This document shows positions 1-64,000 of a DNA stretch of 64,000 nt, piece by piece. Source of the DNA: Physcia stellaris (taxonomy: Eukaryota; Ascomycota; Lecanoromycetes; Caliciales; Physciaceae); assembly GCA_018902385.1 (NCBI GenBank), contig JABSSW010000001.1, positions 1,612,001 to 1,676,000 of the forward strand. The letters run 5' to 3'. The notes under the pieces are model-generated. The model saw only the letters and a program-made list of their open reading frames with translations, was not told the origin of the DNA and ran no database searches. The position numbers and the translations under genes were made by a program. Within the stretch, counting starts at the first letter, position 1. Every line of letters starts with the position of its first letter.

Positions 1-1393
1 TTGACCCTGGAGGCCTTGGAATTAGCCAAGAGAGCTCATCTCCCCTTACTTGACCTTCGAAGACTTACCGGTCATGTGCTCTCTACCCTGCAAAGTGACC
101 TTGGATTGGAGAGGAGCAACCCCGCAAAGTACGATGCTGCAGCCCATGTACCTGAGCCAGCTGGAAGGAAGACCACCCTGAGAGCTTCAGGAAGAGAGGT
201 GATCGCACAGCGGCCCACCATTAGCACGCTTGATCCAAGTTTGGACAATGCGATTGGAGGCGGCATCCCCACGGGCTACATTACTGAGATTGTAGGCGAG
301 AGGTAAGCTCTTTGCAAAGGATCTCGTCCCTAATCTAGAAGTTGACTGTGATCCCCATTTAGTGGCGCCGGCAAGACTCAGCTCCTCCTGACTCTACTGC
401 TCTCAGCCCAATTACCGTCGCCCCAGGGTCTATCCAGCTCGAGCCTTTACATCTCTACCGAGGGTGCTCTTGCAACCAGTCGCTTGACTCAAATTCTCTC
501 AACCCACCCGTTGCTCTGCGACCGAGGGTCGGCGCCTTCGCTCTCCAAAGTGTTCAGTATCCAGACACCTGACCTGGAGTCTCAAGAGCACATCATTACC
601 TATCAAGTACCAATCGCAATCGAAAGAGAAAAGATAGGCCTAGTCATCATCGACTCGATAGCGGCGAATTACCGCGCCGAGCGCGATGACTCAAATACAG
701 GATCTGCAATGGCAGAGCGCTCGGGCCACCTTGCGAAACTTGGCGCACATCTTCGCAGCTTGGCTCGAGATTACAACTGTGCCATCGTTGTCGCAAACCA
801 GGTCTCGGATCGCTTCGCACCTCTACCCCCGACAGCCCCTCGCACGACGGCAAAGCCTCTTGTAACATCGTCACCATACCAGCCTTCGTCCTCACTTCCT
901 CAATATCAGCAATCGAAAGGCTCCAATCCTTTGGTCCTCGATCATCAATTGCGATTTTTCTCAGGCTGGGGTTCTGACCCTGCCTCGGGTGCACATAGCC
1001 TCAAAAGCCCTTCCCTGGGTCTTGTCTGGGCAAACCAGATCGCATGTCGTATCGTGCTCATCAAAGAAGCTTGCTACAAGGCTAATCCGATGGTACTACT
1101 TGGCGAAGCTGCGGAGAAGGAATCTGCGGACTGGAGTTCTTGCACATGGCGGAGGTGGATAAAGGTTGCTTTTTCCTCATGGGTGGAGGGCACATCGGAT
1201 AGTGGGCATGGCGTAGAGTTTGAGATCTGGAGTGGTGGGCTCAGGGCCGTGAATGTCCAGACGAAAGATGTAAGCTGATGGACTATTACAAGTACAAATA
1301 CTCGCTTACTGCCAGGTTACGGGCACGAGAGCATTGGGTAAGCCAAATGTGCAAACCGAGATCAACATGCAGATCATTAACGAGTCACGATAA
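1..1393 (+). CDS. RAD57: RAD57-like RecA/Rad51 paralogue, 5' end missing
   Basis: This is a Rad51 paralogue of the Rad57/XRCC3 type, an assembly factor for Rad51 filaments in homologous recombination in the nucleus. The 5' end lies outside the window. Exon 1 runs to 302, an intron follows (303-362), and splicing creates the Walker A motif GESGAGKT across the junction. Walker B appears as LVIIDS, followed by the SxxxN-rich RecA loop region ending VVANQVSDRF. An N-terminal stretch ALELAKRAHLPLLDLRRL matches fungal Rad57 proteins. The unspliced reading frame stops at 1278. A GTAAGC..CAG intron at 1270-1315 would instead extend the protein by 25 residues to a TAA at 1391-1393, in frame. I prefer the spliced form, but only moderately. 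The next gene converges tail to tail. Confidence 0.85.
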
Positions 1394-1792
1394 TTCCCTA
1401 CTGGCACGGTCTATTGCAGTCTCTCGTACCATCGCCTATCGATGCTGAAATTGGTATCATGAAAACTCTGATTGTGACCTCACTGAAAAGCCAAACAAAG
1501 AGTCAGGTTTAGGGCACGTTGGTATCAACATTGTGCCCTCAAGGCGACCTGGCTGGCTACATCTGAGGCAGCTTCTGAGACGAAAGTAGAATTACAATAA
1601 TTGCAAAGGTTGTTGTAGACTAAGGTATTCAGTTGCTCCATTCGCTATGCTTTTTGATCAAGCATCCACAGCTCGGATAACAGAAATGCAACGCTCGAAT
1701 GCGAACTAACGTGCTCCAATCGGTAGACGGTTCAGATCATGGCGCCACCACGAGATCGACGTGGCCAGCTTACCTTGCCTGAGAGCAAGACA
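1394..1792. other. Convergent intergenic stretch
   Basis: This is the space between two convergent genes and must hold both 3' ends. I see no reading frame, repeat or RNA gene that I can support. Confidence 0.5.
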
Positions 1793-3412
1793 CTACTGAG
1801 TGCCATCGCCGCGACCTCGATTGCCTCTCCCGCCTCGTCCACGTCCTCGGTGATTCCCTTCTCCGCTGCCACGATCGCCACGAAAGCCTCCACGGCCGCC
1901 TCGATGTCCGCCTTCATTTCCACGGTCGCCGCCGCCACGTCCACGACCGCCTCGTTGTCCGCCTCGGAACTCCCCGCGGCCACGGCCACGACCATGATGC
2001 ACCTCATGGAACCCATCACCGCCATTGGCGGCTGGTGCAGATATTTCAGAAGGTGCTGCATATCCCGGCGGTTGCTCGATCGGAACATCTTCAGCCCAGC
2101 TCTGCGTACCGGACATGGCTGCCGGAGTTGCTTTGTTCCCTGTGTCAGTCTCAGCAGGGTCGCGGGGGACCTCGACCCAGCTATCAGGACCATCCTGGGT
2201 GGAGATTGAAGCCTTGACGTCCCAATTGGTTTCGGCAGCAGCGTTGGCGGCCCCTGCATCGATGTTGGATGCCTCGGGAACGGTGGGAGTGTCCACGTGG
2301 AGAGCGTTGCCGTTGGATATGGGCATGGAGCTCGCATCCTCCATTTCGGTCATTGTTGCATGAGCAATTGTAGGATCGGTGGCCATTGATGTTGAAGGCG
2401 CTTCAATCTCGGCCGCAGGGGCAGTGGGCTCGGATTGAGCGACGTCTTCAGCCCACGCTTCCTCGGCAGCGTACGGGGCATACTCCGAAGCCAACTCCTT
2501 GACTTGCTTGACTGACAGAAGATGTCAGTGGGGCTTGTTCCCTGACTCGAGTGGTTCAAGACATTTACTCACACGTAAACTCTGAGGGAGTCTGATCAAC
2601 CGTGGGCACCATGTCCTCGCTTCCTGAAATCAACTTTTCCATGGCAGTGACAGCACTAGTCTCACCCCCGTAAACTAGCAATAGAGCCCCTTCAAATGCC
2701 CGATTCTCTGGAGACGTCTCATCCCCACCCTGTCTCTTGGCGGCGGCTGCTCTCAAAAATTTGCTGAGGATCAGGAGATCATCTTTGCTCTCCTTCTTGG
2801 CGACGGCTTGAGCTTCAGACACAGCCGCGTCGCGTACCTTTTCTAATTCGTCTTTGTGAGAAGTCTCGAGCGCTGATTTTTCTGCAGCAATACGTTTTTG
2901 ATACTCTTCATCGAACTGCTTGTATTGAGCAAGCTGCTCCTCAAATTGGGTGAGAGAGGCTTGTAATGAGGGTTTCTTCTGAGCTTGGGCTTTTTGGTCT
3001 GTATTAATTTTACGGGAGCTGAGAAGCTCGTCGAGCGAGAGGCCAGGGTTTTCGGCAATAATGGAGTCCACTTTTTGAGTAGCGTTCTGACGAACGGTTG
3101 GTCAGCCTCAGTCTAGAGATCAAGGCCCACTCAACCATACCAACTTCTTCTTCACGTTGCGGATGTTTCTATAGAAATCGAACTCTCAGCCAAGCAATAG
3201 CGCATATTAACGATTTTAGCATACTTGTAGAGCTCTTTGATATAAGGGCTCTCGTAAATGCCCTCATTTCCATTTGTGGATGTATCAGCAGTGCCGTTGC
3301 CAGCTTCAGCATCTACTGGTGTTGATGTTGATTGGGCTGGGGTTTCGGCATTGGCTTTCTTCTTTCGACCTCGCTTTGACTGTTGCGTGGTATCCGGAGC
3401 AAGTGCAGACAT
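1793..3412 (-). CDS. YAG7: YAG7-like RNA-binding protein with RGG tail
   Basis: The model has four exons read leftward: 3412-3225, 3168-3141, 3086-2573 and 2511-1793, giving 482 residues. The N-terminus is a low-complexity Lys/Ala/Thr segment (SKRGRKKKANAET), then YESPYIKELYK, NIRNVKKKLNAT and the block DSIIAENPGLSLDELL, as in the fungal YAG7-like dimerisation domain. A charged coiled-coil-like stretch (QFEEQLAQYKQFDEEYQKR) follows. The last about 75 residues are a dense RGG/RGR box, which in this family points to RNA or ribosome association; this is inference from composition. Exon 2 is only 28 bases and is needed to restore NIRNVKKKL between two introns. The start is the first Met, in a MSALAPDTTQ context. 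About 200 bases separate it from a divergently read small gene, so they may share a promoter. Confidence 0.8.
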
Positions 3413-3614
3413 CTTAAGGAATATCAAGATTATCTAGGACTAATAGGTTCGTAGGAGATGGAGATGGAGTTAAATTTGATGATAGAGCTCCTTTGAAAGC
3501 TCACAAGAACAAGGCTGATGCTTGGCGTCTGCTCCGCGTTCTTCGGGCCGGGCGCGGAAAGCTCCGCAATCCATCACCCAAAAACGCCGAAACTCATTCT
3601 TCCGATGAGCTGCA

Positions 3615-4031
3615 ATGACAAGAACGTCTCGGGCTCAGCGTCATGCTACTGGTAGGATATCATGACCTCTCAGTACCACCGAGGGGACCCACCTTTGACC
3701 ATCATCCATTAGAGTGTCTCTCGGTATCTCTCCAAAGATTGCAGCCACTCCTGCAATCAAATACGTCCGTCCAGTAAATTTTGTGAACGACTGGCAGAAT
3801 GGTATATTCAACCCCTATCTCGTCGATTTGAGTCCTTTGCCCTTCCTCATTTCTTTTGGAAAAAGGCCAACGGAACCTTCTTTGTTCAAGGAGTTATGCT
3901 TGGACAGGATTCCATCGTGCTGCGCTTTGATTTACCTGGCTATGTTTACTCTAGTCTGTCCCATAGCCTCGGACCATGCGATGCAAATTTTCTGTACTTC
4001 TTTCCAGACCTACTCACCTTTACCCACTTAG
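3615..4031 (+). CDS. Small basic-N-terminus protein, unknown
   Basis: I do not recognise this protein. A 37-base first exon (3615-3651) joined to 3715 across an intron gives MTRTSRAQRHATVSLGIS followed by ATPAIKYVRPVNFVNDWQ. The positively charged, Ser/Arg/Thr-rich start without acidic residues looks like a mitochondrial presequence (inference). The intron has tandem acceptors AGAG, and only the second keeps the frame. The far C-terminal part (Cys-rich, TLVCPIASDHAMQ) is not convincing and the true gene may splice again after about 3890. It is read away from the YAG7-like gene across a shared 200-base promoter interval. Treat both function and 3' end as open. Confidence 0.35.
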
Positions 4032-4294
4032 GATTGAATCAGGAGTTCATGCTTTCATATCCTTTGTACCGAGGATTTGTACGCGTCGTGCCTTGCTCAG
4101 TATACTAGTGGCGGTGCCGAAGCAGCACGATTGCACCATACCATACAGCAAAGTAACGTCGCCCAGGTTTGTTTTTGATAATTTTCACGGTAGTCTCATG
4201 TAGGATAATCAGACGCATACAAAGTAATGCCCTGATTCGCTGCTCCGATACTAAAGGTAACGATATCCATTTACCGAGGAACCCATGGATGTAG

Positions 4295-6097
4295 CTAATG
4301 GGCAAGGGCGAATGTCTTCTTCAGCGTTGGAAGGCTGGGAGTGAAGAAATATTCGCCACCCTTAGACTGAACCCACTCCGCATCTAGTTTCAGCTCACCA
4401 CTCTCGTTCTTCGGGGTCATGCCTGCGGAGGCTCTTGGACCACCATTGGCTTGGCCTATGATAGGGTCAAAACCTAGATAGCAGATCGGTCAGCACCGTC
4501 TTGAATTCTTGAAGAAAACTGTCTCGGCCAGTGCAGATTCTCGATATGGATATCATACCAGGTTGTACCGATTTACCGAATATGAAGCCTTTGTTGTTCG
4601 CCCAAGCTGAGTCGCGTCAGCAAACCAAGTCAACAGCAGTCTAAATCGATGACTCACATTGCTGGATAAACTCGAAGCCGTTGGCAATATTACTCTGATA
4701 TGCAACGAAAAGAAGACCACGCTGCGACTTAGTTTTGCCCGATGTAGCTTCATCTTTGGAAACCTCGGGTCCAAATTGAATACCGCTACGGATCATTCGA
4801 CGGGACTCTACGTTTGTTTTGCCCAGATCGTCACGAGGATTAGTCTTGCGGGTGTGGGCTGCAAAGGGACATCTGTCTTGAGTTTGCTTATCTTCCGGAA
4901 AGGCATAGCTGAAGTTGTCATTGCGGTTGGGATCCGCACCGAGAGCTGGATCGTCCTTTGTTGGAGTAAGATCAATCGGTGCACCTTTGGAATCCTTTAG
5001 CCGACAGATCATACACCAAATCCATGCCCTGGAATTACATACCACTCTTCCACCGTCCAACCATGCGAGCTCCAAGGAGTTCGCTTCCAACATTGGGTGG
5101 CAGGACGCCAGTTATAGGGTTCTTCTTGAGGAACTCATTGAACTCCGGAACCAGCTGAGGCAGAAAGCGGAAGGTTAGAAAGGTTCCGTCTAGCGCCCAC
5201 GGTGGTCGAGCAACCGTATCAGCTTCTCGACCGCAAAGAATGATGCCCTGACGTATAAAATCCTGACCAGGAAGGGCCTTTGGATCGACACCTGTTACAA
5301 CCGGCTGAGAGACGCCATCGAGGAAGCCAAAGCTATATGACCATCGTCAGTGCGGGGAAATATGCCGGGAAGCGCGTGGTACAAACTGCTCATGACCTGC
5401 CTCCTTGCCCGGTCTGACATCTCCAACAAGCTGCAGTACCTCGCGAATGGCAGCATTAGGCGTTCCGACCGCAAAAAGCTTCTTGATATCTGATATAATT
5501 GGGTCAACCGTCTCGTGGCAATCCCCGGTGACCATGATCAGGCCGTGAATGTCCTTTTTGAAAGCTGGGAGCCAATCTGGATCGAATGTTCCAGAAGCGG
5601 ACGTAGTTCCTTTGTCACCAAGTCCTTGTGCATGAGCAAGCATGCCAGCGTTGAATGAGTCATCGCCGATTGCGTCCTTAATCCCAAGCTACACGATATA
5701 ACACTCAGCTGAGGAAAACCCAAAAGCCTTGGCACGGAGAAGGATTGTTTACCTCCAACAATCCCTTGTGGGTAAAGGCTATGTTGACACCGCTCAGTTT
5801 AATAAGCGGAGGAGGATTCGGCTTTCCTGCTGCATCCTTTTTGCTTTGTTCAATCTTCTTCCGGTCATCTACAACTTGTGCAGTTGATTTGATGCGAGGA
5901 ATGAGTTGGGTGAGCTTTGTCCGGAAATCGTGCACACGAGCATGGTCAATCTGGAAGAAGAAGAAAGTTTCCGTCTTCTTCGGAAGCCCCCCGAGCCTGT
6001 TTTCTGTAAGACTCATGCAATATACAAAGGGAGACGGCGCTCACAATATGTCACCCTGGACATCGCCAAGGTTCAGGGGTTTAGGCGTGGCAGTCAT
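4295..6097 (-). CDS. DyP-type heme peroxidase
   Basis: The family is dye-decolourising peroxidases, which use H2O2 and heme b to oxidise bulky phenols and dyes. Seven exons read leftward (6097-6045, 5996-5753, 5688-5387, 5332-5043, 4984-4658, 4606-4559, 4473-4295) give 480 residues, the usual length. The start MTATPKPLNLGDVQGDIL runs into LGGLPKKTETFFFFQI, the typical first strand. The distal-pocket GxxDG motif is present as HFGFLDGVSQP. The proximal heme ligand lies in CPFAAHTRKTNPR, followed by the conserved RSGIQFGPEV and GLLFVAYQSNI. The end NGGPRASAGMTP also matches the family. There is no signal peptide, so an intracellular place or non-classical export is likely. All seven exons join in frame, so the gene looks intact. 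Confidence 0.92.
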
Positions 6098-7104
6098 TGC
6101 GAGATCTTGGCGATAGACACTGTCCTTGTCCTGAATTTTCTGTTGAACAAGTGCTAGATGGGAATGAAGGAAGATTTCTTGTGGAAGGGAGTAATGAAGA
6201 CAACATTCCGGAGAAAGGAGCGATCTCTATATGGGAAGTGGTTTGACGTGCCAGGTAGGCCAACCTCGGAAAGAACATAATCCTGCAGGCTGTATTCTCT
6301 TACTCGGCCATCACCAAGAGGTCAGACACGTCAATCTTGCAGGGTGGCTGTTGAGTTTATGACCAGTGGAAGCAGGAAATCAGTTCCATAGCCGATGGCG
6401 TCGCGAGGTATGCATGAATACGAGAGATGAGCACGCTCTGAATGCCTGGAAGGTGCATATTGGCAACACGAGTTAAGCAAAGTGATCAGTCGGTGTATCT
6501 TTTGACCAACCGATTTTCCAAATCGTTGATGATACATAAGATTGACGAAGAGATCGCAACTTACAGCGGTGAATGCAGACATGCGTGTCCGTAAAGGGAC
6601 GAGCTTGAGCGCTACAGTACGGTTGCGCGGGGAAGTTGACCTGAACTTTCGCGCCCTTCAAGACTGCCTACTGTGTTTCGCCTAAGTGTCAGCATTAGTG
6701 CAAGTAAGCTTGTAGCGCTGTTAGTCGTCAACACGAAGCTGTGAGGTCCTAAATGATTGCATATGAACAGAACAAGGATACGTAGAAGATGATTGGTGCG
6801 CGGAGGTTGCCGTAGGGCCATCTGCAGCTTGCGCTGTCGCTAGCCGATTCACAAGGCATGAGGTAGTATAGCGAGTTGACATCATTGTTGTATTGCTATG
6901 ACCATACGAAGTCGAGAACGGACACGGGATTACTGGTCTCAGACGGTAGTTGAGGTATTCAGGGCATCTGCCGCTAGAATAGCTTGGTGGACCTTTTGCT
7001 TTCTGGTTTTCTTTGGAATTCGATCGAAGTACTCCAGTACGGGGAGATGCGACAAGATCTACAAGCTGTCGAAAGCCATGTCGTGGAGCCAAGGAGGCTA
7101 CCCC

Positions 7105-7353
7105 TCACTCATAGTCACTAATGTATGTCGACATCGTGTCCGAGACTGACTTCGTATCCACGGCTGACGTCGCATCCAACATCGAAGTCGTATCCAGCAG
7201 TAACATCGTAACACAAGCCATTGATTTATCCGTTCGCTTATGGTAGCAGTCAGCCAAGGAACATCGGTGAATGGTGTCCCTCGATACAGCTTCGATGCCA
7301 TGCATGTCCTGGCCTCCGACCTTGACCACGGGATTGCCGAGAGGAGCTTTCAA
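7105..7353 (-). CDS. Short reading frame with hexapeptide repeats
   Basis: This is an 82-residue frame of unknown function. Its C-terminal third consists of hexapeptide-like units LDTTSM, LDATSA, VDTKSV and SDTMST, encoded by the 18-bp tandem repeat described separately. The N-terminal part (PVVKVGGQDMHGIEAVSRDT) has no motif I know. The repeat unit being a multiple of three, with the frame open through it, is weak evidence for coding. It may be an exon of a longer gene or chance. Confidence 0.2.
   Translation of the reverse strand: MKAPLGNPVVKVGGQDMHGIEAVSRDTIHRCSLADCYHKRTDKSMACVTMLLLDTTSMLDATSAVDTKSVSDTMSTYISDYE
7130..7219. repeat. Degenerate 18-bp tandem repeat, about 5 units
   Basis: Five consecutive 18-base units start at 7130, 7148, 7166, 7184 and 7202. 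The shared core is GAC-TCGTATCCA, for example GACTTCGTATCCACGGCT. The units have diverged by several bases each. The last is the weakest. Confidence 0.7.
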
Positions 7354-8151
7354 ATATTAATATCAAGTTCGACTCTATATTGGCCTTCATATCCCAGCTT
7401 CACCATATGGTAACCGAAGCTGCAGTTCTTGCAGATTGGCACGAATCATATCACCACCAAGTCAGTGGTCGTGTTCGACCTCAACTGGCTCTGCGGTTCG
7501 TCCTCGTCAGATACCAAAATGATGTTGGGGTCCTGAAGGCAATACATGCCATTCTCATCCTGAACGCTACCGTTGGTTCAAAAGACAGAAGAGGGAGGGA
7601 CAGAGAATTCTTACGATCGCAGGCATGCTCCCAATAAAAATACCAGCAAATCATGGACTCAGCATTTCTTGCCGAAAGCTTTGAAAGGCCAGGATCGCAA
7701 TGAACGCTCTGAGAATCCAAATGCCCTAGTTGGAATGTAAACACGCAACGCCCAAGAATTGCAAGTAATAAAGTTGTCTAAGCCAGCCAAATTGAGAGAT
7801 CATTGCTTTATTACAGTGTGCAAAACGCCTTCTTGCTGCTGCTTGATCGTATTCGTCAAACATACGAAGCACATCCACGGCTGAGAGAGATGTTTGATCA
7901 AAGCGGAGAATTGTACGCTATACCAGGCCATGGAATAGATATGTTACTGTTCCATAACTCTTTCGAGATCCCCAGGAGACTTGATGCCTATCGACTGGGC
8001 ATCCCTAGATTGGTACATTCAATCCCGGTTCTTGAAGCAATGAATGTAGAAGTCTGTGCTCTCAATCAGCATCAGCCTGAGTGTAATTATCTAGCCATAG
8101 GCGGCGTGACGCTATATCGAAGTTGAATATTTACTTCTGGATCACTGATCC

Positions 8152-9450
8152 TCATATGCTTCTGCGTTTCCAAATGGCTTTGGCTTCAAGTAAGCTGAGT
8201 ATGAGCCATCCCAAGAACAAAATCACTGTCATAACCGAGGTTAGCCACTTTATCCCCGGACTTCCAAGCGTTTCTCCAATCTGCATGGTTGCCAACGCAA
8301 AGCCAGCATTAGGAAATATAAATCCCCACCAGGTGAGGTTAAAAGTCATGTGCTTGTAGCCTTGAAGAATAGATACGGTGCTCACACCGAAAAACCAAAA
8401 GGCTAAAAGCCAGAGAAAAATACCAGCAGCGGTGCCCAGCACGTGGATCGTCTCTGCCGCAGTACTCGTGGTGGCGCCTAAGAAATGGGCTGGCAGCGCT
8501 TTTGACGCGGTGCCACCTAAGGTGAATAGTGCTAGTACAGTGTAACCTATGCTGTGAGCCCGAGGAGTGGAGCATCGAGGGGATTGCCACTTAACTGACC
8601 TGTTGGCCCAACTGCAATATACATTCCAGGCCGATGCGATGGATCAGGCAGATCATTGTGCAGCAAGCGAATAGTCCAAAGAACGTACAGAAATGTTGTC
8701 ACCATCCACCCCAACCCCTGACCCAGGACACCTGCGATCCAGATCCGGCTGGCGGCCCACGACGGCTGATGCTGAAGTAATGTCCCAGCCAGTGGTCCTG
8801 TAACAAGAAGAGGGTATATAGGTAGAATCCAAGAAGGAGTCATTGTTGAGAGTGGAAGGTTCTGTAAGATGAACAAGGCCTGATAGTGGACAATGGCGGC
8901 ACAAGCGACGCAAGCAACATAGCACCAGAACAGGACCTCAAGCACCTTTACAAGCCATGGCCCACAAGAAGGTAAGGCGTAAATCGAGATATTTTGGATG
9001 ATCAAGGCTATCGAAACCCCAAAAGTACCGAAGTAGAAGGATTCAACGGGATCACGGAGCGATTTGGATAGAGCTCCCCGATGCTTTACAAAACGCGTGA
9101 CCATCATACCTACAAAAGTAACAAAGGAAACCAGATCCAAGATAAAAATGACCTTGCCAATAGTGATCAAGCCTTGAAACTGATGAGGGGTTTGAAAGAG
9201 AACAATGGCGAGGGAGCCAGTAGCTGGGGCAATATTGGGAGTCAGTTCTATCTCTTCAATTTCGCTACCGAATTGCCGCAGCTATAGGAACATAACCCGC
9301 AAGGTTAGAAGAATCCGAGATTGACTGACCCATGTTGGCAGAGAACCAGGCCCAATTCACGTCTTTGGTCTGACGTTGAGCCTTGGCCATCATCTTTGCA
9401 GAGCTATCAACATCTAAGGCAGACCCGAATATCCTCGGATCGCCGTCCAT
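8152..9450 (-). CDS. TDT-family (Mae1/SLAC1-type) membrane transporter
   Basis: This is a tellurite-resistance/dicarboxylate transporter family protein of the plasma membrane; fungal members include malate (Mae1) and sulfite (Ssu1) carriers. Three exons read leftward (9450-9330, 9223-8600, 8546-8152) give 379 residues. The entry motif NWAWFSANM joins across the 106-base first intron to ATGSLAIVLFQTPHQFQGL, which is the conserved first helix. After that come about ten hydrophobic segments, including the IGKVIFILDLVSFVTF helix and the late GFIFPNAGFALAT block. The second junction restores VGPTGYTVLAL. The substrate cannot be read from sequence. The first 40 residues are hydrophilic and cytosolic-looking. 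The upstream region carries a perfect bZIP-like inverted repeat at 9602-9636. Confidence 0.88.
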
Positions 9451-9601
9451 GACTGGTAATGAGGCTGAGAAATGGAACGTATCAGAGACAGAGTATAAAG
9501 AATGGTAATGAGAGCAAAGAGTGTGGAGAACCGGAAGATGAGACCATCCTGATGGCTAGTACTCAAGGCTCGCGACTCCGGTTGCAACGGCGTGGAAAAT
9601 A

Positions 9602-9636
9602 CACGTCACGTTATTGTCCAAGTTTCAGGTGACGTG
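9602..9636. promoter_or_regulatory. Inverted TGACGT half-sites
   Basis: CACGTCAC (9602-9609) and GTGACGTG (9629-9636) are perfect inverted copies separated by 19 bases. They lie about 150-190 bases upstream of the transporter start. Each arm contains TGACGT, the half-site of CREB/ATF-type bZIP proteins. Binding is inferred from the motif only. Confidence 0.4.
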
Positions 9637-9819
9637 AACGGGAACGCTATCAGAGAGGCGGCGCCGAAGCTGAACAAGCCCAGCCATTAGAGATGAAGGG
9701 TGGAACAGATAGATGACTGCATACATCTCACGAGGCCCAGTTGGCATCGGTAGCCTAGGTAGTACACTACTTATGATGTGCGACTTAGTGTGCACTCTCA
9801 AACAAACGGACAGCCCGGC

Positions 9820-9900
9820 TAACCGGACAACAGCGCAGAACAAAGATAGCCCTAACCCTAGGACTTGTGCTGTCCGGTTACTTTAGGGGGGCTAATCTTT
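9820..9900. repeat. Nested inverted repeats
   Basis: TAACCGGACA (9820-9829) is matched by TGTCCGGTTA (9871-9880), a perfect 10-bp inverted repeat. Overlapping it, AAAGATAGCCCTAA (9842-9855) is matched imperfectly by the inverse of 9883-9900 (TTAGGGGGGCTAATCTTT). The segment also contains CCCTAACCCTA, two telomere-like units. It lies in the promoter interval between two divergent genes. No larger element or target duplication is evident. Confidence 0.55.
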
Positions 9901-10153
9901 CTAAAGCACCTCATGACTAAGCAAAGCAAGGCTACTCAGAATCTGGAAGGACCAAATCTCCCTCCACCATTAAGTATTGCCATCTGAGGTTCTCGACAGG
10001 CCAAGAGCAGTGTCGGATATGGACTTTCTCAAGCCCTGGCCCAAACCATTACGAATCCTTCCGTATTACCTTATTCTGTCATCTCACTGTCCTGCTTGAT
10101 GTAATGCTATCATCTATTTCATATTAGGACCTCGACAATCAGTCTCGTCAAGA

Positions 10154-10828
10154 ATGGCAGTCCGTGATGATGGACCTTTGCCAGAGCCTGGCGGCAGCAT
10201 TGAGCTCACAAACCTTGGCCGCCGTAACATCATCAGACCGCAAGGCAGGATGTCTTTGGCACCCTATGTCAGAGGGCCATCATATGCGAGTAACATCTCT
10301 GTATCGCAGCCTTTGCGAGCTCATACAGAGCTTGCATCGATTGGGGATCATACGCCTTACATAAACCAAAGCGGTACCAGTCCAGACATGGGCTTCTCTC
10401 CTGTCCCTAGGTCAAGAACTAGGCTCCCAACCCTCCTGCAAGCCTGGTGGTCCAACAACATCGTTCTCTCCCTGGATCACCTTCCCAGAACACCTTCAGT
10501 TAACACTGATCTTCGTGATTACCTTGCTTTGGAGCGGACTTACCTAGCTTACATGCGTACGTCAGTGGCTTTGGTCTCATTCGGCATCGTATTGCTCCAG
10601 CTTTTCATCTTGAAGAACGTGAATAGAACTACAGGTGTCTGCCTCGCGGCCGCATGTTCTGGGGCTGGCTTCTTGATGAGTTTACTGGGATGTTGCAGGT
10701 ATTTCATTCAACAGAAAACCCTCGAGCGAGGCAGAACGAAAGCCGGAGGCTGGGACATGTTGGCTATTGGGACTTTGTTCTTGGCCCTTATGATTGCAGT
10801 ACTCATCGCTATGATGATTGAAAGTTAA
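10154..10828 (+). CDS. DUF202-domain membrane protein
   Basis: A single exon encodes 224 residues. The first about 110 residues are hydrophilic, Ser/Pro/Arg-rich and probably disordered. The DUF202 signature then appears as DYLALERTYLAYMRTSVALVSFGIV, followed by three hydrophobic segments near 135-155, 160-180 and 200-222, with the last ending at the C-terminus. DUF202 is the membrane module also found at the C-terminus of VTC polyphosphate synthases and in fungal vacuolar proteins. This protein has only that module. Its biochemical role is unknown. It is transcribed away from the transporter gene. The interval of about 700 bases between them contains the inverted repeats described above. Confidence 0.82.
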   Translation: MAVRDDGPLPEPGGSIELTNLGRRNIIRPQGRMSLAPYVRGPSYASNISVSQPLRAHTELASIGDHTPYINQSGTSPDMGFSPVPRSRTRLPTLLQAWWSNNIVLSLDHLPRTPSVNTDLRDYLALERTYLAYMRTSVALVSFGIVLLQLFILKNVNRTTGVCLAAACSGAGFLMSLLGCCRYFIQQKTLERGRTKAGGWDMLAIGTLFLALMIAVLIAMMIES

Positions 10829-10959
10829 TCTCTTCATCCCTGAAGACAGGCCTGCTTGTGAGTAATATTTCTGACTTGCTTATATTCCCTGAGGTCGAGC
10901 AGTTCCTTGGCGATGAAAGGCACATCACTGTCGATGACAGTACAACTTCTCTTTGGTTT

Positions 10960-11286
10960 CTACAAAACTGTTATCATCGGTCTCGCGGGGCGTTTTTCGT
11001 TTTGATGGTCGACGATGACTACGTTGCAGAACTTCTTGGCGGCGTAAAGCGCCTGGCCTTCGTTGACCTCCCCAACAAAACTTTCAACACACTTGTTACC
11101 GTCGAAGAGGGAGTCGGCGATCAGTTCGGGTGCGTCGTCGCTGCGGTGGAGTAGAGGGATGTTCGGGAGTGCCTTGAACACAAAGGTGCGATTCGAGTTG
11201 ACCATGAACGTGTCCGAGGCGACGACACGAAGACCTAGCAGGCCGAGTGCAAAAGCTGTGCTGAGCATAGTGAGGGGTGCCATCAT
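10960..11286 (-). CDS. Small secreted protein, short paralogue of the next gene
   Basis: The preferred start is the Met pair before APLTMLSTAFALGLLG, which gives a clear signal peptide and a 108-residue product; an upstream in-frame Met would bury it. The region ADSLFDGNKCVESF...ALYAAKKFCNVVIVDHQNEKRPA lines up with ADSLYDKLTCFESY...VLWAVNNFCKHTVINYQRQGRPA of the neighbouring divergent gene, including both Cys. The protein stops just after this block, so it lacks the C-terminal Cys-rich half that the neighbour has. It is either a truncated copy or a shorter secreted paralogue. Function is unknown. Secretion and the Cys pattern are compatible with an effector-like protein, but nothing proves that. 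Confidence 0.5.
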   Translation of the reverse strand: MMAPLTMLSTAFALGLLGLRVVASDTFMVNSNRTFVFKALPNIPLLHRSDDAPELIADSLFDGNKCVESFVGEVNEGQALYAAKKFCNVVIVDHQNEKRPARPMITVL

Positions 11287-11459
11287 TAGTCTGCTTGTAT
11301 CTGGTTGAAGATCGGGAATGTACTCAATCAGCCTTCTGGCAACTAAGGTAACTTTATAAGTTAATCTACTCATGTAACGAGCGCCTTCCAACCTTTTCCG
11401 TCGATTAAACCTTATCTTTCAATAGCCGAAAAGTCAACAGTCAGAAATTCAACAGCAGC

Positions 11460-11670
11460 ATTCCCAGTACTATATATTCGTAACACATCTCCAGTAGCAC
11501 TCCTCTACTTTCGTAACGCATTCTCAATACTCTGCTTCCGCGAATCATTTCCAGCTCTCTACTTTCGAAAAGCATTTCGTGCTCTGTACTTTCATAAGAA
11601 AATCCTAGTCTTACATTCGAAAGAAAATCCCATTACTATATACTCCTAAGTCAATCACCTCCCTCTAACC
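11460..11670. repeat. Degenerate ~30-bp repeats in leader
   Basis: The stretch before the secreted-protein gene repeats the theme CTCTACTTTCG-AA-GCATT several times, in units of roughly 25-32 bases with decreasing similarity. It is pyrimidine-rich and probably lies in the promoter or 5' leader of the gene at 11740. Confidence 0.5.
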
Positions 11671-11739
11671 ATCTAGCAAAGAAAGAAGGCGAACTAAATC
11701 TACCCGACCAGACATTTTCATTAAACCCGCACACACATC

Positions 11740-12363
11740 ATGGCACGCCTCAGCATCCTTGTGGCTCTTCTTGTGCTCTGCCTACTGTGTGTTCAAACCA
11801 TGGCAATCCCCCTCGGAGAGCCTTCAAATTCAACGATCATCGCTCGCATGAACCCACACGATTTGGACCACGATGGCGATGTTGACTACTACGATAACGT
11901 CATCGACACTGACCTGCTACTCCCCGCACCTATGGCTGATTCCCTCTACGACAAGCTCACCTGCTTCGAATCTTACGACGGCTCTGATGCGCACGAGCAC
12001 AACGTGCTCTGGGCAGTGAACAACTTTTGCAAACACACGGTCATTAACTATCAGCGGCAAGGTCGACCCGCCTGGATAGGTGTTGAGCATGAGTACGTAA
12101 CAACCCGAATCTTCGACGGGGATAATTCGGATTCTAAGTTCGATGACGTCTACCAACTGAAAATCAATGAATACTATGATCCCAAGACATGTGACAAGGG
12201 CAAAGAATTTTTGGATTTCTACCATCCCAAGGGACCGACCTCGTCGGATCCTTACGATTGTATCAGTCTCTTGTGGGGAGCGTGGCGTCAGTGCAACAAC
12301 AAAGGTCGTGGCGGGACCGTTCGATCGGGGTGTATCGACTACACTATTTTCCCGAGGAACTAG
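11740..12363 (+). CDS. Small secreted Cys-containing protein
   Basis: A single exon encodes 207 residues. The N-terminus (MARLSILVALLVLCLLCVQT) is a strong signal peptide with likely cleavage after MAIP. The mature part holds six Cys spread over LTCFES, NNFCKH, KTCDKG, YDCISL, RQCNNK and SGCIDY. The final block YDCISLLWGAWRQCNNK...GGTVRSGCIDYTI has the C-x(n)-C-GG-GC-Y arrangement seen in many fungal secreted proteins, but I cannot assign a named family. An Asp-rich patch (HDLDHDGDVDYYDN) follows the signal. The truncated paralogue is transcribed from the other side of the same 450-base promoter region, so the pair looks like an inverted duplication. Confidence 0.72.
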   Translation: MARLSILVALLVLCLLCVQTMAIPLGEPSNSTIIARMNPHDLDHDGDVDYYDNVIDTDLLLPAPMADSLYDKLTCFESYDGSDAHEHNVLWAVNNFCKHTVINYQRQGRPAWIGVEHEYVTTRIFDGDNSDSKFDDVYQLKINEYYDPKTCDKGKEFLDFYHPKGPTSSDPYDCISLLWGAWRQCNNKGRGGTVRSGCIDYTIFPRN

Positions 12364-13182
12364 TAGTCAAGCTTCCGGAGGTTACCGCTGGGACATGCCT
12401 GGGATATAGGTTAGGCGATTGGATGTTGGGAGTTAGATTGTGATTTTCTTCATGTTGGCGAGATCAAGACGCAGCTGTCGCCATGTCAGTAGATTGGCTA
12501 TGGATGCTTTGAAGCCCTTAGGGCGCGTTAATGTTCACTCCCATTGTTGCTAGAGTTGTGTCCTTTCAAAATCTGCATTTAGCTTTTAAAAACAAAACAG
12601 AAACAGACTTGCCCTCCGGATAGTTTAAACTTTTACGAGGCTTACCTCGTCGTGCCTTGCAACCTCTCAACCTCTTAGTCAACCGAGTTGGGAATCCTTG
12701 ATAGACAACTCAACAGCTCTCACAGCTACCTATCCAATACGAGGCTGAACAAAACCCGGAGCTCCGCTGGGTAGCAGGTGCCGAGACAATGTGCCCCTTT
12801 GCAGACCCGGTTCAACGCGTCCTTTACGGAATTCCTGACTCCACGTGAGAATTCACAAATCTTCATGAGCTTTGTGGCGTATCCCATGGTCTGGTAGTAA
12901 GTGGTGCTAATTTTTTTGATATACCGACAGACCTGCGAGTACCCGAGACATCACAATGACGTCACGCATTCGCAATCGTTCCGAAAGGAAAAAACTTCAA
13001 ATTCCTCATGAAATTGGGATGAACGCGAAACATTCATCGAGTCTTCATTGACGTCCTTCTTATGCATCTCATTCTGAAGCGGGTGTCCGTACTATCCATC
13101 GATTAAGTCTGGTAGCCTCCTCAGTAACGATCCATATGAGCATATGCTTTAAGGAGTCAAATTCAATATCAATAATCCTTCA
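12364..13182. other. Intergenic, 3' region and GH85 promoter
   Basis: No gene is visible. A perfect TGACGTCA palindrome (CRE/ATF-type bZIP site) lies at about 12957-12964, some 220 bases before the GH85 start, and is the only clear candidate regulatory site. Confidence 0.45.
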
Positions 13183-15866
13183 ATGAATTCATCTACCCTA
13201 CCCGATTGGAGTAAGATTGGCCGTCGAATCGGCAAACGTCTTAGGGATATTCTTCGTCCTCCGCAAGATACTGGTCCTACCTCAAAAGAACGGAACGCCC
13301 AACGACTTCGCGATGTACTCAAAGGCTTCGCATATTTTGATACGTTTGATGAGCTACTTTCTTGGTCACCCAGCGATGTTGATCCTGTACAGCAAGCCAA
13401 CACACCTCTCCTTCGGAGAAGTGCACGCAGTGTTCACGACTGCAGTAAACCTTCGGCGAGATTGCTATTGTGTCATGACTACAAGGGTGGGTATCACGAC
13501 TATGAGTGTGTGCGGCCAGGCCCAAACTCAGAGGAATGGTACAGTTGCGAGTATCTCCAATACGTCGAACTGTTTGTTTATTTCTCTCACAAGTTGATCT
13601 GTTGCCCTCCGCCATCGTGGATCAATTTGCTGCATCGTAACGGTGTGAAGACCTTGGGAACATTCATCGTGGAGCCGCAAACGCCCGGAATTGAGCGAAT
13701 GCTGGAATGCCGTGAAGGTAGATACACCGCAGCAGAGCAAATGGCAGATATGAGCAACACTTTAGGCTTTGACGGCTGGTTACTAAATATCGAAAACGAG
13801 TTCCCGGATTGGGTAAGACCACGTGAGAAGTTGACAAACTTCATCACCGCCTTAAAGCATTACCTTGGCCCAGACAAAATTGTGATTTGGTATGATGCAT
13901 TGACTGCGGAGAATGAGGTGGATTATCAGAATGCCTTAACGTCTCAAAACGCACAGTTCGCTAGCCGGGCTGGCTCCTTGTTCACAAATTATAAATGGAC
14001 AATGGGGAAGATAAGTGAAAGCCGGACACTTGCATCTGAGCTGGGCATATGTTGTTCAAGGATACACTTTGGCGTAGATGTATGGGCGCAGAATACTAAT
14101 ATGCCAGGGCCACCTCGAACTACCTATCCAAAGAAGGGAGGTGGCGGAACAAATACTGGATTAGTATGTCTCTAATAATTTCCTTTGCTACCTTTTCTCA
14201 TCACTTCCAGCTTCTTTTTGTCTTTCTGTAGGCCCTGCAGTAGTAATTCTCGACGGTGTAAGCGACTCTTATAGCCTGGTGTGGTGATCTTTCATGAGTT
14301 GCAATATCTTTCAGTGCAGTCATAGGTAAAGGCTTCAGCATTAGGTAGCATCCCTGATCAAAACAGGACGGTCTCATCTTCAAAAGAAGGAAGGGCACAT
14401 GCAATGCAAACCAGATTCTACATCCTCGCGATAGCCAAAGTCGGGAAGTAGGCTCACCTTATTTCGCGAGGTGTGCTATACGGATCTACGTAAACCTATG
14501 CGCTAGGTCACAGCAGAGATATGAGTGAAATCTCTGGATGCTTCACCACCACGCGTAGCGAGTGGATATATTGCTGTGTGTGCTGATTCTCTTCGTGTAG
14601 GCTACAAACGTCCTTGCCAGCGAAGGCTTTTCGGCGGCTATATTTGCACCTGCTTGGACCTTCGAACATTTTTCTACGTCGCCGTCCCTGCACGTACCAT
14701 ATCAACAGCGACGAGAATCTATTGCCAAGGCTGTTGATCGCTCCATGTGGGAGGGGTCTCTGCTGCCATCAAACTTGTTTTGCGGCTGCAGTCAAGATAG
14801 GCCTCATCATACCAAATACTACCAAGAAACTCCCATAGTGAAAAGTGCGACCGAATATCCGGCCGGATCATCAACTTATCTCCACACAGACTTTGCCAGA
14901 GCTTTCAAACAAGACAAGGATTGGGTTATGTCGTGCCTTGGCTCTCAGGCGATACTGCCACACTTGCTATCAGTTTCCGCTCCAGCTTCGAAAGCTGCAA
15001 AGCATAGTGGTGCCCGGCAAGTCTTCTATTGGCAATATGATTACGGCGGACTGAATATTAGACTTGGGGCCGCAGGACTGCCGGGCGAATTTCAGGAGGG
15101 CGACCCGATGGCAGCCTTAACAATTGACTCCTCCAAGCCCACTATAAGCCGCCTTTGCCTATTCAAAGTGAACATGGCTGGCGACGGCAGCTTGCAAGCT
15201 ATCATAACGTATCAATCGATTACCGCCGGAAGATCATGCGCTGTGGGCATCTATACAGCATACAAAACGGCGTATGTGGAAGAGCTCGAATACAAACATC
15301 ATCATCCCTCCTCAGCACGTTGTCCGAACGCTGTAGGTGTCGGGGCGCGAAAGTCTAAGCAAACGGAAGTGATCCAGTTACAGGCCGAGGGCGCGGACGC
15401 GTATCTTGTGGAAATAGGTATCTTCTGTCAAAGCATGGATTACAGTCCAGAGCCGTACAGTATTCTACACCTTTCGTCGCTCATGATCAAACCCAAGAGC
15501 TCAAAGAATCTTGGTTTCACCATTGAAAACTTTCGGACAATCGAGCGCGGAAGAGCACCGTATATAGAGACGCGACTTGCATGGACTTATAGCGTTGATG
15601 ATACAATGTGGCCTCTTGAGCTTCCTTGGAGTGCGACAACTGGCCCCTTCTCTCGCTTCACGATCATGGTAGATGGGGAAGATATAGGCTCTGCCTATTG
15701 TCTTGAATTTCCCGTGCGTAGAGAGGACTGTCATGGAGCTAATCAAGTGCAAGCGCGGATTGTTGGGCATTTGTTTGATGGCGGAACAGTTAACAGTGTG
15801 GAAATAACATTGTCACGAAAGGATCTTGCGCCCATGGTCGAGGATGACAATTGGAGTCTGCTATAA
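13183..15866 (+). CDS. GH85 endo-beta-N-acetylglucosaminidase (cytosolic ENGase)
   Basis: ENGase cleaves the chitobiose core of N-glycans, usually on free glycans in the cytosol. Two exons, 13183-14163 and 14601-15866, give about 748 residues. The family landmarks appear in order: LKGFAYFDTFDELLSW, LLCHDYKGGYHDYE, YVELFVYFSHKLICCPPPSW, NGVKTLGTFIVEP, and the catalytic strand GFDGWLLNIENEFP followed by IVIWYDAL. After the intron the frame resumes as ATNVLASEGFSAAIFAPAWT and runs through HTDFARAF to a beta-rich C-terminal region. No signal peptide is present, fitting the cytosolic form. The intron is 437 bases, far longer than its neighbours, and reading through it meets stops at once. A shorter internal splice does not keep the frame. 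Confidence 0.88.
14164..14600 (+). other. Oversized intron of the GH85 gene
   Basis: The intron starts GTATGT and ends GTGTAG. It carries a near-complete small intron at its 5' end (GTATGT, CTAATAA, then two AGs within 75 bases) and then about 360 further bases with stops in all frames. This looks like growth by insertion, but I find no terminal repeats that would name an element. Confidence 0.55.
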
Positions 15867-16715
15867 CTTCAAGCTAAGAGCATGAATGAAACCATGTTGG
15901 CCCGATCGGGTCGTCTTGTGCTCGCGCTTGCAAGAAGGTCTGAATCTTTTAGTATCAAGTCCGAGACCATGCAAAGACTTCCGAGTTGTGTTTCCGCGCC
16001 GTTGGATGGAAGTGGGCCCTTCGCCCAAACATGCCAGGGTAACAGTACTCGCCAAGAATCTTGCCGCGCGGAAGCCGGGCCGTAGTAATCCCGTATAGTG
16101 ATTAGTAGCTGCTATTCACATGTCTTGGTGAATCATTATTGGGTAACCGTCAAGTCAGTTTGCATGCGTTGCGAAGAAGTTCGTAAGAGCTCTGAATCCT
16201 ATTGTCTGGCTTTATAAGCTTGTTCGCCTTTGGTAGGGAGCGTTTGCGCGGCATTTCACAAAGCACCAATGACCACCACAGAGTCAAGCCCGAACGACTT
16301 GCAAGGACGCCGCATCGGGACGATTTCTACCTCCGCCACCAAGAAAGCAACTTAATCATAGCAAAATACTGATCTTTGCCTGATCTATAGTGATTCACCT
16401 AGTCACGGTAGCCCTGGCTTTTATTGGCCTTGTTATTGTCACTGACCCTTTGTTGCGGGGTTCATGGTGACAATAGCAAGGGCCTTGGTGAAGGCACTTT
16501 CGCAATCACCTTCATTCACCACTAGCAGCTGATGTTGCGGATGGCATACTCACGCGATTGCATTGGCGACCTCGTGGATTTGCTCTCGTGTTCGGGTTAG
16601 GCTCTTACAGCGCAATCGCGTCAAAACACTCTCGTCAACCCCACTTTACTCCTACCTGCAACACACGTCCATCAATATTAGAATTGTGGACTAATATCAT
16701 TCGCCATATTCAGAG
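15867..16715. other. Intergenic, 850 bases
   Basis: Only short overlapping frames without recognisable content occur here. The right part must contain the promoter of the gene at 16716. Confidence 0.5.
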
Positions 16716-19255
16716 ATGTCGAAGCTTGCCCAGACTGCCTCTCAATCAAAGAAACAAACCACCAATCCTGTCGACGAAAGACTTCGGCAGATCAGTCGAG
16801 ATATACTCCCTTCAACCCCGTATCAACTAAAGATAGATGTCGAGATTCGCCGAGACGGAAGTCAAGCGGTTGAGTGGAGACGGAGTTGTCCTTTCGAGCC
16901 GCATGAGGAGCGACTGCAATACCTTACATTTCGCTCGGACTTAGACAAAGATACCATATTTCGGGTTGTGGGTAATTGGGATGACGGCAATGGGAACATC
17001 ATGAAAAAGACGGGGAATTTAAGTGGGCTTAGTACCCCACTGCCTGGACAGTTGCCGAAGAAGAAGATCACCCTCTCAGATTACAAGAACAAGGCAGCTG
17101 GTCATGGAAGCACTATAATAACTTCGTCAAAGGCCGATGGGGAAGGTAAGGGCCTAGGGTTGGCTAACGGACCTGGGGCCCTGTCACATACGCCAAAGCC
17201 ATCGACAAATGCACCCTTGCACAGTGTCAAGAGGTATAAACTGCGCAGATTCCGGTTCTGCCCTTCCGACAGCTAACGATGTCTAGGCCGCTGGACGCCG
17301 AGTTAGGCTCCGAAGACACCATAAGGGATGCATCTTCTCCTCATCCACCGCCACCTAAGAAAGTGCGACTACCTTCTGATTCCACATCCGCCGCTAGGCC
17401 TACTGAAACCGAAGAACGCACCCTTTGGCAATTACCCCCAATGCTCTCGTCAATGTTCCCACCCGATTTCGAAGAGGAGCTTGCAAAGTTTTCAGCAGCG
17501 GAGCTTCCAAAGGGACATAGTGACACCGATCCGTTGACCAAACCATCAGTGGAAAAGACAAATCTCTTGATTGCTTCGTCCACCAAAGACAGCCCTCAAA
17601 ATGTCAAAGTAAGGTCCAAGGAGCTAGCTCAACCTACTGACCGCCGGGAGAAGACCTCGCCTTCCTTGAAAGCAGCGAAAACTAACCATGAGAGACAACA
17701 GAAGTCCACCTCTAATCATGCTACTATGAAAGGAGACGCAGGCGCCAAATCGCCGACGCTTGGAAACGTTGTCGAGGAAAAGAAGGCCGTCTCAGCAGCA
17801 ACATCAGCAAAATCGCCTCTGAAGTCAGAGAAGAAAAGTCTCGTTGCAAAGTTAAGGATACCGAAACCTATACGAAAGAATTGTATGAGGATTTTGCAAA
17901 TGCAACCGCGGTCCTCCAGAAAATTAGAACAGGATAAACGTAAAGCTGACGACAAGAAAGCACCGGTTGGGAAACCGCGCGACAGGCCGTTGACTGAGAG
18001 CACTGGGGAAAATCTAGAGTCTAGGTCTGAGTTAGCACAGGGGAGCACCCCTTCTGTAAATGGTAATGGACGAAAACTCAAACCTCCAGAGGATGTTTCG
18101 AGCACGCCCAGGTCCGGAGAAAAGCGCAAGCAACAGCACGATCAGGGAAGCACTTCAGAACCCATGACCAAGCGCCAGAAACAACCATCAGGATTGGATC
18201 TCTCGGAAAAGCCTCATACACCGGTCAAACCTCCCCTCAGGTCGCCACTAGTCTCGCAGCATAGAAGTGAGCATAATCCTCAATTAGCCACCCCGAAACG
18301 TGAGCTCAAGGGCACAGCGATGCACAGGATCGGATCGTCTGAGGGTGACGTGAAGACGCCCTTGGGAGCTGCTACAGGCGGTACACCTACAGTGAACGGT
18401 GCTTCTGAACGTGTCAACCGTGACGGGCGTTCCTCCTCCAACACTTCTGGCGGTATTGCCGCAGTCAGGCATGAGGATATTGCAGCGTGGAGAGCAGAGC
18501 AGAAGAAATTCGAAGCGCTCGGCCGAACACTGAAGCATGAGGCGAAAGCAGCCCTTCCGAAAGACGGAGATTTTAAAGATGATACGCCAACAATGAGGCG
18601 AGGCGCTGCCGTTGCCTTTGAGGGCATACTCGCCTTTATGCTTGCTTTTACGATCGGCGAGGAGGTCAGCCGGCTTAATCGGCAACCGGCAGAGCCCACT
18701 GCGTGGCGTTCCTTGTTGCCATATCTTCACTACGTCCAGAGAGTTACACGAATTTACCAGCCACTGCTTGGTCTCACGCATCAGCTCGAAGCCGTTTGCA
18801 GAGATCTCCTTCTCCTTTGTGACGCCGATCGCCTCGATCGCGACGTATTCCTTGCAAGCGCGCTCGACGACCAGCGACCTTCGAATTCGGATTCCAGTGG
18901 CCCTAATGTCTCGCCTTCTACTGTTGGAAGAGCCAAGCATGATTTCGCCGAGTTCCGTCCGAAACACATCGAGAACCTGCGGCAGGCCCAGGTTGTGTGG
19001 CAATTGGGCTATTCCGAGCTCTCCATACGCGAGATGCAGCGATCGTTCCCGAGCACCTGGGGCAAGAGTGCAGACTCACCCGGTCCTGGAAAAGGCAAAG
19101 AGAAGCTTTCGCCGAAGAACTATGCCGATGGGCCGTACTATCTACCTCTTGGGCCAACGACGAGTGGGATTGAAGGCGTCAGGGCTGGTTGGCAGATGCT
19201 AGGAGAGTGGTGCGGGAGGAATCAAGTGAAGTGGCAAGGGAAGATGGGACTTTGA
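16716..19255 (+). CDS. Large disordered, probably nuclear conserved fungal protein
   Basis: Two exons (16716-17233 and 17287-19255) give 828 residues. The 53-base intron has a GCTAAC branch site and joins HSVKR to PLDAELGSED. The N-terminal about 130 residues form an ordered block: TPYQLKIDVEIRRDGSQAVEW, SCPFEPHEERLQYLTF and PKKKITLSDYKNKAA. Residues about 190-560 are Lys/Ser/Pro-rich, highly charged and clearly disordered, with several basic clusters that could act as nuclear localisation signals. The last about 250 residues are helical (RHEDIAAWRAEQKKFEALG, then AVAFEGILAFMLAFTIGEEV and LLPYLHYVQRVTRIYQPLLG). I do not recognise a named family with confidence. The layout of an ordered N-terminus, long disordered basic linker and helical C-terminal domain recalls transcription-elongation scaffolds; that is speculation. 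Confidence 0.7.
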
Positions 19256-19893
19256 AGTTCACCATTCATGTTCCCCTTGCTTCACGATTCTTGTCCGAGA
19301 TGGACATTTGCTTTTATGGGTGGCGCATAGAACTTTCGGAGGAGTTGGGCGCAGGAGGAACCGGAACTTGGACGCTTGGGACACGGATGAGCGGTCTTTT
19401 GGGAAAATACGGGGAGGATCATGGAAGGAGTTTCTGCTTGCTTTAGGTCTTGCTAAGATTCCCGGCTCTTACGAGGCCATGCGATGTGCTTGCGTGTTTC
19501 TCATATGGGAGAGAAACAAGAGTGTGGGTCTGCTATCTATTTAGTCTTCATCTATCATGAGGACCGCCATCGAACATCTAAATACAGAATATGTCCGTGC
19601 AAGAGCCATTTCCACCAACTTCATCTCACGGTCTGGGATGCTGCGTTTTGGTAGAGCTGCAAAAAGGATTCCTAGTATTGCATGCGCATTAATAGGCTCA
19701 GGGTTATATCAGGGTTTTTGTCGTGGATACGATCCGGCCTCGCCGGCGTTAAGACCGTAACGAAATTCCAAGCGAAACGTCATGACGTGGGTTCCCAAGT
19801 GGGGACGGCCAAAGAACAAAATGATAATTCCGATTCCATACTGTAGGACGGCTGCATTCAGATTACAACCGCATATCGGAAAACCCGAAAAGA
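19256..19893. other. Intergenic, 640 bases
   Basis: I see no supported feature. The interval holds the 3' end of the preceding gene and the promoter of the isomerase gene, both on the plus strand. Confidence 0.5.
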
Positions 19894-21325
19894 ATGGCCT
19901 CGGTTTTCCAGCTACAATGTTCTTGCAACGTAGGTTCTTACGCGTGGCGCATTCGTTCATACAGGGCTGAGCAGAGGTCAGAATTATCCATGGGGTAGAC
20001 GAGGAAAAAATTCTCTGGCTGCCACCTTGTGCGCTGGTACTCCTGACACTGGCTTTCAAATCGAAGATGACAAGCCATATGCTGAGATGTGGATGGGCGA
20101 CTATGTGAGACTGTCTGTATTGCCACTTTGAATCTCATTACTGAATTGTCCTCAGCCTGTCCTGCCGGCAAAGGTCCTGAAGACAGGAGAGGACCTGCAC
20201 AAAGTGATAGATGACAACAAAGAAAAATTGCTGGGGAGCAATGTGATCAAGAAATTCGACGCACAGCTGCCCTTCCTCCCAAAGGTGTTGGCTGAACTGA
20301 CCACAGGCTTGGGACATGATTGACTCGTGTCTAGATCCTGTCCATAGCAAAGGCTCTTCCGCTACAGATCCATCCAAACAAAGATCTCTCGGCCAAACTG
20401 CACGCCAAAGACCCGGAAAAGTTCACAGACGATAATCATAAGCCCGAAATTGCTGTTGCACTTGGCCCCTTCGAAGTATTCGCGGGTTTCAAGCCCAATC
20501 GTGACATTCAAGTCCTATTCGACTCCTTGGAGCCTCTGAAAAAGTTCTTGCCGAAGGATCATCTTCCATTCAATAACGAGACGGTCAGGTCCGTATGTCA
20601 GAACATTCTAAGCGCTTCGGACGAGGCTATCAAGGAAACGCAGAGGGCCTTGCAGAAATTGCCGAGAGAAGCATTCGGTGAACAAGCTTACGTGCTTGAT
20701 CTTCTTCCGCGTCTTCAGGAGCAATATTCCGTAGAAGACCCTGGAAACCTGGTCGCCTTACTGTGTGTTCCTTGATCTCTTTCCTTCCTTCACCAAAGCG
20801 GTATCTCACGTTGACTTCTGTAGGACAATGAATTTCCTGAAGCTTTCCGCTGGCGACGCCATCTACGTTCCAGCCGATGCTCCGCATGCTTACTTGTCCG
20901 GTGACATCGTTGAATGCATGGCTCGCTCCAACAATGTGTTGAATACAGGGTTTTGCCCACGTGCGGATAGGGATAGCATCGAGCTCTTCACCGCTGCGCT
21001 TACTTTCTCCCCTCACAGCGTTAAAGATGTCCTCCTCGACGCAACGCCAAGTACGAGAAGTGGAAATGGGAAAACTGAAGAGTATAAGCCAGGCATGAGC
21101 GAATTTAATATGATGAAAACGACGCTTGGGAACGGCGATGCCGAGACCATTGAGAAGATAGGCGGACCAAGTGTACTTTTCGTGACCAAAGGAAGCGGAA
21201 GGCTCCTAGCTGAGGCCGAAACATACGAGCTCAAGGAAGGGTACATCTTTTTCGTGGGCCAGGGCATCGAAACAAAATATGAGGCAGGACAAGAACTGGT
21301 AGTCTATCGGGCTTATGCGGAGTAA
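19894..21325 (+). CDS. PMI40: Mannose-6-phosphate isomerase
   Basis: The enzyme interconverts fructose-6-phosphate and mannose-6-phosphate in the cytosol and feeds GDP-mannose for glycosylation and cell wall. Five exons (19894-19929, 19982-20104, 20156-20284, 20335-20762, 20824-21325) give 405 residues. The first exon codes only MASVFQLQCSCN and joins to NYPWGRRGKNS, the family N-terminus. Type I PMI metal-site segments are present: QIHPNKDLSAKLH, the HKPE motif in DDNHKPEIAVAL, and the late His in PHAYLSGDIVECMARSNN. The C-terminal cupin ends in VLFVTKGSGRLLAE. All introns are 51-61 bases. Every splice keeps the frame, so the gene appears functional. Confidence 0.95.
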
Positions 21326-21378
21326 CCACGAGCGCTGGAATCGATAGAAATAGTAGGACATGCCCACAACGGACTTGG

Positions 21379-22047
21379 TCATTGGCGGTCAGTAACGTTG
21401 ACCAAGGATTGCGAGTCTTTGATCATGATGCCCCAAGGACCGTAGTCTAGATACCCATCGTGTACGCTGATGAACATCTCTTTCGCCCCGTAGCGTCCAA
21501 CGAGAGACTTGAAAGAAGCCGATGCACTGAGTGCTAGCTTCGTGCTTAGTGATGGAAATCCCGGCGCTGTCGGAATCACCAGGTCAGCATTGCTGGTCAT
21601 GTCCAAGGTCTGAGTTGTACAAGATATCCCATACGTAGAGTGCTTCGACCAAAAACCCTTTGATGACAGGGTAGAGCGGAAGAAGAGCAGCAATGTGTAT
21701 TGAAAGGACCTACCCGCAGTACCCCTGATTCTGAGGAAAACACCCGTATCTGGAAAGTTGAGGTCGACGTTGGGACAAGGGTAGCCAGGTGGGGCGATAC
21801 TATTGGCACGGGTGACCATCTCCAGCAGCGTTAGTAAGGTTGTACGGTCTTTGACCGAGCCAGAGGGACCGTAGTGATGGAGTACGAGATAGCCATCTGT
21901 GTAATCGGGCAGAGGTAGTCGAAACGGTTCCGGCGGCCAGATGTTGACAGTGCTATTGAAGGGAGCGCGGTGAATGGATGCTACAGATTCGCTTGCAGCT
22001 CCGAAAAGGATCAGCAGCAACAAAGCAAGGGGTTTTGAGAGAGACAT
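21379..22047 (-). CDS. Predicted secreted protein, unknown family
   Basis: A 222-residue frame starts with a signal peptide (MSLSKPLALLLLILFGAASE). The mature part contains DYTDGYLVLHHYGPSG and a C-terminal block GAKEMFISVHDGYLDYGPWG. The middle segment (QYTLLLFFRSTLSS) is out of character with the rest. A 105-base GTAGGT..CTCAG segment there could be a frame-neutral intron, which would shorten the protein by 35 residues. I do not recognise the family. The gene is convergent with the isomerase gene, with only about 50 bases between the stops. Confidence 0.55.
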   Translation of the reverse strand: MSLSKPLALLLLILFGAASESVASIHRAPFNSTVNIWPPEPFRLPLPDYTDGYLVLHHYGPSGSVKDRTTLLTLLEMVTRANSIAPPGYPCPNVDLNFPDTGVFLRIRGTAGRSFQYTLLLFFRSTLSSKGFWSKHSTYGISCTTQTLDMTSNADLVIPTAPGFPSLSTKLALSASASFKSLVGRYGAKEMFISVHDGYLDYGPWGIMIKDSQSLVNVTDRQ

Positions 22048-22766
22048 GTCAAGGCACTTCGACTACCTCGCAAAGCATGACTCTCGATGTCCAAGATGAC
22101 CAAGTTTGAAGAAAGATGTCTCGTCCCAACATCCGCGACTCGCACGATAGACCGCTGGGGTTTGTCTTGCGCCTGAAAAGGCCTGCAAAAGCGTACCCTT
22201 GGCAAGGTAAAGCGGCCAGAGGGGTGGCTCTCTCAACGGTGAACGAACGGATCGGATAAGAGTGCGAATCCGTTTTGATCCGCCGGTACTCGCTCCAGAC
22301 TGAGCGCGTACACCGACGACACTATCCAGGCCACAGCGGATCCAACATCAGAGGATTCTGGATGGCATCGCGCAAGCACGGGAAATCATGCTGCGAGCTC
22401 TGCGCCTGTCCCAGTCACAGTATATTTGTTACCCTTCTGGGCAGCCTCGAAGATTGTCAAATTGAGGGATCTCTAGAAGCTGCGCATGCCATGTGGTACA
22501 GGAATTATGGAAAGAATGAGACTATTATATATGAGAGCAGCTGACAAGGATCGAATGCATGATTCCACGGCAGCGGTCGTTTGGATGCTGGCTACAGACA
22601 TTCGGGATCTAGGTAGTCGGAGGACACCCGTTGAAGTGAAACTGGACAGTAGGTATGTCAGACAATAATCCAATAGCAATATATGCTCAATTGGTTGAAT
22701 GTATAGAGCCGCCGTCGTCGACATGACGTATTCACTTTCACCTTCTACCTTAATCTCCTAACAGTA
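22048..22766. other. Intergenic left of the inverted-repeat element
   Basis: Short frames only. The part next to 22047 must carry the promoter of the secreted-protein gene. The right end supplies the TA flank of the inverted-repeat element. Confidence 0.45.
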
Positions 22767-23060
22767 GGGGCGGTCAGATCAGAGTGTATCGAGCCGATAC
22801 GCTCCTCGATACACCACTCGATACACTGCTCGATACGCTCGATTTGCTCGATACAGATGTGACCGCTCTTTTGTGTTGAACGATACGTATCGTGGTGATA
22901 TATAGGGTTGACGAGATCGCGAGTGTATAACCCTAAAGTCGATACGTATCGAGGCGATACAGGTGGGTGTCCCTCCTCTTCAGACGATATGTCAGAACGT
23001 ATCGACCTCGATACGTATCGAGGAACGTATCGACTCGTTACGCTCTGATCTGACCGCCCC
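22767..23060. mobile_element. MITE-like element with TIRs and CGATACGTATCG palindromes
   Basis: The ends are perfect inverted copies for 18 bases: GGGGCGGTCAGATCAGAG at the left and its complement at the right. A TA dinucleotide lies at each flank (22765-22766, 23061-23062), fitting a TA target duplication as made by Tc1/mariner transposases. The 294-base body has no reading frame. It is filled with at least 15 copies of CGATAC/GTATCG, three of them fused into the palindrome CGATACGTATCG. The centre carries a further inverted pair, TAGGGTT and AACCCTA. The shape is that of a non-autonomous DNA transposon (MITE); the superfamily is inferred from the TA flanks only. No transposase is in the window. 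Confidence 0.78.
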
Positions 23061-23627
23061 TAGTAGTAATCGGACAACCATAGAGTTAGCTCCAATCGAT
23101 TTTCGATTTGTTTTCCCAGTTTTTTTCGATGGCCCGAACCCTATGCTTTGTAGTCCGGTTACCCGGGTTGTCTGAGGTAAGGATTTACTCCTACTAAATT
23201 ACGACGTACATACAGTACTCTGCGCAAATAATCTAAGACGAGATCTCCGTAACAATAATATGGAGATTGAAACCCCAAATGGTGAAATACGCCTCTCTAA
23301 CAAGCCGAAGCGCTTACGAAGGAGTAAACGCTAGCCATGCGAGGCATGGCTGCTTGGATGCTCTAGGCCGGGTTAGAGTACGGGAAGGCGTTCGCTCGAG
23401 ACCAATCAGATTTACGTGCTTGGATGTTTCGCTGCAAAACCCCGCGAATTTCCCCTCGATCCGGCTCCCTTAGTCAGGGGTAAATCTACGGGTAACTTCT
23501 CAATGGGCCCCCTGTGCCACAATCCTCCATCTCGCTCAATATCAACATCAATCCAACTCTCCAACGTCCCGCAAACATCTCGCCACTCGCACTTTCATTT
23601 TCATTGACCGCCTCTATCAAGAAGTGT

Positions 23628-24029
23628 ATGTGCCTGTTGCAGATTGGTGTGCTTGCTGGATGCATGCTTCTGTGCGTTGTCTTCGGACGATCAGCTCACG
23701 AGACAGGGTTCGTTGAGACATTAGATTGTGATGCAGAAGAGCCAACAGGCACTTTGCCCTACTATTTCGTACAAATGGTCCCTCCGTTACAGTGGCCGCT
23801 GTCGGCCGACGGGAGCACGCTCTTGGTCCAGCGACATTCCCAGGCCGGAATGCAGGAGGCTGTCCAGCCAGCGTGTCTCGAGTATCTGTACCACTCGGTA
23901 AGTAGAATGTAAATTGAAAGATGAGAATCGCACAAAGCGCCGAACCCGCTACTCTACACATTGTCGTCCTATTATTCTCCTAAGCACATCAAAGAGCAGA
24001 TCGAACGAGTTGCAAGCCAAGGGCTTTGA
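23628..24029 (+). CDS. Possible small secreted protein
   Basis: The frame begins MCLLQIGVLAGCMLLCVVFG, which looks like a signal peptide, and continues through TLDCDAEEPTG and VQPACLEYLYHS. A GTAAGT donor at 23898 and a GAGCAG acceptor at 23999 would add a short last exon ending ASQGL. Stops would otherwise occur shortly after the donor. No family is recognised. The hydrophobic start and consistent splice are the only support. Confidence 0.3.
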
Positions 24030-24557
24030 CAAGTGTTGACCGAGACCGTGGAGCCGAGAAACAATCACCCGTGAATTCGGTTTCATTATTGAGTCTCGAG
24101 CCTGCAATTTGGACCTGTCACCACGCTAAGCAGCTAGCCCCGCCTGCTCCTTTTTTATCTCTTCAGGTTTCTTTGAACTTCCTCGCTTCGACTCTCTTTC
24201 TTCCACCACACCCTTACCAGATCACTCCACCCGATCGCCCACATTCGTTTCTCCGGACATATTTTGTTCTCCATTTACAGCTGCACGTACCTCTCATTCT
24301 TTTACAGGTAGCTATCCACTCCTTCGTCAATTCGTCATTCGTTTCGCCAGTCGAACCGCCCATTCTACCCTATCTGTTTCAAAGTCAAAAGACTTGCTCC
24401 CACCAGACTTCGACTCAAGCCCATCTTTGAAACTCAAGAAAGATATACCTTCTTCGAGGTCATCAACACTTCCGCACGTCAAGACTTCGGAGATCTGTGA
24501 TCCCCATTGGAACTTCATCAGCAAATTATCCCATTTCTCGAGTCAAGAGGTACCAAG

Positions 24558-25709
24558 ATGCGTTCATCAGGTATCGTCTCGGTGCTGTTCGCCGCTGGCG
24601 TGCTCGCAACCCCCGTTCTTGACCGCCGCGTCCTCGTGACGAACGAAGTCATTGTCACTGTGACTGACTATGTCACCATCGGTGGAGACGCGCCGACTTC
24701 CATCGCGTCAACCTCCACGACTTCCGTCCAGGCCGCACAGGCTTCTCCCAAAGCCAATGTTGCTGGTTACAAGCCCCATAGCCACAACCATCATCATTAT
24801 TCTCCCGCTCCCAAGGCCGTGGCCCCACTTCCAGAGTCAGTAAGCTCTAGCTCCAAGGCTGTGGTACCCACATCGACTTCGACTACCGTACAGGCCTATA
24901 TTCCACCGTCAACTTCTACTTCGTCCCAGGTCGCTCCCGCTACAACCGCTGCACCCCAGGCATCCGCGCCTGCAGCTAGCAACAACGACTTGCCCAAGAC
25001 AGTCGTCGCTGGCCTGACTTCCGAGGATGAAATTTACAAAGGTCTCACGCTCCAGCACCACAATGTCCATCGTACCAATCACTCGGCTGCAGCTCTTGAA
25101 TGGAATCAGACTTTGGCAGACTTTGCCAAGACCACTGCTCAGACCTGCATCTGGGGACACAGCTTGTAAGCTTGATCGATTCATGTGACTGAGGTTTGCT
25201 AACATTTACCAGGGCACCGGGTGGAGGAGGCTACGGGCAAAACATTGCTGCCGGTACCCAGGCTGGTGCCATTGCGTCTATCCTATCCAATGGCTTTTAC
25301 AACGGCGAGGAGCCTCACTATCCATCCGACTATGGCAATAATAACCCAGATATGAGCCATTTCGAAGTATGGGGTCACTTCTCACAGATGGTCTGGGCCA
25401 AAACCGAGTCTGTTGGTTGCTATACCTATACCTGTTCTCCTCCGGGTGCCGACCCATTGGACTGCAAGCCAGATGGCACTCCATACCTCGCCGGCACGAC
25501 GTGCAAAAAGCCTGGGGTGATTCCCGAGGCCGCCATTTTCACCGTCTGCAATTATTACCCTCCAGGTAGGCCCCTAAATATACCATCGGGATAGAAATCG
25601 GAATGCTAATACTTAGCTAGGTAACTACGCAGGACAATACAGCAATGTCAAGGCACCAAAAGGCGCACCCAGCGTAGCTGTGATTGATGACAAAGTTGTC
25701 GGCCTCTAG
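24558..25709 (+). CDS. CAP/SCP (Pry-type) secreted protein
   Basis: CAP-domain proteins of the yeast Pry type bind sterols and fatty acids outside the cell. Three exons (24558-25165, 25213-25565, 25621-25709) give 349 residues. A signal peptide (MRSSGIVSVLFAAGVLATP) precedes about 130 residues of Ser/Thr/Pro/Ala-rich linker with a His run (HSHNHHHY), probably O-glycosylated. The CAP domain shows LQHHNVHRTNHSA, LEWNQTLADFAKTTAQTC, YGQNIAAGT, HFSQMVWAKTESVGC and TVCNYYPPGNYAGQY, the standard four signatures including the HFSQMVW helix. The introns are 47 and 55 bases. A long pyrimidine-rich leader (about 24100-24550) precedes the start, typical of strongly expressed fungal genes. Confidence 0.93.
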
Positions 25710-26918
25710 ATTACCATCTCGTCGCCAAGTCTCGCAGAAGGTGCATGAGTGTTGGTTCTGGTTGACTGACGCACTGCGGGGCTTACGACATCTTGCTGCA
25801 TGAACTCCATCGGATCTCCAGTCTTATTGTTGACATTTCAGAGGACTTCGTCGGGTACCTGGTCTTTTCCGGTTGTCAACAACTGTCACTGGGATTGGGT
25901 GGATCAGGCATGCTGGGGAGGTCTCATCTGAGACATTTTTACTTGCACTGTGCTTGCGCATCTAGCTGGGATTCCTTGTTCGTCAGAGCTTTGCATATTC
26001 AACAGATGTGTTAGCGAGATGAACCAGTATCTGAGCGAGCTTGCAAAGACTTTCGATTCTCTGTGAATACATCTTTACATTTCCGAGGTCTCTCGAGAGA
26101 CTCTTCGATTGACAGAAAACATTCGCTTCTTCCCCTACATGCGATATCACAACAATAGAAAACTGTTGCAATCCTAAAACCGATTCATCTTTGCAACCTG
26201 ATTGTGACTGTTGATGCCGTTTACCGTAATCTCTTCCTAGCACAGATATAGTCCATAGGTCGAGAACCGTCTCTCCCTCATCATGGCTCTACCAAGAAGG
26301 ATATCGTGAGCAGGGTAAAAGTTTTACCTCACCAATCTCTGATCCTTGATGAAAAATGCCTTGATGTAAGTGAAGATACAAGTGCCTAAATTGCAGCTGG
26401 TCTCGTCATCTGGCACTGTCTATGATCGATGGCATTCGATTCCAGCTTTAGTGCAACCAAAACCAACTTCGATTCAAGTACAACTATCAAGCACCTCGGT
26501 CTCATGTTTGTTTGATGGGCTACAATTTCCACTTGTGTCAGACGTGCTTTCACATCTGTAAACAGTACCCTCAGTACCAGAGTAGTTGCAGACTATGAGC
26601 CTGAAAAGACCATTACTGTATCATATGATAGGTGCCAAGCGAAAACGTCATATACACATCACCTCTCGAGAGTGTCCCATTACTGTAATTTCCATACAAC
26701 TGCACACTCCGCCTGCACTACTCCATATGCGCCCAGTCTCTGCCACTCAAATCACTCATAGCTCCTATCACAGGCTGTCTGCTTCGCCAAAGCTTCTGGG
26801 GCCAATGTACAGCCTTCACGTTTCAAGGAAGCTCTAGATCAGGACGACTCGGGATTGATTAACCGCGGGCTGCTTAGTACACTGAGGTTGCCCGTCACCC
26901 TGCTCCAGTAAAGAAGCG
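25710..26918. other. Intergenic, 1.2 kb
   Basis: No gene is supported. The frames present are short and without motifs. The right end must hold the promoter of the DUF255 gene. Confidence 0.5.
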
Positions 26919-29698
26919 ATGGAGCCACGCAATGGCGAAGAACTGTGTCTTTCTAATCGGCTTGGGGAGAGCAGAAGTCCATACGTGAGTCTGCTCGTAC
27001 TGGAACTTGTCGCCTCACCACTCAGGCTGAGGTCAGGTACGCGGTCATATGAAAAACCCCGTAGCATGGCAGATGTGGGGGCCTGATGCTCTTGCCCTGG
27101 CAAAGAGACATAATCGCCTTCTCTTTCTCAGCGTCGGATATGCAGCCTGTCATTGTACGCAAGCACCACAGTCTTGAGTCAAGTACTAGGTCAGCGTTCG
27201 TACTGATGAAATAGAAGGGTGTCATGTCATGGAACGAGAGAGTTTCGAGTCGCACGAGATTGCTAAGATCCTCAATTCCTCTTTCATACCCATCAAGATC
27301 GATCGAGAAGAGCGTCCCGATATCGACGCAATCTACATGAATTATGTGCAAGCAACTACTGGCTCAGGCGGCTGGCCACTTAACGTGTTTGTTACCCCGG
27401 ATCTAGAACCAGTCTTTGGTGGAACGTATTGGCCTGGGCCCGAGAACTCTATGACGGCGTCCAAGTCGGACACTGTTGGCTTCATTGATATCATATGCAA
27501 GATGAGAGACGTGTGGAGCAATCAAGAGAGCCGTTGCCGGGAAAGCGCAAAGGAGATTACCAGACAGTTGAGAGAGTTTGCTGAGGAAGGGGTGCATAGC
27601 CACAACCAGAAGTTGGGAAATGTCGGTGATGGTGATGGCCTTGAGATTGATTTGCTTGAAGATGCATACCAACATTTCAAAAGGAAGTATGATAAAGTTA
27701 ACGGAGGATTTGCCTCGGCGCCAAAGTTTCCAACCCCGGTGAACCTGAAGTTCCTTCTGAACCTTGGCCAATGGCCCGATCCAGTGAAGCAGATCGTCGG
27801 TGAAGACGAATGTACCCGGGCTGCAGCAATGGGTACGTATTTTTGGAGCGTCTTTTTTTCTTATGGAGCCTTGTGGAGCCTTATGGAGGTTCAGCAGATG
27901 CTATGGGAATTCTCTCTGCTCAAGGGGCATGACTTGCAAGCCAACGCTTAGCCGAGAGTTGAAGTGCTGACTTCTTCAATCACTAATAGCCATCAACACC
28001 CTCCGTCAGATGGCTAGAGGAGGAATCCGAGATCAGGTTGGATTTGGCTTCTCGCGATACTCCGTTACGGCCGATTGGAGTCTTCCCCATTTTGAAAAGA
28101 TGCTCTACGATCAAGGCCAGCTTTTGGATGTCTATCTAGACGCGTTCTTGGTCAATCGTGATCCGGAAATACTGGGAGCCGTCTATGACATCGCGACGTA
28201 TATTACAAGTCCGCCCATCGCGGCTCCTAACGGTGGCTTTTATTGTGCAGAAGATGCAGACTCTTACCCTTCCCACTCCGACGCCGAGAAAAGGGAGGGT
28301 GCTTACTATGTATGGTCGATCAAAGAACTTCGTAGCGTCTTAGGCGATCGCGATGCTGAGGTTTGCGCTCGATTCTATGGTGCAACATCTGATGGGAATG
28401 TCAAGCCGGAGAATGATCCTCACGATGAATTCATCAGTCAAAACGTACTCAAGATAAATTCTACACCTAAAGCGCTGGCTACTGATATAGGCATGACGGA
28501 GGAAGAGATTGTAGGTCTTTCCGGAGTGTTTTACTCCTCTAGTTATTTGGTTCGAAGCTGCAAAGACATGTCTATCCGTGGCCTGGCACCAAATAGTGTA
28601 AATCTCTTTAAGCGCGCCTTTTCAACCCTACATTTTTTATAGTCGGTTTGGGACGAAATCAGAAACTGACATGTAACGTTCTTATTCTGTTTCCCATAGA
28701 CGGCCACACGTTTGCCACGTCAGGATCTTCGAGAATGCGAATACTGACTCCGGAATCATGAATAGGTTAGCATTTTAAAGGACGGCCGAAAGAGACTTCG
28801 AGAGTACCGCGACCGAGCACGTCCCCGACCAACGCTGGACGACAAGATCATTGTCGCCTGGAATGGACTCGCTATAGGAGCTTTAGCGCGGACAAGCGCG
28901 GTGCTCGAAAATATTGATTCCGAGAAGTCTCAAGAGTGTAAATCAGCGGCTGAAAGGGCTGTCGCTTTCGTTCGAAGGGAACTCTTCGATACTGAATCTG
29001 GGACTCTGTGGCGTGTCTACCGTGAAGGACGAGGCGATGCTCCGGGCTTTTGTGACGACTATGCATTTTTCATTCATGGTTTACTTGACCTTTACGAAGC
29101 CACTTTCGATGACCAATACCTTGAGTTTGCGGACACACTGCAGAGTATGCTTTGATCGCAAGATGAGGACTATCGACGAAGCTGACACTCCCCAGAAACC
29201 CAACTGACCCTTTTCCTTTCACCGCCGAATCTTGGCTTCTATTCAACCCCTTCGCCTCATCCGCCAGATCTACTTCTCCGTCTGAAAAATGGCATGGACT
29301 CTGCGGAACCATCATCGAACAACATCTCTGCATCTAACCTCCACCGGCTAGCCAGCATGCTCGACGACGAAGAATACGCTCGACATGCCCGAGAGACTGT
29401 GGCCGCCTTTGAAGCCGAGATCGAGCAATTCCCTTTCACCTTCACTGGCATGCTTGGCAGTATCGTCAAGTCAAAGCTGGGGTCTAAAAGTGCAGTCATC
29501 ACTGGAAAGGGAAATGAAGAGGTTATGTTGGCGTTACGGTCGAGCATTGGGCCTGCCAGGACTGTGACCCGCCTGGGCGATGGGAAGGGTGAATGGCTGA
29601 AGCGGAGAAACGCATTGGTAGGAAATTTGGATGGCACGCGGGAGGGGGTGTTCGTCTGCGAAGGTAGGTCTTGCAAGGAGGGACTACAGCATCTGTGA
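26919..29698 (+). CDS. DUF255 / thioredoxin-fold protein (SPATA20/YyaL family)
   Basis: This family pairs an N-terminal thioredoxin-like domain with an (alpha/alpha)6-barrel like those of sugar epimerases; its reaction is not established. Six exons (26919-26984, 27037-27154, 27218-27832, 27990-28510, 28766-29144, 29196-29698) give 733 residues, the usual size. Landmarks in order are LSNRLGESRSPY, VRGHMKNPVAWQMWGPDAL, the Cys motif ACHWCHVMERESF rebuilt across an intron, DREERPDIDAIYM, TGSGGWPLNVFVTPD, GGIRDQVGFGFSRYS, LPHFEKMLYDQ and DDKIIVAWNGLAIGALA. The 157- and 255-base introns are longer than the rest. At the 3' end, a GTAGGT donor near 29662 offers an alternative last exon; I keep the unspliced CEGRSCKEGL ending. 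Confidence 0.9.
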
Positions 29699-30415
29699 TA
29701 ATGCTTCGTAGTCAATATGCCGCGAGATAATGTGAAATTAGTCTTGTATGATCATCTGGGACTATCACCACCGGAAACGGAGATCTACCAAAGTCGGGCT
29801 TTCCCTGGACAGAGATAGCTTCACTATGTCTGATTTAGTCTCTATCCCGTTCCTCTTTTCGGATGTCACTGGATCTCACGTATATATCGACGACTGGTTT
29901 CGGGGCTCTGGAAGAAAATTCGAATTTGAAAATCTGCCTTTTGCTGCTTGGATTTGCCGAAGACGGAGAAGCGGGTTATTTGTCATTTGTGTGGTCGCCA
30001 TTGGTGCTTGACGATCTCGTGTACATATGGTAGCATCAGGAATTTTCGGCCTCGAACGACTCGCTTTGCAGCAAGCTGAGCACTGACAGGGGGTCTCTAC
30101 TAATGAGGAAAGACCATGGTGATCCCTGTTGGGACACTGATTGATGTATCTGTTGTGTGAATGGGCCTCCAGAATTGAAATCGACTTATACGTCGGGCTA
30201 CCACGCGATCACATTACTTGGGATCTCAAGCTCGTCTGGAGCGAGTGGGTTTCGGTCATTTTCCTGCTGAGATATAGGTATATAAATACTCTCAAGTCAC
30301 CACAGCAATTCTCTATGGCTGTGGCAGCTCTGACGCTTCCGCAAGCTTAGTCTGACAAGGCTTTGTGTCACAGCCGTGCCGTGATTGAAATAATCCCGAT
30401 GGCCTGATCTGTGAG
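29699..30415. other. Convergent intergenic, 0.7 kb
   Basis: Nothing is supported here beyond the 3' ends of the two convergent genes. Confidence 0.5.
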
Positions 30416-31463
30416 CTATGACCGATCGTCTTTATCGAATTTAGCTTGCCAGAACCCTCTAAAATGTTTCAGTAAGCCAGCATCGCTCAGGTCCTTTACT
30501 TCTTTAGGCGTCAGCCTAAAAGTAGTGGCTCTCAGGAAATCACTAAGCCTTTGCTCTTTACCACTCGTAGTAATGGCAACAGCTCCTTGATCCATGCACC
30601 ACCTTAAAGCAATCTCACCTTCGCTCACATAGTATTTATTCGCCAAGGCTTCTAGCAATGTATCGCACGGCCCAGGCTTTGCCTTAGTGACAGCTGTTAG
30701 TGGACCGTATGCCGTAGTGACGATGTCTTTAGATTTCATGTACGGTACGAGGTTGCCGTGCTGTAAATATTGATGGTACTCTATCTGATTAGTGCTTGGA
30801 GGTATTTTAGCAGTGGCCAGAGTGACTTCGAGATGTTTCTGAAGATAGTTCGATACGCCAATCGAGCGGGCTTTCCCGGACGCTTTGACAGCTTCCATCG
30901 CGGCCCAAGCGCTCTGTAGGTCGGCATCGGAGGATGCAAAAAAAGGCGAGTGAATCAAGTACCTAGAAAGGGTCAATATTGACCTTTCATCTCTAATCCG
31001 ATATGCGTACAAGTCTACATAACCCAATTGCAGCTTTTTGAGACTGGTATCAATAGCCTGTGAGATATTCTTGATGTTCGTTATGACCTTGGTGGTCACG
31101 AACAATTTCTCTCGAGGGATTTTGCTTTCCTTGATCGCAATGCCCACTTCTTTTTCCGTGTTATACACCTCGGCTGCGTCCAGATGGAAATAGCCAAGCT
31201 TCAATGCGGTTTTAATGGAGTCGACCAAAGCACGATCAGTACTGCCATCGTCGGATCTTTTGTACCAAGCAGTGCCAGCTGGTCGGGGTTGTGAGCAGAT
31301 CGAACCGTTGAGCTCAACGAAACACACTCACTGCCGTAACCAATCTACGGGTACAATTAGTGAGGCTACTGGGAAAAGCAAAACAGTTCCACCATACCAT
31401 TGGAATGACTGTGCCATCACTGAGCTTAGTTGTGGGGATTTCGGCTCCTGGTATATTTGCCAT
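30416..31463 (-). CDS. Aldo-keto reductase
   Basis: This is an NADPH-dependent carbonyl reductase of the AKR superfamily, cytosolic. Four exons read leftward (31463-31398, 31344-31332, 31278-31011, 30962-30416) give 297 residues. The second exon is only 13 bases. It is required to rebuild IPMIGYGTGTAWYK. The catalytic tetrad is visible: Asp and Tyr in FHLDAAEVYNTE, Lys in LFVTTKV, and His in LYLIHSPFF, the last restored by a 48-base intron. The cofactor region includes KARSIGVSNY and a late Arg-rich SGKEQRLSDFL. Length and motif spacing fit the short fungal D-xylose/GCY-type reductases. The substrate is not predictable. Confidence 0.92.
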
Positions 31464-31901
31464 TTGTTTCGGAAAGTCCGTGCGGAAAGATCTCGAATGA
31501 AATCGGATAGTCGGAAGAGTGAAAGGAACAGAAACCAGCTTCACACTGGGCCGTGGAATTACAGTAGATCGGATCGCAATTAGATTTATTAGAGAGGTAC
31601 GCATTATTTAGGGTGATGTCATTTCAGGATCTGGCTCCACAATCCACACGGCATGTGCAATTAAGCTTATTTTTCTTCTTATCTTATCCAAAATCTGGGG
31701 AAAAGAGATCGGCTGGCTTGCATTTCAATAGGACGTGTTGAACGCCTCTGACACGTTCATGCTACAGTATACTGTGGGCTGTCATGCGTCGCATCTCGCT
31801 TCCGCTGTTACAGATTCATGAAGACCGTGCGTTACAAGCTGCTCTTCATCAGCTTTGAATTTGCACATTCCCTACTCTCGTCCGGAGTTGAATCGTAGAC
31901 A
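31464..31901. other. Divergent promoter interval
   Basis: This 440-base stretch separates the reductase and a secreted-protein gene that are read apart. It presumably contains both promoters. No site stands out. Confidence 0.45.
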
Positions 31902-32526
31902 ATGCTGTCCTTATCTTTTCCGTCATTGTTACTTCTGTTCTTGCAGCTTGCAAGAGCTTGGAGCACCCGTCCACGACTGCAGCTTACTGCGCCCCTTGAT
32001 CCCGTTATCGATCCTGCTACTGATCGTCATTGGAACGGTACTTCTCTCATTTGGGAAACTCATCAGACGAGCCAGTGTTATGGCGAGGACGAGCGGGTAA
32101 TTCCGGTCAATGTGCAGAACTGCATGCCTGTCACCAGAAAGATGATCCGAATGCGAAGATCTGAGCAGTTCAGGCTTTTCAGGGGATCAGATTGTCCCAT
32201 CACTATCAATGAATACGTAAATAAATCTCAGAGCCTTCTTCCCCAATTCAGTAGAATCATACTGTATCACCTCGTGGGGCATTTTTTACAAAGCAATACT
32301 AATTCAGGCATCTATTCAGGGGACTGCGTGCACTATCACTCTAGAAAGCGAGACAGTGGGCGCTGAAGACCAATTCAGCTTCCGTGTCGTGGCCTTGACG
32401 GCTTATTCAATACTGGAAACCTGTGAAATACCAGGGCTTGGTGGTAGAGCACACCTCGGTACAAAGGGATTCTTTGTGAAAGTCGATGCAACCGTGCCCC
32501 AATACGCAGAGACCCAATTCTTGTAA
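31902..32526 (+). CDS. Small secreted Cys-containing protein
   Basis: The signal peptide MLSLSFPSLLLLFLQLARAW starts the frame. A 91-base intron (32217-32307) joins SDCPITINEY to ASIQGTACTITLESE. The spliced protein has 177 residues and about five Cys (SQCYGE, QNCMPV, SDCPIT, TACTIT, ETCEIP), enough for two disulfides. Without splicing the frame ends after unrelated sequence, whereas the second exon continues with a plausible beta-rich run (DQFSFRVVALTAYSIL) to a TAA. I do not recognise the family. Confidence 0.6.
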
Positions 32527-33192
32527 AAATCATGCCGCACGCAATCGAACAGACAGAGCTCAAGTCTCCCGCTTCATAGGCACAATCCTTTTGCGGGCCG
32601 TTTCTTAACGCAGCTTCTCTCACCCAGGCCAGACCAGCTCTAGGGTATAGAGAGTGGGAGGATGGAAGGTAGATGAAATGGGTTATCAGGATGCGCTAGG
32701 GGGAAGTCAAGTAGATAGCAGCGAACTTCCCTACTCTTCGATGGAGTGGTGGGAGATTGGCCAATCTATTATGAATCATTCCTGAGCGATTCGCAACAGC
32801 GGCTCCCTTTGAGGTAGGCAAGGTAGTCGTGCTCTGGAGAGATAATTATCGACGATGTGGAATTTGAATTCTCACGACCTGCCACGAAAACGCGCTGCTA
32901 TAGCTGAACTTTGCGCACCTGTCTCTCCCATGACGGGAGCACTGCATCACGAGCCTCACAGTTGCCAATTTTTTGAGGCCTGCAAAAGCCTTACACGACC
33001 TGAGTGGGGCGAACGGGCACGTGGGGTACTTCGCGGAGATATCATACCCCCGCTTGGCGCTTCCCGAACTGGGATCCCCTCTAACGACGTCATTGGCACA
33101 AAGATTTTGATAGTTATGAGACCAGGTAGTATTATTCATTGCCTCGCAGTACGCTCGTTGGCTCTCTAATCTGACGTTAGCCATGGCAAGGC
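32527..33192. other. Intergenic, 0.67 kb
   Basis: I see no supported gene. The right end is the promoter of the SelO gene. Confidence 0.45.
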
Positions 33193-35196
33193 ATGAAGAG
33201 TAGTAGTAGAAGAAGAAGACTCCTCTTATCGATTCTTCCCATCCTTGTGTACATGTTTCTTGGTGCTCTTTCTCATCGTCCCTTAACATCTTTCCTACGC
33301 ATACGGTCAATGGTTGCCCCAATGTCCAAAGCAGCTACGGATGGCGACACCACGCAAGCTCCCGCCTCCGGTACGACCATGAATAGCCTTCCCAAGTCTA
33401 ACGTGTTCACCTCCTCGCTTCCGCCCGACCCTGCCTTCAAGACACCTGCCGACTCTCACAAAGCCCCTCGCCGATCTCTCGGTCCTCGTATGGTCAAGGG
33501 GGCGTTGTATACTTACGTCAGGCCAGAAGAAAATGAAGCATCTGAGTTATTGGGAGTCAGTCCTCGTGCGATGGAAGATATCGGTTTAAAGCACGGCGAG
33601 CAGGCGTCAGAAGACTTCAGGGCCACCGTCGCCGGCAATAAAATATACTGGGATTCCGATTCTGGGTCGGGTATATATCCGTGGGCGCAGTGTTATGGAG
33701 GCTACCAATTCGGTTCGTGGGCAGGTCAACTAGGTGACGGCAGGGCGATATCTCTATTTGAATCGACCAACCCTTTCACTGATACAAGATACGAGATACA
33801 GCTTAAAGGTGCTGGGAAAACACCATACTCCCGGTTTGCGGATGGTAAAGCTGTTCTTAGGTCGAGTATCAGAGAATTCGTTGTCTCAGAAGCTCTCAAC
33901 GCTCTCCGAATCCCGACGACCCGAGCACTTTCCCTCACCCTTGTGCCAGATGCTCAAGTGCGCCGCGAACGCATCGAGCCTGGTGCAATTGTCTGCCGCT
34001 TCGCTCAGTCGTGGCTCAGGATAGGGACTTTTGACATAATTCGCGCTCGTGGCGACAGAGCCTTGATCCGCAAGCTAGCAAATTACGTGGCTGAAAATGT
34101 GTTCTCTGGATGGTCATCCCTACCGGCCGCCATGGACCAGTCGGAAGCGCTAGAGAAGTCAGCTATCAATCCTCCGCGCTCTGTGCCTAAACAAGAGATC
34201 CAGGGAGAGCATCCTCTGGAGGAGAATAGATTTACCCGTCTCTACAGAGAAATCGTGCGCCGTAATGCCCTGACTGTTGCTGCATGGCAGGCTTACGCCT
34301 TCACTAATGGCGTACTGAACACTGACAATACCTCTCTTCTTGGTCTTTCACTCGACTTTGGTCCTTTCGCCTTCCTCGATAATTTTGATCCCTCATACAC
34401 TCCAAATCATGACGACCATGCTCTCCGCTATTGCTACAAGAATCAACCGTCCATCATTTGGTGGAACCTTGTTCGCCTTGGTGAATCGCTTGCCGAACTC
34501 ATCGGTGCCGGTCCCAATGTGGACGATGAGACCTTTGTTAACGAAGGGGTGACAGAGGCGTTTGCGCCGGAGCTCATCAAGCGCGCCGAAACCATCATCA
34601 CGCGTGTTGGAGAGGAGTACAAGGCCGTATTTAGACATGAGTACACACGTTTGATGCGGAGCCGACTGGGTCTGACCTCAAGCCAAGAGTCCGACTTTGA
34701 CGAGATATTTTCCGAGCTTCTCGATACTATGGAAGCGCTCGAGCTAGATTTCAACCACTTTTTCCGCCGACTCTCGTCTATCAGAATTAGCGAAGTTGCT
34801 ACTGACGAACACCGCAAGCATATTGCTGGCCGGTTCTTCCACGCCGAGGGTGTTACGGGGCTTGGGAACACAGAGAAAAATGCTCGCGAGCGTGTAGCGA
34901 AATGGTTGGAAAGATGGCGTAATCGGGCTGCCGATGATTGGGGTGAGGACCGCGACGAGGAACGAGAGAAGGCGATGAAAGCAGTCAATCCGCTTTTCAT
35001 GCCGCGGTCATGGGTTCTTGATGAGGTGATTCAACGAATTGAGCATGGTGGAGAGCGAGAAGTTCTTTCGCGTGTGATGAACATGACCTTGAATCCGTTC
35101 GAAGAGCACTGGGGCATAGATGCAGAGGAAGAGAAACGATGGACTGGCGACGTGCCAAGAGGCAACCGGCAGATGATGTGTTCATGTAGTAGTTAA
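33193..35196 (+). CDS. SELO: SelO family protein AMPylase (UPF0061/FMP40)
   Basis: SelO is a mitochondrial pseudokinase that transfers AMP to Ser/Thr/Tyr residues of target proteins and takes part in redox responses. A single exon encodes 667 residues. The start carries a basic patch and a hydrophobic stretch (SSSRRRRLLLSILPILVYMF), suiting mitochondrial targeting; a later Met before VAPMSKAAT could also serve. Family landmarks are QCYGGYQFGSWAGQLGDGRA, LKGAGKTPYSRFADG, VLRSSIREFVVSEAL, then GVLNTDNTSLLGLSLDFGP with the metal-binding Asn/Asp, and FLDNFDPSYTPNHDD. The C-terminus is MCSCSS. Animal SelO has selenocysteine three residues from the end. Here that position is Cys (TGT), as expected in fungi. 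Confidence 0.95.
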   Translation: MKSSSRRRRLLLSILPILVYMFLGALSHRPLTSFLRIRSMVAPMSKAATDGDTTQAPASGTTMNSLPKSNVFTSSLPPDPAFKTPADSHKAPRRSLGPRMVKGALYTYVRPEENEASELLGVSPRAMEDIGLKHGEQASEDFRATVAGNKIYWDSDSGSGIYPWAQCYGGYQFGSWAGQLGDGRAISLFESTNPFTDTRYEIQLKGAGKTPYSRFADGKAVLRSSIREFVVSEALNALRIPTTRALSLTLVPDAQVRRERIEPGAIVCRFAQSWLRIGTFDIIRARGDRALIRKLANYVAENVFSGWSSLPAAMDQSEALEKSAINPPRSVPKQEIQGEHPLEENRFTRLYREIVRRNALTVAAWQAYAFTNGVLNTDNTSLLGLSLDFGPFAFLDNFDPSYTPNHDDHALRYCYKNQPSIIWWNLVRLGESLAELIGAGPNVDDETFVNEGVTEAFAPELIKRAETIITRVGEEYKAVFRHEYTRLMRSRLGLTSSQESDFDEIFSELLDTMEALELDFNHFFRRLSSIRISEVATDEHRKHIAGRFFHAEGVTGLGNTEKNARERVAKWLERWRNRAADDWGEDRDEEREKAMKAVNPLFMPRSWVLDEVIQRIEHGGEREVLSRVMNMTLNPFEEHWGIDAEEEKRWTGDVPRGNRQMMCSCSS

Positions 35197-35435
35197 GACT
35201 GATTTCACTGATACACGTTTCCATCATGCCAGTTGGTGAAGCCATCAGGTCATGTCTTATGGCCAATCTAATGGAGGTGCAATCATTCTTTGCCGGCATT
35301 ATGATCAAGTTGTCTGGATAGTTGAGTCAAATATTGAGAAGGCCTCCGACAGAATGGGTGACACTGACCTCAATTGAGAAATGTCAATCACCTTACAAAA
35401 GTATCTGTTGACGAAGCCACATACCCCGTGATTCT

Positions 35436-35851
35436 CTACACGAGCTCATGGAACCTCCGCAGGTCCATAGGCTTTGCCAGCAAAGGCATCACGTACGGGT
35501 TAAATGTCTGCCAATAAGGGTTCTGCCCGTACCTAATGATTAGTAATTATTCCTGTACATCTGCGACTCCGGGTGAACTACCTCGAGGTGATACTTCTGG
35601 CTCTACAAAGAATCAGTATGTCTTACTTGTTGAGGTTTGCGTTGGGATTGACGAGTACGGACACTTTCCTGCTCATATCGTTCGACGATAGTGAATGCCC
35701 TTGGATCTTGATGATCCTGCATGACAAACCACGAAATGGTTTCTTGATCTTTAGCATACACTTGGCTGGCTTCAATCAACTTCCCACGAAGCTTCTCGAT
35801 GTCTTCCGCGGAGTCATTGGCGTGAAGGTGAACTACAATCGTGTAGACCAT
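35436..35851 (-). CDS. ABM-fold monooxygenase-like mini-protein
   Basis: This is a 98-residue protein of the antibiotic-biosynthesis-monooxygenase (dimeric alpha/beta barrel) type. Three exons read leftward: 35851-35663, 35602-35582 and 35522-35436. The start MVYTIVVHLHAND leads to ISWFVMQDHQDPRAFTIVERYEQ, the core strand-helix pattern. The 21-base middle exon supplies SQKYHLE and is followed by NPYWQTFNPYV and LLAKPMDLRRFHELV. The first intron must use the unusual donor GTCCGT to keep the frame and restore ERYEQESSQKYHLE. An upstream in-frame Met would add 25 hydrophobic residues. Such proteins may oxidise small aromatics or only bind ligands; the substrate is unknown. Confidence 0.75.
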
Positions 35852-36482
35852 GGTTGTCAGAGCTAGGAGTATGAATAGAGAATATGACTCTTGAGCGTTT
35901 GCTGTGGTCAATCGTGACTCGTTCACCGAGACAGGGTGGACGGAGAACTAAGGTACTCAGTACCTTGTCTTAGCCTGCGCACATTACATGTAAGGTGCTC
36001 ACTTGCTACGACGTTGGCTTGAACCTCTGAAGTGGGGTGCCTTAATACTGTACTACTTAAAAGTCAGGTCTACGATAGTAAAAGCCGTTTTGGTGAACAC
36101 AAGCCTGACATTTTGAATTGATGACTGCGAAGCTTATTTTATTGTTTCCTTCTCCGAAGAGGGATGTATTAATTTGCTTTCCAGACCTAGCGTCACAGTC
36201 ATGTGAATGCCGACCAAGCTATCATAGAGCATGTGGTCAAGCACAGACACCCGTTCAACAGTTTGCGCAATTCAACCCGAAGACGCTCTGCTATTAGTGC
36301 AGAAAAACTGAGTGCTGAGTTCATCTCTACATCGATGCTCGCATCGTCAATAAAATTAATCGAAAGAACAATGAAGAAACGGTAAGCCGACGTGGCAAGA
36401 AACACGGAGTCCAAAGCTCCATTCATGTAGCTCTATGTTTTGTATTCCAAACACGGTAAACTGTGCGTTAACTGCTCCGAAG
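35852..36482. other. Intergenic, 0.63 kb
   Basis: No supported feature. The interval holds the ABM gene promoter and the 3' end of VTC4. Confidence 0.5.
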
Positions 36483-39358
36483 TCATGAGTGCCGGTGCTC
36501 ATTGACCCTCAGACCAAAGTTGACGCCCAATGCGACAACAAGGCTGCTGCAGACGACCAAAGGGCCTACCACATTGTCGAAATCCTTCCCGCTTCGAGCT
36601 TTGATCATGCGGTTCCGCAAATGGTATATACCAAGACCCCAGAGCCCAGTGAATACGGCGATTATCAAGTAGACGACAGCTAAAGCACGAGCCGTACCGT
36701 TGGACTCGCCTGCCGCGTTGTAGAGACTTAGGGACAACACGGATAGAAGCACAGCTATATGCTGCCACTTGATGAACGTCCCTACAATCCGGATCAGCAT
36801 TTCCCTAAATACTTCGCCCAACATTGACATGTGTGAATAGGCGATGGTCAGGCCAGGTGAGGATTTTGGAAAGCTCCGTTGCTTCTGCACTTCAAGGGGA
36901 TTACATGGAAGCTGCCACACACATGAGGACCAAACTGGTGAGCACGGTTGGGACTACTTTCCTCGCAAGCAAGACTTGGCTGTAGCACCGGTGCTCGATA
37001 TAAAAAAGCCTATCATAACGATCGGAACGAAGTCCACTCCACGAAGTGCTCAGACAAAGGGAATCTTTCGACTTACTCTCGTTTGCAAGCCAAACCTTGG
37101 GCTCCACTTCTGATTTACCGGAATTCTTCATCTGCCACTCTGGCTCCCGGACCCCTGGCGGCAGCCGCACAGAGTCTCGTCTGTGTGCACGGGCATATTT
37201 TGAGTTAGAAAAGGAAGGAAGGAATGAGCGCAAACCAGATGTCAGACCGCTAGATACGGCTGGGGTATTGTCTGCCTCATCATCTGAATCGCGCTCTTCT
37301 GCAACATCGTTGACACTGTTCTTCGATCTGAGAATTGCAGAAGTCAGCGTCATCTGTGAAAATCATAGTATCAAATACAAGCAACAGCCCCGGACAATGA
37401 TAACAGTTCAACCCATTGTACTCCTAACGGGCTCTACAATTGATTCTCCCCGAACCTTGGAATAGAGATGATAGAATGGAAAATCTGAACCTGATGCACT
37501 GACCTCTTATCTGCTGTGTCCGCAGCCGACTTTCCTACAGGTGATCCGACAGCTGCTTTGAATGAGCCGACCGACTTGGAACCCATTAGACTACCGACAC
37601 GCATATCGTCCTCCGCCTGTTTCGCTTTCTTCTCTTGCTCTTCGCGAAACGCATCTTCAGGATCCCGTCTTATATCCGTTTCAAGATCACTAAGCCAAAA
37701 TGGAAAGCTATTAACGTGATCTTCAAACAATTGAGCTACGCCGTGAACGAACTTTGAGAACCTTGGCTCCTCTTTCACCAGGTGGGATGACATCAGATCG
37801 TCCAACCAATCAGTTTTCTTCTTTGGTGCACCGTCTTTGATCTTTATTTCTAAAACAGCATAGGGAAACCTTGCAACCTCCCCCTTGCGTATATCCAAGA
37901 AGGGATATTCCATGCCGACTTTATCTATGTCATTTCGATGCCAGTCATCCGAAGGTCGACATGGCCTGTCCTGATCAAGAGCGTCTTCCCTGATGAACGC
38001 AAGATCGGTATCGAGGGATATCCGGACGCGATTGTCTCCAGGGATTTGAAATGCAGTTCGCGTATAATTTGCTCGAACGACAGGTTGAAGCTGATCAGTT
38101 TTGATGAAATCCTGTATCTCTTCTACACTCGTCTCCAAGTGAGAGGTAGCACTAGACTGGCCATTACGATCATAAAGTTTTTGTATGCTTCTTTCCATCT
38201 TGTATTCTCCTGCAATGAACGGTTGAATATATTTCTCTTTGATTGGGAATCGAATCTCGCTGCTATTATCCTCCTCACGAATAGTTTTCTTTTCAAGTAG
38301 TATCTCTGGTCTGTCTCGGAGATGGCCGAACCACCGGAGCCGCAACGATGATGCCTGAGAGACTTTGTCGATCTTTCTTGTGTAGAGGGCAAATTGCTTG
38401 TTGTCAAAGTACAGGGAAGTGATTGTAGGGTCCGGCTGGCTTCCTTCAACGACTTTGGAGGTCTGAGGGTTATAGACTAGCACTGGCAGACGACGCAAGA
38501 TGTAGGTTTTGACCTCCAGGACATTTTCCGGATGAACCCAAACTATATTTCACCGTCAGGCTGCCTTTGCTTTGATGAGCGGGCGGCTTACATTTGTGTG
38601 CTTTGTAGGAGTCACCACCGGCTTTAGAGTCTGATTCCGAGACGCTGATCTCTGGGTCAGCATCCTGGCCTTGCCTGACAAAGGAATACATTGCCGATAA
38701 ACTAGGTCTCAAGGTCAGCGTTCTGTCCGTACAAACTCGGCGGGCCAGCTTACCGGTGAAGTAGCGGAGCATAATTCTCAGTATTGAATGGAAGCGCTGC
38801 TAGTCGCACTTGTAACAATGGTCGAACTTTGTACTCGAAGCCCCGTCTTCGATCGTGCTTCTTTGCTGCCTTCAGAAAGCCAGTGTAATTAATGCGACTA
38901 TATTTTTCGAGTTCATTGACCTCCTTGGTGATACTATGGGCAGGTCAGATCGAACTTTGGCTCGGACACAAAAGCTTTATTCCAGACTTGACCTACCTGT
39001 CAAGCTCGTCTTCGATAGGACCAAGTGGCTCGCCGTTCTGATCCCCAGATTTGTGTCCATCATGGTTTCCCACTGATCTGGAGTGCTTTTCGAGCTTGGT
39101 CTCACACTCGGATGTCCGTTCACGAAGATGTTTAATGGTGTCAGCATGGAACGCATTCACCTTCTCCAATTGAACGTTGAGAAGTTCTTCAACGAAAGAC
39201 GTTTCATCCTCCTCGGTCCACTTCTTGGAGAAATTGGAAGCAGGGTCGTCATCGTCAAGTTCGTCTTCACGCAAGAGCTGCTTCAACTTGGCGTAGTCCA
39301 AGTAATGGGATTGCCATGGCTCGTATGTGGAATTACGTAGCGTTTTCCCAAAACGCAT
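36483..39358 (-). CDS. VTC4: VTC4 vacuolar polyphosphate polymerase
   Basis: VTC4 is the catalytic subunit of the vacuolar transporter chaperone complex, which polymerises ATP gamma-phosphate into polyphosphate and moves it into the vacuole. Six exons read leftward (39358-38997, 38933-38754, 38701-38592, 38542-37504, 37327-37077, 36781-36483) give 746 residues. The N-terminal SPX domain starts MRFGKTLRNSTYEPW and has KYSRINYTGFLKAAKKHDR, the inositol-pyrophosphate-sensing Lys cluster. The VTC tunnel domain shows TSLYFDN, SSLRLRWFG, ILLEKKT, IKEKYIQPFIAGEYKMERS and RVRISLDTDL. The three-helix DUF202 module ends the protein (KWQHIAVLLSVLSLSLYNAA...RSGKDFDNVVGPLVVCSSLVV). The basic residues of the active tunnel are all present, unlike in the VTC2/3 subunits. 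The 176- and 295-base introns lie in the linker before DUF202. Confidence 0.95.
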
Positions 39359-39632
39359 TATGAGACAAGCCTAAATGATGTGCCGCCGAAAGGATATTCA
39401 CTCATACTGTAACAACAATACTTCGCAATGCTTGATGCATGGGATGATCGGATGGTAACCGAATCGAAAAGGAATGATGCCGCCAAGCCTTCTCTTGACC
39501 CTGACCCTGCTGACAGGACTTGCACTACAGTATGACACTAAAGTACGGTAGGAATAAGGTACGGTATTCTCGATTCATCTTTCTTGGATTGCCAGAGAAA
39601 CCACAAGCGCGGTCTTGACTGTGATTTCAAAC

Positions 39633-41007
39633 ATGGCACCAAGCTCTGTAGACGACCATCAAGCTTTTACCAATCCAATGCTTTGGCGTCAGCTCAAAGA
39701 GGTCATAACCTTTCTGCAGTCTAACAACTATCCTCATATTCCCAACCCTCCTTCTTGCAGCAAAAGGGCTTCAGTCGCGCTCATACTACGGTTCCGACCT
39801 TCGATCGCGTACCCTGCCGTTTACGATCGAACAGTATGTGGTGATACTACGGGAATTCGCTCACAACGCCTTGAAAGCTATTATTCCCAGCAGTGGGTGC
39901 AACATGCAGAACCTGAAATACTCTTCATCAAGCGTGCTCCAAGGGTCGGAGATCGATGGAATGGCCACGTCGCCTTCCCAGGCGGCAAGAGGGACCCACA
40001 GGATGCAGATGATTGCGCGACGAGTATTAGAGAGACCCGGGAGGAGGTAGGCATAGATCTTACTGCAGATCATTGCATGGTGATCGGCAACTTGCCGGAG
40101 CAAATAGTCACGACGTGGTGGAGCAAAGTTCCGTAGGAGTTGCTCCGTACGGCAACTGGACTCGCGTTGTGCTGACTAGCCAGGCAGACTTATGGTTCTT
40201 TGCCCTTATGTCCATTTGATCATGCGCTACGACCTTCCCCCTATGATTCTGCAGCCAGATGAAGTCAAATCCGCGCACTGGGTGTCCCTGAGAGCTTTGT
40301 TGTCTCCTCATTTAAGGACTTTCGAACGACAAGATGTATCAGATCGTTTCTTCCGTCAAGGTAATCAGTTTTCAAAGCGCATACTACGATCCATGGTTGG
40401 TCAGCTTTTGTTCACAGCCAGAAGGCTTGTGCCCACAGAGAGTACTCACAGCCGCTCTCTTATGGACTATACACCAAGGGACAAACCCGAGGAGAATCCG
40501 AGACAGGCTCATTCAAGCCGGCTTCTCTCAATGTGGCGAGGACCTCGGCCAGCAGCATCGAGCCAGGACCCCTCGCTGATACTCTGGGGACTGACGTACG
40601 GCATTGTGGCAAACTTCCTAGGTCTAATGCCGACTGAGGACCCAACAAACATGTGGGATTGGCCAACTTTATCTCCTTGGGATATACGCTTCGCAGTGTG
40701 GATTCTGACTTATAAATTTCGCGCTCAAAAACTGCGGTCCCTCGCCCATCCTGCTAGTGCACCGTCCAGAGAACCTCATGAGCGAGTGAAGGCAGCCGGC
40801 CTTGACAGTCAGACTTTCGCCGTCCCTGAAGTGTGCCAACATGGTAGACGCACCTCTCTGGACATCGTGACTGACATGCTGGATGGCTACTTTGATCGCT
40901 TGAGAAAGGCGATTTGGATGGCGCTGGCCTTCCGGCTGGGCATGGGTACGCTATTTGTCACTTTCCTTCTTCGTCGACTTTACCGACAACGTTTGTCGCG
41001 CTTATAA
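39633..41007 (+). CDS. Nudix hydrolase with C-terminal membrane anchor
   Basis: Nudix enzymes of this type cleave CoA or nucleotide diphosphates. Two exons (39633-40132 and 40188-41007) give 439 residues, joined across a 55-base intron at TTWWSKVP/LMVLCPYVHL. The Nudix box reads FPGGKRDPQDADDCA followed by RETREEVGIDL. The REtxEExG core is intact. Asp takes the usual first Glu position, and there is one extra residue before RE. The long C-terminal half continues with VKSAHWVSLRALLSP, a segment rich in Arg/Pro, and two hydrophobic stretches (ILWGLTYGIVANFLGL, AFRLGMGTLFVTFLL), suggesting membrane association. Substrate class is inferred from resemblance to CoA-pyrophosphatase-like fungal proteins. 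Confidence 0.85.
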
Positions 41008-41502
41008 CAGCGCAGGTGATGTCTTCTATTAATTTGACATTGAAACAGTATGGTAGCATACAGCCGGTTTTCACTACTCCTGTGGTGTAACCATCACTTA
41101 TGCTTCTCTCAATCTAAACAGTAGACGGTGTATCTGGGTCATGCCAGAGCTAAAAGTCCTTGACTGTCCTTCCCCTTCGGAGCTCCAGTTAGCCGAAAAC
41201 ATCTGTCAACGAACAATGTGACATTTATCAGCTTACCACACAGAAAGGGCTCCATGATGATCTCCCTCTGTCAGATCTTGTGGGTCCGTTGAAAGCTAAA
41301 TCCTCGGGGTGGTTATTAGTGAGTGTCCATGAATGGGCGGGCGTTTCTTCCGCACCGAAGCTCAGTAAGTGGGTTATGGTCATGCTGACGTGACTAAAGG
41401 TTGCTGGAAGAGGTCAGCCGACTGTGTTTCGCTTACAGCCGTAAACTGTGCGAACATCAAATACTTTTTGAACATTGGCTCATCTATGACGGCTACCTGT
41501 CC

Positions 41503-41718
41503 TTATTGCCTAGGTAACCTCCGGGCTGTGCCCCAGAAATCCTCGTAGTTGCGCGATCGGACGTCTCGCATGTATTTTTTCTGCTCCTCGAGTGCTGTGA
41601 GGTTTATCTCCGGCGCTCGACCCTGGAAGAGGTGAGAGATGGCGAATCCGAGAGCGACAGCGGCTGCTGCCCCGATGATGACTAGCAGAACAATGACTGA
41701 AGGACTTAGGCCACTCAT
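41503..41718 (-). CDS. Small single-pass membrane protein
   Basis: This is a 71-residue protein starting MSGLSPSVIVLLVIIGAAAA, with one transmembrane helix (residues 7-30) and a charged tail (LEEQKKYMRDVRSRNYEDFW). Small fungal proteins of this layout, with a helix then EEQ-YMR-VR-RN, are widely conserved but uncharacterised. The start is the Met directly before the helix; an upstream in-frame Met would add 31 hydrophilic residues. Confidence 0.6.
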   Translation of the reverse strand: MSGLSPSVIVLLVIIGAAAAVALGFAISHLFQGRAPEINLTALEEQKKYMRDVRSRNYEDFWGTARRLPRQ

Positions 41719-42542
41719 AGTCTTGCGCTCTGTTGTGTGGTAAACAGAATCGTTGCTCCAAGTACAGGGTGAGTTGTTAATATCACACTGCAATTTGACG
41801 AAGGAGAGCAAGGCGTCTTATTTATGACGTGAGGAAGGTGCATTACAACGCTGGGATCCAGCAGTACAGTAATCACTAGTCACTGCCACCTTCTCTTGGT
41901 CGACATCCCCCCGTTCAGGCACAGTCCTTTGACCGTAAAGAGTTAAGTGTACGAACTTTGCACGACTGGGAAACAGGCTCTCATTGGTCCGTTCGCGACT
42001 TGATTGATGAATAAGCCAGTAGTCCTCCAAACATCCGTTGATGATATTGTGCTGCCTCGACAGTTGATGTACTACCAAATTGAGTCTAAGTAGTATGAAA
42101 TAAGATAAGGTAGGTGGTTGGGTACGAATTCTCTCTTCGAGCCCGACGCAAACCTCATGCTATGAACACTACTTACCTAGGTCCATGTAATGACCACCTG
42201 GTAGCCCGAATTGGACCATATATCAATCTCAAACATTGTTTCATATTACATACAATCTTGAGTGATGCTATCCAATTCGAGAAAGATCTTTCCCATCTCG
42301 GCACCCATTTAAACTCCCTCTGCGAGATCAATACGAATTCATCTCAAATGCATTTTGGATTCAGCGACGTAGACCTTGTAGATCGGCCAAAAGCCCCTAC
42401 AAAAGCAACCAACCTTCTCCATGTTTGAGGACCATCCATAACTAATGCCGTTGAAAAATAGTACAGGATCACAAAACAATCATCAGCATCGAAGGAAAAA
42501 TAATGGCCACATCGCAGAATGGATTAAATTATCCGATCAGAT
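41719..42542. other. Intergenic left of the tRNA
   Basis: Only short frames. No supported feature. Confidence 0.45.
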
Positions 42543-42614
42543 TGACTTAGCCAGGGGTCGAACCTGGAATCTCTTGATTCGTAGTCAAGCGCCTTGCCAT
42601 TGGGCCACTAAGCC
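42543..42614 (-). tRNA. tRNA-Arg (ACG)
   Basis: A 72-base cloverleaf is read leftward. The acceptor stem GGCTTAG pairs with CTAAGTC, including one G-T pair. The D-arm/A box reads TGGCCCAATGG. The anticodon arm is CTTGA-CTACGAA-TCAAG with anticodon ACG, and the T-arm is CCAGG-TTCGACC-CCTGG (B box). There is no intron. The anticodon should be inosine-modified to read CGU/CGC/CGA. A run of T-rich sequence follows downstream on the minus strand. Confidence 0.95.
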
Positions 42615-43799
42615 GAAAACTTCTTAAGACAGATGTAGGTGTTTTTATTTATTATTATAATATAGAAATAAAAATATCATGTACTACGTTTAACATATAA
42701 TGCAAAATTTATCAAGTGCATCGAGATGCGAAGTTTACAGCGTCACCAAGCGTTTGTGATTCTTGGGTTTGCGGCACTCTTACCGGATTTGATTGATATG
42801 AGTTGCGCACTACGTACATAGTTAACATTAAGTATTTCAAGGTCCCTATGACAATATTTTTTGGCAGTTTGGGACATTCAGATAGCGCTCACTATTGAGC
42901 TGGCGTTTGTGAATTCATTGTTTCAGGTGCAGAATTGATAACCTGCACCCCGAGTCTTGTCAAGAACTGCATACATGTAGAATATCCACAATTTGTTTGT
43001 ATCTGGACTTTCTCCTCTTATGCTTCTTCCGAAAGCTTGGCCTGAAGATTTTCGCCTCGGTAGGTACAGTCCCACAATTCGCATCCATCATAATCCATAT
43101 CTTCAGACCTTGATAATGTTGATGAATTTGATTCTCCCCGTGTAGTTTGTCTAACCGTATATGGGGCCATCGCCGTGTATTGTATCATGTTTACTATTTC
43201 GTAGCTGCGTCGTCATAGATTTTATATAAGCATTTTTCTCTCCTTGTTGGGCTCTTACTGGACAGTCTTTTTGGGGGGAAGGGATATTGTGGGGCGATCG
43301 ATCATGCTAAGCATGAACAATACACCAGACGCGCAGTGGGAATAGGAATCCTTGAGAAAGAAGCTTGTGTACTTACTATTGCAATGTAGCGGAAGTAAGG
43401 CTTTTAAAGGACGAGGCGCGTTGGCCTAGAACCGGAAGCGTTCCTTTGTTAGAAACGCAGAATATATTGCTAATTTAGCTATTGGAGCACGGCGTGCGAG
43501 GCCGACGTAACGCTGAATTGACAAAAATTGGGACAAGAACAGCGCTTCAATTGCGGATGGTATTTACCCGGCTATCAATCGATCAGCTTGTTACTGCCAT
43601 TGTTGCTTTCACGATGGAGGCAGGAATGCCAGCCGAAATGCAGTCGATAGGCGAGTAGGATCCCATGCTCGACTTTAAAGATGCTTTGGTCGCGATGGAG
43701 ACATACTTAGAGGCGGTATCAGCACATTATGCAATCTAAAACTTGGGCAAGAGTCTTACGTTTCCCTGAACTAAGCTTCGTTAATTGTGCACTAGTTGG
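42615..43799. other. Gene-free, partly AT-rich 1.2 kb
   Basis: The part next to the tRNA (about 42630-42710) is strongly AT-rich. The rest has mixed composition with stops in all frames. No element ends were found. Confidence 0.5.
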
Positions 43800-44441
43800 G
43801 CTAGGAGGTGCTATATTGGCATTTTCCGTGCTATAGGGAGGAATGTTGAGCTTCTAGACGCCAGCGTGGCCCGCCGGAACATGAGAAATACTCCCATTCG
43901 CAATAGTCTGCAGGGTCTCGTTCGTCGGATAGACTTGCGACTCGAGCACTCCAATCTCGAAATCCCATTCATACATCTGCCCCAAATCCCACAGCGAATC
44001 ATGAAAGTTACCCAAATTACTAGGTACCATCACAAGCCGCCTCCCAGTCAACTCATACGGCTGGGGTCAATTTCTGGAGTCGATTTTGAGAGTAACATTC
44101 AAGGGAAAATTCGATTTGTAAGGGGTATAGATAAGAATCCATTCAAAGTAAGGAATGTTGGCCGTGGGGTCTCTGAAAACCATGCTGTAGATGGATTTGA
44201 TTAGGACACCGCCAATAGCTTGACCAGATATTGGCACGGTGCGATTGCGGACGATGACGCCTTCGATCCAGGCCCATTTGAAGTGGGGTGAGAAGTGTGG
44301 AGGGTGGTATGTGCTATAGGATCTCTGAACGTTTATAAATTGGCTGTTGAGGCTGGGGTAAGTTCCCACATATGCCTCAATCAACATCAAATGGAGAGAG
44401 GAAAATACATCCAAGAAGGTTCGAGAAAAGGACAGCTTCAT
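43800..44441 (-). pseudogene. Secreted-protein pseudogene with in-frame stops
   Basis: The frame starts MKLSFSRTFLDVFSSLHLML (signal-like) and runs through HFSPHFKWAWIEGVIVRNR and GQAIGGVLIKSIYSM to a TGA at about 44069-44067. In the same frame it continues with PYELTGRRLVMVPSNLGNF, LWDLGQMYEWDFEIGVLES and ISHVPAGHAGV, then a TAG and KLNIPPYST. Three blocks of consistent composition in one frame, with only two stops between them, indicate a once-coding gene. The TAG sits where CAG (Gln) would fit, the change expected from C-to-T mutation at CpA as in RIP. I do not know the family. No intron removes the stops. Confidence 0.5.
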
Positions 44442-45664
44442 TCTCTAATACCGTCCAAGGAAATGAATATAGTGCTCGATTGTCTGCTTGACGGTCGTTT
44501 CCTCACCACGAGCAACAAGAGATTAAAGTGCGTGCCCTTGAGAGCACATAAGACCTTGAAATGAAAGCTAAACATGCAGAGGGCGTCCGATGTCTGCTAA
44601 GACGCAAGATCATATGAAACAACGCCTTAGCGACATGCCCCTTAAACATGCCAAAGCGCCGGCGCCGCTGTATTGACCGAATCCTTCACAGGAATCGATC
44701 TTATACGAATACTTCACGGTGGCCCGCATCGTTTATCCAGATCATCTTGGTGCTATTTAAGTCAAATAATTGAGGTCGTTCATGAAATGATCTCAAATCC
44801 AATGGCCAGACAACCACAGTATAGACTCTAAGCTCCTTCGAATCGACAAGACTCTCCGTTTGATATAAGGATGATCACCAAGGGCGTGCTATCCGTAATC
44901 CCGAACCTGATGCCTTTTCATGTCCAGAAGTCTGGCACTCTCTTGTATTGTCACAATCACAGCTGGCGGCATGGCTATCAACTGTCCTTCACCTATATTC
45001 GCATTTCCAACACAACAGACATTCATTTTTGAAGACTGAAGCTTTGAAGGTTCGAGCGAAATCGCTGTACTAGGAAGATGAGGCGGCTGAGATTGAGGGC
45101 CGGATTACCTTGCACAAAATTGTATCAATGAACAACAACATGTTAGGCAGCAGGCGGCAGACTAGCCGAGCAACGCAAAGCGGTAGACATGTCTTTTGCG
45201 TCTTAGAAGGATTCCGAAGAAAGTGGAAGGAAGAGGAGGAAGGCTAAGCAGGACGATCAGCACATCTGGCGTCAGCTTCCTGCTCTTAATCATTCGTACC
45301 ATACCTTGGCAAGCACCCACCTACCTCGCTTGCCAATATTTGATGACTGTCACGCAGTACTTGCTTGTAGGGGGCTATGACAAATCGGGGTGAGTTCTCT
45401 ACGCTATGCAGTAGGGATCGCGTTCAAGGCCGAGGGAATACTGGAAAAAATACCTTAGTCCTTACGCTATACCTCACCTCAATACAAGCAGCGGAGAGGG
45501 TGAATCATAATTGCGATAGGGATGAAGCATGTCCCACTCAATTTTAGGCAAAAAATTTTGGCGGGTTTATTCGATGCTTGCTTGCTCGAGCAGAGTACAT
45601 TCCATTTTCGTGAAGTAGATTCCATACCATGCGTGAGGATACTTACAAGCTTGCTTCCCGGATG
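44442..45664. other. Gene-free 1.2 kb
   Basis: Short frames without motifs and stops in all phases. No supported feature. Confidence 0.5.
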
Positions 45665-48611
45665 TTAGATCTTGTCTTGAGTGAGATGCTGCTTTAGGAC
45701 TTCGGCGCATACATCCAACTGTGGCCCACCACTTCGCATACCTAAATTTTTGAAGATTTTTCCTTGCAGAATCTGCGCTTTGCTGACCTCGTCAAGTACG
45801 GCAAGCGTCATTATCAGGTATCCGGGCTGGTTGGTATCTTCGGTCTCAATTAATTTGTGCTCGATCTTGAGCTCATTTTCTAGCGTGATATGCATCTTCC
45901 GCAGTATCCTGTTGCAGGTGCGTGTCATAGAAATGTAGTCGATCTGAATCTGCGGCATGGTTATTGATAGTGATTCACGGACCTGACCCAGTACTTCCAA
46001 TGGGGTAAGGTGACGCTTGATGACCCTTTTGTCAGTATTCTGCGAGCGCTCGCTGTCTTGGATCATCGCTTCCAGCCGATGTATGGAGGACGCCATTGGC
46101 GTCTTACCACGCACGTAATCATCCAGGATCTTAGACGTGGGAGTGTCTGACATTTGCGGGCCATCCTGCTTCCCGGGCGCGAAAATAGGCCCATTGTTCA
46201 GCCGCTGATTGCGTGCGAAGTTCTTCGCGGAAAAGCCCATTTGTAAAGCAAAGCGAGTATGGAAGGTTTTGGGCGTGGTGGGCAGCTCACCAGCGAATAT
46301 TACTGATATCTGGCTCTCAATGATCTTATCCAGCTCAGGCCATGAGATATCCACTACTCCACATTGTCGTATGGCATTGTACAAGTGAGCTATAGCGAAA
46401 ATGGAGTGGTGATGGCTTGCAAAAGTTGTACCGGCGTGTTCCATGCCCAGAGCGACAATGAATTCCAAGGTACCACTGGCGATTGGGTTGTGGGTGAGTA
46501 GGAAATCCAGCTCGGCGGCATGCTTTATTGGACGAAGACCAATCTTTTCCACATTCTTGGCTAGATGCTTAGGTGGCTTGACATCCATAGCGCCCATAGC
46601 CCGCGCTTGTTTCCTAGCGTGCTCCTGGTATTCCGGTGGTAGCTCCTCAAAAGACATATACTGGCCTAAGTCGGATGCAAGTCAGAATATCCCTCATTCA
46701 TAGCCTGAATAGAGCCACCCATATTTCTCTCCTCTCGCACCGTAGCATTGAAAGACCCTAAGAGGAAAGAAGGAGCCCGAAAATTACTTACCTACGATGT
46801 TAGCCTTCTCCGCTAGCCATCTCTGCTTCATAAGTGGGAAAGTAGGCGTCGTAACCCAGTATTGAAGCAATTTCCAAAGCGCCAACATATGTGGAGCATC
46901 TTTAGTTCTCCACCGCTCGCCCCTCGGATTAAGTTGTCCACGTTCAACCTTGAAATCAAGCAACGCAAGTGCATGATCTCCGGCTGCCTTCTGTTCCAGA
47001 TAACCCCTTGACATGTCTTTACCGACAATGTCTCTAAGATCTAGCAGGACTCGGGCAGCAAATACGATCCATACGCTGTTAATAAATCGAAATCAGTTTT
47101 TTTGACCTCGGGTAAGCGTTGAGTGCAAGGTGCACCAGCGAAGCAGGAGACTTTCAAGACTTATTTTTGTACTGGACACTCGTACAAACCACAAAAGTGG
47201 CAACAAAGAGAACGAGGTTCGAGAATACATACCTAACTTCACCCCCTCTTCGTAAGTTGTAAAACGCGCGGGTAATTTCATCAGTCAATGGGGCCTTTTG
47301 CCCACTGAACTCTTCTTGTGCTTTCAATACGTTGTCGTTCAAAGACAATTCCATAAGCAGCTGGGTCAAAAATTCATCCTCTTCCTCCCATTTCTTCACC
47401 TGCGGCAGGTCCAACAAATCCGGACGTGAGAGGTACGAAAATCTGACAGATGGTACTGGTTGGGGGTAAGCGATCTTCATGGCCGCTATCTGTTCGAACT
47501 TTATGAGTATGCGCGCAGTCGAGAGGTAGATGAATTCATCGAACGGCGTGATCTTGAGTCTGTCGGATGATGCAAATGCGTCCTCGGGATTTTCGCCCTT
47601 CGCGAAAGATTCCGCAAAGAAAATGACCATAGCAATAGCCTCGTATGACCGAGGTTTCTTCAAGAGTGCGGATGCCTGATCGATAATGTCCTCCTCGGCT
47701 CGGCGGATCATGTCCAAGGCTATATTTGTAGTCATGGCACATGTCATAAGATCAAGTTCTTTCTTAACATACCTCATCCATGTCCGCTTCACGAAATCCT
47801 GGATACGATGCAAGTCCTCGAAGAAGCAGAATATAGTGAAGGAAACATCGATGCAAAACTCGTCAACTAGTTCGTAAATTTCTTCATATTCCACCTTCGA
47901 CTTCGTTTTAGGTGTCTTCCCAACGGCTTGATTGACGTTGGAGGTCGTGATATCCAAAGTCTCATCGATGTCTTCGACATGAAGGTTGCCAAACCGATTA
48001 CTGAGATCGTCGCCGAAAGTTCGAGAGGATCCATGCATCTTCTTCGGTTCTGCTTCTTTAACACCGGACTGTTCGATGGTATTCACCTCCTCACTATCAT
48101 AGCAAGGCTGTAGAATCTTCAAGGCTTGCTGTAACACAGCAATGAAATGTGCATGGCCTTCAATGGATATCGCGTTCTTCGATTTAGTTTCCTCAAACCA
48201 CGCAGCACATCTTTGCCGTGCGTGGATCGCGCGTTGTACTACCTTCAGGATGTCTGGTGGTAGTTGCACCTTGGGTTTCGTGGACTTGGCCACAGCTTGG
48301 GCCTGTTCCAGAAGACGCTTGGTCGTCAATTTGTACTTCGCAACGGGGACTGGGAGCGGGTCTGGAGCCTTTGAGGTGGAAGTATCACTCGTCGCTGCGG
48401 CAGCCTTGGCCTCCTTCCTTGCCTTGCCTTTAAGTCTATGGGATGCTGTTACTACCTCGCTTGGGGCGGCTTTGGAAGGCATAGGGACTTTCGTGTCCAG
48501 CTCTGGAGCCTCGTATCCGCATGACCGAGCTGCCCGAGAAAGCCACGTGGCAAACACATTGGTATCTTCCTTATAACGCTGATAGCTACTGAATAGTATG
48601 TCAGGCAACAT
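45665..48611 (-). CDS. DUF6604-domain protein
   Basis: Three exons read leftward (48611-47233, 47075-46792, 46665-45665) give 887 residues. The start MLPDILFSSYQRYKEDTNVF, then FATWLSRAARSCGY, is the hallmark of the fungal DUF6604 domain. Further blocks include KYKLTTKRLLEQAQAVA, then CAAWFEETKS and the helical stretch IYELVDEFCIDVSFTIFCFF. Exon 2 supplies VWIVFAARVLLDLRDIVG and ERWRTKDAPHMLALWKLLQ. Exon 3 adds a long alpha-helical C-terminal part. An Ala/Lys/Ser-rich linker (about residues 55-90) separates the N-terminal module. The domain is common in ascomycetes, sometimes fused to other modules, but its function is unknown. Introns of 157 and 126 bases are larger than average here. The reading is intact throughout. 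Confidence 0.8.
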
Positions 48612-50662
48612 GTTCGCCCTGAGTGCTTGTAAAGGAATTTGGAGTCAGCTTTCCGCGATCAAATTCTTACAGAAAACGACACATAGAAGATGCAAGGAGA
48701 CTAATAGATTGCCTAGCGATACCGCCGAGCAGGTTACTACAGCTTTGCATTGTAGATGTTTAGATAGATTGGAGACCTGACGCTGTTTGGCCAGTACTAG
48801 CGATGGGCAGTACGTAAGTCCTAAGAAGAGGGGCAAAATCTACTAAGACAGAGTCCGGCTCCGTGGCGAATTAGATGTAACTCGTGACTGCTTTTGGTAG
48901 GTGTGTACGGGCTGGAAAGAGGAAGAGAAGACTATCATAAGTTAAAGGAGGAATCGCAGGTACTTCTTAGGCTATTGGTACTGTTCTAGTTCAAACGTTA
49001 GCCAACCTCGCGGGTACCTTACAGTGTTGTGGAAAAGGTTTCCAATATTCACATCTGTCACTTCGCTAAAGAGACCTTCCGACACGATAGACACATCTCT
49101 CAGGGTAAGAGTTATCTCATATTCAAGACAATTTGCGACTTCTTGTCACAAAACCTTCCTATACGATCTATAGTAAAACTATCCAGTCGAGCCATTAGCG
49201 CGGAAAAGTTTCTTGCGAATTCTTGGCGTCCTCCTCACAAATGTGTATCGCAATATTGATGGTTCAATCTCTATTTCAAGTATGTCTAAATCGCTGATAT
49301 AATTGAAACTTTAAACATCTTTGTATAACTCTTGCTTGATGTTGCAAACTTGCTTTATCGCAAAATCGATAACGTCATTTGATTAGTGATTGAATAAACA
49401 TCATGCTTCAATTATGTATGCTTGGAACATCAATTAATAGATTTTCTCAGGTTACTACCATACAAATTTGGGAGAGGGGTCTGGCCCGCCTGAGAGAAGG
49501 ACGCCAAGAGTTCGCAAGAAACTTTTCCGCGCTAGAAGTAATAGTCTTCCTTCTCCAGCTTCTAAGCTATAGCCCCGGAAAGGTCCAGCCAGGAGCGTCA
49601 GAATCGCAATGCCTCCGTACAACGGCTCGTGACGGGTTAGCATAGCGGGTGGTTGGACTCTTTAGCTCGGTAGGGATTCAATCCTTTTGCATACGAATTA
49701 CCTTTAATGGTTAGAACAGACTAATCGACACTAACCCACCCCTGTGCAAATTTACTGTACAGCTGTTTTGCAGTCTGCACACCAAGCAACCATCACGCAT
49801 GCTTTTCATGTAATTAGCCAGTTACGGAAACAACATCTGCACCGAATGTTTGTGAAAAAATTCACCGGCTAAATTGTTCATGTATGGTAGAACACTTTCT
49901 GCCACGAGCCTGCCTGGCGGGTAGGTCGAGGTAAGTGGGTTTAGCCCTTATCCTTATCAGCCGGCTTGCACACCGGAACTAGCGCAGATCGAGGCATAGC
50001 GCCCGCAATTGGGTTTTCAATTACAAGGGAACATTCTAGGATACATTGCTTCAAAGTTCCAACAACTCCACATAGGGTGTTACAAAGATGTCAAATGCTA
50101 ATCAGCCTGAGGAGGCCAAGTTAAACGCAGCAAATCGCCCATCTTGTGTAACGCAAAGAAAGATAGCGATTGGTGCCCATATTCACACCTGTACAGACGG
50201 TGGCGTCCAAGAGATCACCCCTGTCAAATACCAAAAAAGGTTGAGGCCGCCCGAACTCATCCAGCGGCTGTTACACGATTAAAGCTTCTGCAACAGCCAT
50301 TCTAGCTGCATATGTACAGTACGCTTCGGCAAGCCCGCCAAGAACGGTGAAGCCGTACCCAACACAACCACCAGATATTCTCCACTATGACGATCTGTTG
50401 GCGGGAACATGACTCACCGATCACACGATGGTCTAGACCCAGATCCTATGCACGAGTATGCCAACCCATGACGTCTACCATCTTCAACAGCAGCGCACCC
50501 TCGAAATCTCATTGGACGGGATTCTGGGACCATGTTCTCAAGCCAGCCCGTACACCGTGGGTGCAGATTTTGAAGAGAGGTGAATCAGGAAGTACTTAAT
50601 CGTCGATGCCCTACCCTGCCACCGATGGCAATCTTTAGACATGGACTGGGCCTGGATTCTGA
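48612..50662. other. Gene-poor 2-kb interval
   Basis: There are frames of 60-80 codons on both strands, none with a motif or splice support. The frame at 50088-50282 (MSNANQPEEAKLNAANRP) might be an upstream exon of the regulator gene, but nothing joins it convincingly. Confidence 0.45.
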
Positions 50663-52698
50663 ATGCTACATAATAAAGATTCGAAAGTTACTGCGCTACC
50701 GAAGTGCAAAGAAAAGTCCGCTTCGTCCACAAAGTTCATGCAGTCAGCTCCAGAAGTACTTTCGGTGCCGCTTAAATGGACACCCAACCTCGAGGTATCC
50801 AAGTCTCAGTTGAACAGTTTCCTATCAGACAAGGGGCCGAAACCGCTCGGAAAGCGTAGAACGCATCAGAAGTCCAGAGCCGGATGTATGACATGCAAAC
50901 GGAGGCACTTGCGCTGCGATGAAGCCTCGCCACGCTGTTCCAATTGTATCAAACATCGAAGCGCTTGCTACTATCCACAAGCACATTATCAGGCGACCCA
51001 TGGCAGCAGATTACCAAACAAAGAACTGGGCGACAATTCCAAACTGGACATGGTCCAGGTCTCAAGACAAGCGCTGGAGATAATGAAAGCCGGTTCGCAG
51101 AATCTGGAAGATTATCCCGGCGCGGCGTTCACTATGACCCCTGCCAGCAGAGAGCTGCTCGCCTTTTGTGAGTAATTTCTGACTATGCTGGGTACTATTA
51201 CGTCAGAAAATCAGACACCTTACCAGGATAGAATGGGCTCACCTGTTCCACTGCAGATGCAGAAGAATGTATGCCCCTCGTTATACCGATCTCTATCGTC
51301 CGCAACGCCTGGAAACAGATTATCATTCCAATAGCCATGGCCGAACCTATGGTTCTTTGTATGATATTAACGACTGTTGCACGCGGGTTGCAAGCTTTGC
51401 GAGGCATGCCGCTCGCAGAGTGTCATACTTTGCTATATTCAAACAGATTGACCGCAATGCGCCTTCTCAACCAAAAATTGGACAAGATTCATGGTGCGCC
51501 GAATAGTACGATAGAGGCCGCCATTGCTGTAGTCCTTTCTTTCATCGGACAAGAGGTACAATCCTGCTCACAGAGCATAATCAGCAATCATTAACGATTA
51601 TAGATCCTGTACGATCATGATGCGAGCGCTATACGTGCGCACATGGATGGTTTACGAGATCTTATAAAACTTCGCGGTGGCTTGAAATGCCTCCCTGTAA
51701 CTCTTGCGAGACATCTCAGGAAGTACGATCTGCTTTACACCTCTATTAGCCTTGATGCTTCTAATAAATTTCCTGGTTAGGAGTCTGCTAATATACGTGC
51801 ATACAGTATTGATATTGCTTGCGCAGCAACTCATCGCACTCTCCCTGCACTCCGGCTCGATCAGTGCAATACGTTACCTCCATCCGACATCAGCAAGACT
51901 GCCAGAGCGTCAGAGCGATATGCCAGCCCCAATTTCCTAACACAGAAGTACCGCTCCCTTCTTCGCCCAGATCTGGTGGAGACCTATCAGATCCTTGACG
52001 TAGCCCTTTCACTCCAAGCGCGAGCCTTCGAAGCCACTTTAGCCTCAGAATGCAATGCATTAAGTTGTGTAGAGACGGCATTTGCAATTCGACATTGGGC
52101 TCTCAACAGGATCCTCATATTTTTTGCTGATTTCAACAACAATAATCGAAACCGTGATATTAGCCCCGGTGGCAGGACTTCTAATACCAATTCGATAGAG
52201 TCAATATGCCGAGTAGTGATTCCCATCAGTGTTATGCGAGATGAGTTCTCACCACATCGACGTCAACAAGCATACACGGTCACCTTCATAGACAGTCTCT
52301 ACGAGACCCTTGTTCATGAAATTGACCTCCAGACATGCTGGGAGACATATGCCGATGCCACGTTGTGGGCAACTTTGTCTGGTATACATATAGCTCGGGG
52401 GGTGGTGAAGGAGAAAGAAATGTGGTTTTCGACTCAATTAGTTAAAGGCATTCGTGGCGGGAAATGTAATAAAATGCAGCTAGGAGGACGTTGGAAGTGG
52501 GAATGGAGTGCGGTAAAAGCGCTTTTAAGAAACTTCTATTGGAATGAGGATCTTGTTGGCGAGGAATTTAAGGTGTGTGCTCGCCCCCCATTTGAGAATA
52601 AGTACGTGCATTCTGACTACAACGCAACGATTATTATCGTACGGCAACATCAAAATGTCCGTATACAAGAGAGAAGTATTACTGGGACGAGATGCTGA
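50663..52698 (+). CDS. Zn(II)2Cys6 fungal transcription factor
   Basis: Four exons (50663-51167, 51257-51555, 51604-51775, 51827-52698) give 615 residues. The binuclear zinc cluster is CMTCKRRHLRCDEASPRC followed by SNCIKHRSAC, the C-x2-C-x6-C-x6-C-x2-C-x6-C pattern, preceded by a basic GKRRTHQKSRAG segment. The middle regulatory region shows NAWKQIIIPIAMAEPMVL, LDKIHGAPNSTIEAAIAVVL and AHMDGLRDLIKLRGGL, as in the fungal-specific factor family 2. The start is uncertain: a Met at 50738 would also leave the zinc cluster whole. The last intron begins GTTAGG with branch TGCTAATA and keeps the frame. The 3' end may splice once more after FYWNEDLVGEEFK, moving the stop to about 52724. Targets are unknown; no gene cluster adjoins. 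Confidence 0.82.
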
Positions 52699-54492
52699 TG
52701 AAAAGCTTCGGCTACTGTGGTTTGTAGGTGATATGCGAATTGCTTACGCCAGCAGTAACGGCGCCTGAGAGCACGGAACCTTGCAAAATTGACGAGCTCA
52801 TATCAATAGCTTGTTCGACCCAGCGTATCACGGAATTACCCGTCTAATAAACGGTGCTCGTGAAAACATATCTACTACCAGACGCCATTTAAAACCCAAC
52901 CACACAACGATGTTCGAACAAATAGATCACAATTGAACGATACGGCTAAGCCCTGCATCAAAGCTTATTCAATTGGATAAAGCCAATGATATACGGTTTG
53001 CATTGCTCTCGGCTGCTCTAGCCTTAGTTTTTGTGCTCACTGATACATCTTCCCCGCTTGCAATTCGCTCTGCTCTCTTGCGGAATCTTTCCTTCGTACT
53101 ACGGTCTTTCATTTCTGGTAGAGACCTGGCTGGGACAGTAGGACTCCTAACTTGCGAAGCAAATTCAAGTCTGCTCGCAGTTAGAACCGTGGTTCTTAAA
53201 CTAAATCCTGTGCCCCATTATATCAGTATGGCGGACACAGAAAGATCAAATCCTTGGTTTCCACTTGCTGCCTAAGCAAGCGAAGGCTTCTCCATGGAGC
53301 ATGGAGCGACTGCGACTTGTCTGTGCGGAGCCGTACAAGTACGGTAGCTTTCGTAAATCTTCAACCTTCAAATCACAGTATTGAAGTTACTTGAGCCTCG
53401 AAGATTAATTGCCTTTCCAAGTAGCCAACTCAGCCGCCTGGTCTCGTCGATACCTTCATCTGCAACTGTTATGATTGTCACAAGATCACTGCGCGTAGGT
53501 TCGCGTCCAACTTCACGGTCGACAACAGCTATCATCGCCATCTCCGTGGGAAGGAGAACCTGAAAACATTTGGTCAGTCTCACACCAAGGCCTCGGGGAA
53601 CACCATGACCAATCATTCTGTTCGACTTGTGGAACCCTGATGTATCGTGTTAGCTCTGGATGGCCAGGCAAGATCGTCTTGAGAATTGGCACGAGCGACG
53701 ACTTTGCCGTGGTGGAGACCAAGTGGAAATTGCAGAAGGAACAATTCACTAAGGGCAGGGTGGCTCGGAAGGAAGAGACGGGAGATTTGCCGCAGTTCGT
53801 CAACGACAGCAATCCAAAAAGTGGATAGCACTTGGGAGTCGCTCGGGCGCCCGGCTTCGTGTGCATGCAGTTGATTTAATTGAGCACTGTGGAAGCTCGC
53901 ATCCGTACCGATAGGTACACATTAGAGGTTGCGAATGAAAACAACGTGGATCCTAGGGCGACGGAAAGAAGGGCCCCATTTTGGAAATCAACAGGGATTC
54001 GATTACCGAACCCCTTAAGCCTCTGCCCATTTGTCCTTTTCGTGCTGTAGGTGGCACTGCACGCCTTTATCCCTCCGTGTACTCTCATACTGGACCGCTT
54101 CCCTGTCTCTTTTCCCTCATACTTGGCTTCACCCAACGATAGCCAACAACATCACTTAGGTCTAGGCAGAACGGCGAAGACTCACTCTAATTTTTTCAAC
54201 GTACGAGTACTCTCAACGCAACAATCGCAAGGTTAGTTCGGTCGAGCGATTGGTTGTACCAAATTTGTACAATACATCAATATTTCAAACACTTTTCACA
54301 CACACACACACACACACACGTTTGTGTTTCAATATGCGCATTGAGTTACGAGCAAAATGGCTTTCTGCGACAAACTGGTCCGCGATGAAAATGAGTTCTA
54401 GCTCATTTGCTTGATCTTGGGGCCCCGAAATGATTCAAAAAATGGGGTGTCTGAATGAGTACCTGGAACCTTAGTTCGGGAGTAACAGCACA
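52699..54492. other. Gene-poor 1.8 kb
   Basis: Overlapping frames occur on both strands near 53370-53870. On the minus strand they include QISRLFLPSHPALSELFLLQ and then VDREVGREPTRSDLVTIIT. These could be pieces of a degraded gene, but I cannot name it or find a consistent splice. A CA microsatellite is listed separately. Confidence 0.4.
54296..54319. repeat. (CA)n microsatellite
   Basis: About twelve CA units occur in an uninterrupted run, followed by GTTTGTG. Confidence 0.9.
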
Positions 54493-54759
54493 TCATGCCA
54501 GCTCCGCCTCCAGAAAACTCTTGAAACACGACAAAATAATATGAACCGCCACAAGCTTTAGTCCCTCCAACTCTAGAAGCCTTCTCCAATGGCCCTCCGT
54601 CCGCTCCTGCGAGCCAAACAGCGTCATCATCGTAAGGTCGAGAGCTGAAACATGAGGATGGCAGTCCATTGGGGGAATCACATTCTCGCTCAGCAGAAGC
54701 GTACTGTATCCATTCGTCATCGCTGGGATGACGTTGCGTAGATCTCTACAAAAATACAC
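54493..54759 (-). pseudogene. O-methyltransferase C-terminal relic
   Basis: The frame NVIPAMTNGYSTLLLSENVIP, then SALDLTMMTLFGSQERTEGHW, RRLLELEGLKLVAV and FLEAELA matches the C-terminal end of fungal SAM-dependent O-methyltransferases (plant-COMT-like class): the region after the catalytic His, the DL-MM-LF-ERTE helix and the final EAELA. No SAM-binding half or earlier exons are visible in the about 400 bases upstream on this strand. A GTAG acceptor-like site lies just before RDLRNVIP, consistent with a former last exon. I read it as the surviving tail of a deleted gene. Confidence 0.6.
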
Positions 54760-55166
54760 TAGTGATATAGATGGACAAAAACGAACAGAGTGTTCATATT
54801 AAGTCAACAGGAGGGTTGCGAGAGACGAAACTCAACCATATGGTTCGTAAATAAGAATCAACGTATTATTCGCATGTGTGGTATATGATGACTGCAGAAT
54901 CAGCAATGTGTACCATGAGACCTTTGAACCCACCAGGACGTCTCTCATATTTATGATATCTCTCAGCATAAGGTACTTTATGCTTCTTCAAGCGACTAAA
55001 AGTGTCGCAGCGGATGCACCAGCTTAGCACTTGATTGATTACAGTACCTTAGCCTAGAGCTCGCTTAGAGTCCCTCCTAGAGCCGCCCAGAAGTCTACTT
55101 AGAAAGTTTGCCTAAGAATCAAATGCCACCCTTGGCCAGTGCCCAGGATCAAACTTCACACGCGAC

Positions 55167-55643
55167 TTAATAATTGCCTGGGGGGTGATCCAAGACCTGT
55201 GCTTTCTTTACAAAACCCTCTAGAGTCGCCACAAAAGCTAGATGCGCTTCGTCCTCTTTGACGTAGAAATTCCGACCTTCCTCACTCTCGAAAGCATGCG
55301 TGAAGCCGTTCTGGACTAAAGCCGAATCAGCAAGAAATAAACTCGACAGCTGTACGGCAAATCATCCCTCGAAAAGGATTTTCAAATTATTGAGAGAAGG
55401 AACAATGACAGACTTGTAATCCCTCAGGGCTATTGTCTCTTCCTCCTGATGCCGACTTGATATAAGCTCTCTTAGTTCTGGGGTGGATGGCGTTTTCCTT
55501 GAGACTAAGGAGGTGGTCGCAGACCTACTTGGAAGCCCGTTATTCTAGCTTCGCTCACCAAATGATAACAAGTGGACTTCACGAATCTTCTCTTCGTTTG
55601 TCCCGGGCTTGAATTGAAATTGGACGATATGAATTATCGACAT
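55167..55643 (-). CDS. Dabb (stress-responsive A/B barrel) domain protein
   Basis: Three exons read leftward (55643-55578, 55524-55414, 55310-55167) give 106 residues. The segments are MSIIHIVQFQFKPGTNEEKIRE, then CDHLLSLKENAIHPRTKRAYI, SASGGRDNSPEGLQ and NGFTHAFESEEGRNFYV, ending in DEAHLAFVATLEGFV and KAQVLDHPPG. These follow the Dabb family order closely; these small dimeric barrels are linked to stress response or act as polyketide or olivetolic-type cyclases. Relative to typical members, about four residues of the strand after THAF seem to be missing. The first intron would need the rare donor GTCCAC. Both oddities leave open whether the gene still works. All exons join in frame. Confidence 0.65.
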
Positions 55644-57511
55644 CCTCAGAACTAGTTAGACAGATTTTAGCAAAAAACTGCTTGATTGTACCGGTGAAGA
55701 GGACATAATGGCGTACGAAGGATAGAGGAGTGCGACGTCCCTCAAGTACTCTGGTGGCAATCTTCATCATCACTCTACTCGGTACTATCAAAGACGAAAT
55801 GTGATTAGCGATGATAGGTTTCTTGTCCGTCCGAGTTGAGGCTTCCGCAACTTGACGACTTCGAAGAAGCAAACCAAATAGAAGTACGTTACTTTTCTCT
55901 CGCCGCGCCAGAGTCCGGACGAGGCAAGGAATCCTAATACAAATCATCCTGAGTTCATTGACGCACCAGGAAATTGCAGCTGAGGTTCTGAGCGGCTATC
56001 ATGGACTTGTAGTCTGTGCATCGTTCAGCCCTTAGGTGGAGTGGCTATAGGATGGCATTGCTCTTCCGTTTTCCCCTGCTTTCTCTGTCGACGTCTCTTT
56101 TGAATCCTCTCACTCTGTTGTATCTTCATTGGTTATTGTCTATGGTTTTTGCTTCGGTCTTCGAGACACTCTTCCGCGTGGAGACACTCTTCCGCGTGGA
56201 GACACTCTTCCGCGTGGAGAGAGGAAGTTGTGGTCACACGGTTCACGGGTCCTGACCCCGTGCGGCTTTGCTCCTCAATGTGCTATGGCAGTGGCAATTG
56301 TAATGAGGCGCAAGGCCTTAGCTTTAGAAGCACCATAATTGTTTAGTTCCCTTCGTGAAACAGTCCCGACTAGTACCTTAGGGAAGCAAATTTCCATCGT
56401 AACGGCACGCCCATGTGATACCCGTTAGCAAGAATCATCCGATCGCACGCGGTTCCCAACTTCGCCGCCAACGTTGGCACAGATGGTTCATTGTCAATAA
56501 TCGTGCTCCTGAGTTCAAATAAAGAGAACTCGTAACCTAATATAATATCTCTACCTACCTCTTCGTTTCCACGCTTGTGCACGGGAACATTTTTCAGCTA
56601 GGATTCATTCATCTCCACCCTTTTCTTAACATAAGTATCGTATCATTGAGTCCTTATGAAGTCAGCACTTTATCGCTCTCCTGGTACCGCTGCTATGTTC
56701 TTGCCCATAGCAGGAGCAGCCATCGCAAGCACGAAGGCCACCGCAAGAAACAACAGTTTCCTCACAGACGACAGCAACATCCACTGCAGCCGCAACTTCA
56801 CACTCTACTGAAGACCTTGCAAACATAGTTGTCGATCTAAGCGCTGATACCCGCACGGCGGCACGATTGCAAGAGAGACATGGACAGATTGAAGGAAATG
56901 GAAAAGAGAATCCTTTGAGCGGAATTAGAGTTGCGACAGAACGTTTCGTGTGGCTTTGTAACAAGCAACACAGCTCCCTGGACATAAGCGTTCTGGCGGT
57001 GCCATAGTATCCTGCAAACCACTGCAGCAATTTCTGGTTTCATAGGTAGCCTTGCGCCCTGCAGGAATACTATTCTTCAATTTCTCGAATGCAGTGGCTT
57101 ACTCTTCCATTGTTCAGACTACGAACCTTGAACTGGGAGCTTAGGCTGGGAATATGGAGACCATTGCTAAGGGGGTGTGCCAGTGGGTGAGGAGCATAGG
57201 TTGGAGGCTCCGTGCAAGGGGTCGATAGGTGTGTTGACGAGAAGAGACCAGTAGTGAGATGAGCTATAGATCTTACTTAGATTGTCAAACATCTTTTGTG
57301 GATGTTGTTTGCGTTCGGGGAGCGGGACATACAATTTTAGTCGTAATTATGGGAATAGCACCAACAACGGCATCATGTGAACTCTCTGAAGGTCTTCATG
57401 AGGTTTGGAGGAGGGCAAATATTGTGCACTCCCGAGATCTTGACATTGACGGCTGCGGGTCCCACTCAGAAGACTACATTGGCAGATGTAGATCATGTGG
57501 GTGCTTTGTTA
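55644..57511. other. Gene-poor 1.9 kb
   Basis: No secure gene. A plus-strand frame at roughly 56700-57008 is open for about 100 codons, with Thr/Ser/Ala-rich sequence (TTATSTAAATSHSTEDLANI) and then IRVATERFVWLCNKQHSSLD, but it has no clear start or family. An 18-bp tandem repeat lies at 56163. Confidence 0.4.
56163..56216. repeat. Perfect 18-bp tandem repeat, 3 units
   Basis: Three identical units GAGACACTCTTCCGCGTG follow each other directly. In one frame they read as ETLFRV repeats, but no real gene is evident around them. Confidence 0.9.
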
Positions 57512-58412
57512 TCATGTCGGGATGAAGCCTTCTGAGTCCGTTTCCTGCTGTTTCCATGACTCATGGAAGGCTGCGACCCCCGCAATGATTCCAAAGACCA
57601 TAAGAGCTAGCGACACAATAGACCACAAAACGCCCCAGCAGTGTGAGGAGCCACCATATGTCTTAGCGAACTGGCTCGCATCTGAGCTATTGACCTTGCG
57701 GAAGATGAGATCATCGCACTATAGAACCATTAAAGCGTCAGTAAATCTCGAAGCCCTGAATTTTATGGAGCTATGAGAGAGGTCAACTCACGATATCCCA
57801 GACGCTGTAAAGCGCGCTCATCACCCCAATAAACAGCACTACAAAACGCAGAGCCTCGGCGTGCGCAATGAACCAGCAAGCAACCAACAGCCCCACTGCA
57901 GCCAGTATCGTCGAGATTGTCAACCAGTCTTTCTTGCCCCACCAGAGTGTCAGGAGAAAACATGCCGCTAGGACGAAACTGGCAACCTTTGATGCCACAA
58001 TGTTGAAGCCGCAGAAGATCAATAGGGCCCCAATCAAGGAACTCCCCAAGTATCCAGCCGGCAGAGTGATAGCGCTAATACCCCCCCGCATCTTTGTGAC
58101 ACCCCCTTCTCGAGGGTCTAGGGAAATGGACTCGACTTTCCCGCCGGTGAGGAGGGACGTTATGGCGTGGCTGAATTCGTGGAATGCGATGACCAGCATT
58201 TTGAAGGGATAGAGGATCCAGCTGATGTACGGGATGTTCCATAATAGTGCAATAAGCACGACGTATGCGACAATTATACCGAGGGTTACTTTTTGAGTCG
58301 AGTTCACGCTGAGGGAACGGGGGGCGAGATAGGCGGAGTGGGAGCGCCCCAACAAAAGTCCATGATATCCGTCCGCAAGTTCGTTGGAAAAGGCAAGGTA
58401 GGAGGGCGCCAT
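57512..58412 (-). CDS. M50B-like membrane metallopeptidase family protein
   Basis: Two exons read leftward (58412-57792 and 57718-57512) give 275 residues. The HExxH zinc motif is present in LVIAFHEFSHAITSLLTGG, followed by the family's GGVTKMRGGISAITLPAGYLG. There are about seven hydrophobic segments, so it is an integral membrane protein. The 73-base intron joins YSVWDI to CDDLIFRKVNSSDASQFAKT and GGSSHCWGVLWSIVS, both conserved. M50B-like proteins are widespread in fungi. Proteolysis is inferred from the motif, and the second metal ligand of classical M50 enzymes is not obvious. The start is the first Met, before APSYLAFSNELAD. Confidence 0.85.
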
Positions 58413-59506
58413 GGTCGATGCTGCTCTGCATCCAAATTAAGGCGTTGAAAGCTGACAGAGGAAGGAAAGAAACACACGTGGATGCTTCGCTCTAGTCAGA
58501 ACGCCTCAGGCTGATTGATTGAGCCACCATTGTCTGCGTCAGCGCTCTGGTATTGCACTTTTTCCACCATCATGGCTTTTTCGTCCGTTCGATATGTCAG
58601 TGATGAGAGTAGAAGCCTCCGATCTAGGCAAAATCCAAGACCAGACCAAAAGGTTCATGGTACAATCAATGGGATGGAATTGCTGGATGGCTTAGTAAGC
58701 CACCACTTAGATTGCATCAGCGTACGATAGTACCTGGTCTTCTTCTTCCTCCTACATTACATGGTAATATTGATGTAGCCATCATCAGTGCCATCGAAGT
58801 TCTAGCCATTCATTAGTGATTAAACCATCAACGACGAAACACTACGAGTACGGTACACGCTTGTCGGCTCGGCACCTGCCCTACTTCTCGGTATCCTTCA
58901 CCTACGAAACCACACCAGATCTACTTGTACTCAGAGATCTGATAGACCTTATCGATCGAAGAGTAAAATTGTCAGTGGCTTGAGTGAGTGTTACTGATCG
59001 AATGGTGAAAAGTGTCACACCAATGATATTCCACAGCGAAGTGACAGACGGTATTTTCCATCGCATCGTCTTGAATTTGGAAGAGTGCGATTGGGCTCTC
59101 GTTGTTTCCCTAGCACAGTAGGACTGAAATGAACATTTGAAGATGCAAAAATATATCGAGCACTGATACATCCGGCTCCCTAGCCATTTGGAGATGACAC
59201 TGCCCCAGATGCAGTTGACGTGTTCGGCACTGGTTATTCTTGTCCGTCAGCATGGCTGACCTCGCCTCCTAGATCATCAATATATTGCACAAAGTACTCG
59301 ACTTAATTGAGCGGAACGTAAGGACATCAGCTTCTCACGCTCGTGGAGCCGCATGGTCCTTCAAGATTTGTAAAGCGTAGCTCGGCATACTCGTTCAAAT
59401 TGCTTCAATCAATCGGACTATTAAGTCTTCACGCTACTGATAATTCCACCTCGAATCCGATGGTAGCAGTTGGCATCCTATGACTTGTAATCTGAACCGA
59501 CCCATA
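58413..59506. other. Divergent intergenic, 1.1 kb
   Basis: No supported gene. The interval separates the M50B-like gene and the FluG-type gene, which are read apart, and must contain both promoters. Confidence 0.5.
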
Positions 59507-62481
59507 ATGGATCATCAAATGCAGCGCGCCGATAGACAACAGATTCTGAACTTTATACAGACCATCCCCATCATAGACCACCATGCTCACAATCTCCTCC
59601 TTCCATCCGAGCAGCAAAGTCGGTCCTTACTTTCAATCACGACTGAAGCCACGGGTGAAGCGATGCAACAAACAGCTTCCACACTCGCTCATCTACGAGC
59701 AGTACAACAGCTTGCCGAGATACTGCATTGCGAGCCTGATTGGAACACGGTACAGTCCAATTTGAAGAAGAGAAAAAATATAGACAATGAGTCGTGGGCC
59801 AAATATTGTTTTCACGGGATCGAGACAGTGCTCATAGATGATGGACTCGACGCAGAAACAGTCCACCCGTATAATTGGCATGATCGCTTGACCCGTTCAC
59901 CGTGCAAGCGCATCGTTAGGCTCGAGAAAGTTGCCGAGCAAGTTCTTGCTCATTCGATCGAGTCAACCACGGGATCGGTCTTTGAAGATTTTGCATCGGA
60001 AATAAGCAGGGCCATTGTAGACCCTGAGGTCGTTGGGTTCAAGTCAGTGATCTGCTATCGAACGGGACTAGCAATACCGCGTTATGATGAGTCGGAGTTT
60101 CGCCGTGGTATCAGCCTTGCGAGCACACTTAAGCTAAAGCAGCAAGCAAGTCGTTTGCAAGACGACGTATTAGGTCCCGGTTTTGTCCACTTGACCGCGC
60201 AATTGATTGCGGCAAGCGAGTCGAACAAGCCACTCCAATTCCATTCTGGCCTCGGCGATAATGACATACGCCTTCCATTCAGTTCTCCCTCCCACCTGCA
60301 ATCATTCATTGAACGATATCCTACTGTGCCCATTGTGTTACTCCACGCGAGTTACCCTTTCACGAAAGAAGCAGGCTACCTTGCAAGTGTATACCAGAAC
60401 GTATATATGGACATTGGCGAAGTGTTTCCCATGGTGAGCAAAGAAGGGCAAGAGAGCGTCGTCAGAGAATCTTTGGAGCTTTGTCCATCCGAAAAATTAA
60501 TGTGGAGTACTGATGGTCATTGGTTTCCTGAGACCTACTTGTTGGCAATCCTGCAGATTAGGGAAATCCTTGCGAAGGTGAGTCTATTGCCCTTGCTGTC
60601 ATTAGTGGGTCCGCTGGCTTTGCCAACTGCCCGAATGCATTGGGCGTTCATCTGGAACAGTTTGTCACCCAGATTTCAGGATGCGCTTGCAATCCTTGCT
60701 GATCATGGCAGCATGGGTCAAATACTGGTGCGGGCGGCTTATTGCTCGCTTTGAACCACTAATGGTTTGACGCTGGGCGTTCACCAGTGACATTGCTCAA
60801 TACCTTCTCAAGAGGCGGAGAAGGCGAGTAGTAAGATGCATTGATTCCATCAAGTCCTGGTGAAGTAGTGAATAATTGCATAATTTATCTTGAGGTCGTT
60901 AGTAACAATACGCTGACTCCGTGGGCGGCCCAGGTTCTGCTTGATTACGTGGATTCGCGAACTCTCACCGTGCCTGCAGCGATCAAAATGACTCAGGACA
61001 TCCTATTCAGTACGTCCAATCAACTATACAACCTGAAACTCAACCTACTGGCCTTAGAATCGAGCCAGCCAATAAGCTCTTTCCGAGATGTTCAGGCCAT
61101 GGATCACTCACCCATCGAAGGCCTCGAGTCGTTTCGGCAGTTCTTGCACCAGAACCCGACCGTCAAGTACATTCGTCTGCAATGGGTGGATTATACAGCA
61201 ACTCCCCGGGTTCGGATCCTACCCGTACGCAATGCTCTTGACCTTTTTACACAAGGCAAGAGCGTATCGGTCACAAAGGCTGTCTTAGGATTATTACAGA
61301 CAGATGCTATGTGTCCTGGCTTCAAGTCGGTAGGGCACTACGAGATTTACCCTATAATGACAAGCCTTCATCTTGGTGCACGGCCGGGTCATTCCATGGT
61401 TGAATGCGAATTTCGTTGTGACGATGGGCAAGCCGTGCCGGCTTGTCCAAGAACATCCCTGAGAGCAAGTCTTGCCCTTTGGGCTAATCATCATGGCAGG
61501 AAATTCCTCGTCGGCTTCGAGATCGAAGTGGTTTTCATGAATTATGAGGTCAAAGACAATGTAGTGAATTATGGAGTGTCTCCAATAACACAAGGTCAAT
61601 CGTGGTCATCAGCACGAGCACTGCACGACGATAATATAATGAATCTGATCGAATCTATTATGGATCACTTCGAGAGATGTAATATTGGAATCCAGCAATT
61701 TCATGCCGAGAGCGCCCCAGGTCAATTCGAGTTCGTCATGGACCCAAAAGAACCAATAGAGGCTGTTGACGATTTGATATTTGCTAGAGACATTATAGCG
61801 ACAGTAGCTTCTAAGCGTGGTCTGCGTGCAACTCTGGTCTCGAAAGCTCACCTCGGCGCAGCGGGAACTGGGTCACATGTACATGTGTCCATGGTCCCTT
61901 CCCAACCACACCAGCACTTCCTGGCCGGGATATTGAAAAATTTGTCAGCGATAGCCGCTATCACGTATCCCAATGTGGCCAGCTACGAACGAGTGGCTGA
62001 CAGCTCCTGGTCAGGCGGTAAGATGAACTGTCATTCACTCGAGCATAAAGCTAACGGCTGCTACCTAGGTACCTGGATCAGTTGGGGGACCCAGAATCGC
62101 GAGACGCCGGTACGATATATCTCAGGCTCCAGATACGAAATCAAATGCCTCGATGGATTCGCAAATCCCTATCTTGCCTTGAGGGCCATCCTCGGAGCGG
62201 GTGTCCAAGGAATTGTCGATTCGGAGCCTCTAACCCAGAAAGACTGTCTTGATGACCCAGCATTGCTTAGTCCAGATGAAAGGCAAGCTTTGGGTATAAC
62301 TCAACGATTTCCAGGAAGCTTCGACGATGCTCTCAACTGCTTTCGAGATTCTGCTTTGATGAGAGAGATCTTGGGCGATGCGGTTTATGGTCATTACCTG
62401 ACTGTGAAGCAAGCAGAGAACGAGATGCTGCAAGGGATGGAGACTGAAGAGAGAAGACGATGGTTGATCGAGAGATACTGA
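59507..62481 (+). CDS. fluG: FluG-type amidohydrolase / glutamine synthetase fusion
   Basis: FluG of Aspergillus is a cytosolic protein needed for an extracellular signal that starts conidiation. It joins an amidohydrolase-2 domain to a glutamine synthetase I-like domain. Two exons (59507-60577 and 60934-62481) give 872 residues, close to the 865 of A. nidulans FluG. The N-terminal half has the metal motif PIIDHHAHN, the segment FHSGLGDND, VLLHASYPFTKEAGYLA and WSTDGHWFPETYLLA. The C-terminal half has GFEIEVVF, FHAESAPGQFEFVM, KAHLGAAGTGSHVHVS, then GTQNRETPVRYI and YEIKCLDGFANPYLALRA, the usual synthetase sites. The start is taken at the Met before DHQMQRADR; a Met nine codons upstream is possible. 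The 356-base intron is long for this window. The gene ends about 60 bases before the AT-rich block. Confidence 0.9.
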
Positions 62482-62542
62482 GAGTCTGCGCTTGTTGTGC
62501 AGCGTATTCAATACTCGACACGCATGTGATTCTGAACTACGA

Positions 62543-64000
62543 GATAAACTTTTAATTATCAACAACTTTTCGTGACAAAAACACATCAAACAAATAAAAA
62601 AAAATTGTTGAAACGTATTCGAGTAATAAAATTGCTGTATTAATACGATACAAAAATTATTTTTTAACGTAAAAAATATATTTTTCGAATCAAAATTTAT
62701 TTAATTACGATTTGATTTGTTATATTTTAACGCGTCAAACGTGCAAAAAATAAAAAAACATAAATCAAAAACGAAAATTCATAAAACAATTTTAATTTAA
62801 TTGTTTAATTATAATATAAATTATTATGCAAATAAATTTATTCGTAATTTTTTTTAAAAAAATTTGTATAACTTTAAATTTTAACAAAACTAGAAAATTT
62901 TCACGAAAACAATTTTGTAAAAAATGAAAATTCAAATTTTTCGAAAATAAAATTGACATTTCGTTAAACAATTCGATGATCGAAATTCGAATAATTTCGA
63001 AAAAAATCAATTTTAATTATTTTACAATTCGATTAACGTTAAATTCAACAAATTAACATTTTCAATCGAAATTTATCGAATTTGTACGATTGAATAAACA
63101 AAATATAAATAAAAAACAATTACAAAACGTATTTTATTTTGTAACGATTAATAAATCAATATATTACATTTTAAATTACATATTTTTAATGTCAATAATT
63201 CATTAAATTATATTGTTTTTAAAACAAATTTTATATTTTAATCGTTTTTGAATTTCAAAATAATGTTATTCGTGTATATTTAACAAAATATAATTTTGTT
63301 GTTTCGTATATATTATATCGAATTTTAATAATAATTTGTTTTTAAATTTGTCGAAAATATTGACGTAATTTTTTAATTAATTTATTACAAACAACAAATC
63401 GAAAAAATTATAAAAAAATTTAAATTTAAATTCGAAATGTCGAACGTTCGAAATTTGCAATTTTTATTTTATTTGTTTTCGTTTTCGTTTTTAATTTTAT
63501 TTGAAAAATTTTCGTTATAAAAATTACGTCGAGAAAATATTTTATTGTTTATCGATTCGAAATCGAATCAATTTTGATCAAAACGTTTGAAACGTGAAAA
63601 ATTAAATTTTAATTTTTTTAATTTTTTACATAATATTCAAATCAATTTCGAATTTATAAAACATAACATCAACGAATTATAATCGATTTCAAAAACTCGA
63701 TATTTTAACAAAATTTTGTTCAATCGAAAAACAATTGTTATTACGACGTTATAATTTCATATCAAAACGTTTGTAAACGTAATTTATTTATTTTCGTTTT
63801 TTGAATTGATAATTAATTTTGATTATTGTATCGATTATCGTTTATATTTATTCGTTTTCATGTTGTTTTTAAAAATATATATTTAATTTAATTGATATCG
63901 ATAATAAAAAAAAAATTAATGTTTGATTATGTAAACAAATTTTTAAATGTTAAATAATTCATGTTATATAAATAACATTTTTGATAAAAATAAATCAACA
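62543..64000. repeat. Extremely AT-rich block with CpG-biased cytosines
   Basis: From about 62543 to the window edge the sequence is almost only A and T, with no coding frame. In a sample of 180 bases (63421-63600) I count 17 C on this strand: 14 are followed by G and 3 by A, none by C or T. The same pattern holds by eye throughout, with GG, CC, AG and CT almost missing while TTCGAA, AACGTT and ATCGAT recur. It looks like a heavily mutated former repeat or heterochromatic isochore. The original sequence cannot be recognised. Confidence 0.8.

Follow-up and report, generated by a model that had tools for sequence, protein, structure and literature searches.

The window, that is, the whole stretch of 64,000 bp analysed here (bases 1612001-1676000 of contig C1, within a genome of 44.0 Mb and 147 contigs), harbours at 22767-23060 a complete MITE of 294 bp with perfect 18-bp inverted ends. 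The left terminal inverted repeat (TIR; 22767-22784, plus strand) begins GGGGCGGTCAGATCAGAG and the right one (23043-23060, minus strand) is its exact reverse complement; when 20 bases are compared, 19 of them are identical between both ends. The element is flanked by TA on the left (22765-22766), a putative target-site duplication, and by TA on the right (23061-23062). It lies 720 bp upstream of a minus-strand reading frame of 222 amino acids (21379-22047) that gave no Pfam match, and reading frames with a CAP domain (24507-25594) begin about 1.4 kb beyond it.

The body of the element is packed with CGATAC/GTATCG units. Fifteen of them are present, compared with a mean of 0.92 and a maximum of 5 in 2000 dinucleotide-preserving shuffles, and the fused palindrome CGATACGTATCG occurs three times (22881-22892, 22940-22951, and 23009-23020; mean of 0.0015 in the same shuffles). 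The left subterminal array (22786-22854) contains six units with a period of about 12 bp and has relatives at the left ends of the long elements on C2, C5, and C13 described below. At its inner edge there is a copy of the TIR core, TGACCGC (22860-22866), which is exact in 6 of 11 MITE copies, so that the left arm, taken by itself, has inverted cores at both of its ends. The right subterminal array (22940-23032) is homologous to CGAAACGTTTCG arrays elsewhere in the family, namely in the MITEs on C39 and C70 and in the long elements on C49 and C70. Between the arms, TAGGGTT (22903-22909) and AACCCTA (22929-22935) form a central inverted pair (22903-22935); no such pair was seen in the five long copies read, from which little can be concluded, as their decayed DNA is nearly devoid of GG and CC. 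The anatomy given by the sequence-only reading (element length, inverted ends, TA flanks, hexamer units, fused palindromes, and central pair) was therefore confirmed in the window sequence.

We have found that the element belongs to a dispersed family. DNA searches of the genome using the window copy, the C70 copy, and the C6 copy as queries, which yield counts to be taken as at least the number given, allowed us to extract 11 two-ended MITE copies of 242-320 bp on 10 contigs (C1, C42, C19, C11, C27, C6 with two copies, C29, C34, C70, and C39), sharing 63-97% identity. Degraded or partial copies are also present on C31, C98, C20, and C41, together with one at C1:686284 that was judged by eye. 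A single-copy oddity, or ends that are not conserved, would have spoken against a mobile element; both were ruled out by these further copies with related ends. The family is short, non-coding, and dispersed in several copies with inverted ends, as MITEs are in general, and the MITE identity proposed from the window sequence is also borne out by mostly TA flanks and by larger coding relatives with the same ends.

Exact CGATACGTATCG occurs at 29 sites genome-wide (none for the reversed control), 26 of which are inside family copies or fragments, one of these (C1:686284) by eye only, and three outside. As a second family marker CGAAACGTTTCG proved poor on its own, with 88 sites genome-wide and 10 in the family; among 10 places read outside the family, eight lie in one AT-rich retrotransposon-like repeat, as judged by eye. 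Exact TAGGNGCGGTCA ends were found 21 times and are closely paired only in the MITEs. The loci C98:16538 and C20:596419 are near-identical, with a common MITE fragment and common flanks, which suggests a segmental duplication that included the fragment.

The ends of the family are related but not uniform. Left and right ends match at 14-20 of 20 bases in 10 of the 11 MITE copies, and the C39 copy matches at only 5 of 20 because one of its ends is shifted by a base. Three end subtypes can be distinguished (GGGGCGGTCAGATCAGAG, GGTGCGGTCACACCTCTC, and GGGSCGGTCACAGCGTG), the left and right ends of a copy being of one subtype where they are preserved; the ends of C29 and C34 are intermediate and more degraded. 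TA is found on 18 of the 22 MITE flanks, on both sides in seven copies and on one side in the other four, and at all five ends of long copies. A 3-bp direct repeat is present in none of the 11 copies, including the seven with TA on both sides, so these copies do not show the TWA duplication of PIF/Harbinger sensu stricto. As no empty insertion site was found for the eight of 11 copies searched, the TA could belong to the ends of the element rather than to a duplication, as in a Spy-like case.

Single ends that run into AT-rich DNA without a MITE body revealed longer relatives, three at left ends (C2:1135527, C5:703769, and C13:594073) and two at right ends (C49:175959 and C70:66346). C2, C5, and C13 share one sequence inward of their left ends (78-95% identity); inward of the right ends, C49 and C70 are 92% identical, and part of C13 matches at 89%. 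The MITE and the transposase-carrying long elements share their terminal inverted repeats: the left end of C13 is of the window's TIR subtype (16 of 18 bases), and the right end of C49 is 94% identical to the C70 MITE over 121 bp. A genome search with the DDE_Tnp_4 domain (PF13359) gave 15 matches, 11 of them above the cut-off (24.8 bits), and these include C13 (596883-597281, 45.6 bits), C49 (174643-175077, 52.6 bits, 0.9 kb from the right end that bears the array), and C70 (57765-57971). In C13 the window-subtype TIR is followed by a second gene, ORF1 (594388-595668), and then by DDE_Tnp_4; pieces of ORF1 are also found in C2 and C5. In C70, some 7 kb of inserted DNA, with a direct repeat of about 254 bp at either end, interrupts the transposase gene. 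This insertion is one of a set: the repeat, roughly 250 bp long, is found in pairs spaced 6.6-7.1 kb apart on nine contigs (C21, C84, C22, C44, C47, C19, C45, C16, and C70) and 17 kb apart on C93, resembling retrotransposon LTRs.

Pieced together from several copies, the order would be left end, ORF1 (plus strand), transposase (minus strand), and right end, with an estimated length of about 3.7 kb. Both ends were not recovered in one long copy among those read: there is no TIR core within one mismatch in the 861 bp beyond the C13 transposase, in 401 bp of C2, or in 451 bp of C5, and the 501 bp read on the left side of C49 contain one one-mismatch core without an array. The search for an autonomous element with the same ends thus yielded decayed long relatives that carry these ends, a transposase, and ORF1, but no two-ended long copy.

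The C49 transposase stretch is open except for TGA codons. Its read-through protein is recognized as DDE_Tnp_4 (58.2 bits) with the catalytic spacing D-51-D-63-E kept, and it is 64% identical to an uninterrupted relative, P0001; all nine TGA codons fall at tryptophans of P0001. TGA stops are present in all 15 DDE_Tnp_4 matches of the genome. At least 34 relatives of P0001 were found at E ≤ 1e-20, the named ones being basidiomycete proteins (37-45% identity) and one Puccinia protein (P0033, 29%); this fungal company, along with the size of the genome, points to a fungal host. ORF1 has 10 relatives in ENA records, including the uninterrupted P0040, and the uninterrupted P0001 and P0040 indicate that less decayed copies exist elsewhere. 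A Myb/SANT (MADF) identity of the ORF1 product was sought and was not obtained: ORF1 and P0040 gave no Pfam match over the cut-off and no detected Myb/SANT domain, the comparison of P0040 with PDB sequences gave no credible relative (four weak matches, the best at E 0.14), and the structure model of P0040 (pLDDT 40) is too poor to judge by.

Because the coding relatives with the same ends carry DDE_Tnp_4, the partner of the MITE is a PIF/Harbinger-like transposon. The PHIS superfamily (PIF/Harbinger, ISL2EU, Spy, and kin) is indicated by this domain in C49, C13, and C70 and by the D-D-E triad kept in C49, the ends and the gene being assembled across copies. Canonical PIF/Harbinger elements have a 3-bp TWA duplication (PMC4482050), from which the seven TA-flanked copies differ. 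The TA flanks fit PHISTA, that is, PHIS transposons with TA target-site duplications described from Pucciniales in December 2025 (PMC12730594), and do not fit the TWA of Harbinger, AT of ISL2EU, AAATTT of Spy, ANT of Pangu, or CWG/CTNAG of Nuwa (PMC4482050). Like PHISTA, the present family is fungal and has a DDE transposase of the PHIS group, TA flanks, and an accompanying protein without detected Myb/SANT; it differs in that PHISTA was described from rusts with many TET-bearing families, and palindromic arrays are without mention in the accessible part of that description (PMC12730594). The Puccinia relative P0033 is only 29% identical to P0001 and is not known to belong to PHISTA. In PIF/Harbinger elements and Tourist-like MITEs such as mPing/Ping/Pong, an autonomous element with two genes (DDE transposase and ORF1) is likewise accompanied by short derivatives that have the same ends but do not code for protein, and these ends start with G as they do here (PMC2836001).

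The claim that no described family has such a body has to be divided: we found no description of the motif array in the open-access literature (subscription journals and Repbase being outside this scope) and the papers matched in a string search, all apparently unrelated, did not contain CGATACGTATCG, but the partner superfamily is well known and its TA-flanked branch has been published (PMC12730594).

The arrays are also a property of the coding elements. On 10 segments of the five long copies, the combined density of CGATAC, CGCTAC, and CGAAAC is 4.0-6.9 per 100 bp within the outermost 125-150 bp and 0.10-0.46 inside, a contrast that is partly compositional as the interiors are AT-rich and decayed. 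When only CGATAC and CGCTAC are counted, the interior count is zero in four of the five long copies and 4 in C49, and the C70 right end is likewise without them, all its units being CGAAAC. The left 150 bp of C13, of the window's end subtype, contain five CGATAC and one CGCTAC, and those of C2 and C5, of another end subtype, contain each two CGATAC, three CGCTAC, and one CGAAAC. The right arms are more divergent, with CGATAC in the window type and CGAAAC in C49, C70, and C39. Among CGAWACGTWTCG palindromes in 13 elements or ends, 22 are of the T type, 10 of the A type, and none is T/A-mixed, these sites being related by descent. We had considered this symmetry as proof of dimer sites, but it is weakened by seven further palindromes in the 11 MITEs that have one change and are asymmetric (none T/A-mixed) and by the kinship of all sites; the T/A switch may have happened once in an ancestor and then have been passed on by descent or homogenisation.

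The conservation of the hexamers at first sight speaks for selection. With the C1 copy as reference, hexamer positions are conserved at 97-99% and other positions at 70-88% in five of the ten other copies, and the respective percentages are 100/96 in C42, 89/75 in C29, 88/79 in C34, 84/67 in C70, and 78/65 in C39. Between C1 and C6b, 13 of 15 units are intact, versus 7 of 111 other windows. However, C-to-T or G-to-A transitions at CpC or CpT (CpY) account for 46 of 73 changes outside the hexamers in four disjoint pairs and for 65 of 129 in cross-subtype pairs, and the hexamers offer few such sites (12 of 390 hexamer columns versus 139 of 523 elsewhere, in the first sequence of each pair). When CpY transitions were excluded, changes affected 29 of 390 hexamer positions and 27 of 523 elsewhere in the disjoint pairs (P=0.94), and 47 of 440 versus 64 of 506 in four cross-subtype pairs (P=0.20). 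A stricter site choice (unit intact in either sequence), which is biased towards a deficit, gave 27 of 335 versus 84 of 611 non-CpY changes (P=0.005). When transversions alone are counted, some of nine pairs show a lower number in the hexamers and others do not, only C1-C27 falling below 0.05 (P=0.011). As the excess is gone in the main control, hexamer conservation was set aside as proof of selection and is not used here as evidence of binding.

The mutation bias has a wider footprint. Decayed repeats, including the interiors of the long elements, one of the places read outside the family, and bases 63001-64000 of the window, have odds of 0.00-0.04 for CpC/GpG and 0.00-0.33 for CpT/ApG, with CpA and CpG kept and TpA low, and C/T differences among copies are mostly before T and next before A. 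Canonical RIP is directed to CpA, and CpT-leading signatures have been reported in Magnaporthe and Botrytis (PMC4352252). A RIP-like process has decayed the long copies that were read, so that the family can probably no longer move in the present genome.

Taking these data together, we favour, with a probability of about 0.7, a non-autonomous MITE of a TA-flanked PHIS-type (PIF/Harbinger-like) family that was moved by the DDE_Tnp_4 transposase of its relatives, its arrays being candidate docking sites. The MITE would have been cut and pasted by the enzyme of the longer same-ended elements; the shared ends and the gene are observed, and the role of the enzyme is what we infer from them. Because they are located in the outer 125-150 bp of the long elements, the arrays are most likely putative subterminal protein-binding sites. 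The CGATAC/CGAAAC arrays would then act as end-proximal, dyad-symmetric docking sites for a DNA-binding protein encoded by the element. That protein would most likely be the product of ORF1, recruiting the transposase to the ends in the manner of the Myb-like protein of Harbinger3_DR. This role is suggested by the position of the arrays, the two symmetric palindrome types, and the zebrafish analogy, in which the Harbinger3_DR ORF1 protein binds a 9-bp subterminal motif and interacts with the transposase (PMC9710019); the likeness is in the subterminal motif, present here as many palindromic copies that are putative sites, with an ORF1 that is not recognisably Myb. The arrays are thereby a plausible binding-site cluster, as the sequence-only reading had proposed, on account of their location near the ends and of the two symmetric types without mixed ones, but the extra conservation of the units is largely host mutation bias. 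Ac/Ds and En/Spm likewise have short motifs densely placed near their ends, to which proteins of the element bind; those elements differ from the present family in belonging to other superfamilies and in their 8-bp or 3-bp duplications.

The arrays might instead be by-products, generated by slippage of a tandem of the 12-bp CTCGATAC type and apparently conserved through the C-to-T bias, with no role in binding. We regard this as unlikely. The left array is indeed a tandem of roughly 12 bp, the hexamers are poor in CpY, and no significant conservation excess is left in two of the three site or pair choices when CpY transitions are removed; however, slippage alone explains neither the existence of two symmetric palindrome types without mixed ones (0 of 32, the 32 being related by descent) nor why the coding elements carry the arrays near their termini and hardly any units inside, and a deficit of non-CpY changes persists under the stricter, biased choice.

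The proposal that the element is structure-forming DNA, with a cruciform or foldback as the functional state instead of a protein-bound duplex, seems to us quite improbable. The single strand of the window element folds at -78.7 kcal/mol (z -9.4), none of 200 shuffles being equally stable, and paired changes in the palindromes would preserve a hairpin and a dimer site alike. Nevertheless, such folding is expected of any element built of inverted repeats, an inverted-end MITE probably folding well whatever its function, and 12 bp should not be enough for a single palindrome to form a stable hairpin. TA duplication is a hallmark of Stowaway-type elements of the Tc1/mariner group, and the TA flanks would agree with a Stowaway-like MITE; this origin is disfavoured and highly improbable, as the same-ended coding relatives carry a DDE_Tnp_4 whose homologues are of the PHIS type.

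Within the docking-site reading, a more speculative idea, which we consider doubtful, is that the palindromes are a subfamily address code in which CGATACGTATCG and CGAAACGTTTCG would be alternative dimer sites, both halves changing together as the binding protein diverges. With their few CpC and CpT, such sites would outlast the RIP-like defence that destroys the coding copies, and the MITEs would stay readable after their enzymes die.

This family offers an example of motif conservation among transposon copies that is largely produced by a mutation bias resembling genome defence. It also provides a concrete and testable case of a two-protein Harbinger-type system that possibly finds its ends by means of dense dyad-symmetric sites, with two site types, in a TA-flanked branch for which rusts are the only named source that we found. 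Should the sites prove to be bound, the T-type and A-type palindromes and their respective ORF1 proteins would show how recognition changes in natural pairs.
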